A stretch of DNA of 34,602 nucleotides. Origin: a virus. Position 1 is the stretch's first letter, and each line of letters opens with the position of its first letter. Below, piece after piece: positions 1 through 34,602 of this stretch. Location of the stretch: positions 1 to 34,602 of the IMG/VR virus record IMGVR_UViG_3300025759_000315; one strand, 5' to 3'. The notes under the pieces were generated by a model that searched no databases, was not told where the DNA came from, and saw only the letters and a list, made by a program, of their open reading frames with translations. The position numbers and the translations under genes were made by a program.

Positions 1-127
1 ACAATATTCCTCATAGAGTCGGCAATGCTGATTTTGCTTATACTTTTGGCACATTTGACGGCTACCTATCCGACATTAACTTCATTGACGGTCAAGCCCT
101 AGACGCAAGCAGCTTTGGTCAGTTCAC
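1..127. repeat. 127-bp exact repeat of 34181-34307 (terminal overlap of the contig)
   Basis: Bases 1-127 are identical to 34181-34307, and the first difference is at 128 versus 34308. The match is coding and in frame in both places. An exact length of 127 is the usual maximum k-mer of short-read de Bruijn assemblers. This suggests a graph branch point in a circularly closing or permuted genome rather than a biological direct repeat. Past 127 the two copies stay homologous but diverge. Confidence 0.9.
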
Positions 128-2927
128 CAACGGCTATTGGGAAAAGATTGACTACGCTGGTACATACGGTACAAACGGTTTCCACCTGACCTTCCAAGAT
201 GATGTGGTCAGCGAGGGGTTCAATGCTGTTACCTATCGTGGCACAGGCGGGTCACAATCGGTGTCGGGGTTGGGGCTAAATCCAGACCTAGTTTGGATTA
301 AAAACAGGGGAGGAACAAATAGCCACATTCTGCAAGACAGCATTAGAGGGGCTGGCAAAAGTTTATTCTCTAACGCAACAAATGCTGAAAGCGGCAATTC
401 TGGTGACTTGATTGCTTCTTTTGATAGTGATGGGTTTTCTGTAAACGACACCTATTTAGGTGGGTCTGGTGGTGGAGGAACAAACGGTTCTGGTGGTTCT
501 TATGTAGCTTGGGCTTGGGATGCTGGCAGCGGTTCACCTGTCAGCAATACTGATGGGTCAATCACCAGTACGGTCAAGGCAAATCCTAGCTATGGGTTTA
601 GTATCGTCAGCTATGTCGGGAATGGTTCTACTGGTCAAAGTGTAGGAACTGGATTATCTTCTTCTGATTTAGTTATTATAAAAAATAGAAGCGCAACAGC
701 TTCTTGGCACGTTTTAACAGGTGCAACTACCCCAGCTATATCAGGAAATACATTTAGCTTAGACAGCGGAACAAACCGTTTAAACCTAAATTTGACCAAC
801 GGTTACGCTTCTTATGGTATGGATGCCCAAACAAACGCTAATGGAAATAATTACATAGCCTACTGTTTCCATTCGGTGGCTGGCTACTCGTCCATCGGGT
901 CATACAGCGGCACAGGCGCGGCTGGTAACAGCATCACGGGGCTGGGCTTCAAGCCAGCTTTCCTACTTATAAAGCGGACAGATGCTGCAAATAATTGGGT
1001 GATGCTTGATAACACCAGAGATACAAACGATGCGCTTGTTGAGAAAAATCTATACGCAGATACAAGTGGCGCAGAAGCTGTTTATACATATGAAAAGGCA
1101 TCCTTTGATAATGATGGATTCACCCTGACAAATATCGGGGCAAGTATGAACGCATCCGGCGGCAGCTACATATACGTTGCCTTTGGCGACCAGCGCGAAG
1201 CAGCTTTCTGGAAAGACGTATCTGGTCAGGGCAACCACTGGACACCTAACAACCTAGACTATCGTGACAGCCTGATTGACAGTCCGGCGAATAACTTTGC
1301 TGTGCTTAATCCTTTGTTTCCATCTCCTGATGGGGCAATGACGCTATCTGAAGGAAACCTTAAAGCGTATGACTCAAGTGGTAACTGTCAAACAGCACCA
1401 ACAATAGCTTGCACAGGCAAGAGTTATTTTGAATTTATAGACACAGACCCTAACGGGTCTATTGCATTTAGTGAAGATGCAGGTGTTGGCGGCACAATGT
1501 ATTACAACCTGCCAAATGCTTTACGCATACATTATAACGGTACTTACACTGTGGCTGGCGGTGTTTCAATTACTATCAACAGTGGTAGTTTGTTTAGTTG
1601 GTCAACCACAGATATTGTTGGTGTGGCTTACGATGCTGATAACCACACGTTAATTTTGACAAAGAATGGTGGTTCTGCCGTTAATATTACAATAAATGGT
1701 TTGTCTGGTAATTCACTTACGCCACAGTTTGCAAACTATGCATCTAGTTCTGCTACCGCATTTTTGATGAACTTCGGTCAAGACAGCACCTTCTCTGGCT
1801 TACGTTCTGCTGGCGGCAACACCGACGCAAACGGCATAGGTGACTTTGCCTATGCGCCACCGTCCGGCTACCTTGCGCTTTGTACCGCAAACCTTCCAAC
1901 CCCTACGATTATTGATGGGTCTACTGCGTTCAATACGGTTACTTACACAGGCGATAACGCATCATCGCGTGACATTTTTGTAGGCCACACAACTGACCTA
2001 GTATGGATAAAAAGCCGTTCTAGTGCTTATAATCACAGGTTGGCAGATACGGTAAGAGGCGCAACAAAACATCTATATTCTAGCTTAACAAATGCAGAAG
2101 GGACTGACACAACCGAGGTAATAGGTTTTAACTCTGACGGTTTTACTGTTGGGTCATCTTTGGCAGTCAATGGTGCGCCAGATGCGATAGTTGCGTGGTC
2201 TTGGAAAGCTGGCGGCACAGCGGTCAGCAATACCGCAGGTAGCATTACGTCACAGGTTTCTGCGAATGTTGACGCAGGGTTTAGTATTGTGAGTTATACT
2301 GGCACAGGTGTTAACGCTACGGTTGGTCACGGTCTTAACAGTGCGCCGGAACTTCTTATAATTAAAAGAACAAACTCTGTTTCAAACTGGACTGTTGGTC
2401 ATTTTCCAGCATTAGGAAATGGCAAATATCTAAAGTTAAACACAACAGACTCTGAGATTACTGCATCAAATGTTTGGAATAGCACTTCTCCAACATCTAC
2501 TTTAGTTTCTATTGGCACATCTTCAGCAACAAATTTATCAAGTGGTGCTTACATCATGTACTGTTTCGCAGATGTTGAAGGCTTCAGCAAGGCGGGTTCC
2601 TACACCGGCAACGGCAGCACAGATGGGCCGTTTGTTTACTGCGGGTTTAGGCCAGCTTTGGTGATGGTGAAGCAAACAAACACAACAGGTAACTGGGTAA
2701 TCTGGGACGCAGAAAGAAATACTTATAACGTAATGGGTAGGCAACTCTATCCAAATTTAAGCAGTGCAGAAGCAGATGCAGGAACAAACCCATCATTTGC
2801 TATTTTAGATTTTGTGTCTAATGGGGTAAAGCTAAGGGGCAGTCATTCTAGTATGAACACATCAGGCGGCACATACATATTCCTCGCATTTGCTTCAACG
2901 CCCTTTAAGTTTTCACCAGCCAGATAG
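1..2927 (+). CDS. Tail fibre / receptor-binding protein, 3' part (5' end missing here)
   Basis: The reading frame is open from base 3, so the ATG at 204 is only an internal methionine. Bases 1-127 repeat 34181-34307 in the same frame. Joining 34180 to base 1 gives one protein of about 1125 aa starting at 33730. The visible part begins with the end of a LamG-like jellyroll. Several copies follow of a beta-rich module with the signature Y-G-G...GLG-PDLVWIK-R and a later Y/W-A-F/W strand; this resembles the DUF7483-type repeats of marine phage fibres. A SPRY-like stretch lies at about 1390-1790, then a second set of modules runs from about 1915 to the stop. Probable role is the distal fibre that contacts the host surface. 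A chaperone-like gene follows 9 bases after the stop. Confidence 0.85.
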   Translation, partial: NIPHRVGNADFAYTFGTFDGYLSDINFIDGQALDASSFGQFTNGYWEKIDYAGTYGTNGFHLTFQDDVVSEGFNAVTYRGTGGSQSVSGLGLNPDLVWIKNRGGTNSHILQDSIRGAGKSLFSNATNAESGNSGDLIASFDSDGFSVNDTYLGGSGGGGTNGSGGSYVAWAWDAGSGSPVSNTDGSITSTVKANPSYGFSIVSYVGNGSTGQSVGTGLSSSDLVIIKNRSATASWHVLTGATTPAISGNTFSLDSGTNRLNLNLTNGYASYGMDAQTNANGNNYIAYCFHSVAGYSSIGSYSGTGAAGNSITGLGFKPAFLLIKRTDAANNWVMLDNTRDTNDALVEKNLYADTSGAEAVYTYEKASFDNDGFTLTNIGASMNASGGSYIYVAFGDQREAAFWKDVSGQGNHWTPNNLDYRDSLIDSPANNFAVLNPLFPSPDGAMTLSEGNLKAYDSSGNCQTAPTIACTGKSYFEFIDTDPNGSIAFSEDAGVGGTMYYNLPNALRIHYNGTYTVAGGVSITINSGSLFSWSTTDIVGVAYDADNHTLILTKNGGSAVNITINGLSGNSLTPQFANYASSSATAFLMNFGQDSTFSGLRSAGGNTDANGIGDFAYAPPSGYLALCTANLPTPTIIDGSTAFNTVTYTGDNASSRDIFVGHTTDLVWIKSRSSAYNHRLADTVRGATKHLYSSLTNAEGTDTTEVIGFNSDGFTVGSSLAVNGAPDAIVAWSWKAGGTAVSNTAGSITSQVSANVDAGFSIVSYTGTGVNATVGHGLNSAPELLIIKRTNSVSNWTVGHFPALGNGKYLKLNTTDSEITASNVWNSTSPTSTLVSIGTSSATNLSSGAYIMYCFADVEGFSKAGSYTGNGSTDGPFVYCGFRPALVMVKQTNTTGNWVIWDAERNTYNVMGRQLYPNLSSAEADAGTNPSFAILDFVSNGVKLRGSHSSMNTSGGTYIFLAFASTPFKFSPAR

Positions 2928-2936
2928 GAGATACCA

Positions 2937-3482
2937 ATGGCATATAAATACTCAGGTCGTATTATCCGCGCTGGCAAAGCGTGGACTGACAATGACGGAA
3001 TACAGCACCCATCCAACTGGATGTTGTGGGATGACGCAACCAAAACAGCTAAAGGGCTTGTCTGGGAAGATGACGCAGCCAGCTTTGATGGGCGGTTCTA
3101 TTGGTCAGCCGGTGTGGCTAAAGCATTGGATGACGTTAATGAGGTTGACGAAGATGGCAACCCTGTGCTGGACGCTGACGGTCAACAGGTTGTGACCAAA
3201 GGGCTAAAGACTAACGCTATTGAACTGGTCAAGCGTCAAGCCGGTGACAAGCTGGCGGCAACTGACTGGATGGTTATCAAGGCATCTGAGGTGTCAGGCT
3301 ACTCATTGCCGGCAGACGTTGCTACTGCCCGCGCCGCAATCCGCACAGCCAGCAACAATATCGAAGCAGCCATCACAGCGGCTAGTGATTTAACTGAGTT
3401 TATGGCATTATATGATGTGCCTACGGTAGACGGTGTACCAACTGGCAACGCACCTATCAACGACTGGCCTGATGAGGCGTAA
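2937..3482 (+). CDS. Tail fibre assembly chaperone-like protein
   Basis: This is a 181-aa protein whose C-terminal half (about residues 90-150) carries the pattern KRQAGDKLAATDWMVIKASE, then an alanine-rich helix with R-AAIR. That pattern is typical of tail-assembly chaperone domains found downstream of fibre genes. The N-terminal half is acidic, with W-DD and EDGNPV loops. It starts 9 bases after the fibre stop, with GGAG upstream. Its stop overlaps the ATG of the first holin-like gene. The likely job is folding or trimerising the neighbouring fibre; the family call is from motif memory and position. Confidence 0.6.
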   Translation: MAYKYSGRIIRAGKAWTDNDGIQHPSNWMLWDDATKTAKGLVWEDDAASFDGRFYWSAGVAKALDDVNEVDEDGNPVLDADGQQVVTKGLKTNAIELVKRQAGDKLAATDWMVIKASEVSGYSLPADVATARAAIRTASNNIEAAITAASDLTEFMALYDVPTVDGVPTGNAPINDWPDEA

Positions 3483-3658
3483 TGATGACTGAAGAAACCA
3501 AGACAACGGCTGACCTAGCTTTTGGCGGTATTACTGTTGGTGCGTTCTTTGAGGCGTTGCCTGAGATTACTGCGCTGGTTGCCTTGTGTTGGTGGATGCT
3601 GCGTATCTGGGAGACCGAGACCGTCAAGCGGTTGACTGGTCGACAGGACGATGTTTAA
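3482..3658 (+). CDS. Small single-TM holin-like protein (58 aa)
   Basis: This ORF starts at an ATG overlapping the preceding TAA and ends inside the next gene. It has a short acidic/polar N-terminus, one hydrophobic segment (about residues 26-43, rich in A, L, V, W) and a basic end with W-ETETVKRLTGR. One TM plus a charged tail, placed first in a lysis cassette, fits a class II/III-type holin such as T7 gp17.5 in general design. Sequence identity to a known family is not proven. The tight overlaps on both sides (TAATG, then an 8-base overlap) support it being translated. Confidence 0.6.
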   Translation: MMTEETKTTADLAFGGITVGAFFEALPEITALVALCWWMLRIWETETVKRLTGRQDDV

Positions 3659-3854
3659 GGCGATTGTACTAGCCTGTGCAATAGCAAACCCTACTCAATG
3701 TGTTGAGTTTCATGACATCCGTGGGCCTTACTCTACTCAATCCAAGTGCGAGGAACGTGCTATGGAAATGAGTCGTGACATTGGCGAGATGGGTCATGGC
3801 TTAATGCCTGTTAGGTGGCAATGTAAGCCGTTAAGAGAAGGTATGTTGTCGTAA
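3651..3854 (+). CDS. Small Cys-containing secreted-like protein in the lysis cassette
   Basis: This is a 67-aa protein. A short hydrophobic N-terminus (MFKAIVLACAIANP) is followed by cysteines at about positions 9, 17, 33 and 58 and a D-RGPY motif. It looks exported or membrane-anchored, with possible disulfides in the periplasm. Similar tiny proteins recur beside holins in marine phages, but I know of no function. It overlaps the 58-aa holin-like gene by 8 bases and shares an A with the next ATG. A spanin-like role is possible, but there is no clear lipobox or coiled coil. Confidence 0.6.
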   Translation: MFKAIVLACAIANPTQCVEFHDIRGPYSTQSKCEERAMEMSRDIGEMGHGLMPVRWQCKPLREGMLS

Positions 3855-4084
3855 TGAGTGCCAAGCAAATACTTGAATGGAAGATACTGCCACGCTTTAT
3901 GATGTTGGTTATGACGTTGATGAGCTGGCGTGTGGTTGAATGGTTTATGTCGTTGCCTAATCCAACGCCATCACAGGCTGGGCTGGTCAGTGTGGTGACA
4001 GGCGCAATGACCGGCGCATTTGCAGTATGGATGAATCACGAAGGGAAAAGCCATGTGGCAAGCATTGATAAACCCCATCGCTAA
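3854..4084 (+). CDS. Two-TM membrane protein, candidate holin
   Basis: This is a 76-aa protein with two hydrophobic segments (about residues 13-33 and 41-60) split by a short N-P-PSQ turn. It has a basic N-terminus and a short polar C-terminus. This is the layout of a two-TM (class II) holin. Its ATG overlaps the upstream TAA, and the gene runs 32 bases into the following three-TM holin-like gene. Translational coupling with the neighbouring lysis genes is likely. Confidence 0.6.
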   Translation: MSAKQILEWKILPRFMMLVMTLMSWRVVEWFMSLPNPTPSQAGLVSVVTGAMTGAFAVWMNHEGKSHVASIDKPHR

Positions 4085-4442
4085 TCTTGCTGGCTCTTTT
4101 TTAGAACGCAAGGTTGAAGAACAAAAGGGCAAGACAGCTGTAGCTGTAGCAAAAGCAAATGCTGAAGCAGAGGTAATGAAGGTTGCTGCTACCCATGAAG
4201 CTGGGTGGGAGAAGATCATGGCAGAGGGCAGCCTTACCAGCTGGAAAGATGAGTGGTTGACTTTGCTTTTTTCTGTGCCACTTATCCTTGCATTCTGTGG
4301 TGATTGGGGTAGGCAGATTGTTGCAGATGGATTTACTGCGCTTGATAGTATGCCTGATTGGTATCAATATAGTTTGGGTTTGATTGTAAGTGCAACATTT
4401 GCTATGCGTGGTGCAACTAAGTTTATTGGAAAGCGCAAGTAA
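4053..4442 (+). CDS. GTA-type 3TM holin-family protein
   Basis: This is a 129-aa protein. Residues 1-65 form an amphipathic, Ala/Lys/Glu-rich helix (likely coiled coil). Residues about 66-125 carry SWKDEWLTLLFSVPLIL, then MPDWYQYSLGLIVSATFAMRG, giving two strong membrane segments and a basic C-terminus. The SWKDEW and SMPDWY motifs are typical of the phage family described as holin of 3TMs for gene-transfer release. Its stop codon abuts the endolysin ATG. Together they form the core lysis pair: the holin permeabilises the inner membrane and the lysozyme cuts the wall. Confidence 0.7.
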   Translation: MWQALINPIANLAGSFLERKVEEQKGKTAVAVAKANAEAEVMKVAATHEAGWEKIMAEGSLTSWKDEWLTLLFSVPLILAFCGDWGRQIVADGFTALDSMPDWYQYSLGLIVSATFAMRGATKFIGKRK

Positions 4443-4861
4443 TGATTGACGAACTAACGAACCTTATTGCCAAACATGAAGGCAAGATGCTTACAATGTA
4501 TATGGATACAGTTGGAGTGCCTACCATTGGATACGGTCACAATCTTCAAGAGCCTATTTCTGAAGCTGCTGCACTACAGATATTGTCAGATGATGTCGCT
4601 ATTGCCGTTAATGAACTGGATGATCGCATGGATTGGTGGCGTGACTTGCCTCATCCAGCGCAACTTGTATTAGCTTCGATGGTATTTAACCTTGGCTGGC
4701 CTAGATTTTCTAGGTTTAAGAAAATGATTGCAGCTTTGGAAGATCGTGACTATGATCGTGCTGCATTGGAAATGGAAGATTCCCTCTGGTTTCAACAAAT
4801 CAAGTCTCGCGGTGATGAGTTGAAACAAATGATGTTGGAATGTAATGACTATAACCAATGA
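4442..4861 (+). CDS. Endolysin, T4-type lysozyme (GH24)
   Basis: This is a 139-aa protein close to the normal length of a single GH24 domain. The catalytic triad spacing of T4 lysozyme is intact: E13, D22 and T28 (E-8x-D-5x-T), inside KHEGKMLTMYMD and VPTIGYGH. It hydrolyses the MurNAc-GlcNAc bond of peptidoglycan. There is no signal peptide or anchor, so release depends on the holins encoded just upstream. The C-terminus (residues about 85-139) has the usual NLGWPRFSRF helix. The next gene starts 17 bases before the stop. Confidence 0.92.
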   Translation: MIDELTNLIAKHEGKMLTMYMDTVGVPTIGYGHNLQEPISEAAALQILSDDVAIAVNELDDRMDWWRDLPHPAQLVLASMVFNLGWPRFSRFKKMIAALEDRDYDRAALEMEDSLWFQQIKSRGDELKQMMLECNDYNQ

Positions 4862-5861
4862 ACAGAAACAACGTGCCAAAGATCTTTATAAAGAACACGG
4901 CACGTTGCAAGCCGCTAGTGATGCTAGTGGTATCCCATTTCAAACCATTCATAGATGGTTGAAACGAGCAGAGGAAGATGAGCAGCAGCCCAAGTATGAG
5001 CTAACGCCACTGCCTGAAGATGATATTCCAATTGATCAACTTGTTGATCAGCTGCATAGCCGTTTTAAAAAGCGCAAAGCCAACAAAGAAGCAAAGAAAT
5101 GGATTCCGATTAAGATGAAATCGGATGAGCCTATTGGTTTATTGTGGATGGGCGACCCACATATTGATGACAACTACTGCGATTGGGATTCATTACGCTC
5201 TCATTTAGCCATAATCAACTCACAGGACAACATATACGGCTGCAACCTAGGTGACTACCAGAATAACTGGATAGGCCGCCTAGGACGCTTATACGGCGAA
5301 CAAGACACATCCCATAAAACTGCATGGAAACTTGTCGAGTGGTTAATTGACGAGATGAAGCCGATGATTTTGATTGGCGGCAACCATGATATGTGGTCTG
5401 GTGCAGGTGATCCCCTTAAATGGCTTGCCAGTCCTCACGCTGTCCTTGAGGATTGGGAAGCCCGCATTGAGTTGCAGTTCCCTAACGGAAGAAACTGTCG
5501 CATCCACGCTGCGCACGATATGCCTGGGCACAGCCAATGGAATGCGCTTCATGCGCAAAACAAAATGGCGCGGTTCAAGAGTAACGCTTCGCTGTATATT
5601 AGTGGACACAAACACAACTGGGCTTTGGGACAGATCGAACTCGTAGAAGAGGAAGCCACAGCTTGGCTTGCGAGAGCGAGAGGTTACAAATACCACGACA
5701 CCTATGCGTTCACCAAAGGTTTTGAACAGCAGCGTTTTGGGCAAGCAATCATGCAAGTCATTGACCCGCATAACACTAGCCCTGTTTCATGGGTGCAATG
5801 TTTTGCTGATCCACAAGAGGGTGCAGATTATCTTCAATATCGGAGATCGCTTCGGTCGTAA
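4845..5861 (+). CDS. HTH-containing calcineurin-like metallophosphoesterase
   Basis: This is a 338-aa protein. Residues 5-45 form a helix-turn-helix of the transposase/terminase-small type (AASDASGIPFQTIHRWLK). After an acidic linker comes a metallophosphoesterase core with all metal motifs: GDPHID (103-108), NLGD (134-137), GGNHD (178-182), H224/H229 and GHKH (254-257). The domain pair suggests a DNA-bound phosphodiesterase or nuclease; the substrate is unknown. It is the last + strand gene of the lysis block. Its 3' end overlaps the convergent gene at 5776 by 86 bases. Confidence 0.8.
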   Translation: MTITNEQKQRAKDLYKEHGTLQAASDASGIPFQTIHRWLKRAEEDEQQPKYELTPLPEDDIPIDQLVDQLHSRFKKRKANKEAKKWIPIKMKSDEPIGLLWMGDPHIDDNYCDWDSLRSHLAIINSQDNIYGCNLGDYQNNWIGRLGRLYGEQDTSHKTAWKLVEWLIDEMKPMILIGGNHDMWSGAGDPLKWLASPHAVLEDWEARIELQFPNGRNCRIHAAHDMPGHSQWNALHAQNKMARFKSNASLYISGHKHNWALGQIELVEEEATAWLARARGYKYHDTYAFTKGFEQQRFGQAIMQVIDPHNTSPVSWVQCFADPQEGADYLQYRRSLRS

Positions 5862-6114
5862 CAAGCGCATAGCCAGCAATGTCTAGCCAGCTGTCGAATG
5901 AGTAACGCTGCCGCGGCGTTTCTGTGTCTTGTTTAAGACGTGCAATCTTCAGCAACATCATCATGATGCCAACGTCCTGTACGTTGAACTCGACACCTTT
6001 GTACTCTGACCAGAAGGCTGCAATGTTTTGCAGGTTTTCTGATGGTGAGCCGTAGTCATTGCCACGATCTTCTACAGTTTCTTCTAGTTTGTTTATGAAG
6101 TATTTTCTATTCAT
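5776..6114 (-). CDS. DUF6378-like phage protein (MazG-like helical fold suspected)
   Basis: This is a 112-aa protein. The pattern is R-NDYGSP-EN--NIAAFWSEY, then DVGIMMMLLKIARLK and SFDSWLDIAGYAL. It matches a helical family common in phage replication regions that resembles MazG/dUTPase-like all-alpha folds; the function is not established. I use the ATG at 6114 rather than the GTG one codon earlier, because TGATG couples it to the previous gene's stop and AAGGA lies just upstream. It is the last gene of the leftward arm and overlaps the convergent phosphoesterase gene. Confidence 0.7.
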   Translation of the reverse strand: MNRKYFINKLEETVEDRGNDYGSPSENLQNIAAFWSEYKGVEFNVQDVGIMMMLLKIARLKQDTETPRQRYSFDSWLDIAGYALVTTEAISDIEDNLHPLVDQQNIAPMKQG

Positions 6115-6362
6115 CACGATTCCTTGTTTGTTTTTTCATACTCACCTAATGATGACCATCCACCGTTAACTTCTGTCATGCGGGTATAATAGATTCCAAC
6201 GTCATCATCTGTATCCGCATCATCAGCGAATGCATCAGGCGGCAGGTTATTTTTTATTGGTGCAAATAGTTTGCGTCTTTGCGCTTCATCGTATCCCATA
6301 ACAGATGACCAGCATCTGTTGTGTGGGTTTCGTGCGGCATATGTTGTTTTGTTTTTCTTCAT
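6114..6362 (-). CDS. Hypothetical protein, acidic C-terminal half
   Basis: This is an 82-aa protein of unknown family. A basic N-terminus (KKNKTTYAARNPHNRC) precedes an acidic middle (ADDADTDDDVG) and a short GGWSSLGEYEK motif. A GGAG sits about 8 bases before the ATG. The stop overlaps the next gene's ATG, so it belongs to the leftward operon. It is separated from the upstream gene by a strong hairpin (6379-6403). Confidence 0.5.
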   Translation of the reverse strand: MKKNKTTYAARNPHNRCWSSVMGYDEAQRRKLFAPIKNNLPPDAFADDADTDDDVGIYYTRMTEVNGGWSSLGEYEKTNKES

Positions 6363-6378
6363 TGTATGCTCCGATTAA

Positions 6379-6403
6379 ATAGGCGGGGTCATCCCCCGCC
6401 TAT
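6379..6403 (-). terminator. Strong hairpin between leftward genes (terminator or attenuator)
   Basis: A perfect 10-bp inverted repeat (ATAGGCGGGG / CCCCGCCTAT) has a 5-base loop. On the - strand it follows the DUF736-like gene's stop by 9 bases, and a short TTTAAT follows it. The U tract is weak. This may be a partial terminator or an RNA-stabilising 3' end that lowers expression of the two downstream genes. Confidence 0.6.
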
Positions 6404-6412
6404 GTATTGTGT

Positions 6413-6799
6413 TTAGAATGGCACCTCATCGTTTGTAAGTACCGGCCTTTCAGGCTGCACCGATTGCGGTGTTACCTTGCTTTGCTTTGGTTCGCGTTTA
6501 AGCGATAGGTACTTTGTACCCTTGTCGGATTCAGCCCGCCATGCAGCTAGCCGCATGTCGCCATCCATTGGGCCGGAGTATGCTGGTTGCTTATTCTCTG
6601 GCGTTGCATCCTCATTCATATAAAGCACACCGACACGCTGATAGACAACAAAAACATCTCTGCCTTCCTTGTCTGTGTCAGTGACAAGGGCTAATGATTT
6701 CTTGCCATCGCCATCCATGTCAATGCTGCCGGTCAGAAGCAGACGTTGCTGCTCCATTGGGGGGAACACAGCCCCCCTGTTGGTATTATCATAGTCCAC
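6413..6799 (-). CDS. DUF736-like protein with an SSB-type C-terminal tail
   Basis: This is a 128-aa protein. The body is beta-rich, with NRGAVFP at the start, LTGSID, and MRLAAWR...GTKYLSLK near residues 80-102; this resembles DUF736-type proteins. The last residues DEVPF are preceded by a Pro/Gln/Ser-rich linker (103-123). This is the architecture of bacterial SSB tails (D-D-x-PF), which recruit replication and repair enzymes. It starts at a GTG overlapping the ERF stop (TAGTG), with GGAGG about 9 bases upstream. A single-strand DNA-binding role next to the annealing protein and exonuclease is inferred, not shown. Confidence 0.65.
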   Translation of the reverse strand: MDYDNTNRGAVFPPMEQQRLLLTGSIDMDGDGKKSLALVTDTDKEGRDVFVVYQRVGVLYMNEDATPENKQPAYSGPMDGDMRLAAWRAESDKGTKYLSLKREPKQSKVTPQSVQPERPVLTNDEVPF

Positions 6800-7272
6800 T
6801 AAAATGCCTCCTTACTGGCTGTTGGTTTAACAAACTTAACTTCACGTTGATTACCTTGCGATGCCTGATTGCCATCATCATCTTCTGATGGTAATCCAAA
6901 CGCGGATTGTAATCCGTACCGCTTTGCGTATGTGATACCACTACCCATTTTCTGTGGGTCTGTTGGATCTTTGGATCTGATTGGTGTGCGCGATACACGC
7001 TCTTCACCTGATGGTGCATGTATCAATACAGTGCGAACAAACGTCATGCCTGTTTCGCCATTGAACTCAAAGTCAATCTCTTGTGTGAAGCAGATACCAA
7101 ACTTGGTAGCCTCATTAGCTGCATCGATGACAGCTTCGAGTGATGCGTAGTTGCTTTTGAAGTGTGGGTTCTTCGAGTCTTTCTTTGCAACAACGGCTAG
7201 CTTTTGAAAGGCAAGCAATGCCTCTGCTAAATTTTTTGGTGGTGGTGTAGTCTTGTTTGTCTGTGTCATCAT
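6799..7272 (-). CDS. erf: ERF-family single-strand annealing protein
   Basis: This 157-aa protein matches the ERF superfamily: KNPHFKSNYASLEAVI (35-49) near the N-terminus and MGSGITYAKRYGLQSAFGL (109-127). ERF proteins (P22 Erf, Lactococcus Sak-like) bind ssDNA and anneal complementary strands. They circularise phage ends or build concatemers. The gene overlaps the exonuclease gene by four bases (ATGA) and precedes the SSB-like gene. The three together form an exonuclease-annealing-SSB recombination cassette. The C-terminus is short (about 25 aa) and polar. Confidence 0.88.
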   Translation of the reverse strand: MMTQTNKTTPPPKNLAEALLAFQKLAVVAKKDSKNPHFKSNYASLEAVIDAANEATKFGICFTQEIDFEFNGETGMTFVRTVLIHAPSGEERVSRTPIRSKDPTDPQKMGSGITYAKRYGLQSAFGLPSEDDDGNQASQGNQREVKFVKPTASKEAF

Positions 7273-8060
7273 TGTACCTCAGTCTTGATAGTGATGCGAC
7301 AAGCACCGCGCTTGTCACGTTTGATAGTTAGCAAGTCACAGAACACTTCACGTTCATCATCCATGATCAATGACTTTAACTCTTTCTTGCAAGCCTCATG
7401 CTCTTTGGCTTTGGCTATGGTTAATACATAGTCATGCGCTAATGACATAAAGTGATTGTCGTTGTTAGCATCTCTAGCTTTTAAGCCATCGATCTTAACC
7501 TGCGACCAATCAATTTTCCATGACGCTACATCATGGCTTGGCTCTGTATTGCTAGTCACCAGCTGCCAGAACTCTTGGCATCTTTTGACAACAACATCAA
7601 AGTAATCCTGATCATATTCAACACAACAATAATCAATGTCATTGCCAAAGATGACAGACAGATAGGCTTGATCATGATGAGACAGTGCCATGTATAATTG
7701 TATCTGCGGCATGTAAGCATCAAGCATATCGGACATAGAGCGATTGCTGCTAGTGTGCTTGCATTCTAGCAATGATGTCTTGCCCTCTTCTGATGTGACA
7801 AAGGCATCAACAGTACCTTTGAATGGCACACCACCAACAACCTTTTTTAGTTCTTGCTGTTGTTGTGATGCTTCATGTCCTGTGTCTTTGCAGAACCAAT
7901 CAATGTTAAATGGTTCTGTGTATGTGCCAAGCTGCACCTTGAATATGTGGTCAAGGTTATCCGCTTCTTTGATGCCCATTTTAACCTGCCACAACTCATG
8001 CCAATCTCCACGCATGATACTGTATAGGTCTGAGCCTCCGATAAATCCTGTTCTAATCAT
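7269..8060 (-). CDS. YqaJ / lambda-exonuclease-like recombination nuclease
   Basis: I place the start at 8060, where the sequence AGGAGGTACT lies directly before the ATG. A longer frame to 8117 would run through an inverted-repeat leader. The 263-aa product begins with IGGSD (7-11), the hallmark of the YqaJ viral recombinase family. It has E49 in LGTYTEPF, D85 in GTVDAF, E99-C-K101 in LLECKH and a Q motif (MPQIQLYM, 118-124), a complete PD-(D/E)XK site. It should resect dsDNA 5' to 3' and load the ERF protein encoded just downstream. Confidence 0.87.
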   Translation of the reverse strand: MIRTGFIGGSDLYSIMRGDWHELWQVKMGIKEADNLDHIFKVQLGTYTEPFNIDWFCKDTGHEASQQQQELKKVVGGVPFKGTVDAFVTSEEGKTSLLECKHTSSNRSMSDMLDAYMPQIQLYMALSHHDQAYLSVIFGNDIDYCCVEYDQDYFDVVVKRCQEFWQLVTSNTEPSHDVASWKIDWSQVKIDGLKARDANNDNHFMSLAHDYVLTIAKAKEHEACKKELKSLIMDDEREVFCDLLTIKRDKRGACRITIKTEVQ

Positions 8061-8063
8061 AGT

Positions 8064-8159
8064 ACCTCCTATGTCTACGGCGATGTGGCTTCGCGGTGAT
8101 TTTGGGTGACACCACATCGCCTATCGACCAGACAAGCCGTCACAAGCCACACCCAAAAT
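8064..8159 (-). promoter_or_regulatory. Interleaved-stem (pseudoknot-like) leader before the exonuclease gene
   Basis: Read on the - strand, two perfect 10-bp stems interleave. ATTTTGGGTG (8159-8150) pairs with CACCCAAAAT (8108-8099), and GGCGATGTGG (8121-8112) pairs with CCACATCGCC (8088-8079). The order a-b-a'-b' is that of an H-type pseudoknot. The ribosome binding site AGGAGGT (8070-8064) starts 8 bases later. A competing 8-bp stem, TGTGGCTT (8151-8144) with AAGCCACA (8091-8084), would break the second stem. A regulated RNA leader controlling nuclease translation is inferred; a DNA-level site cannot be excluded. Confidence 0.65.
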
Positions 8160-8175
8160 ATGTTGCATTATTGCA

Positions 8176-8766
8176 CTAAAGCTTAGTGTTTACAACCACT
8201 TTATTTATCAAGCCCTGTATATCGATGGGCTTGTTTTGTTTTTCTTTTCGATTGATGAAGTAAAGCAATGAGTAAGGCGGGTCTTGTTTCTTTGACAACT
8301 TGTAGTCAAGCACCTTGACCGCATCAGCAATGAAAGAATCAACGCTATAACCAAGCTTCAATATGTCATCAGCAAATTTTTCTTGCCTAAGATTGTGATG
8401 AAACTTCTTACGACCAAACCTCTTTTCTACTTCTACTTTATACCTACTACATAAATCCCTATTAGATATATTAATAGGTTCTAGTAGGTTAGTGTCGCTG
8501 TGAGCGACAGCGTTGTCGCTGAGAGCGACACGGTAAAGTGTCGATTCAAATGGTCGATTGATTCTAATGATGAGCTTGCTTTCTTCTAGGTAGTTTAGTT
8601 TCTTGGCAACGCTAGATCGATGCATGCCTGTGCGCTTGGCGAGTGTGGCTGTTGAGGGCCAACACTCGCCAGCGTCATTAGCATAATCGCATAGCGTCAC
8701 AAGCAGCCACTTGGCTAGAGGATCATCTATCTCTAGCCGCATAGCATCAGCCATCAAACTAAACAT
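8176..8766 (-). CDS. HTH replication initiator (lambda O-like role), contains putative origin
   Basis: This is a 196-aa protein. Residues 8-70 match HTH_36-type replication initiators: DDPLAKWLLVTLCDYAND, then CWPSTATLAKRTGMHRSSV with recognition helix and wing. The rest is polar and basic, with a helical C-terminus (about 105-190). Residues 80-93 are a tandem 7-aa repeat encoded by two palindromic iterons. With no phage polymerase, helicase or primase visible, this protein probably marks the origin and recruits host replication proteins. The start is ambiguous among Met1, Met5 and Met9. It overlaps the upstream gene by 8 bases. Confidence 0.7.
   Translation of the reverse strand: MFSLMADAMRLEIDDPLAKWLLVTLCDYANDAGECWPSTATLAKRTGMHRSSVAKKLNYLEESKLIIRINRPFESTLYRVALSDNAVAHSDTNLLEPINISNRDLCSRYKVEVEKRFGRKKFHHNLRQEKFADDILKLGYSVDSFIADAVKVLDYKLSKKQDPPYSLLYFINRKEKQNKPIDIQGLINKVVVNTKL
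8430..8543. other. Putative replication origin: two palindromic iterons beside an AT-rich tract
   Basis: TGTCGCT-GTG-AGCGACA (8493-8509) and TGTCGCT-GAG-AGCGACA (8514-8530) are near-identical palindromes. Their spacing is exactly 21 bp, two helical turns. A half site TGTCG follows at 8539. Beside them at 8430-8490 is a strongly AT-rich tract. The arrangement inside the initiator gene mirrors phage lambda, where O iterons and an AT-rich element lie within O. The function is inferred from this architecture. Confidence 0.6.
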
Positions 8767-9109
8767 TGTAGTTTTGTTTTGACCACATGACTAATTGCTG
8801 TCTGCCAGATTTTCCCTTCCGTTTAGTGCCATCAACAATGACCAAACCCTTTTCTTTAAGTTGTTTGTATCTTGCTGTGACTGTGCTGTATCTAAGGTGA
8901 GACATACGATCAAGCACATCATCAGATATGCAGCCATCCGGAAACATATTGATTGCTTGCAGCACTTTCTTTTCCATGCGGTTTACATCCAGCTGATCAG
9001 CAGCATCATGGCTTGTGCTTGGATCACCACTGCGGGCTAGCTTATAGGCTGGTGTTGGTAGGTCAGCTTTAGGCAAACCCATAGTCTCAAACAAATCACT
9101 CTTCATCAT
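8759..9109 (-). CDS. Winged-helix DNA-binding phage protein
   Basis: The start at 9109 (116 aa) has GGGAGGG six bases or less upstream; the longer frame to 9133 would include this ribosome site. The N-terminus has ARSGDPSTSHDAA, a motif recurrent in phage early proteins. A winged helix follows (about residues 42-105: CISDDVLDRM, then YSTVTARYKQLKEKGLVI and GKSGRQQLVMW). A regulator or replication accessory is likely. It overlaps the gene before it by 14 bases and the initiator after it by 8 bases. Confidence 0.7.
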   Translation of the reverse strand: MMKSDLFETMGLPKADLPTPAYKLARSGDPSTSHDAADQLDVNRMEKKVLQAINMFPDGCISDDVLDRMSHLRYSTVTARYKQLKEKGLVIVDGTKRKGKSGRQQLVMWSKQNYNV

Positions 9110-9383
9110 TACCCTCCCTTTCAAACATGGCATCTTGATAATCGTAACCGCGAGTCATGTGAAAGCAATCTTCAAGATTGTCTTTAGCTTTTGCTAACTC
9201 ATGCGGGATAGACCCATCGCTTATTTGAAAATCATTTTCAGCATAGTCCGTTACAAAACATCTTAGTGCTTTAGTAACTTGAAGCAACGCATCCATTTGT
9301 TTGTCAGTTAAATGTTTGCGTAACTCTTTTACTTTAGACAGACGTTTTGCTTCCATTTCTTTTTGGTGCTTTTCCCAATCCAT
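9096..9383 (-). CDS. Hypothetical helical, charged protein
   Basis: I chose the start at 9383 (95 aa) because AAGGAGGTACGC directly precedes that ATG; the longer frame to 9404 would start within this leader. The N-terminus is a highly charged helix (EKHQKEMEAKRL), followed by LTDKQMDALLQVTKALRCF and an acidic C-terminus. No family is recognised. It is the first gene after the promoter at 9411-9440, so it is probably an early gene. It overlaps the winged-helix gene. Confidence 0.6.
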   Translation of the reverse strand: MDWEKHQKEMEAKRLSKVKELRKHLTDKQMDALLQVTKALRCFVTDYAENDFQISDGSIPHELAKAKDNLEDCFHMTRGYDYQDAMFEREGNDEE

Positions 9384-9410
9384 GCGTACCTCCTTGTGTT
9401 GCATGTATGC

Positions 9411-9440
9411 AGTATATAAATAGATGTTGACAGGATCAAC
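9411..9440 (-). promoter_or_regulatory. Sigma70-like leftward promoter with overlapping operator palindrome
   Basis: On the - strand TTGATC (-35, 9439-9434) and TATACT (-10, 9416-9411) are separated by exactly 17 bases. The -35 lies inside the inverted repeat GTTGA-CAGGA-TCAAC (9426-9440), a likely operator. It would drive the gene starting at 9383 and the initiator, exonuclease and ERF genes behind it. The repressor could be one of the two HTH proteins encoded upstream (inference). Confidence 0.6.
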
Positions 9441-9498
9441 CTCTATTGTGCATGATGAGGATGGGGATTGTGGAGATTCCCTTTCATCATGTACCTCT

Positions 9499-9530
9499 GG
9501 CTGGATCGTTTACCTCCCTGCGATCCAGCC
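9499..9530 (-). terminator. 10-bp hairpin spanning the stop codon of the Hjc-like gene
   Basis: GGCTGGATCG (9499-9508) and CGATCCAGCC (9521-9530) form a perfect stem with a 12-base loop. On the - strand the loop carries the last codons, GGGAGG and the TAA. No U tract follows. This may be a weak or Rho-assisted terminator or a processing signal that separates this gene from the promoter at 9411-9440. The small ORF after it (14 codons) is too short to call. Confidence 0.5.
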
Positions 9531-9845
9531 AATTATCTTTTCAGCTAATGGATTGCTGGCCTCGATACATATAAAGTTCGGGCCAGTCTTTTGTTTTAAC
9601 AGATAAATATCTGCTGGCTGCTGGTTGTGTGTTTTGGTTAGGAAACTAAAACCACGCCCTTCAGCTTGGTACTTGGACTCTGCAATCAAAACTCCGTCTT
9701 TGGTTTTGACTTGGATGTCTCCACTAAACTCGCCACCCAGCTGTCCCGAGAGAGGCTGCCTTTTCGCTTCGGCCCCGCGAGTTTGGAACCATTCGACCCA
9801 CCACCTTTCGTGGTAGCTTCCTTTATTGCGCTGAGATGTTCCCAT
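9510..9845 (-). CDS. Hjc-like PD-(D/E)XK endonuclease (putative Holliday-junction resolvase)
   Basis: This is a 111-aa protein, the right size for archaeal-type Hjc resolvases. It starts NKGSYHERWW (E13), followed by RGAEAKRQPLSG (31-34 PLSG), GDI (D43), AESK (E56, K58) and a Q at 76. These are the catalytic residues of the PD-(D/E)XK fold in the Hjc arrangement. It would cut branched DNA made by the recombination cassette before packaging. GAGGAA lies 6 bases before the ATG. The first half overlaps a zinc-ribbon gene in another frame. Confidence 0.75.
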   Translation of the reverse strand: MGTSQRNKGSYHERWWVEWFQTRGAEAKRQPLSGQLGGEFSGDIQVKTKDGVLIAESKYQAEGRGFSFLTKTHNQQPADIYLLKQKTGPNFICIEASNPLAEKIIGWIAGR

Positions 9846-9994
9846 CGTTCTTCCTCATAGCATGATACACACAGCGTAATCTTATTACCTGTGATCACAA
9901 ACCAGTTAGTTGTTGAATGACAGCAATCGCATACGGCACTGTGTCCGATGCGATCAGGCTTTCTTTTTGATTTCGATCTGCGCATTGAGGGCAT
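9686..9994 (-). CDS. Small zinc-ribbon protein overlapping the resolvase gene
   Basis: This is a 102-aa protein. Residues about 22-45 contain CDCC and, 17 residues on, LCVSC, giving two C-x2-C knuckles of a zinc ribbon between a basic N-terminus and a Ser/Lys/Gly-rich C-terminus. The knuckles lie in the only stretch (9846-9953) not covered by other genes, which supports it being real. The last 160 bases overlap the Hjc-like gene in a different frame, so the tail may be poorly constrained. No good ribosome site is seen, and Met4 is an alternative start. Confidence 0.5.
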   Translation of the reverse strand: MPSMRRSKSKRKPDRIGHSAVCDCCHSTTNWFVITGNKITLCVSCYEEERWEHLSAIKEATTKGGGSNGSKLAGPKRKGSLSRDSWVASLVETSKSKPKTEF

Positions 9995-10202
9995 CTAGCC
10001 AGCATATCAGAAGGAAGTTAGAAGGAACACGTTTATATTGCTCCCACTTATGGACAAGTGATGATGCGCAGCCGATGCGGTCAGCTAATTCTTCTTGTGA
10101 CCAGCCAAGTTCATTGCGGATTGCGATCAGTCCACTGACAATTGCGTACCAGTTGTCACTAATTGCTTTTGGTTTGTTGTAATGCGTGAAGTCTGATCGC
10201 AT
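9954..10202 (-). CDS. XRE/HTH_3 transcriptional regulator
   Basis: This is an 82-aa protein. Residues 29-61 are a classic five-helix XRE motif: RNELGWSQEELADRIGCASSLVHKWE. The helix-turn-helix is preceded by about 25 residues and followed by a short helix. It should bind an operator and repress or activate phage promoters. It has the size of a Cro-like or excisionase-type regulator. It overlaps the 65-aa HTH-like gene by 44 bases and the zinc-ribbon gene by 41 bases. No recombinase or CI-like repressor accompanies it, so lysogeny control is not supported. Confidence 0.75.
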   Translation of the reverse strand: MRSDFTHYNKPKAISDNWYAIVSGLIAIRNELGWSQEELADRIGCASSLVHKWEQYKRVPSNFLLICWLDALNAQIEIKKKA

Positions 10203-10356
10203 TCATAACCTTTTGTGCAGTTGACAAACGTAAATCCCCACCAGCTACAGTCCTATAGTATGTGCTGGTAGGGACGTTTGCTTCTCTGAATGCTTTCAAT
10301 ATTGAAATGTTAGCATCAGATGCAGCGTTCAATAGTTGTTCCATATATGTAATCAT
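10159..10356 (-). CDS. Small HTH-like DNA-binding protein
   Basis: This is a 65-aa protein. ILKAFREANVPTSTYYRTVAGGDLRLSTAQKVMNAI reads like an HTH core: recognition helix with P-TSTYYR, then a scaffold helix ending NAIR. That is the signature of small phage regulators (Cro-like). The start may be Met1 (10356) or Met5 (10344). The inverted repeat TTGTTCC-N15-GGAACAA covers both, which suggests autoregulation. It is followed, with overlap, by the XRE regulator. Confidence 0.55.
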   Translation of the reverse strand: MITYMEQLLNAASDANISILKAFREANVPTSTYYRTVAGGDLRLSTAQKVMNAIRLHALQQTKSN

Positions 10357-10364
10357 TGGAACAA
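10336..10364. promoter_or_regulatory. Operator-like inverted repeat at the start of the small HTH gene
   Basis: TTGTTCC (10336-10342) and GGAACAA (10358-10364) form a perfect 7-bp inverted repeat with a 15-base spacer, so half-site centres are 22 bp apart (two turns). It straddles both possible start codons of the 65-aa HTH gene. This is well placed for feedback binding by a dimeric HTH protein. Confidence 0.45.
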
Positions 10365-10400
10365 ACTACTGCACTTATGCGATCATTAGCAATAGGCTAA

Positions 10401-10592
10401 TTAAGCTAGCCTCCAAACCCTGTATCCTTCACGCAGTTTGCGTGTTGTATATCTTATGTTGCGATACCTCATATGATCACGGAATCGCAACGCTTCTTGT
10501 TCTGTTTCAAACAGTACACTGTCACCAGCTTCCATTCGATTGACGATATCTGATGCGCTTGGTGGTATCGGAATGTTTTTTTCTATCAACAT
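10401..10592 (-). CDS. Conserved small phage protein (63 aa)
   Basis: The start is set at 10592, where GAGAGGTGTGTA precedes the ATG; a longer frame to 10619 lacks a site. The pattern is MLIEKNIPIPPS, then MEAGDSVLFET-EA-RFRDHMR, ending GYRVWRL. It is a short beta-alpha-beta protein recurrent in phage early regions. Its role is unknown, and DNA or protein binding is possible. The ATG shares a base with the previous stop (TAATG). A weak 5-bp hairpin spans its stop. Confidence 0.65.
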   Translation of the reverse strand: MLIEKNIPIPPSASDIVNRMEAGDSVLFETEQEALRFRDHMRYRNIRYTTRKLREGYRVWRLA

Positions 10593-10819
10593 TACACACC
10601 TCTCAATATGGTAGCCCATGCTTCATGAATTTTAGCTTTAGCTTCATCATCAAGCATGCATTCTTTGGTGCTTTCAATTACGATTTCACCAATCATATTG
10701 ACAGCTTCAGCCCATGTCATTGACGGTGGCTGAGATGGAGCTGTGCGACTGTCAAACTCAAATACATTCATGCCTTCACCGGCATGTGTTTGTACGAATA
10801 CATCATCAAATCTTGGCAT
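10592..10819 (-). CDS. Hypothetical small protein
   Basis: This is a 75-aa protein with GGAGGTAGACTG before the ATG. The N-terminus is polar, and the C-terminal half is helical (MTWAEAVNMIGEIVIESTKE, then DDEAKAKIHEAWATI). No family is recognised. It is tightly packed: its ATG overlaps the TGA of the upstream gene and its stop overlaps the downstream ATG. It therefore lies in a co-translated early operon. Confidence 0.6.
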   Translation of the reverse strand: MPRFDDVFVQTHAGEGMNVFEFDSRTAPSQPPSMTWAEAVNMIGEIVIESTKECMLDDEAKAKIHEAWATILRGV

Positions 10820-10998
10820 CAGTCTACCTCCGATAAGAATGCTTTAAGCTCATGAGTAGGGACTGCATCGAGCAGCCCCTCGATTGCATGCGTGTCACCA
10901 GATTCAAGGTCTTTAGCAATTTGCTTGATGACATCTTTATACAAGGTGTCATACGGATAGGCATCATCCGGCACGATATCATTATAAGGCCATTGCAT
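10819..10998 (-). CDS. Very small acidic protein (59 aa)
   Basis: It starts at ATG 10998 with AAGGAG 7 bases upstream and ends TGATG, coupling it to the next gene. The sequence runs MQWPYNDIVPDDAYPY, then DTLYKDVIKQIAKDLESGD and an ending HELKAFLSEVD. The form IAKDLESGD--AIE-LL---P---L--FLSE is one I associate with many marine phage small proteins. Function unknown. It overlaps the upstream 87-aa gene by 17 bases. Confidence 0.65.
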   Translation of the reverse strand: MQWPYNDIVPDDAYPYDTLYKDVIKQIAKDLESGDTHAIEGLLDAVPTHELKAFLSEVD

Positions 10999-11245
10999 GC
11001 TTTATCTCCTTGTCTAACATTGCTTGCTCTTGATCGATAGCATCCTCGATGCTGTCAGCATGCACCTCTTCCCATGCTGCAACAGCACGGGCCTCGAAAC
11101 GATCACGATCAAACTTTGGATTTGTTTTCGCAAGAATCTTAGAGTAATCAACGGCTTGACATGGATCACTCATGGTCGGACCAAAGAAGTCAGCGATAAA
11201 CTCGAAGTGTTGGCGTGTAAATTTTGGTGTATTTCTTTTCATCAT
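10982..11245 (-). CDS. Hypothetical protein with FTRQHFEFIADFF motif
   Basis: This is an 87-aa protein with AGGAGGTA immediately before ATGATG. The N-terminal KFTRQHFEFIADFF and the later NPKFDRDRFEARAVAAWEE resemble small phage proteins with a K-T--HF--IA motif seen in many cyano- and pelagiphage genomes; the role is unknown. The C-terminal half is acidic and helical. It is the first gene after the promoter-like segment at 11265-11296. Confidence 0.6.
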   Translation of the reverse strand: MMKRNTPKFTRQHFEFIADFFGPTMSDPCQAVDYSKILAKTNPKFDRDRFEARAVAAWEEVHADSIEDAIDQEQAMLDKEIKHAMAL

Positions 11246-11264
11246 TACCTCCTATGTATGATGT

Positions 11265-11296
11265 CTTATAACATTCATTGTAATGCAAATATGCAA
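11265..11296 (-). promoter_or_regulatory. Promoter-like segment: extended -10 plus TTGCATATTTGCATT element
   Basis: On the - strand TGT-TATAAG (11273-11265) is an extended -10. Upstream, TTGCATATTTGCATT (11296-11282) matches 14 of 15 bases of the element before the connector block (18381-18395, + strand). Spacing to a formal -35 is not canonical. It would drive the small early genes starting at 11245. Confidence 0.4.
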
Positions 11297-11323
11297 CAAT
11301 GCAATCCCCATTATTAACAGGGA

Positions 11324-11632
11324 TTACATTCTTGATGGTTCATCATCATATGTCTCACCAAAGTCAGACCATTCTTGCTCCCATGATGGCTGCCCATCAT
11401 CTGGCTCGTCTTGTTCGGGGAACATTTTGCTTGCTGTGATGTCAATTACATCCCAATTAATGCCGATGCTGGCATCGTGGCTGTGATCAAGCTCATAAAG
11501 AACTTCACGCGCCTGCTCTTTGGTTAGGTCAGGACGGACAGAAAGAACATCTTCAGTTGACCAGACGATTGAGATTTCATCTGGATCACCTGTCGGCACA
11601 AGTTCTAGATTTTCACCAGCAGTATATTTCAT
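11324..11632 (-). CDS. Conserved phage protein with VRPDLTKEQAREVL motif
   Basis: The start is taken at 11632 (102 aa), preceded by GAGGAGACTGCATA; the frame to 11674 runs into the upstream gene. The core W-TEDVLSVRPDLTKEQAREVL and HDASIGINWDVIDITA is a recurrent helical motif of phage early proteins of unknown function. The C-terminus (about residues 72-102) is acidic and looks disordered. It is coupled to the upstream gene by a one-base overlap. A weak hairpin (AATCCC / GGGATT, 11303-11326) is near its end. Confidence 0.65.
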   Translation of the reverse strand: MKYTAGENLELVPTGDPDEISIVWSTEDVLSVRPDLTKEQAREVLYELDHSHDASIGINWDVIDITASKMFPEQDEPDDGQPSWEQEWSDFGETYDDEPSRM

Positions 11633-12096
11633 TATGCAGTCTCCTCTATGGATGGTGAGTCGTGATGTTTCCATACGAATGGTCGGTAGTCCTCAAGGTA
11701 GCCATCAGGTGATGGCATGTCGTAAGCCTTCGAGAATTGCAGCATCATTTGTAGTTGGAAACGATTACCGATCATGCGGATATCATCTCTGATCGTGATG
11801 AAGCTGGTGCTGACATCTGTGCTGTCGCCATCTGGTGTGCCGCCAAGGATTAGGCCACGCCCAGCTAGTGGCATGGGGTAGTTGGCATGCATCCAGAAGT
11901 ATTGATCATCAACATACAATCCTTCATCATCGATATACACATGATCATCAACATAATCATAGTCATCGGTATGATATAAACGGACGACATCAAACGCTCG
12001 ACCAGTGCCGATGTGTGACATGATTGTGTTATAATCACCGTTATAATCGGTAGCGGTGACGAGTTGGGTGAATGGATCGACAAGAATAGCTTTCAT
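11632..12096 (-). CDS. DUF3846-like phage protein
   Basis: This is a 154-aa protein beginning MKAILVDPFTQLVTATDYNGDY, with YIDDEGLYVDDQYFW and PLAGRGLILGGT in the middle. This is the outline of DUF3846-type phage proteins, whose function is unknown. Residues about 45-64 repeat a Y-V/I-DD unit encoded by ATCATC-rich repeats. AAGGAGAAAGAA precedes the ATG, which overlaps the TGA of a 36-aa membrane protein gene. Confidence 0.65.
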   Translation of the reverse strand: MKAILVDPFTQLVTATDYNGDYNTIMSHIGTGRAFDVVRLYHTDDYDYVDDHVYIDDEGLYVDDQYFWMHANYPMPLAGRGLILGGTPDGDSTDVSTSFITIRDDIRMIGNRFQLQMMLQFSKAYDMPSPDGYLEDYRPFVWKHHDSPSIEETA

Positions 12097-12203
12097 TTCT
12101 TTCTCCTTGCATAGCTATCGATGGCATCAATCGTAAAGAGAATGAAGCCGGTGAACCCCACAATGAATGCGAGGATTGTTATGAACAGAATAAATGTTTC
12201 CAT
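12093..12203 (-). CDS. 36-aa single-TM protein
   Basis: A mini-ORF starts at ATG 12203 with AAAGGTAAG upstream and an ATGA overlap to the next gene. It encodes METFILFITILAFIVGFTGF followed by a short amphipathic part and the basic end YARRKK. This is one membrane span with a positive cytosolic tail. Small early membrane proteins of phages often act on host membrane functions; nothing more specific can be said. The longer frame to 12425 would cross a terminator and is not credible. Confidence 0.6.
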   Translation of the reverse strand: METFILFITILAFIVGFTGFILFTIDAIDSYARRKK

Positions 12204-12316
12204 TTGCTTACCTTTTATTTCATTGAAAACGGTCGAGCAAACTACACGATAGTTGTGTTGACGCTCAAGTTGGGGGACTAGCTCCGCTATCTTTTGGGGC
12301 GATACCGAGCTTGAAC

Positions 12317-12343
12317 AAAAAAAGGGAGGGCTTACGCCCTCCC
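12317..12343 (-). terminator. Rho-independent terminator after the first leftward gene
   Basis: On the - strand GGGAGGGC-GTAA-GCCCTCCC is followed by seven T's, a textbook intrinsic terminator. It lies 14 bases after the stop of the gene at 12358-12888, so that gene is transcribed separately. The rest of 12204-12316 holds no gene. It includes a small AACTA-TCGTG-TAGTT palindrome that may belong to the next promoter. Confidence 0.88.
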
Positions 12344-12357
12344 TCGCTGTTGATGCG

Positions 12358-12888
12358 TTAGCCAACTGCCTTGAGCAAGCTAGCTGCTGTTGGTTTGATC
12401 CGAGACTGTGTGCTAGATGTTGCACCGCTGAACAGCTTCTCGCGTGTGTCGTAGAAGTCAGCTGCGCCTGTCCACACTCTGTGTGCTAGGATCTCAAACA
12501 GAAGCTGTGTAGATGTAGCCTGATGCTCGAAGATCGCTTCGAGTGCTTGCGATTTCGCAAGCCTCGCATCGATGCGCGTTGTCTCCGCGAGTTCGCCATT
12601 GCGGCGAACCTCGTCGTCACGCTGCGCTTCGAGCTTCTTCTGCCAGTCGCGCTGCCCTTGGGCTGCTTTCTCGAATGTCGCAGTAGCTGCTCCATATGCA
12701 AGAAAGACATCCCGATTGTAGTATGGGTTGTCTGCAAACGACACTGGATTTTGATCCTCGCTACGAGGATCAAGGCCATCTGCAAGATGGCCGTCCAACA
12801 TCGTGATGTTGGCGATCAGTGTCTGGTTGACTTCTTCCATGTTGATAGTTACTTCATGCTTACGGATTACATTTACTTTCTTAGTCAT
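12358..12888 (-). CDS. Hypothetical early protein, first gene of the leftward arm
   Basis: This is a 176-aa protein of no recognised family. N-terminal beta-like segments (KKVNVIRKHEVTINMEEVN) lead to a long charged helix, about residues 70-125 (FEKAAQGQRDWQKKLEAQRDD and on), likely coiled coil, then a Ser/Thr-rich C-terminus. It has its own intrinsic terminator and is the gene nearest the divergent region. Early, possibly high, expression is inferred. The GC of this gene is higher than that of its neighbours. Confidence 0.6.
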   Translation of the reverse strand: MTKKVNVIRKHEVTINMEEVNQTLIANITMLDGHLADGLDPRSEDQNPVSFADNPYYNRDVFLAYGAATATFEKAAQGQRDWQKKLEAQRDDEVRRNGELAETTRIDARLAKSQALEAIFEHQATSTQLLFEILAHRVWTGAADFYDTREKLFSGATSSTQSRIKPTAASLLKAVG

Positions 12889-12920
12889 AGTTCAGTTCCT
12901 ACTCTTGTAGTTAAGGTTAT

Positions 12921-13525
12921 ACACATACACACAGTGTGCATGATATGGCTGACGAACTCGGACTGACTCGCAGCAGTCAAGTCGCTTGTTCCTAATTGCT
13001 CGGGAGCTAGATTCGCGGAAGGAACCGATTTGCAAAGCAAATTGGAAGGAGCCGCTAATCTAGCTATACCCTCGCTGCTCAGGTGCGACTTTACTGATCG
13101 AGGCTGAGCCGAGTCATCATTCCATGATAAAATGCAAACTTGTGTGTGTGTGTCTCACATAATGACGAGCCTTGTGGAGTTCGCAAGCCAGCCCAAGCTG
13201 GCTTGTGAAAGCACAACGAGGAGTGGGATGAAGCAAAGATCCGCAGGCTTGTACTGCATGCGCGGCCTAGCGCATATAACGGACTGACCCGCCCCTTCGA
13301 GCGAAGTTTACGAGTGAGGGGGGCATTAGGGGTCAGATGTCCATTTATCGCAACTATATGTCTGAGTGACAGTATCTTTACGATAAGGATACAGCTGGCT
13401 CAAGCATGGTTCCACCAGCAAGCTGGCGTGCGCCGGCTGGGCATCGGATTGCCAGTCCAAGCTATGCTTGGCTACTGGCGACCGATGGGCGACACGCTTG
13501 CTGGTGTGGTTCTGCTTGAGCTAGC
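12921..13525 (+). ncRNA. Large multi-domain structured RNA candidate (about 600 nt)
   Basis: No credible gene lies in 12889-13601. The segment folds into nested helices. Domain 1 closes with 12921-12933/13141-13153 (13 bp). Inside are 12956-12961/13109-13114, 12974-12985/13085-13096, 13006-13018/13052-13064 and 13025-13033/13037-13045. Domain 2 has 13184-13192/13197-13205, 13258-13263/13270-13275 and 13284-13295/13320-13336. Domain 3 is a long arm: 13394-13406/13513-13525, 13413-13423/13496-13506, 13442-13447/13482-13487, 13451-13456/13474-13479 and 13457-13462/13466-13471. Four G-U pairs (13027-13043, 13397-13522, 12926-13148, 12944-13126) work only if the + strand is transcribed. Size and complexity recall GOLLD/ROOL-class phage RNAs; membership is untested. 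Confidence 0.7.
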
Positions 13526-13539
13526 AGGTTGTGCGTGAA

Positions 13540-13551
13540 TGTGCGTTGACA
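13540..13551 (+). promoter_or_regulatory. TGTGCGTTG element before the terminase small subunit gene
   Basis: TGTGCGTTGACA sits just past the end of the structured RNA and 51 bases before the terminase gene start. It contains a perfect -35 (TTGACA). No good -10 is found at 16-18 bases, so this may be an activator or polymerase-recognition element rather than a plain promoter. The same nonamer occurs at 14241, 18375, 21649 and 31910. Confidence 0.4.
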
Positions 13552-13601
13552 GCGGTATTAATCCTGTGCCAGAAAAGGGGGGGACACAGGGGGGGTTCTT
13601 G

Positions 13602-13985
13602 ATGGGGATGAGTATGAGCAAAGAGCTGACTGTAACCGAGAAGCAAGCGCGGCTAGTGGATACCCTCGTAGCAAGTGGCTGTAGCATCAAGGATGCCGCG
13701 CATGCTGCCGGTTACGCCAGCGGTGAAAGCGGGAGAGTGACAGCCAGCAAGGCTTTGCGGTTGCCTCATGTGCAAGCATATATGATGCAGAGAGTCGCAG
13801 AAACGCTTGGTTTGAACGCTACGACAGCCGCGGCGCGACTCGTGCATCTCGCTCAGGGAGCCAAGAGTGAGTATGTGCAGCTGGAAGCGAGCAAGGATAT
13901 TCTGGACCGCGCTGGCTTCAAGGCTCCCGAGCGACACATGCACTTGCATGCTGGCGACATTTCTGTGAATATCGATCTGTCATAG
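13602..13985 (+). CDS. terS: Terminase small subunit-like protein
   Basis: This is a 127-aa protein. LTVTEKQARLVDTLVASGCSIKDAAHAAGY is the HTH N-terminus typical of small terminases. A helical oligomerisation region (residues about 55-105) and ILDRAGFKAPER follow, a common pattern near the end. It should recognise the packaging site and regulate TerL. The frame opens at 13539, but AGGGGGGG lies 7 bases before the ATG at 13602, and the part upstream has low-complexity codons. The large subunit is eight or more small genes downstream, an unusual separation. Confidence 0.8.
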   Translation: MGMSMSKELTVTEKQARLVDTLVASGCSIKDAAHAAGYASGESGRVTASKALRLPHVQAYMMQRVAETLGLNATTAAARLVHLAQGAKSEYVQLEASKDILDRAGFKAPERHMHLHAGDISVNIDLS

Positions 13986-13986
13986 T

Positions 13987-14026
13987 GGGGTGGGGGTCAA
14001 AACTCGGAGGTCCACCCCTCGACCCC
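13987..14026 (+). other. Competing GC-rich stems after terS
   Basis: Right after the terS stop, GGGGTGG (13987-13993) can pair with CCACCCC (14012-14018), or GGGGTC (13993-13998) with GACCCC (14021-14026) around an inner GAGG/CCTC. The two folds exclude each other. No U tract follows. An attenuator or a packaging-site structure next to terS are both possible. Confidence 0.4.
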
Positions 14027-14085
14027 GCCCTTCACTCTTGCGAATCTAAAAAAAGCTCTGTAGCATATATGCAACGGAGGACATC

Positions 14086-14250
14086 ATGATTGATCTTATT
14101 TTCTGGACAGGCGTTGAACTACTAAAACAACTTGCTTTGTTTACTGGCACTACATATCAGGAAGTTAATGTGTGGTTGTTTGTAGTATTGCATCCACTAC
14201 TAACGCTGGCGTTTTTCTTGCTATGGTTAAAGGCTAAGTTTGTGCGTTGA
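14086..14250 (+). CDS. Small membrane protein (54 aa)
   Basis: GGAGG lies 6 bases before the ATG. The 54-aa product starts MIDLIFWTGVELLKQLALFTG and has a second hydrophobic segment, NVWLFVVLHPLLTLAFFLLW (about 28-47), and a basic end KAKFVR. It has two potential membrane helices. The NVW-F-V-HPL-TL-F pattern recurs in small proteins near terminase genes of marine podo- and siphoviruses, but the role is unknown. The stop overlaps a TGTGCGTTG element. Confidence 0.65.
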   Translation: MIDLIFWTGVELLKQLALFTGTTYQEVNVWLFVVLHPLLTLAFFLLWLKAKFVR

Positions 14251-14276
14251 TTTAATTTCAATGCATCTGCGATATT
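14241..14276 (+). promoter_or_regulatory. Promoter-like element with TGTGCGTTG
   Basis: TGTGCGTTG (14241-14249) contains a -35-like TTGATT (14247-14252). GATATT (14271-14276) lies 18 bases on, as a modest -10. It precedes the packaging gene string starting at 14311 and overlaps the end of the 54-aa gene. Confidence 0.4.
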
Positions 14277-14310
14277 GCACTATTAAAAATATTTTTAGTT
14301 GCAGGGTTCG

Positions 14311-15132
14311 ATGCCAACATTAAATGACATGCTAAAGGATATGCCCACGCATAAGAATTTCTACTTGCGTGGTGTTATAAACTCTTTATTGCCTGAGTTC
14401 ATGGATCCGTTTGATTCAGAGATTAACGAGGGGAATATATCTGGCGAGGCGTTAGAAGCGTTGCGGTTTGCCGTTACCAAGATTCACCCTGATATGCAAG
14501 ATGGCGAGATAGAGAGCATCAACTATGAACAGATGATGGAGGTGTTTGGTGACACATCCATCTTTGAGCGTAACTATGATATAGCCACAATGGGTGATGA
14601 GCTACGCAACTCCCTTGGTCAGTTTGGTGTGACCAAGGAAGATGGGCAGTATGTCATCTTTGACACATATGATTTTGAGCCGCGTGGTGGCTTTGAAGCA
14701 TTCAAGCAGGTTATCAAAGAGACTTCCAGCAGTGGTGATGTTTATCCTGTGGCGCGTTTCCTTGGTGGCATCTTCATGCCGGAAGGGCCTGATGGCGCAC
14801 CAGCAGAGGATGCGCTGCGTGTTCGCATTAAGATCCCTAATGAGGCGCAGGTTGTTGACGTAGATTTTGACAACGACATAGAGCCTGAAGCACCCACGTT
14901 TGTGTTTGAGGGTCCGATGACAAACAAGCGTAAGACGTTGTGGGATGCCTTCACTAGCATGTTGGTTACACCAGCAGAGGCTGCTGGGTTTACATCTGAT
15001 AAAAATGATGGAAGTGGTTTTGCATCTCAGGATACTGTTGATGCCCCAGATGCTTTGCTTGATGATGAGATGCAAGCATTTACTGCAAATAATTTTGATC
15101 CGAGAAACTTGATTGCAGAGGAAGGCAAGTAA
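14311..15132 (+). CDS. Conserved-looking protein of unknown function in the packaging block
   Basis: This is a 273-aa acidic protein, started at the ATG 14311 with GCAGGG upstream; the TTG four codons earlier is less likely. The N-terminal third is helical (LNDMLKDMPTHKNFYLRGVI), the middle has beta strands (GQYVIFDTYDF, RVRIKIPNEAQ) and the C-terminus is disordered and acidic. The segment TLWDAFTSMLVTPAEAAGF could be an amphipathic or membrane-active helix. I do not recognise the family. The position between terS and a row of mini basic proteins suggests a virion or packaging role. Confidence 0.6.
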   Translation: MPTLNDMLKDMPTHKNFYLRGVINSLLPEFMDPFDSEINEGNISGEALEALRFAVTKIHPDMQDGEIESINYEQMMEVFGDTSIFERNYDIATMGDELRNSLGQFGVTKEDGQYVIFDTYDFEPRGGFEAFKQVIKETSSSGDVYPVARFLGGIFMPEGPDGAPAEDALRVRIKIPNEAQVVDVDFDNDIEPEAPTFVFEGPMTNKRKTLWDAFTSMLVTPAEAAGFTSDKNDGSGFASQDTVDAPDALLDDEMQAFTANNFDPRNLIAEEGK

Positions 15133-15440
15133 TGCCGCCAAGAACACCAGCATGGACAAGAAAAGCCGGAAAGAACCCTCAAGGTGGCCTCAACGCTGCA
15201 GGTCGCGCATCTTACAAAGGCGGCACTCTCAAGCCGCCGGTCAAGTCAGGCGACAACCCACGCAGAGCCAGCTTCCTAGCAAGGATGGGCAACATGAAAG
15301 GTCCGGAGAGGGATGAGAAGGGCAGACCTACAAGGCTGCTAAAGTCACTTCAGGTGTGGGGTGCGTCATCAAAAGCTGATGCTAGGGCAAAAGCCAGAGC
15401 CATTAGCAAGCGTAATAAAGCTAAAGAAGGAAAAGCATAA
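15132..15440 (+). CDS. DUF6321-like basic protein
   Basis: This 102-aa, strongly basic protein follows the DUF6321 outline: WTRKAGKNPQGGLNAAGRAS, then GGTLKPPVKSGDNPRRASF, LARMGNMKGPERDEKGRPTR and WGASSKADARAKAKAIS-like helices. The function is unknown. The charge suggests nucleic acid or capsid-interior binding. The ATG overlaps the preceding TAA, and the stop overlaps the next ATG. Confidence 0.75.
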   Translation: MPPRTPAWTRKAGKNPQGGLNAAGRASYKGGTLKPPVKSGDNPRRASFLARMGNMKGPERDEKGRPTRLLKSLQVWGASSKADARAKARAISKRNKAKEGKA

Positions 15441-15646
15441 TGTGTATGTCTAGTGCTGTTAATCAAGCTATGATTATGGGTATGTTTAAAAAGCTTGGTG
15501 ATTTGCAGAAAAAACCAGATGAGCCAAAAGCGCAAGCTGCGGCACCATCAACAGCAGCAATGCCAAAACAAAAACGTAGAATTAGACCAAGCCGGTTAAT
15601 GCGTGCTGGTGGCGGTAATCGTTCATTCTTGGAAGGAGGGCAGTAA
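15440..15646 (+). CDS. Small basic protein, Pro/Ala linker
   Basis: This is a 68-aa protein. An N-terminal helix (SSAVNQAMIMGMFKKLGDL) is followed by a Pro/Ala-rich linker and a C-terminus KRRIRPSRLMRAGGGNRSFL, which is arginine-rich. No family is recognised. It is coupled to its neighbours by overlap and a short gap (1 base to the next ATG). A structural peptide bound to DNA or the portal is plausible but unproven. Confidence 0.6.
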   Translation: MCMSSAVNQAMIMGMFKKLGDLQKKPDEPKAQAAAPSTAAMPKQKRRIRPSRLMRAGGGNRSFLEGGQ

Positions 15647-15647
15647 T

Positions 15648-15782
15648 ATGCCAATGGGTAAGGGAACATATGGTTCGACTAATGGTCGCCCTCCAAAGAA
15701 GTCAATGCTGACATCAGGGCAAAAGAAACTGCCAGATGCATTAAAGAAGAAAATACTAAAGTCAAAGAAAAATGGCAGTTAA
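15648..15782 (+). CDS. 44-aa basic mini-protein (MPMGKGTYG type)
   Basis: AAGGAGGGCAG lies before the ATG. The 44-aa product begins MPMGKGTYGSTNGRPPKK and continues as a lysine-rich helix (QKKLPDALKKKILKSKKNG). The MPMGKGTYG--GRPPKK beginning is one I associate with marine phage genomes. The GRPPKK piece is AT-hook-like (core GRP), suggesting minor-groove DNA contact. Function unknown. It overlaps the next gene by 11 bases. Confidence 0.65.
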   Translation: MPMGKGTYGSTNGRPPKKSMLTSGQKKLPDALKKKILKSKKNGS

Positions 15783-15939
15783 TGAAGCTGGCAACTACAC
15801 AAAGCCAGCTATGCGCAAGGCTTTGTTCAATCGCATAAAGGCTGGCAGTAAAGGCGGTGCTGCGGGGCAATGGTCTGCGCGTAAGGCGCAGATGCTTGCT
15901 AAAGTTTATAAGGCAAAAGGTGGTGGATATACATCATGA
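15772..15939 (+). CDS. 55-aa basic mini-protein (MAVNEAGNYTKP type)
   Basis: The start overlaps the end of the 44-aa gene. The pattern MAVNEAGNYTKPAMRKALFN, then KAGSKGGAAGQWSARKAQMLAKVYK and GGGY, is a compact basic motif I associate with several marine phage groups. It is probably DNA- or RNA-binding; no function is known. The ATGA overlap with the next gene couples them. Confidence 0.65.
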   Translation: MAVNEAGNYTKPAMRKALFNRIKAGSKGGAAGQWSARKAQMLAKVYKAKGGGYTS

Positions 15940-16181
15940 AGAAACCACAAAAGTCATTGGTAAACTGGACTAAGCAAAAGTGGAGAACCAAAAGTGGCAA
16001 GCCATCCACCCAAGGATCAAAAGCTACAGGGGAAAGATATTTACCTGCGGCTGCCATCAAAGCGTTATCATCGAAAGAATACGCGGCGACCAGTGCTGCT
16101 AAAAGAAAAGGACGTGCGGCTGGTAAGCAGTTCGTCAGCCAGCCTAAAAAGATACGAGATAAAGTAAAGAAGTATAGATAA
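15936..16181 (+). CDS. DUF5872-like basic protein
   Basis: This 81-aa protein matches the DUF5872 pattern: SLVNWTKQKWRTKSGKPSTQ, GERYLPAAAIKALSSKEYAA, then KRKGRAAGKQF and PKKIRDKV. It is highly basic. The family occurs in phages and in some giant viruses and bacteria; its biochemical role is not established, and nucleic-acid binding is likely. Its ATG overlaps the upstream stop (ATGA) and its stop overlaps the next ATG. Confidence 0.75.
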   Translation: MKKPQKSLVNWTKQKWRTKSGKPSTQGSKATGERYLPAAAIKALSSKEYAATSAAKRKGRAAGKQFVSQPKKIRDKVKKYR

Positions 16182-16675
16182 TGGCTGTTGCTGAAATCCT
16201 CACAGGTATTGCGCTAGTACAGCAATCAGTCAAATTTATCAAAGAAAACATCAGTACGGTTTCTGACATCGGGCAGATTGCCAGTCAGATTGATGATCTG
16301 TTTCGTGGTGAAAAAGAAGCGCAGCAAGCTCGAAACAAAAAATCCAGTGGTAGTCTTGGCGATCAGTTTGGTGTTGACACAGTAGCCAAAGAAATTATTG
16401 ACGCTAGGTTGGCAGCTGAAAAGTTGCAAGAAGTAGCTACTATGGTTGACATGCGGTTTGGTCATGGCACATGGGCCGGTATCATTGCTGAGAGAGCAAA
16501 GCGTATTCAAGCTGCGAAGGAAGCAGCAAGCAAGGCAAAGCTAAAAGCCATGCAAGAAAGGCAAGAGATGATTGACAACATAAAAGTTGTTTCAATAATA
16601 TTTTCTGCCATCATCTTGTTTGCCGCGCTATTTGTTACCATAATGGTTTCAGTTGCCAAAGCTATGGGTTTCTAA
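16181..16675 (+). CDS. Membrane-anchored coiled-coil phage protein
   Basis: This is a 164-aa protein. An N-terminal amphipathic region (MAVAEILTGIALVQQSVKFI) leads to a charged central helix. RFGHGTWAGIIAERAKRIQAAKEAA (residues about 92-118) and a coiled coil follow, then one strong C-terminal TM (about 138-160). The role is unknown. It could be a structural or ejection accessory. It sits two genes before terL, with overlaps on both sides. Confidence 0.6.
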   Translation: MAVAEILTGIALVQQSVKFIKENISTVSDIGQIASQIDDLFRGEKEAQQARNKKSSGSLGDQFGVDTVAKEIIDARLAAEKLQEVATMVDMRFGHGTWAGIIAERAKRIQAAKEAASKAKLKAMQERQEMIDNIKVVSIIFSAIILFAALFVTIMVSVAKAMGF

Positions 16676-16866
16676 TGTTTTACCACAAACTTACAGAGCA
16701 TGAGCGTCAGCTGCTACGCATCGTTGTTAAGAACGTACACATGCAGTATTTTCCAAAAGAGTTCCAGTCTGACTATGAAGCAGATAAATTAATTGCATCA
16801 TTAGCACCATACACTGTTGAGCGTATGAAGCAGCAAGCAAAGAGACGCAAGGTTGACGAACTTTAA
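16675..16866 (+). CDS. Small hypothetical protein upstream of terL
   Basis: This is a 63-aa protein, all-helical in appearance (LTEHERQLLRIVVKNVHMQY, then ERMKQQAKRRKVDEL). No family is recognised. Its ATG overlaps the upstream stop (TAATG), and terL starts 14 bases before its end, so the three are co-translated. Confidence 0.55.
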   Translation: MFYHKLTEHERQLLRIVVKNVHMQYFPKEFQSDYEADKLIASLAPYTVERMKQQAKRRKVDEL

Positions 16867-18373
16867 GTACAAGCCAGATGGGCAAATATTAAAAGACTTT
16901 ATGAAGTCTAATGTATTCTTTCGTGGCCTTAGAGGGCCAGTTGGTTCTGGCAAATCTGTGTGTTGTTGCGTTGAAATATTTCGCCGCGCACTTGAGCAAC
17001 ATAAGTCAGAAGATGGTATTCGTCATAGCCGTTGGGCTATCATCCGTAATACCAACCCACAACTTAAAACTACAACCATTAAGACTTGGCTTGATTGGTT
17101 TCCAGAAGAACAGTGGGGCAGGTTTACTTGGTCTGTCCCATATACGCACCATATAAAGAAAGGTGATATAGATCTTGAGGTTATCTTCTTAGCTCTTGAT
17201 AGGCCCGAGGATGTAAAGAAACTCCTCTCTTTGGAGCTTACCGGCATTTGGGTAAACGAAGCAAGAGAGATACCTAAGAGTATTATTGATGCAACCACAA
17301 TGCGTGTTGGTCGATTCCCTTCTATGAAGGATGGTGGTTGCACATGGACAGGTGTGATTGCAGATACTAACGCTCCAGAGGAGGATCATTGGTGGCCTAT
17401 CATGTCCGGCGAGGTTCCTATACCGGATCATATTCCAAAAGAAGAAGCAAAGATGTTAGTCAAGCCAGACAACTGGCAGTTCTTTACTCAACCCGCCGGA
17501 ATGGTAGAGGAAAAGGATTCAGATGGGGGCGTAGTAGGTTATGTCCCAAACGAGAGTGCAGAAAACCGAAACAATATGCGCAGCGATTATTACCCCAACA
17601 TTGTGATGGGCAAGACTAAAAGCTGGATTGATGTTTATGTAATGAATAAGTTAGGAGCGATAAAGGATGGCAAACCCGTTTATCCCATGTTTGCTCCTGA
17701 CATGCACGTCGCCAAAGAAGAAATCCCTGTGGCCTCTGGTGTGCCTGTATATATTGGTGTTGATTTTGGGCTTACACCTGCGGCTGTTATAGGACAGAAG
17801 GTAAGAGGCAGATGGCTTTTGTTGCAAGAGATTGTAGCATTTGACATGGGCATTGTAAGATTTAGCGAGGTGCTACGACAGGAAATATCATCACGCTATG
17901 GTGACTGTGAGATAAATATTATTGGCGATCCAGCTGGCGACTTTCGCGCACAAACGGATGAATCTACACCATTCCAGATTCTTAGAGGTTGTGGTTTGAA
18001 TGCACGTCCAGCGCAATCCAATGATGTTTCTTTGCGTCTTGAATCTGTTAATGCACCACTGAATAGAATGGTTGAAGGTAATTCCGGATTGTTGATTGAC
18101 CCCAGATGTCGCACCCTTATCAAAGGATTTGATGGTGGCTATCAGTATAAAAGGATGCAGGTATCTGGGGAAAGGTTTGATGACAAGCCGGAAAAGAATC
18201 ACTTCTCCCACATCCACGATGCGCTGCAATATTTAATGATGGGTGCTGGTGAGGGCAGAAACATCTTGCGTAATGTGTCTGCACCTAGTAAGCCCTTTCA
18301 GGCAAAGATGGAGTTTGATGTTTTCTCTCGTAGGCCAAAGCCAAGGCGACAGGGGTTGTGGTCAAGACTTTAA
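16853..18373 (+). CDS. terL: Terminase large subunit
   Basis: This is a 506-aa protein of normal TerL length. Walker A is GPVGSGKS (28-35), Walker B GIWVNEA with catalytic E136, and the coupling motif DTNAP (171-175). The RNase H-like nuclease has D304 (GVDFG), D359 (IGDPAGD) and D456 (HIHDALQY), all three acidic residues present. It packages concatemeric DNA through the portal encoded next. The promoter-like element at 18375 follows its stop. Confidence 0.95.
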   Translation: MTNFKYKPDGQILKDFMKSNVFFRGLRGPVGSGKSVCCCVEIFRRALEQHKSEDGIRHSRWAIIRNTNPQLKTTTIKTWLDWFPEEQWGRFTWSVPYTHHIKKGDIDLEVIFLALDRPEDVKKLLSLELTGIWVNEAREIPKSIIDATTMRVGRFPSMKDGGCTWTGVIADTNAPEEDHWWPIMSGEVPIPDHIPKEEAKMLVKPDNWQFFTQPAGMVEEKDSDGGVVGYVPNESAENRNNMRSDYYPNIVMGKTKSWIDVYVMNKLGAIKDGKPVYPMFAPDMHVAKEEIPVASGVPVYIGVDFGLTPAAVIGQKVRGRWLLLQEIVAFDMGIVRFSEVLRQEISSRYGDCEINIIGDPAGDFRAQTDESTPFQILRGCGLNARPAQSNDVSLRLESVNAPLNRMVEGNSGLLIDPRCRTLIKGFDGGYQYKRMQVSGERFDDKPEKNHFSHIHDALQYLMMGAGEGRNILRNVSAPSKPFQAKMEFDVFSRRPKPRRQGLWSRL

Positions 18374-18374
18374 T

Positions 18375-18409
18375 TGTGCGTTGCATATTAGCATTGCATA
18401 AGGTTATTA
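18375..18409 (+). promoter_or_regulatory. Late promoter candidate before the portal block
   Basis: TGTGCGTTG (18375-18383) overlaps a -35 TTGCAT (18381-18386). TTATTA (18404-18409) lies exactly 17 bases on. The 55-base gap between terL and the next gene contains only this element and the ribosome site AAAGGAG. It is the clearest example of the recurrent motif. Confidence 0.55.
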
Positions 18410-18428
18410 CCGCATAAAGGAGTTTAAT

Positions 18429-18701
18429 ATGTGTACTTCATCTATTTTAAAACCATTTCAAAAGTTGGGCCGTAGTTTGCTTGGCATATCCAAGCCAAAA
18501 GCACCACCTGTCTCTCAAGAGTCTCAAGACGCTGCCGCAGAGCGTAAAGCGCAAATGGTTCAGCAAGAAGAGGCGCAAAAAGAAGAGCGTCAGAAAAGAC
18601 TTGAAGTTCAACTAAGACGCAAGAAAAGAGGCGGATCTGGTCAGCGTTCTTTGATATCAGGTCAAGCTGGTGGCGTTGGTTATTTTGATGAGAGCATCTA
18701 A
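18429..18701 (+). CDS. Small Gln/Lys-rich protein before the portal
   Basis: This is a 90-aa protein. It has a short N-terminal hydrophobic patch (SSILKPFQKLGRSLLGI), a Gln/Glu/Lys helix, about 35-68 (likely coiled coil), and the ending RRKKRGGSGQRSLISG with GGVGYF. The G-RSLISG---G-GY ending recurs in small proteins adjacent to podovirus portals. The role is unknown, and a minor head protein is plausible. The stop overlaps the portal ATG. Confidence 0.6.
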   Translation: MCTSSILKPFQKLGRSLLGISKPKAPPVSQESQDAAAERKAQMVQQEEAQKEERQKRLEVQLRRKKRGGSGQRSLISGQAGGVGYFDESI

Positions 18702-20239
18702 TGGATACTGTTGCCCGCCGTATGCTGGAACGGTTTGAAAAAGCAAAAGCAAACCGAGTTCTTTTTGAGTCATTGTTTGAAGAGTGTTATGAGTATGCTC
18801 TTCCAATGCGGCAAAGCTTTTTTCATGAAAGCCCCGGTCAAAGGCGGGATGACAAGATCTTCGATGAGACAGCTGTTGTTGGCACACAAGAGTTTGCATC
18901 TCGTTTGCAATCTGGCCTTGTGCCTAACTTTGCTCGTTGGGCAGACTTATTAGCTGGCAGCGAAATTCCTGAAGCTGAAGCTGATGATGTAAATAATAGC
19001 TTAGATCAGGTGACGGATTATGTTTTTGAAATTATACAAAATTCAAACTTTGGGCAAGAAATACATGAGTCTTTTATGGACTTGGCTGTTGGAACAGGCA
19101 TCCTTCTTGTTGAAGAAGGTGACGCTGTTAATCCGGTCAGGTTTAATGCTATTCCGTTACCGAGTGTATACCTTGATACAGGTCCGGATGATAAAATTGA
19201 CCATGTATATAGACAGCGTACTCTTAAATATGCAGACCTGCCTGTGGCGTATCCGAAAGCGGTATTTCAAGAAAGAACCGCCAAAGCAATAGCAACTCAG
19301 CCAGAAGGCAAAGTGCAGATTGTTGAGATCGTTTGTCGCAACTATCAAAAGCGCAACGAGGATCGGTTTGACTTTTATGTAATTAATATTCCAGAGCAAG
19401 AGACTATTGTAGTAGATCAGTTTGTTGGCACTGGTGCTAACCCATATGTTTGTTTCCGCTGGTCAAAAGCTAGCGGGGAAATCTATGGACGTGGCCCTTT
19501 GATCAATGCGTTGTCTGCAATCAAGACAACCAATCTTACTATTGAGCTTGTACTTGAAAATGCTCAGATGGCTATCTCTGGTATCTATCAGATGGATGAT
19601 GATGGCATCATTAACACTGATACCATCAACCTCGTTCCGGGGACAATCATCCCTAAAGCAATGGGGTCGCAGGGTTTGCAGCCAATCAGGAACGCTGGCA
19701 ACTTTGATGTTGCACAAATTGTTCTTGGGGACATGCGCAATAACATCAAGCGGGCGTTGTATAACGACATGCTTGGCGACCCCAACAAGACACCCGCTAG
19801 CGCAACGGAAGTAGCAGAGCGTATGGCTGACCTGTCACGGCGTATTGGTTCAGCATTCGGACGACTTCAAGCGGAAATGGTGCAACCTGTATTGCAGCGG
19901 GTAGTTTACATTTTGAAGAAACAAGGTCGTATTGATTTGCCAACAATCAATGGGCGTGAAGTAAAGATTCGTTCTTCATCTCCATTGGCTCAAGCGCAAG
20001 CTAATCAGGATATATCATCTATCTCAAGATATCTACAGCTTGTTGGTGGCACATTTGGACCAGAAATCCTAAACCTTCTTGTAAGTTCAGAAGATGTTGC
20101 GGTGCATCTCGCCAAGAAGTTTGGAGTGCCTGATACTCTTGTTCGCGATAAAGTAGATCGTGAGCAACTGATAGCAGCAGCACAACAAATGGCGCAGCAG
20201 CAACAACAGCAACAAATGATGACGGAGCAAGATGTCTAA
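18701..20239 (+). CDS. Portal / head-to-tail connector protein (T7 gp8 type)
   Basis: This 512-aa protein matches the head-to-tail connector family: RMLERFEKAKANRVLFESLF, YALPMRQSF, then DETAVVGTQEFASRLQSGLVP near residues 50-75, and the wing and stem with GRGPLINALSAIKT. The C-terminus is a poly-Gln tract (encoded near 20186-20218) and MMTEQDV, probably a flexible barrel end. Twelve copies form the DNA channel where TerL docks. The gene overlaps the next by 8 bases. Confidence 0.92.
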   Translation: MDTVARRMLERFEKAKANRVLFESLFEECYEYALPMRQSFFHESPGQRRDDKIFDETAVVGTQEFASRLQSGLVPNFARWADLLAGSEIPEAEADDVNNSLDQVTDYVFEIIQNSNFGQEIHESFMDLAVGTGILLVEEGDAVNPVRFNAIPLPSVYLDTGPDDKIDHVYRQRTLKYADLPVAYPKAVFQERTAKAIATQPEGKVQIVEIVCRNYQKRNEDRFDFYVINIPEQETIVVDQFVGTGANPYVCFRWSKASGEIYGRGPLINALSAIKTTNLTIELVLENAQMAISGIYQMDDDGIINTDTINLVPGTIIPKAMGSQGLQPIRNAGNFDVAQIVLGDMRNNIKRALYNDMLGDPNKTPASATEVAERMADLSRRIGSAFGRLQAEMVQPVLQRVVYILKKQGRIDLPTINGREVKIRSSSPLAQAQANQDISSISRYLQLVGGTFGPEILNLLVSSEDVAVHLAKKFGVPDTLVRDKVDREQLIAAAQQMAQQQQQQQMMTEQDV

Positions 20240-20498
20240 CCAAATAGGTATTGACAATTTTCCTCGTTCTAGATCAGACGATGAAAAAATTTCCAAAGAT
20301 ATAAGATCGCTATTTCGTACCCCTAATGGACAGGAGGTAATGAAATATTTGCGTTCCATAACAATCGAAGCAGTCACAGGGCCAGCCGCAAGTGATGCCG
20401 AATTAAGGCATCTCGAAGGGCAGCGGTATCTAGTCGGTCTCCTTGAGAGGCGTATTAAACATGCAGAAAAGGTAGAGAAAAATGGAACAAGCAGATAA
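20232..20498 (+). CDS. Bbp19-like small protein
   Basis: This is an 88-aa protein. RSLFRTPNGQEVMKYLRSIT, then EAVTGPAASDAELRHLEGQRYLVGLLERRI resembles the Bbp19 family of podoviruses (gene next to portal). The function is not established; it may be a head-assembly accessory. Overlaps at both ends (8 bases with portal, 17 bases with scaffold) point to coupled translation. Confidence 0.6.
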   Translation: MSNQIGIDNFPRSRSDDEKISKDIRSLFRTPNGQEVMKYLRSITIEAVTGPAASDAELRHLEGQRYLVGLLERRIKHAEKVEKNGTSR

Positions 20499-21186
20499 TG
20501 TAGAAGTAGCTACTTTAGCTACTGAAGCACCTGTGTCCGACAGACCAGAGTGGCTTCCTGAAAAGTTTAAATCACCAGAGGATATGGCTTCATCATATTC
20601 TGAGCTTGAGTCTAAGCTTGGGCAGGGCGAGACTGCGCTGCGTGATAAGATTCTTTCTGAGCTAGAAGCAGAAGCTTACTCAAACAGACCGGCTAGTGCT
20701 GGTGACTATGCCATACCAGAGATGATTGATCCTGAATTGGCAACTGACAATGAGCTGTTTCAATGGTGGGCTAACCACGCTTATGAAAATGGTTATAGTC
20801 AAGAAGAGTTCGAAAATGGCATTGAGCAATATGCTGCTGCCCTTGAAGCAATGGGTCCGGATCTCGATGCGGAACGTAAAGCATTGGGCGACAATGCTGA
20901 TGCTCGTATTGAAGCTGTTGAGCTTTGGTCTCAAAAGTTTTTTCCAGAAGAGTTTACCGAAGTAGTAATGACTATCGGGCAAACAGCAAAGGGTATTGAA
21001 GCGTTGGAGTTTCTTATGCAAAACATGCAAGGCTCAAGTGTGTCTCGCGATGGTCAGCCAGCTATGCGTATGTCAGAAGATGAGCTACGCACAATGATGC
21101 AAGATCCGCGTTACTGGAACCCTGTCAAGAGAGATGCTGCTTATGTTAAAAAAGTCGAAGAGGGTTTTTCCCAAATCTACAGGTAG
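20482..21186 (+). CDS. Capsid assembly (scaffolding) protein, T7 gp9-like
   Basis: This is a 234-aa acidic, helical protein. DRPEWLPEKFKSPEDMASSY at residues 21-40 is the scaffold signature shared by T7-like phages. A long helical region follows. The C-terminus ELRTMMQDPRYWNPVKRDAA, with V-KVEEGF, is the capsid-binding helix-turn-helix. It shapes the procapsid and then exits. Its position between portal and major capsid is canonical. Confidence 0.88.
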   Translation: MEQADNVEVATLATEAPVSDRPEWLPEKFKSPEDMASSYSELESKLGQGETALRDKILSELEAEAYSNRPASAGDYAIPEMIDPELATDNELFQWWANHAYENGYSQEEFENGIEQYAAALEAMGPDLDAERKALGDNADARIEAVELWSQKFFPEEFTEVVMTIGQTAKGIEALEFLMQNMQGSSVSRDGQPAMRMSEDELRTMMQDPRYWNPVKRDAAYVKKVEEGFSQIYR

Positions 21187-21688
21187 CGTATTTCATAAGG
21201 ATGGCGATGTTGAAATAGTTAAGGCAACGAGTGAACATGCTGCCTACCTTCAGCATCGCCTACGTCCTACTGATATTCGTGAATGTATGATAGCTGGCGC
21301 ATCACCTTGGGCTGCGCTTCATACACCATTAACAGACAAGCATGGCAAGACTTGGACAATACTGTTCAACGGAGAACCTGCTTGCATGTATGGTGTGTCA
21401 GCTGTTTCTGAAGATGAAGAATTTAATAGTGCAATTATATGGCTGTTAGGTAGCAACTTAGTGGAAAAAGAGTCGCGCAAGTTCTTAAAAGTGACTCGGC
21501 AGATAGTTGATTACCTACAGGGTCAATATGATTTATTAGAAAATGTTGTGCCAATTGACCACACCAGAACTCTTAAGTGGTTGGATTGGTTGGGTTTTTA
21601 CTTTTCAGATCAAACAACAGTCATCAATGGCTTTTCTTGCGTTCGTTTTGTGCGTTGCAATCCTGCCATAGAGGTGCGATTTGAATGA
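21134..21688 (+). CDS. T7 gp13-like internal virion protein (DUF2833, GNAT-like fold)
   Basis: This is about 181-184 aa. The core is VEIVKATSEHAAYLQHRLRP, GASPWAALHTPL, EPACMYGVSAV, IIWLLGSN, KFLKVTRQIVDY and LENVVPIDHTRTLKWLDWLG, matching the T7 gp13/DUF2833 pattern that resembles acetyltransferases. ATG 21143 has a better upstream AGAG than ATG 21134. It overlaps the scaffold gene by about 50 bases. In T7, gp13 sits after the tail genes; here it lies before the capsid gene. It assists ejectosome assembly in T7. Confidence 0.75.
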   Translation: MLLMLKKSKRVFPKSTGSVFHKDGDVEIVKATSEHAAYLQHRLRPTDIRECMIAGASPWAALHTPLTDKHGKTWTILFNGEPACMYGVSAVSEDEEFNSAIIWLLGSNLVEKESRKFLKVTRQIVDYLQGQYDLLENVVPIDHTRTLKWLDWLGFYFSDQTTVINGFSCVRFVRCNPAIEVRFE

Positions 21689-21794
21689 TATTACGGCCTG
21701 TTTCAAACTGACAGCCTCGCAACGAGACAACTGGATGATGGAAGAAACGGACAACCGTTGGTGTAGTGAAACTTTTTTATAAGGACTGAAGGAA

Positions 21795-22607
21795 ATGGCT
21801 AATACAATTGATCAAGCCTTTATCAAGCAGTTCGAGACTGAAGTTCACATGGCTTATCAGCGCATGGGTTCTAAACTCCGCAACACTGTACGCACCGCTG
21901 GTAATGTTCGTGGTTCTGTTGTTCGGTTCCAGAAGATTGGTTCTGGTTCTGCCAACACAAAGTCTCGTAACGGCAACGTAACTCCAATGGAATTGGCGCA
22001 TACAAACGTAGAAGCTACTATGGCTGACTACTATGCACCAGAGTACATTGACAAACTCGATGAGTTGAAAACAAACATCGATGAGCGTCAAGCTGTAGCA
22101 CAATCTGCTGCCGCTGCTCTAGGTCGCAAGACTGACGAAATCCTGTATACAGCTATGGACGCTGGTGCAAACGCAACTCAGATCAGCACAACTGGTGCTG
22201 CTGTTACTAAAGCTAACCTGCTCACTCTTTTTGAAACATTCGGTTCTGCCGATATTCCAGAAGATGGTCAGCGTTATCTTGCCATGCATCCAAAGGGATA
22301 TGCAGACCTGTTCCTGATTGATGAGTTTGCCTCATCAGATTATGTTGGCGATCAGAACCTGCCATTCGCTGGCGGCATGACAATGAAAGAGTTCTTGGGC
22401 TTCAAGATCTTTTCAACATCAGCAATTACAGCTGGTAAGAATATGGCTTACCACTCAACTGCTGTTGGTCTTGGCATCAACTCTGATGTTCAGACAGAGA
22501 TCAACTATGTGCCTGAGAAGGCTGCCCACCTTGCAACCTCAATGATGTCAATGGGTGCTGTTGTTATTGACGACAACGGCGTCTATGAAGTCCTTGATAA
22601 CAACTAA
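21795..22607 (+). CDS. Major capsid protein
   Basis: This 270-aa protein starts ANTIDQAFIKQFETEVHMAYQ. RGSVVRFQKIGSGSANTKSR (N-arm/E-loop region) and YAPEYIDKLDELKTNIDERQ are typical of HK97-fold major capsid proteins of small podoviruses. Codon use is clean and GAAGGAA precedes the ATG. The 106-base gap upstream holds no gene, only a short AACGG-ACAA-CCGTT hairpin and the T6 run at 21774-21779. High expression is expected. Confidence 0.9.
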   Translation: MANTIDQAFIKQFETEVHMAYQRMGSKLRNTVRTAGNVRGSVVRFQKIGSGSANTKSRNGNVTPMELAHTNVEATMADYYAPEYIDKLDELKTNIDERQAVAQSAAAALGRKTDEILYTAMDAGANATQISTTGAAVTKANLLTLFETFGSADIPEDGQRYLAMHPKGYADLFLIDEFASSDYVGDQNLPFAGGMTMKEFLGFKIFSTSAITAGKNMAYHSTAVGLGINSDVQTEINYVPEKAAHLATSMMSMGAVVIDDNGVYEVLDNN

Positions 22608-22620
22608 GGAGTAAGAAGAA

Positions 22621-22884
22621 ATGGCTTATAATGCAGCAAACCTTACTCGCATTGGTGGTGCCTCTAACGGCGACCTGTGGTTTTACACTTCAGCAGATGC
22701 AATTGCTGACGTAAACACTGCCGGTTATTTTAATGACGCATCGAACATGCTTGCAGTTCGTGATGTTATTATTGTTGTAGATACCGCAACACCAACAACC
22801 AGCTTCGTTAATGTTCTTTCGAATGCTAGCGGCGTGGTTGACGTTTCAGATGGCACAGCCATTGCTGAAACAGACACTGACTAA
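22621..22884 (+). CDS. Head decoration-like / minor capsid protein
   Basis: This 87-aa, beta-rich protein starts AYNAANLTRIGGASNGDLWF, has YFNDASNMLAVRDVIIVVD and ends in an acidic TDTD. The size and position immediately after the major capsid gene fit a decoration or stabilising protein that binds the shell. AAGGAG lies upstream. It is followed by the intrinsic terminator at 22891, so it ends the capsid transcript. Confidence 0.65.
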   Translation: MAYNAANLTRIGGASNGDLWFYTSADAIADVNTAGYFNDASNMLAVRDVIIVVDTATPTTSFVNVLSNASGVVDVSDGTAIAETDTD

Positions 22885-22890
22885 TAGGGG

Positions 22891-22910
22891 TGGGGGGCTT
22901 CGGCCCCCCA
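22891..22910 (+). terminator. Intrinsic terminator after the capsid genes
   Basis: TGGGGGGC-TTCG-GCCCCCCA is a perfect 8-bp GC stem with a UUCG loop. It sits 4 bases after the TAA/TAG of the decoration gene and is followed by TTATCTG, so the U tract is weak. It would punctuate a strong capsid transcript while allowing some read-through to the tail genes. Confidence 0.75.
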
Positions 22911-22917
22911 TTATCTG

Positions 22918-23502
22918 ATGCCAACAGTAGCTAACTCTGACATTGATATTGCGTCACGCGGCCTGATCCTTATCGGAGCAGAGCCGATTACTTCGTTTAC
23001 AGCTACAAGTACAGAAGCGACTGTAGCCAATGCTATATATGAAGATGTCATTAGGACATTGATGTGTTCTAGTCGTTGGCGGTTTTCAACAAAACAAGCG
23101 CAGCTAAACTTATTAACGAATGCCCCAACCGGCAGATATGACACAGCGCATCAATTGCCATCTGACTTGTTGATGCTACACGCTGTTACAGTCAATGATG
23201 CCATTATTGAGTACAATATTTATGCTGACAAAGTATTTAGTAACTCATCACAAAATGATGCGTTAATCGCTGACTACACTTTTAGAGCGTTGGAACCTAA
23301 CTTTCCATCATACTTTACACTAGCTGCCGAGTTTTCATTAGGTGCATCATTTGCTTTGTCGATTGCAAGAGATGAGCAGCTATCAGCTTTGCTAGAGAGA
23401 AAGGCAGCGGAACTTTTGCAACAGGCAAAAACTCTGGACAGCCAGCAACAAACAACACGCAAACTTGTTACATCGAGGTTTATTACTGAAAGGCGAAGTT
23501 AA
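22918..23502 (+). CDS. Tail tubular protein A (T7 gp11-like)
   Basis: This is a 194-aa protein. IASRGLILIGAEPITSF, DVIRTLMCSSRWRFSTKQAQ, then YDTAHQLPSDLLMLHAV and FPSYFTLAAEFSLGASFALS is the gp11/TTPA pattern. It forms the tail adaptor ring between portal and nozzle. It starts 8 bases after the terminator hairpin with no obvious ribosome site, so initiation may be unusual. The stop overlaps the ATG of the nozzle gene. Confidence 0.88.
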   Translation: MPTVANSDIDIASRGLILIGAEPITSFTATSTEATVANAIYEDVIRTLMCSSRWRFSTKQAQLNLLTNAPTGRYDTAHQLPSDLLMLHAVTVNDAIIEYNIYADKVFSNSSQNDALIADYTFRALEPNFPSYFTLAAEFSLGASFALSIARDEQLSALLERKAAELLQQAKTLDSQQQTTRKLVTSRFITERRS

Positions 23503-25763
23503 TGGCGAGAATACGGATACCGCTAAACAACTTTGTTTTTGGTGAGATTAACCCATCATTGACTAGCCGCATTGATGCGGCTGTTTACAATCAAGCTGGG
23601 CAATCTGTAAAGAATGTTTTTATTCGCGCTGAAGGAGGTATTATTAATCGCCCCGGATCGGAGTTGCATCATAAATTCTTAGACGGTGCTAGCAATCCGA
23701 TTGCTTATTCATCAAGCTATACGCAGCAAATACGTCTTGAGCCTTTTGTTTTTTCAAGCGATGAAAAGTATGTAGTGGCGTTTATTGCTGGAACTACGGC
23801 TGGCAGCATACAGATATTTAGAGTTAATACTGATGGCACGTTTAACTCGCTTGTTGCCACATTGACCACTGACGTTGATGGCGATGATCTTCCGTTTACA
23901 TACACAAACCTAACGCAGTTTACATATGCGCAAAGCGGCGACTTTATGTTTATTGCGCATACAAACTTTGCACCTTTAGAGCTTGTCAGAACAGGTTTAA
24001 CAAGTTTTGAAGTGCGGGTGTATGAGTTCGATATTTCTGCTGATGGCAATAGAAAGCTACAACCTTATTACAATTTCCAAGGCAGCGCAGTTACAATTGC
24101 GCCATCAGCTACATCAGGAACAGGAGTTACAGTAACAACTAGCTCTGCTTATTTTAACGCGGGTATGGTTGGCTCAAGTCTTTTAATCCACGACACGCAG
24201 GTAGACATTACCGCAGTTACCAGCTCCACTACAGCTACCGTCAATGTGCAAGGCACAATTGAAAGGCAACTAGATTTTGATTCGTTGAACACAACAGAAG
24301 GTTCTGACAGAGTTCATGTTGTAATGGAGTCGCATGGTCTTAGTGCAGGTGACTCAATTACTATAAGTGATGCTGGCGCATTAGGTGGCATTAATAATGG
24401 AAACATTAATGGCACAAGAACAATCACAAGAATATTAAACGCCAATGAGTTTGACTATCAAGCTGGTGGTTCAGCTTCATCTACTGCGACAGGTGGTGGC
24501 AATCCCATCATTAGCAGCACCGCTGCAACAACAGACTGGTATGAGCAATCTTTTAGTTCTTACCGAGGGTTCCCTGCTGCTGTAACATTCCATGAAAATA
24601 GATTGTGGTTTGGTGGAACACCAGCGCAGCCTAGTGGTATATGGGCATCAGCTAGCGGAGAGTTTTTTAACTTTGATGTTGGCAAGGGTGAGGACTTTGA
24701 TGCATTGGATTTGGAAGTATCTGTAGGTGTGACTAACTTTGTTAGGCATCTTGTATCTAACAGAGACTTGCAGGTATTTGCTAATCAAGGGGAGTTCTTT
24801 TTGCCAGCATTCCAAGATGCACCTATTACCGCATCAACAGCAAAAATATCTGAGCAGACTCCATTTGGTTCTAGCTATGTAAGGCCACTGTCTTTAGATG
24901 GTGCAACATTGTTTGTGCAAGCAACTGGCACAGCTGTAAGAGAGTACATTTTCAGTGATTCAGAAGCAGCTTACACAACCAACATGGTTTCTATATTATC
25001 TTCGCATCTTATTTCTTCGCCTGTTCAATTAACATCTGTCAAAGGATCCTTAGATCGCCCCGGAGCGTATGCATTCTTTTTAATGGACAATGGTGAGATT
25101 GGTGTATTCTACAGCATTAGATCTGAAAAACGTGCTGGCTGGATGCGTTGGACTACAGAAGGAAGATATCATTCTGTGTGCGCAGTTGATGAGCAGCTGT
25201 TTGTTGTAACGTCAAGAGACGATGGCAATGGCACACCCTCGCTTTGTCTTGAGCAATTTACGCCTGAATTGAATATGGATTTTAGCAAAGAGTTTAGTGG
25301 TGCTGCTGGTGTGTTTAATGTTTCATCAAACTTTTCCGATGGTGCTGTAGTAGATGTAGTTGACGATACAGAATATCTTGGACAGTTTACTGTAGCTGGT
25401 GGTGAAATTGATGTTAGTGCTGTTAAGCTTTCAACATCAGTAGAAGCGGGTTACAAGTTTGTTCCTGAGTTAAAAACAATGCCACTAGATGCTATGGTGC
25501 AAGGCGGTCCACTAACAGGCAGACCTCGCAAGATAACAAATGTTATACTTGACTTAAAAGATACATTAAGTGTTTCGGTTAATGGAACCAATATGATCAT
25601 TCGTAATGTTACCTTTAACCCTGCCCAACCTAGGCAAGCGTTTACAGGCAAGAAAGAATTTAGGGTGCTGGGTTACAGTAAAGACCCAGTTGTTACAATC
25701 TCACAGATAGCACCACTTGACATGCAGCTAAATGGTATGGTGGTCGAGGTAGCGTTCCAATGA
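23502..25763 (+). CDS. Tail tubular protein B / nozzle (T7 gp12-like)
   Basis: This is a 753-aa protein. NNFVFGEINPSLTSRIDAAVYNQ at the start is typical of gp12-like proteins. RAEGGIINRPGSEL, FHENRLWFGGTPAQPSGIWA and FDALDLEVSVG follow, then C-terminal beta regions with a GRPRKITNVI segment. It makes the hexameric nozzle that plugs DNA and carries the fibres. The inserted part around 300-335 (GLSAGDSITISDAGALGG) looks like a small added domain. Confidence 0.92.
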   Translation: MARIRIPLNNFVFGEINPSLTSRIDAAVYNQAGQSVKNVFIRAEGGIINRPGSELHHKFLDGASNPIAYSSSYTQQIRLEPFVFSSDEKYVVAFIAGTTAGSIQIFRVNTDGTFNSLVATLTTDVDGDDLPFTYTNLTQFTYAQSGDFMFIAHTNFAPLELVRTGLTSFEVRVYEFDISADGNRKLQPYYNFQGSAVTIAPSATSGTGVTVTTSSAYFNAGMVGSSLLIHDTQVDITAVTSSTTATVNVQGTIERQLDFDSLNTTEGSDRVHVVMESHGLSAGDSITISDAGALGGINNGNINGTRTITRILNANEFDYQAGGSASSTATGGGNPIISSTAATTDWYEQSFSSYRGFPAAVTFHENRLWFGGTPAQPSGIWASASGEFFNFDVGKGEDFDALDLEVSVGVTNFVRHLVSNRDLQVFANQGEFFLPAFQDAPITASTAKISEQTPFGSSYVRPLSLDGATLFVQATGTAVREYIFSDSEAAYTTNMVSILSSHLISSPVQLTSVKGSLDRPGAYAFFLMDNGEIGVFYSIRSEKRAGWMRWTTEGRYHSVCAVDEQLFVVTSRDDGNGTPSLCLEQFTPELNMDFSKEFSGAAGVFNVSSNFSDGAVVDVVDDTEYLGQFTVAGGEIDVSAVKLSTSVEAGYKFVPELKTMPLDAMVQGGPLTGRPRKITNVILDLKDTLSVSVNGTNMIIRNVTFNPAQPRQAFTGKKEFRVLGYSKDPVVTISQIAPLDMQLNGMVVEVAFQ

Positions 25764-26212
25764 GCTTTTGGATGTTTGCAGCGTTGGCTGTTGGTACTGT
25801 GGTTGATATTGCTGGACAGGATCAAGCAGCTAGAGCAGAAAAGATTCGTCAAGATGAAATAGCAAGGCAAGCTAAAGAAAATGCCGAGATGGTTAAGCTA
25901 AATGCAGAGATTGCTGCGACAGCCAGATCTCGCGCCTATACTAGCTTTGTAAGAAACTCATCTGCTATTGCTGGCTTTAATCGTCGTGGAGATGATCGTT
26001 CTTTAAAGTCAATACAAATAGCTGGCAAACAAAAGAGTGCTGAAGAGTTGCGGGCCGCTGAGTTGCAGAGTTTATTTACCAGAGGGCGTTACGCTAGTCA
26101 GGCTGCATTTGCTCGCTTTGAGGGTCAAGCGGCTATGGATCAAGCTTTAATCAGTCAGGTGTCAACCTTGGCTAGCAATGGTTACAAAGCTGCATCCATT
26201 GCAGGAGGATAA
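25760..26212 (+). CDS. Internal virion protein B-like (T7 gp14 position)
   Basis: This is a 150-aa protein. A hydrophobic N-terminal segment (MSFWMFAALAVGTVVDIAGQ) is followed by a long Ala/Glu/Arg helical body with SFVRNSSAIAGFNRRGDDR and YASQAAFARFEGQAA. Size, helicity, one TM and position directly after the nozzle gene fit the gp14 ejection protein that makes the outer-membrane pore in T7. Identity in sequence is weak, as is usual for this class. Confidence 0.7.
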   Translation: MSFWMFAALAVGTVVDIAGQDQAARAEKIRQDEIARQAKENAEMVKLNAEIAATARSRAYTSFVRNSSAIAGFNRRGDDRSLKSIQIAGKQKSAEELRAAELQSLFTRGRYASQAAFARFEGQAAMDQALISQVSTLASNGYKAASIAGG

Positions 26213-26218
26213 TTTTTT

Positions 26219-28303
26219 ATGGCTAAGATTGAAGTATTAAAAGGACAGCAATCTACATCAGTTGGACCCATTGGTATTGTCTCTATGGGCAGGGGCGGCG
26301 TTGCGGCTGGGCAAGCTATGTCTGATGCTGGCAAGCGTATCTTTGATGCTGCCTTCGAGTATGCTTATAATGCTGAAAAGAACAAAGGGCAAGAAGAGGC
26401 TCGTCTTGCTGCTATCAGCGCAAGAGACGCAGATGGCAACCTTGTATTCCCTGAGATTCCAAAGTCATTATCACCTGTTGCTCAAAAGTATTACGAGCCT
26501 ATTGCCGCAAAGCGTTATACAGATGCGTTGTTGATTGACATTGATTCAAACGCAAAACAAATAGCTGCTAATCATGAAAGAGACCCTGATGGGTTTCAAA
26601 AAGAATTTAAATTATTCTTAGACACAACACAAAATAATGCTGGCAAATATGCTGGCATTGTTTCATCTGCTGGTGCAGTTGTTTCTAAACAATATCAAGT
26701 TGATTTGTTTACAAAGAAGGTAGAGTTTGAAGATAAAATTGCTGCACAAAATGCTGTAGTTAATATTAACAAAAGGATTGCTGATATACAATCCACTGCA
26801 TCTGCTGGTGCTACTGGCACTGCCAGAGCAATGCTATCTAGCGGTTTAGAAGAGTTAAATGGGGTTATTGCTGAACACGGTGATCGTTTTGGCATGGCTT
26901 ATTTACCTGAGACAACAGCTAAATTGCGTTCTGCATTTGTTACTGGCGATATAATTAACATTTCTAATAAGCTTGCTACTGTTCTTGGCAATGATGATCC
27001 TTATGCTTCAGATGCAAAATTATCTGTTTATTTAAATTATATGGCAGTTGCACTGGAAAGCAGAACTCTTGACGGTATTCCACCAGATATACGAAAAAGC
27101 TTAGAGTCTGTTGGCTTCAAAGAAGATTATATTAATGATGATGTATTTGATGGCCTTCATTCAATGATTGCAAGAGATGTTAGAACTCGTCAAGGCACTG
27201 TTGCAGAACTATTTAACCAACGCAAAGAAACATTGCTTACTGGGGCTGCGGTTACAGACCTTGGCAATGGGTTTAATCTTTCAGGAAAGGACGCTGACAG
27301 GGTAAGCAATGCTATTGGCATTAGGAACTCCGTTGACCTGTCAAACAATCTTAGCCTGATTATGACACCGCCATCAGATGCAGCACAAAAAATTCAGTGG
27401 GAGGCAAAGTTTGGTGCTTTCCATAATATTTTATTTGAAAGCACTGGTGAGCTGCCTACTGTTGTTAAGGATTATTTAACTAACGTAGACACATTGACCG
27501 CTGATCAACTTCCTGTTGCAATTGCTATGTACCAACAAGCGACAACATTCAATCGTGGCACATATTCAGAAAAGCTGAGTCGCGGTTTAAGTGATGAGTC
27601 TGTTGTAATGTGGGAGACATTATCAAACGTGCAAGATGTTCTTGGCACATCAGCATTGCCAGAGTTTATGAATGCATTCCGTGAAAAAGATACAGCAACA
27701 GCTGACGAGGTAAAGGCTAATATCTTTAGAAAGCTTGGCAAAGACAAAGGCACTGTAGCTTCTGCTGTTAGAGAGTTTGTAACTGATAACATCAGAAGCG
27801 ATGCAAGCCCTGATGAGATTACTTTTTACACACGCTTTGCAGATGACCTGCTTTATTCAATGGATAAACCGCGAGTTGAAAGGATCTTAAAATCTGCTGG
27901 CGATGCTGTGTTTCGCAAAAGCAAACTGCTTCATCCAAGCATTGGGCGTTCAAGGTTTACACCGGAACGTGCATACACTGATGATGCGACAATGGAAGAT
28001 TTTAAGGTTACTGCACAAACTAAGTTAGAGCTTTTGGGGAAAGGGCTTGAGCTTGGTCGCAACGCATTTCTTGTGCCTGATCCAAGAGAGGGATCAGCAT
28101 TGCCTGTATATACGTTTGTAGACGCTGACAAAAACATTATTACTTACAATGGTAAACCTATGCAAATTGGCAATCAAGGTGTTCTTAAAAGAATGTCTGA
28201 AAGGCGTGGCATTACTGTTCGCCAGCTTCGGTCTCAGGCGGCAAATGCAAGAGAGTTGTTTGTTAAAAATCAAGACATATTTGATGAGGCATATGCGCCA
28301 TGA
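26219..28303 (+). CDS. Internal virion protein C-like (T7 gp15 position)
   Basis: This is a 694-aa, mostly helical protein beginning with a Gly/Val-rich region (GPIGIVSMGRGGVAAGQAM). Helix-rich repeats with Asp/Ala/Lys follow. The C-terminus (RRGITVRQLRSQAANARELF) is basic. Length and location match T7 gp15, the ejectosome tube protein in the periplasm. No enzyme motifs are seen. The next gene starts within the last four bases (ATGATGG). Confidence 0.75.
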   Translation: MAKIEVLKGQQSTSVGPIGIVSMGRGGVAAGQAMSDAGKRIFDAAFEYAYNAEKNKGQEEARLAAISARDADGNLVFPEIPKSLSPVAQKYYEPIAAKRYTDALLIDIDSNAKQIAANHERDPDGFQKEFKLFLDTTQNNAGKYAGIVSSAGAVVSKQYQVDLFTKKVEFEDKIAAQNAVVNINKRIADIQSTASAGATGTARAMLSSGLEELNGVIAEHGDRFGMAYLPETTAKLRSAFVTGDIINISNKLATVLGNDDPYASDAKLSVYLNYMAVALESRTLDGIPPDIRKSLESVGFKEDYINDDVFDGLHSMIARDVRTRQGTVAELFNQRKETLLTGAAVTDLGNGFNLSGKDADRVSNAIGIRNSVDLSNNLSLIMTPPSDAAQKIQWEAKFGAFHNILFESTGELPTVVKDYLTNVDTLTADQLPVAIAMYQQATTFNRGTYSEKLSRGLSDESVVMWETLSNVQDVLGTSALPEFMNAFREKDTATADEVKANIFRKLGKDKGTVASAVREFVTDNIRSDASPDEITFYTRFADDLLYSMDKPRVERILKSAGDAVFRKSKLLHPSIGRSRFTPERAYTDDATMEDFKVTAQTKLELLGKGLELGRNAFLVPDPREGSALPVYTFVDADKNIITYNGKPMQIGNQGVLKRMSERRGITVRQLRSQAANARELFVKNQDIFDEAYAP

Positions 28304-31300
28304 TGGATATAGGACGCAGAGATTTCTTTATACCGATTCCGGCAGCAATTAGTGAGGAAACTCCTGTAAGCTGGTGGGAAGGTTATAAGGCTAATGTTGC
28401 TTACAACAACATGCCTCTTATCGAAAGCGTTGAAGAGGCTAAGTTGTTTGGCAACGTGCCTTTAGATGAAGAGTTTGATGTTGCAGCCAACATATCAGAA
28501 GAGCTGTTGCCTTATTATGATGACCTTATTCGTGCAAAGAATCCAGCGCATCTGGCTTATCTTGAAGAACGTGCATATACAGCAATTGAGCGTAGGCGCA
28601 AGGCTGGTGATGCGCCAATAACAGCTATGCTTGCTGGTGGGTTTACAGATCCGCTGGCATTAGCCTCATTTATTCCGGGGCTACAGTTTATTAAAGTTGG
28701 CAAGACCTTCGGTCAGGCGGTGACTAGGGGTGCTGCTGCGGGTCTTGCCTATGGAGTTGCGTCTGAAGCTAGACGTGCGCCATTTGCCGTAGCTGACGAG
28801 CCGTATGAAGCTGCAAGCAACATTGTAGCTTCTACTGCTTTGTCTGCTGGCTTTGGTGGTTTGATGCGTACCGCACCATATGCCAAGCCCTTTTTCCAAA
28901 GCACTGCCGCTAAGATGGGTAGGATCTACCGTGGCGAGAAGTTTAAGCATGTTTGGAGTAATCCAGATGAGGTTGTTGATCCAGATGCAATGATTGTGTA
29001 TTCGCCTGATGGCACAGCTTCTGTTGCAACTGTTGTTCAGCGTTCTGAATCTGGCGGTATTATTGTAAGAACGTCAGATGGTAAGGAAGAGATTTTAGGG
29101 TTAAGTCCTTTATCTCAAAAAAGTCCATATGATCCAGAGTTTGTTATTGAAACTATAGAGGGAACTCCATCTGTTAAAAATTTATCCGATGATGAACTTC
29201 TTGTTGTTCTTGACACATTAGAAAGAAAGATAGCCGCATCACTTAAAAACAAAACTCCAAACTATGAAATGATTAGAGAACGTAATGCTATCAAGATAGA
29301 GCAGAAAAGGCGGTCAGGTGAAGCTGTGACTCCTCCTGATGTTCCAGCGTTACCAACTATCACAAATCTTGATGAAGGCTATACAGCAGGCTCTGGCGGC
29401 GACTTTGACACTACTCAAGTAAATTGGATGGGCAGTCCATCGCAACGCGCTATGCAACGAGACGATTTGAATGATGAGGTTAAAGAGTTTTTTGCTCTTC
29501 TTTCATATAATGGATCAGTATCTACTCAAGGCGCACGACAAGGCAGAGCATTTCAGTCTGTAGCACAGGAGGCGCAAACATTTATTGGTCAATTTGAGCG
29601 TCTTAACCAAACAATGCGCGACCTTCACTCTCAACAAGTTCGTGGTATTGCCAAGGCTGCTAGGGTAGGTAGTATTTACAACCCTATGAGTGGCTTTGAT
29701 GATTGGGCCAACGACACTATTCGTAGATATATTCTGTCTAATTCAACTGACCCTAGGCTGCGTAGGCTTGGTCAGGATGGCATAACAGACCAGCAAAAAG
29801 AAGCTGGTGTGCTTCTTGGTGATTTGTTTAAGTCATTTTCTGATGATATGAATTACACAGGGCTTGTTAAGAATAACGAGCGTTTAGGCAAGATTATAAC
29901 AAAAAATCAGGCTGAGTTAGATAAAGTTACACAGAAGCTAGCTGATCTTGAGGACAGTATTAAAAAGGGCGGTGGTGCTACAAAAAAACAATCGTCATTT
30001 CGTGATGCGTTGGAAAACAGGCAAGCAATACTTAAAGCTAGAATAGAGTTTTATGAAGGGCAGATTGACAAACCACTTCGTTCTGATTTTGTGTTTCCAA
30101 TATTTTATGACAAAGGCAAGTTAGCATTAGATGAGCCGCGTAGTGCGCTTACTAATGTGTTTGCAGAAGATTATAAAATGCAACGCCTTGCAGAAGGACA
30201 AGATCCTGATGGTGCTTTTTCTGATGCTGAACGTACACTGTCTCGCATTATGCAAGAAGATGGCGAGGAAATGGAAAACCTTATGCGCAGTAGAGATACT
30301 GCTGGCAGAGCAAAACATCTAAAGCAACGCAAAACTAACATCGATGTAGCTAAAGTTGTAGATTACATTCATGCAGATATGGAAGCGTTATACACATACA
30401 TTGATCGTATGGGGCGGCAGATATCTTTTGCAAATAAGTTTGGTGGCAGAAATATTGATGAGGTTATTGAAGATTTAGATGATGCTTTAATCCGCGCTGG
30501 TAAAAATTCTAAAGAGCGTAGCAGATTGCTTGCTGATTTCTATGGTGATTATGAGCGTGTAATGGGTACGTTGCAGCGCAGTCCTGATCGATGGGATAAC
30601 CAAGCTGCCAAGGCTGCTAAAGCTTGGACAGGCTGGACATTTCTTCCGCTTGCTGGTGTTTCTGCTATTACTGACACAGGCTCTATTGTTATGGCGCATG
30701 GCATGAAGGATGTTATTGCAGCTGGCTTTGCTGCAAGTGATACAGCATTTGCTGGCAAAGTTGTCCGTGAAGGGCAGCTTGCTGGCGAGTTGTTGGATAT
30801 TACTAAAAATGTTTATGCTAGAGAAATGCTTAACGATACAGCCCGAAAGGTTAAGCCAAACCTAAATGAACGTATTATTCAACGGGGCAACCAATTTATG
30901 TATTCGGCCAACGGTCTTGCGTTAATTACATTTGGTGGCAAAACATTAGATCAAATACTGGCAAACAACAAATTTATTAAACTGTCGCGTCAATGGTCTG
31001 AAGGTAAGATATCTTTATTTGATCGTGAGTATCTTGCTCGTTATGGCATTGATGAGGATATGGCTAAGTTTATAGCCAAAGCCCCTACTGAAAAGCACGA
31101 TAGGTTTGACTTTGAGTTTGCCAACACAGACGCTTGGGATCAGTCAACCCCACAAGCAAGAGAGATTATGCGTAAGTATCAAGCTGCGCTTGCCTCACAT
31201 GCAAACAATACAATTGTTATGGGACAGACGTTTGACAAGCCATTGATTGTAGATGGTGTTGCTTATCTGCGTGACAATCCATTCTTTCAATCTGTGCGCA

Positions 31301-31908
31301 AAGCATTTCCATCGCAATTTCCTATTGAAAAGCGGCTGCGTACTGGTGCTGAAAACATGGTGCGTATTGAAAGCGGTTTGATGTCGCTGCCATTTACATT
31401 TATGAATTTTGCATTTGGTGCCAACAACAAAATACTTGGTGCTATCCGTGACCCTAACAGGCGTTATAGATTGCAAGGTGTAGTTTCCTTGATTGGCTTA
31501 TCTTATATGTCACTAGCATTTAAGAAACCTGACTATTGGTTTGAAAAGCGTGGCACACCAGAAGTTATGGCGCGAATTATAGATCACTCTGGTGTGTTGG
31601 GCATCTACTCTGACCTTGCATATACAGGGCTAAACATTGCTGGCAACGCTGGCATGATCAGCGAGGACTTTCCAATACCACCTAAGTATGTAAGTCCCAA
31701 TCGTGATGAGCGTATGATGGATGCTTTTGTTGAGCCATTTGGCGCACCGGCTGGGCTTGGTCTTGAATACGGCAGGGCATTAAAAGATTTTATGGATGGC
31801 AATACATCTGATGCATCTGAGCGTCTAAAGTATGCATTGCCATTTATTGGTTTGTATCCAATTCGTGATGATATGCGCGAGTTAGTTGGTAGTATAGGAA
31901 GGAATTGA
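28300..31908 (+). CDS. Internal virion protein D-like (T7 gp16 position), no transglycosylase seen
   Basis: This is a 1202-aa protein, near the size of T7 gp16 (about 1300). The N-terminus (WWEGYKANVAYNNMPLIE) has none of the motifs of a soluble lytic transglycosylase. A Gly/Ala-rich, membrane-active-looking segment follows, about residues 105-155 (TAMLAGGFTDPLALASFIPG, then AVTRGAAAGLAYGVAS). The middle and C-terminus are helical, ending in SLPFTFMNFAFGANN and FGAPAGLGLEYGRALKDFM. It should line the ejectosome at the inner membrane. Wall digestion must come from elsewhere or be unnecessary. Confidence 0.75.
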   Translation: MMDIGRRDFFIPIPAAISEETPVSWWEGYKANVAYNNMPLIESVEEAKLFGNVPLDEEFDVAANISEELLPYYDDLIRAKNPAHLAYLEERAYTAIERRRKAGDAPITAMLAGGFTDPLALASFIPGLQFIKVGKTFGQAVTRGAAAGLAYGVASEARRAPFAVADEPYEAASNIVASTALSAGFGGLMRTAPYAKPFFQSTAAKMGRIYRGEKFKHVWSNPDEVVDPDAMIVYSPDGTASVATVVQRSESGGIIVRTSDGKEEILGLSPLSQKSPYDPEFVIETIEGTPSVKNLSDDELLVVLDTLERKIAASLKNKTPNYEMIRERNAIKIEQKRRSGEAVTPPDVPALPTITNLDEGYTAGSGGDFDTTQVNWMGSPSQRAMQRDDLNDEVKEFFALLSYNGSVSTQGARQGRAFQSVAQEAQTFIGQFERLNQTMRDLHSQQVRGIAKAARVGSIYNPMSGFDDWANDTIRRYILSNSTDPRLRRLGQDGITDQQKEAGVLLGDLFKSFSDDMNYTGLVKNNERLGKIITKNQAELDKVTQKLADLEDSIKKGGGATKKQSSFRDALENRQAILKARIEFYEGQIDKPLRSDFVFPIFYDKGKLALDEPRSALTNVFAEDYKMQRLAEGQDPDGAFSDAERTLSRIMQEDGEEMENLMRSRDTAGRAKHLKQRKTNIDVAKVVDYIHADMEALYTYIDRMGRQISFANKFGGRNIDEVIEDLDDALIRAGKNSKERSRLLADFYGDYERVMGTLQRSPDRWDNQAAKAAKAWTGWTFLPLAGVSAITDTGSIVMAHGMKDVIAAGFAASDTAFAGKVVREGQLAGELLDITKNVYAREMLNDTARKVKPNLNERIIQRGNQFMYSANGLALITFGGKTLDQILANNKFIKLSRQWSEGKISLFDREYLARYGIDEDMAKFIAKAPTEKHDRFDFEFANTDAWDQSTPQAREIMRKYQAALASHANNTIVMGQTFDKPLIVDGVAYLRDNPFFQSVRKAFPSQFPIEKRLRTGAENMVRIESGLMSLPFTFMNFAFGANNKILGAIRDPNRRYRLQGVVSLIGLSYMSLAFKKPDYWFEKRGTPEVMARIIDHSGVLGIYSDLAYTGLNIAGNAGMISEDFPIPPKYVSPNRDERMMDAFVEPFGAPAGLGLEYGRALKDFMDGNTSDASERLKYALPFIGLYPIRDDMRELVGSIGRN

Positions 31909-31909
31909 T

Positions 31910-31940
31910 TGTGCGTTGTGTACTGCATTGTTGCTATGAT
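31910..31940 (+). promoter_or_regulatory. Promoter-like element before the fibre genes
   Basis: TGTGCGTTG (31910-31918) follows the stop of the gp16-like gene. An extended -10, TGC-TATGAT (ends at 31940), lies downstream. The spacer to a TTGTGT -35 is only 13 bases, so polymerase contact through the extended -10 is more likely than classical spacing. It lies just before the fibre gene start at 31952 (AGGGG upstream of the ATG). Confidence 0.45.
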
Positions 31941-31951
31941 AGGGGATTAGC

Positions 31952-32713
31952 ATGACTATTAATTTAAGTGATAACAACCCGCGTATATCGTACACTGTGG
32001 CGCAAGGCGTTACACAGTCTGCCTTTGTTGTGCCATTTGAGTTCTTTCAGGATGAAGATCTTAACGTATATGTTGACGGTACACTAAAGACATTAACAAC
32101 TCATTACACAACAGCTGACGATTCAGGCAATACACAGGCTCATACGCAGGGCACAACCGGATATATACACTTTACTGCTGGTAATGAGGTTACTGGTATT
32201 TCTGGCGGTAGTACAGTTATTTTAACAAGAGACGTTGAGTTGGAGCGTGTAACAGACTTTCCAACATCGGGTCCATTTGACGTTGCGTCTTTAAACACAG
32301 AGCTTGATAAGTTTGTTGCAATTGCAGCTGACCTTAAAGATGCAATTGGTCGTAGTATACAGCTAACAGATTTTGATACATCAGCTGGATTATCTCTTAC
32401 ACTTCCGTCTGCTGCAAACCGAGTTGGCAAGTTCTTGTCTTTTGATTCAAGCGGCTCACCAATTGTTACGACTAATGCTGGTAACTATAAAGGTGCATGG
32501 TCTGCTGGTACTGCATACTCAAATGGCGACACAGTTACAGACACAACTGATAATAATATTTACATTGTAAATACTGTGCACACATCTTCTGGCGTTTTGC
32601 CATTAACAGCAAACGTAAACTCATCTTATTACACATTGTTTATTAATGTTTCTACAATTCAAACAGTGTTGATAGAAGATTCGGCAACCAAATTGGCAAT
32701 AGTATTGGGATAA
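31952..32713 (+). CDS. Tail fibre with T7 gp17-like N-terminus
   Basis: This is a 253-aa protein. Residues 1-150 match the T7 tail-fibre N-terminal domain that docks to the tail: ISYTVAQGVTQSAFVVPFEF, LNVYVDG, ITGISGGSTVILTRDV and FDVASLNTELDKFVAIAADLKDAIGRSI. Residues about 175-215 hold GAWSAGTAYSNGDTVTDTTD, a carbohydrate-binding-like module. It is much shorter than T7 gp17, so it is probably an adaptor onto which the distal fibre (33730 onward) attaches. Confidence 0.88.
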   Translation: MTINLSDNNPRISYTVAQGVTQSAFVVPFEFFQDEDLNVYVDGTLKTLTTHYTTADDSGNTQAHTQGTTGYIHFTAGNEVTGISGGSTVILTRDVELERVTDFPTSGPFDVASLNTELDKFVAIAADLKDAIGRSIQLTDFDTSAGLSLTLPSAANRVGKFLSFDSSGSPIVTTNAGNYKGAWSAGTAYSNGDTVTDTTDNNIYIVNTVHTSSGVLPLTANVNSSYYTLFINVSTIQTVLIEDSATKLAIVLG

Positions 32714-32717
32714 ACAA

Positions 32718-33068
32718 ATGGCTAATACCTTCAAACTAAAAACTAATGGGGCTATGCCAGCCAGTGCTGGTACGCCTGACACACTTTACACAGTTCCGGC
32801 TTCAACTACTGCCGTAGTTGTTGGTTTGACACTGGCAAACATTCACACAACCTCAGTTACAGCCACAGTGCAGATTGTGTCTACAACTGTTGATGTTGAA
32901 ACTAACGAGACAGTCAGCGTTGTTAAAGACGTTCCTATCTTGGTTGGCTCATCTTTAGAAACCATGTCTGGCAATAAATATATTTTGCAAGAGGGTGATG
33001 TTATTAAAATTGATTGCAGCGTATCTGCCAAGATTGATGCGACATTGAGTGTGATGGAGATAACCTGA
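32718..33068 (+). CDS. Small beta-rich tail-associated structural protein
   Basis: This is a 116-aa protein made of alternating Val/Thr/Ser strands: DTLYTVPASTTAVVVGLTLA, TVQIVSTTVDVETNE and GSSLETMSGNKYILQEGDVI. It looks like a compact beta-sandwich virion protein. No catalytic residues are visible. It lies between the fibre adaptor and a second fibre-like protein and is coupled to the latter (TGATG). A joint or adaptor of the branched fibre is a reasonable inference. Confidence 0.6.
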   Translation: MANTFKLKTNGAMPASAGTPDTLYTVPASTTAVVVGLTLANIHTTSVTATVQIVSTTVDVETNETVSVVKDVPILVGSSLETMSGNKYILQEGDVIKIDCSVSAKIDATLSVMEIT

Positions 33069-33721
33069 TGCGGTACATTGGTGCTGACGCAAATACTGCT
33101 AACAACCAAGTCTACACTTACACGGCTGCTGGCGGTGAGACTAGCATTTCTGGTGCAGACAATGGCGGTTCAATCCTAGCATTTTCGTCTGGCGCAAACC
33201 TGACTGTGCATCTGAATGGCACGTTGCTAACGGCTGGCACTGACTACGACACAAACACAGCCAACACCATTGACAACCTTACCGCACTCTCAGCAAGCGA
33301 CAGTGTGGTTGTTACTGTTTACCGCTTGTTCAATGGGTCTGATGCTATGCCGCTTGTTGGCGGTACGTTTAGCGGCCCCGTTGACTTTAGCAATTCTGTT
33401 GCTGGCACGACTGAGGTAAACGCTACAGTCACAGGCAATGTGACGTTAGACTTTTCTAGGTATCAGAATTTTGTGCTAACGCTTACTGGCAATACAACGC
33501 TGGACAATCCCACTACTGAGGTGATTGGTCAGTCGGGCTTTATTACGTTTATTCAAGATAGCACTGGTGGCTATACAGTATCGCTTGACACTGATTACGA
33601 AACTGCTGGTGCTGCTGGCCTGACGTTATCATCTACCGCAGACACAACAGACATTGTGCCTTATGTCGTTACGGCAACAGGCCGCATCTTGTTAGGCGCA
33701 CCGCAACTAGCTTTTGCATAG
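33068..33721 (+). CDS. Fibre-like structural protein
   Basis: This is a 217-aa protein. The N-terminal part resembles the gp17 docking style (NNQVYTYTAAGGETSISGAD, LTVHLNGTLLTAGTDYDTNT, VTVYRLF). A beta-helical-looking stretch follows (NATVTGNVTLDFSRYQNFVL, LTGNTTLDNPTTEV). It ends 8 bases before the large fibre gene. Probably an intermediate fibre segment or attachment protein for the large fibre. Confidence 0.65.
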   Translation: MRYIGADANTANNQVYTYTAAGGETSISGADNGGSILAFSSGANLTVHLNGTLLTAGTDYDTNTANTIDNLTALSASDSVVVTVYRLFNGSDAMPLVGGTFSGPVDFSNSVAGTTEVNATVTGNVTLDFSRYQNFVLTLTGNTTLDNPTTEVIGQSGFITFIQDSTGGYTVSLDTDYETAGAAGLTLSSTADTTDIVPYVVTATGRILLGAPQLAFA

Positions 33722-33729
33722 GAGTTACT

Positions 33730-34602
33730 ATGTCAGGCCCACTAGGTTCAGCCCAATGGATGTACGCTTCTGGTGCAGAAGTCACCCAGCAATCCCTCAA
33801 GTTCAACGATGACGAAAGCCAGTATCTAAGCTGGACACCGGCTGCTGCTGGCAACCGCAAGACGTGGACTTGGAGTGGCTGGGTCAAGCGTGGTGAATTA
33901 GGGTCAGCAAATCCGCTTTTTGCCGCTTATAATGGAAATGCTGACGCAACATTAACTTACATAGTTTTTAATTCAAACGACAATGTTGAAGTTGTTTGGT
34001 GGAACGCAAGCATCAAAACAAATGCAGTCTTTCGTGACACTTCGGCTTGGTATTACATAACAGTTTCTTTTGATACCACTCAAGCAACATCCTCAAACAG
34101 GACAAAAATATATGTCAACGGTGTTGAGCAAACATTAACAGGAACATATCCGACACAAAACACAGACTATGGAATAAACAACAATATTCCTCATAGAGTC
34201 GGCAATGCTGATTTTGCTTATACTTTTGGCACATTTGACGGCTACCTATCCGACATTAACTTCATTGACGGTCAAGCCCTAGACGCAAGCAGCTTTGGTC
34301 AGTTCACTGATGGCTATTGGGAAGCTATAGACTACGCTGGTTCATACGGCACAAACGGTTTCCACCTGACCTTCGCGGATGATGTGGTCAGCGAGGGGTT
34401 CAATACAGTTACCTATCGTGGCACAGGGGCTACTCAAAGCATCAGCGGGTTGGGTTTTGAACCGGATTTTGTTTGGTTAAAACGTAGGGATAGCAGCGCA
34501 AGCCATAATTTACACGATATCGTTCGTGGCGCTAACCAACAGTTAAATTCAGACGGAACTGCCTTAGAAAGCACAAACACCAACTTCTCGTCCTTTGACT
34601 CT
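33730..34602 (+). CDS. Large tail fibre, 5' part (runs off the window)
   Basis: ATG at 33730 has GGAG (33721-33724) five bases upstream. The frame stays open to the window edge. Residues about 15-190 form a LamG/concanavalin-like jellyroll (QQSLKFNDDESQYLSWTP, then TWTWSGWVKRG, IYVNGVEQTLTGTYP, FDGYLSDINFIDGQAL). It is followed by the start of a VWLK-R module. The last 295 bases are a divergent version of 128-422. The real protein is completed by the segment at 1-2927 after circular joining. This is the probable receptor-binding fibre. Confidence 0.85.
   Translation, partial: MSGPLGSAQWMYASGAEVTQQSLKFNDDESQYLSWTPAAAGNRKTWTWSGWVKRGELGSANPLFAAYNGNADATLTYIVFNSNDNVEVVWWNASIKTNAVFRDTSAWYYITVSFDTTQATSSNRTKIYVNGVEQTLTGTYPTQNTDYGINNNIPHRVGNADFAYTFGTFDGYLSDINFIDGQALDASSFGQFTDGYWEAIDYAGSYGTNGFHLTFADDVVSEGFNTVTYRGTGATQSISGLGFEPDFVWLKRRDSSASHNLHDIVRGANQQLNSDGTALESTNTNFSSFDS
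34181..34307. repeat. Second copy of the 127-bp terminal repeat
   Basis: This copy is identical to bases 1-127. It encodes the end of the LamG domain of the large fibre. The sequence after it (34308-34602) is a homologue of 128-422 that differs at many positions. That fits either two alleles in the sampled population or a second module copy. Confidence 0.9.

Follow-up and report, generated by a model that had tools for sequence, protein, structure and literature searches.

A conserved, three-domain structured RNA gene candidate in the gap upstream of TerS in an uncultivated marine podovirus

What occupies the single gap from which the early and late genes of a small marine phage diverge? The window, by which we mean the whole stretch of DNA analysed, is the IMG/VR virus record IMGVR_UViG_3300025759_000315 of an uncultivated marine podovirus, 34,602 bases long. 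Its late genes start at 13.5 kb and continue rightward across the ends as far as 5.86 kb, its early genes run leftward from 12.89 to 5.78 kb, and the 650 nt between the two arms (12889-13538) house a structured element. An earlier note on this DNA had described it as an ornate, plus-sense structured RNA of about 600 nt between the early and late arms, a description that our analysis upholds, as the covariation and the G-U strand bias hold in relatives. Judging from sequence comparison, we give a probability of roughly 0.93 to the claims that the gap encodes a three-domain RNA of about 600 nt kept by compensatory change, that the functional strand is the + strand (the sense of TerS), and that two deeply diverged clades have inherited the RNA in place, always directly ahead of the TerS promoter, while the left gene was swapped.

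From its predicted portal/head-tail adaptor, major head and tail proteins, RecE, Erf, RepO-like initiator and lysozyme, we identify the window as a small podovirus-like phage. Its TerL is 67% identical to that of Pelagibacter phage EXVC031P Hodr, its only cultivated relative, and at most 44% identical to those of the other phage records listed. The ends (1-247 and 34181-34427) repeat each other at ~94% over 247 bases, the likeness decaying further in, and because of this repeat we consider that the genome is close to complete; it is probably circularly permuted, or circular and closed with a variant overlap. The repeat sits inside a tail-fibre gene that is split across the window ends. Where the late and early genes converge (5904-6779, +), eight terminator-like sites were seen, all in + sense, against 1.5 expected. 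The features bordering the RNA are the following.

12358-12888, - strand: leftward gene of 176 aa, function unknown, without PHROG or Pfam match
13546-13551, + strand: TTGACA, the -35 of the late (TerS) promoter, downstream of the RNA; the -10 is poor in the window
13577-13595, + strand: G7-ACACA-G7, just upstream of TerS and outside the RNA, present in 68/73 clade A loci and 0/68 clade B loci
13602-13985, + strand: TerS, the first gene of the late operon, matching PHROG 51 and PF03592 (Terminase_2); 13539 is an alternative start, 13602 being more likely

The 176-aa gene is the left neighbour of the element in clade A (nine loci), and other genes take its place elsewhere. Directly behind it lies a strong intrinsic terminator (12345-12322, -), on which basis it looks like a one-gene unit adjoining the RNA.

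The + strand of 12890-13600 folds at -317.7 kcal/mol, against -245.4 +/- 7.4 for 20 dinucleotide shuffles (z -9.8), and the - strand is likewise structured (-284.5, z -12.1). As both strands fold far beyond their shuffles, the fold alone cannot pick the strand, and covariation among homologues is needed. No DNA similarity to the element was found in 50,697 phage records. Searches of IMG/VR with TerS, the leftward protein and DNA patterns gave more than 200 loci, many of them redundant, from which we took nine distinct full-length copies for clade A (the window, L007, L012, L018, L037, L097, L111, L114 and L115). Clade B phages, whose TerS is about 35% and TerL about 54% identical, carry domain I and the hexaloop hairpin of domain II. 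The parts of the RNA are listed here; the overall coordinates are its minimal conserved extent and not mapped RNA ends.

12921-13526, + strand: structured non-coding RNA (z -9.8; consensus structure with 52 compensatory pairs in nine homologues)
12921-13153, + strand: domain I, the 5' domain and the most widely shared; 22/56 pairs covary across clades A and B, and its covariance model scores 247 bits on + and 57 on -
12921-12941 with 13132-13153, + strand: P1, closing domain I (ACAC.. / GUGUGUGUGUGU)
12967-13102, + strand: inner helices of domain I, CUCG/CGAG (12967-12970/13099-13102) and GUCAAGUCGC/GCGACUUUAC (12975-12985/13085-13095)
13006-13064, + strand: hairpin with a purine internal loop made of two facing invariant GGAAGGA(A/G)CC strands (13017-13023 and 13044-13050)
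13113-13129, + strand: short conserved hairpin GUCAUCAU-UCC-AUGAUA, re-made as CACAAU-UUYAC-AUUGUG in L097, L133 and L145
13165-13228, + strand: lineage-specific insertion with a 13-bp hairpin (13180-13192/13197-13209), missing from 7/9 homologues
about 13236-13336, + strand: domain II
13243-13257, + strand: domain II hairpin GCAGG..CUGC, paired in 8-9 of 9 homologues, with one double change
13258-13275, + strand: domain II hairpin with a 6-bp stem and a conserved hexaloop, GGCCUA or GACCAA; stem fully recoded, clades A and B
13284-13336, + strand: domain II stem CUGACC/GGUCAG, 100% paired, 2/6 pairs with double changes
13393-13526, + strand: domain III, a long near-continuous hairpin with apical stem 13457-13462/13466-13471; compensatory double changes in 28/53 pairs (helices 16, 18 and 19)

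The earlier note had named covariation among homologues as a check on its fold, and the outcome was strongly positive. RNAalifold on the nine full-length copies gave 159 pairs, 52 of which show compensatory double changes, a count reached by none of 500 shuffles and by none of the slid controls (2-13); 96.8% of the cells in the consensus are paired, against 30-42% after sliding the pairing. Covariation is strongest in domain III: there the two arms of a helix change in concert over their whole length, the window having GCUGGCUCAAGCA/UGCUUGAGCUAGC and L018 GCUACAUAUGGCA/UGCCAUAUGUAGC. In domain I, for which 13 sequences of both clades could be aligned, the 22 covarying pairs compare with 4-8 in slid controls; the GUCAAGUCGC/GCGACUUUAC helix switches sequence among homologues and is fully compensated, and the lower stem of the hairpin at 13006-13064 covaries at 8/12 pairs around loop strands that stay invariant. 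The stem of the hexaloop hairpin has been recoded many times (AUGCGC, UUGGCC, AUGCCC, AUCCUC, UUGCCC and others) around G[AG]CC[AU]A, for which no consistent complement was found in cis as a pseudoknot partner. The nesting into three domains claimed from the window alone is borne out, save for a stretch of the middle: ~13165-13228, located in a linker of the RNA and common to the window and L114 only, is an insertion outside the conserved RNA.

A covariance model built from the 13-sequence domain I alignment, R1, finds more than 20 clade B loci end to end at E < 1e-7, with + always the better strand (L154, 1.5e-18; L139, 1.7e-17; L128, 5e-12; L177, 7e-8). Four further loci are matched weakly (L025, L027, L031 and L033, E 3e-4), and the remaining loci of the same search, Hodr included, gave no match. 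Independent DNA-pattern matches on contigs that reach TerS all lie 206-364 nt upstream of it, and no match to the RNA motif pattern was seen in cellular genome contigs. Conservation of a coding frame, which the earlier note had named as a ground against an RNA, did not appear: homologues differ by single-base indels, which rule out a shared reading frame, and the short + ORFs are not preserved; we rejected a protein-coding reading of the gap. The first leftward gene varies between loci while the RNA persists, so the RNA does not depend on that gene. The domains of the RNA are themselves reshuffled: when the alleles of the clade A loci L018, L111, L115, L097, the window and L037 are compared, L018 has domain I of L111 but domain III of L097 and L115, which suggests recombination between RNA domains of clade A phages.

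Which strand is selected was addressed in 116 non-redundant loci, whose 660 nt ahead of TerS were folded with G-U pairs forbidden so that both strands are treated alike; in these folds we counted, in the letters of the + strand, isolated mismatches with at least three Watson-Crick pairs on each side. Clade A gave a G.U:A.C ratio of 72:12 and clade B one of 55:9, against 15:8 and 5:13 in coding controls, and the + strand was the more stable in 110/116 loci. When a single locus was kept for each of 64 sequence-unrelated clusters, the ratio was 69:14 (p ~ 1e-7 versus base composition), compared with 13:11 in the coding control, and the + strand folded better in 60/64. This agrees with the argument first made from the window, that plain palindromes would lack a strand bias; the four G-U pairings on which it was based (13027-13043, 13397-13522, 12926-13148 and 12944-13126) are all G/T partners in the sequence. 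Further support for the + strand comes from P1, whose 3' strand is constant (GUGUGUGUGUGU) and whose 5' strand is, at most positions, limited to A or G facing U and to C or U facing G, a variation that pairs on + only. Moreover, G-U pairs make up 10.4% of the pairs on + and 6.9% on -, and several are tolerated within the 12-bp closing stem. By the strand test the selected molecule is a single strand of rightward sense, and with this G-U share and the pattern in P1 it is almost certainly RNA rather than single-stranded DNA. The strand test, isolated G.U versus A.C mismatches in strand-neutral folds, is a cheap finder of strand-specific RNAs in sequences that are too diverged to align.

The case is weakest on the production of the RNA, as a free-standing RNA gene would normally own a promoter and a terminator. 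The region has a single strong sigma-70 site, TTGACA-17/19-TATA(A/C)T, which closely precedes TerS; TTGACA lies within 130 nt of TerS in 67/73 clade A and 58/68 clade B loci, followed by 19 nt and TATAAT in many clade B loci and by 17 nt and TATACT in Hodr. A leader of the late mRNA made from this promoter was rejected, since the promoter lies downstream of the RNA. Ahead of the RNA, within the left gene, the + strand showed no sigma-70 promoter that is conserved; no convincing terminator was seen behind the RNA, and no phage-encoded RNA polymerase was recognised among the annotated ORFs. It is for this last reason that the host RNA polymerase would be the one to make the RNA, from the left, during infection. 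In clade B, late promoters such as L126:2941 and L165:2939 join a consensus-perfect TTGACA and TATAAT by an unusually long 19-bp spacer, which suggests activator dependence.

The best overall explanation, to which we give about even chances, is a virus-specific non-coding RNA gene. During infection the folded, stable RNA would work chiefly in trans, serving a protein of the host or the phage as scaffold or decoy. We lean to such a role because evolution has kept the shape, the strand and a few loops but not the flanking genes, although trans action is a proposition that could fall either way. Protein binding might go through the invariant loops, namely the facing GGAAGGA strands and the G[AG]CC[AU]A hexaloop. 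A scaffold or decoy fits better than a base-pairing regulator, because the domain alleles recombine freely and the sequence turns over fast.

Is the element then one of the known large RNAs? It has the attributes of a large structured phage ncRNA, being non-coding, with a structure kept by compensatory change and one strand selected. The phi29 pRNA is a phage structural RNA of ~174 nt linked to packaging genes; our element is longer and has no match to the phage pRNA model of Rfam. Indeed, Rfam 15 run on the whole window at the gathering threshold returned no family, GOLLD, ROOL, OLE, HEARO and phage pRNA included, and a permissive search of 12700-13800 (E<=5) gave a sub-threshold isrD match, within the leftward gene, and nothing else; literature searches turned up no description of the element. 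The earlier note had likened the RNA to GOLLD and ROOL without placing it in a family; kinship with these two is not supported, given the missing Rfam match and the absence of tRNAs (ARAGORN found zero in the window). GOLLD is large (>800 nt in many members), ornate, phage-encoded and also marine, with a conserved and a less conserved half, and ROOL is ornate, about 550-660 nt long and encoded by phages or prophages, the function of both being unknown (PMC12286853). The element resembles GOLLD in being large, ornate, phage-encoded and marine, and ROOL in being of like length, ornate and phage-encoded. However, GOLLD is often near tRNA islands, whereas the element lies between TerS and a divergent operon, has no covariance-model match and has a motif that is unmatched in cellular genome contigs; it likewise differs from ROOL by the lack of a tRNA island. 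The cabRNA of staphylococcal phages is a structured RNA of the terminase locus that retains hairpins although one phage's sequence is entirely unlike another's, and in the first-described phages it derives from the terS-terL coding region (~400 nt) (PMC10686824). Our element too is a structured phage RNA at the terminase locus with a sequence that diverges between phages, but it is intergenic, upstream of TerS, and has its own conserved fold, whereas cabRNA comes from coding sequence. In kind the element appears to belong with GOLLD, ROOL and other large ornate phage RNAs, but it is a member of neither family. GOLLD and ROOL are among the most puzzling non-coding RNAs, elaborate and conserved with no known job, and the element adds an independent marine-phage family with a dense compensatory record, a fixed place beside TerS and a cultivated relative, Hodr on Pelagibacter, whose smaller element lends itself to testing.

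The main rival to an RNA acting in trans is one that acts in cis where early and late genes meet. It would form the 5' part of a transcript that begins within the leftward gene and runs rightward, and would act on the polymerase (put-like antitermination), on the TerS/late mRNA, or as an antisense that covers the first leftward gene's ribosome-binding site. The RNA holds a fixed position relative to the late promoter, it is without a promoter or terminator of its own that we could find, and the rod of many relatives extends at its base into the ribosome-binding site of the leftward gene, a place of strong G.U:A.C bias (37:6 when the 5' arm lies within 60 nt of the start codon). This strict position also fits a cis role, though the whole phage family appears syntenic. 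However, late transcription begins beyond the RNA, at the strong promoter that separates it from TerS, the left gene lacks conservation, which makes a gene-specific antisense role unlikely, and 600 nt of elaborate structure exceed the needs of a leader; we hold the cis reading to be possible but rather unlikely.

A replication element would account for the one-strand bias and for an intergenic site between divergent operons, whether as a single-stranded DNA site, be it a single-strand origin or a place of primosome assembly, or as the precursor of an R-loop primer like ColE1 RNA II. The phage has RepO-like, Erf and RecE genes and a possible SSB, and its cumulative GC skew turns near 12 kb, a turn that is confounded by gene direction. 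We nevertheless think it improbable: the G-U pairs of the closing stem, and their share on +, are expected of RNA and speak against a DNA site, and no Rfam match to RNAI or other known families was obtained. Still less probable is a packaging RNA, phi29 pRNA-like and working with the neighbouring terminase, or a pac/cos region. The element abuts TerS in every checkable locus, and pac/cos sites are often near terS, yet a duplex DNA site would not show the G.U strand bias, the phage pRNA model has no match, and the G7-N5-G7 element, which is separate from the RNA, is the better packaging-site candidate. In clade A the latter consists of two tracts of G6-8 some 3-8 nt apart and is the single such site in the window; it is possibly a packaging site, an unusual ribosome-binding site for TerS or an initially transcribed region. 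As for plain DNA palindromes, operators or cruciforms with no RNA function, both strands are indeed much more stable than their shuffles and divergent transcription starts overlap the region, but palindromes have no strand preference to set beside the 69:14 ratio, and multi-domain nesting with compensatory changes spanning hundreds of bases makes this reading very improbable. Overall, we favour a trans-acting structural or regulatory ncRNA over a cis leader, a replication element or a packaging RNA.

Beyond the two clades, most TerS loci fold well upstream of TerS, even where the sequence cannot be aligned: a 220-nt stretch with z <= -3 was found there in 43/60 loci, against 11/60 for downstream coding stretches, and example loci have rods of 200-300 nt starting at the leftward gene's ribosome-binding site. 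Most of the wider relatives have in this gap a predicted, strand-biased rod hairpin, the sequence of which has turned over almost completely. The gap of Hodr holds a small, structured, rod-shaped element (L119:7604-7931, z -3.4) which, like the RNA of the window, lies between the leftward operon and the TerS promoter, but which is half as long, AT-rich and without an R1 match. We tentatively raise the idea, doubtful as it is, of a widespread class of marine phage RNAs in which shape and not sequence is inherited: a + rod or multi-domain RNA in the same slot of dozens of sequence-unrelated phages, with a shared function that would tolerate near-total sequence turnover, for instance as an RNA scaffold for assembly or as a dsRNA-like decoy that engages a protein of host defence. 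If true, this would be a kind of phage RNA without known counterpart. The early genes of clade B have small structures of their own, as many leftward genes (e.g. in L154, L177 and L128) share a leader in which a GGGGUAG..CUACCCC hairpin and then ACGUCAAGGAGAA precede the start codon.
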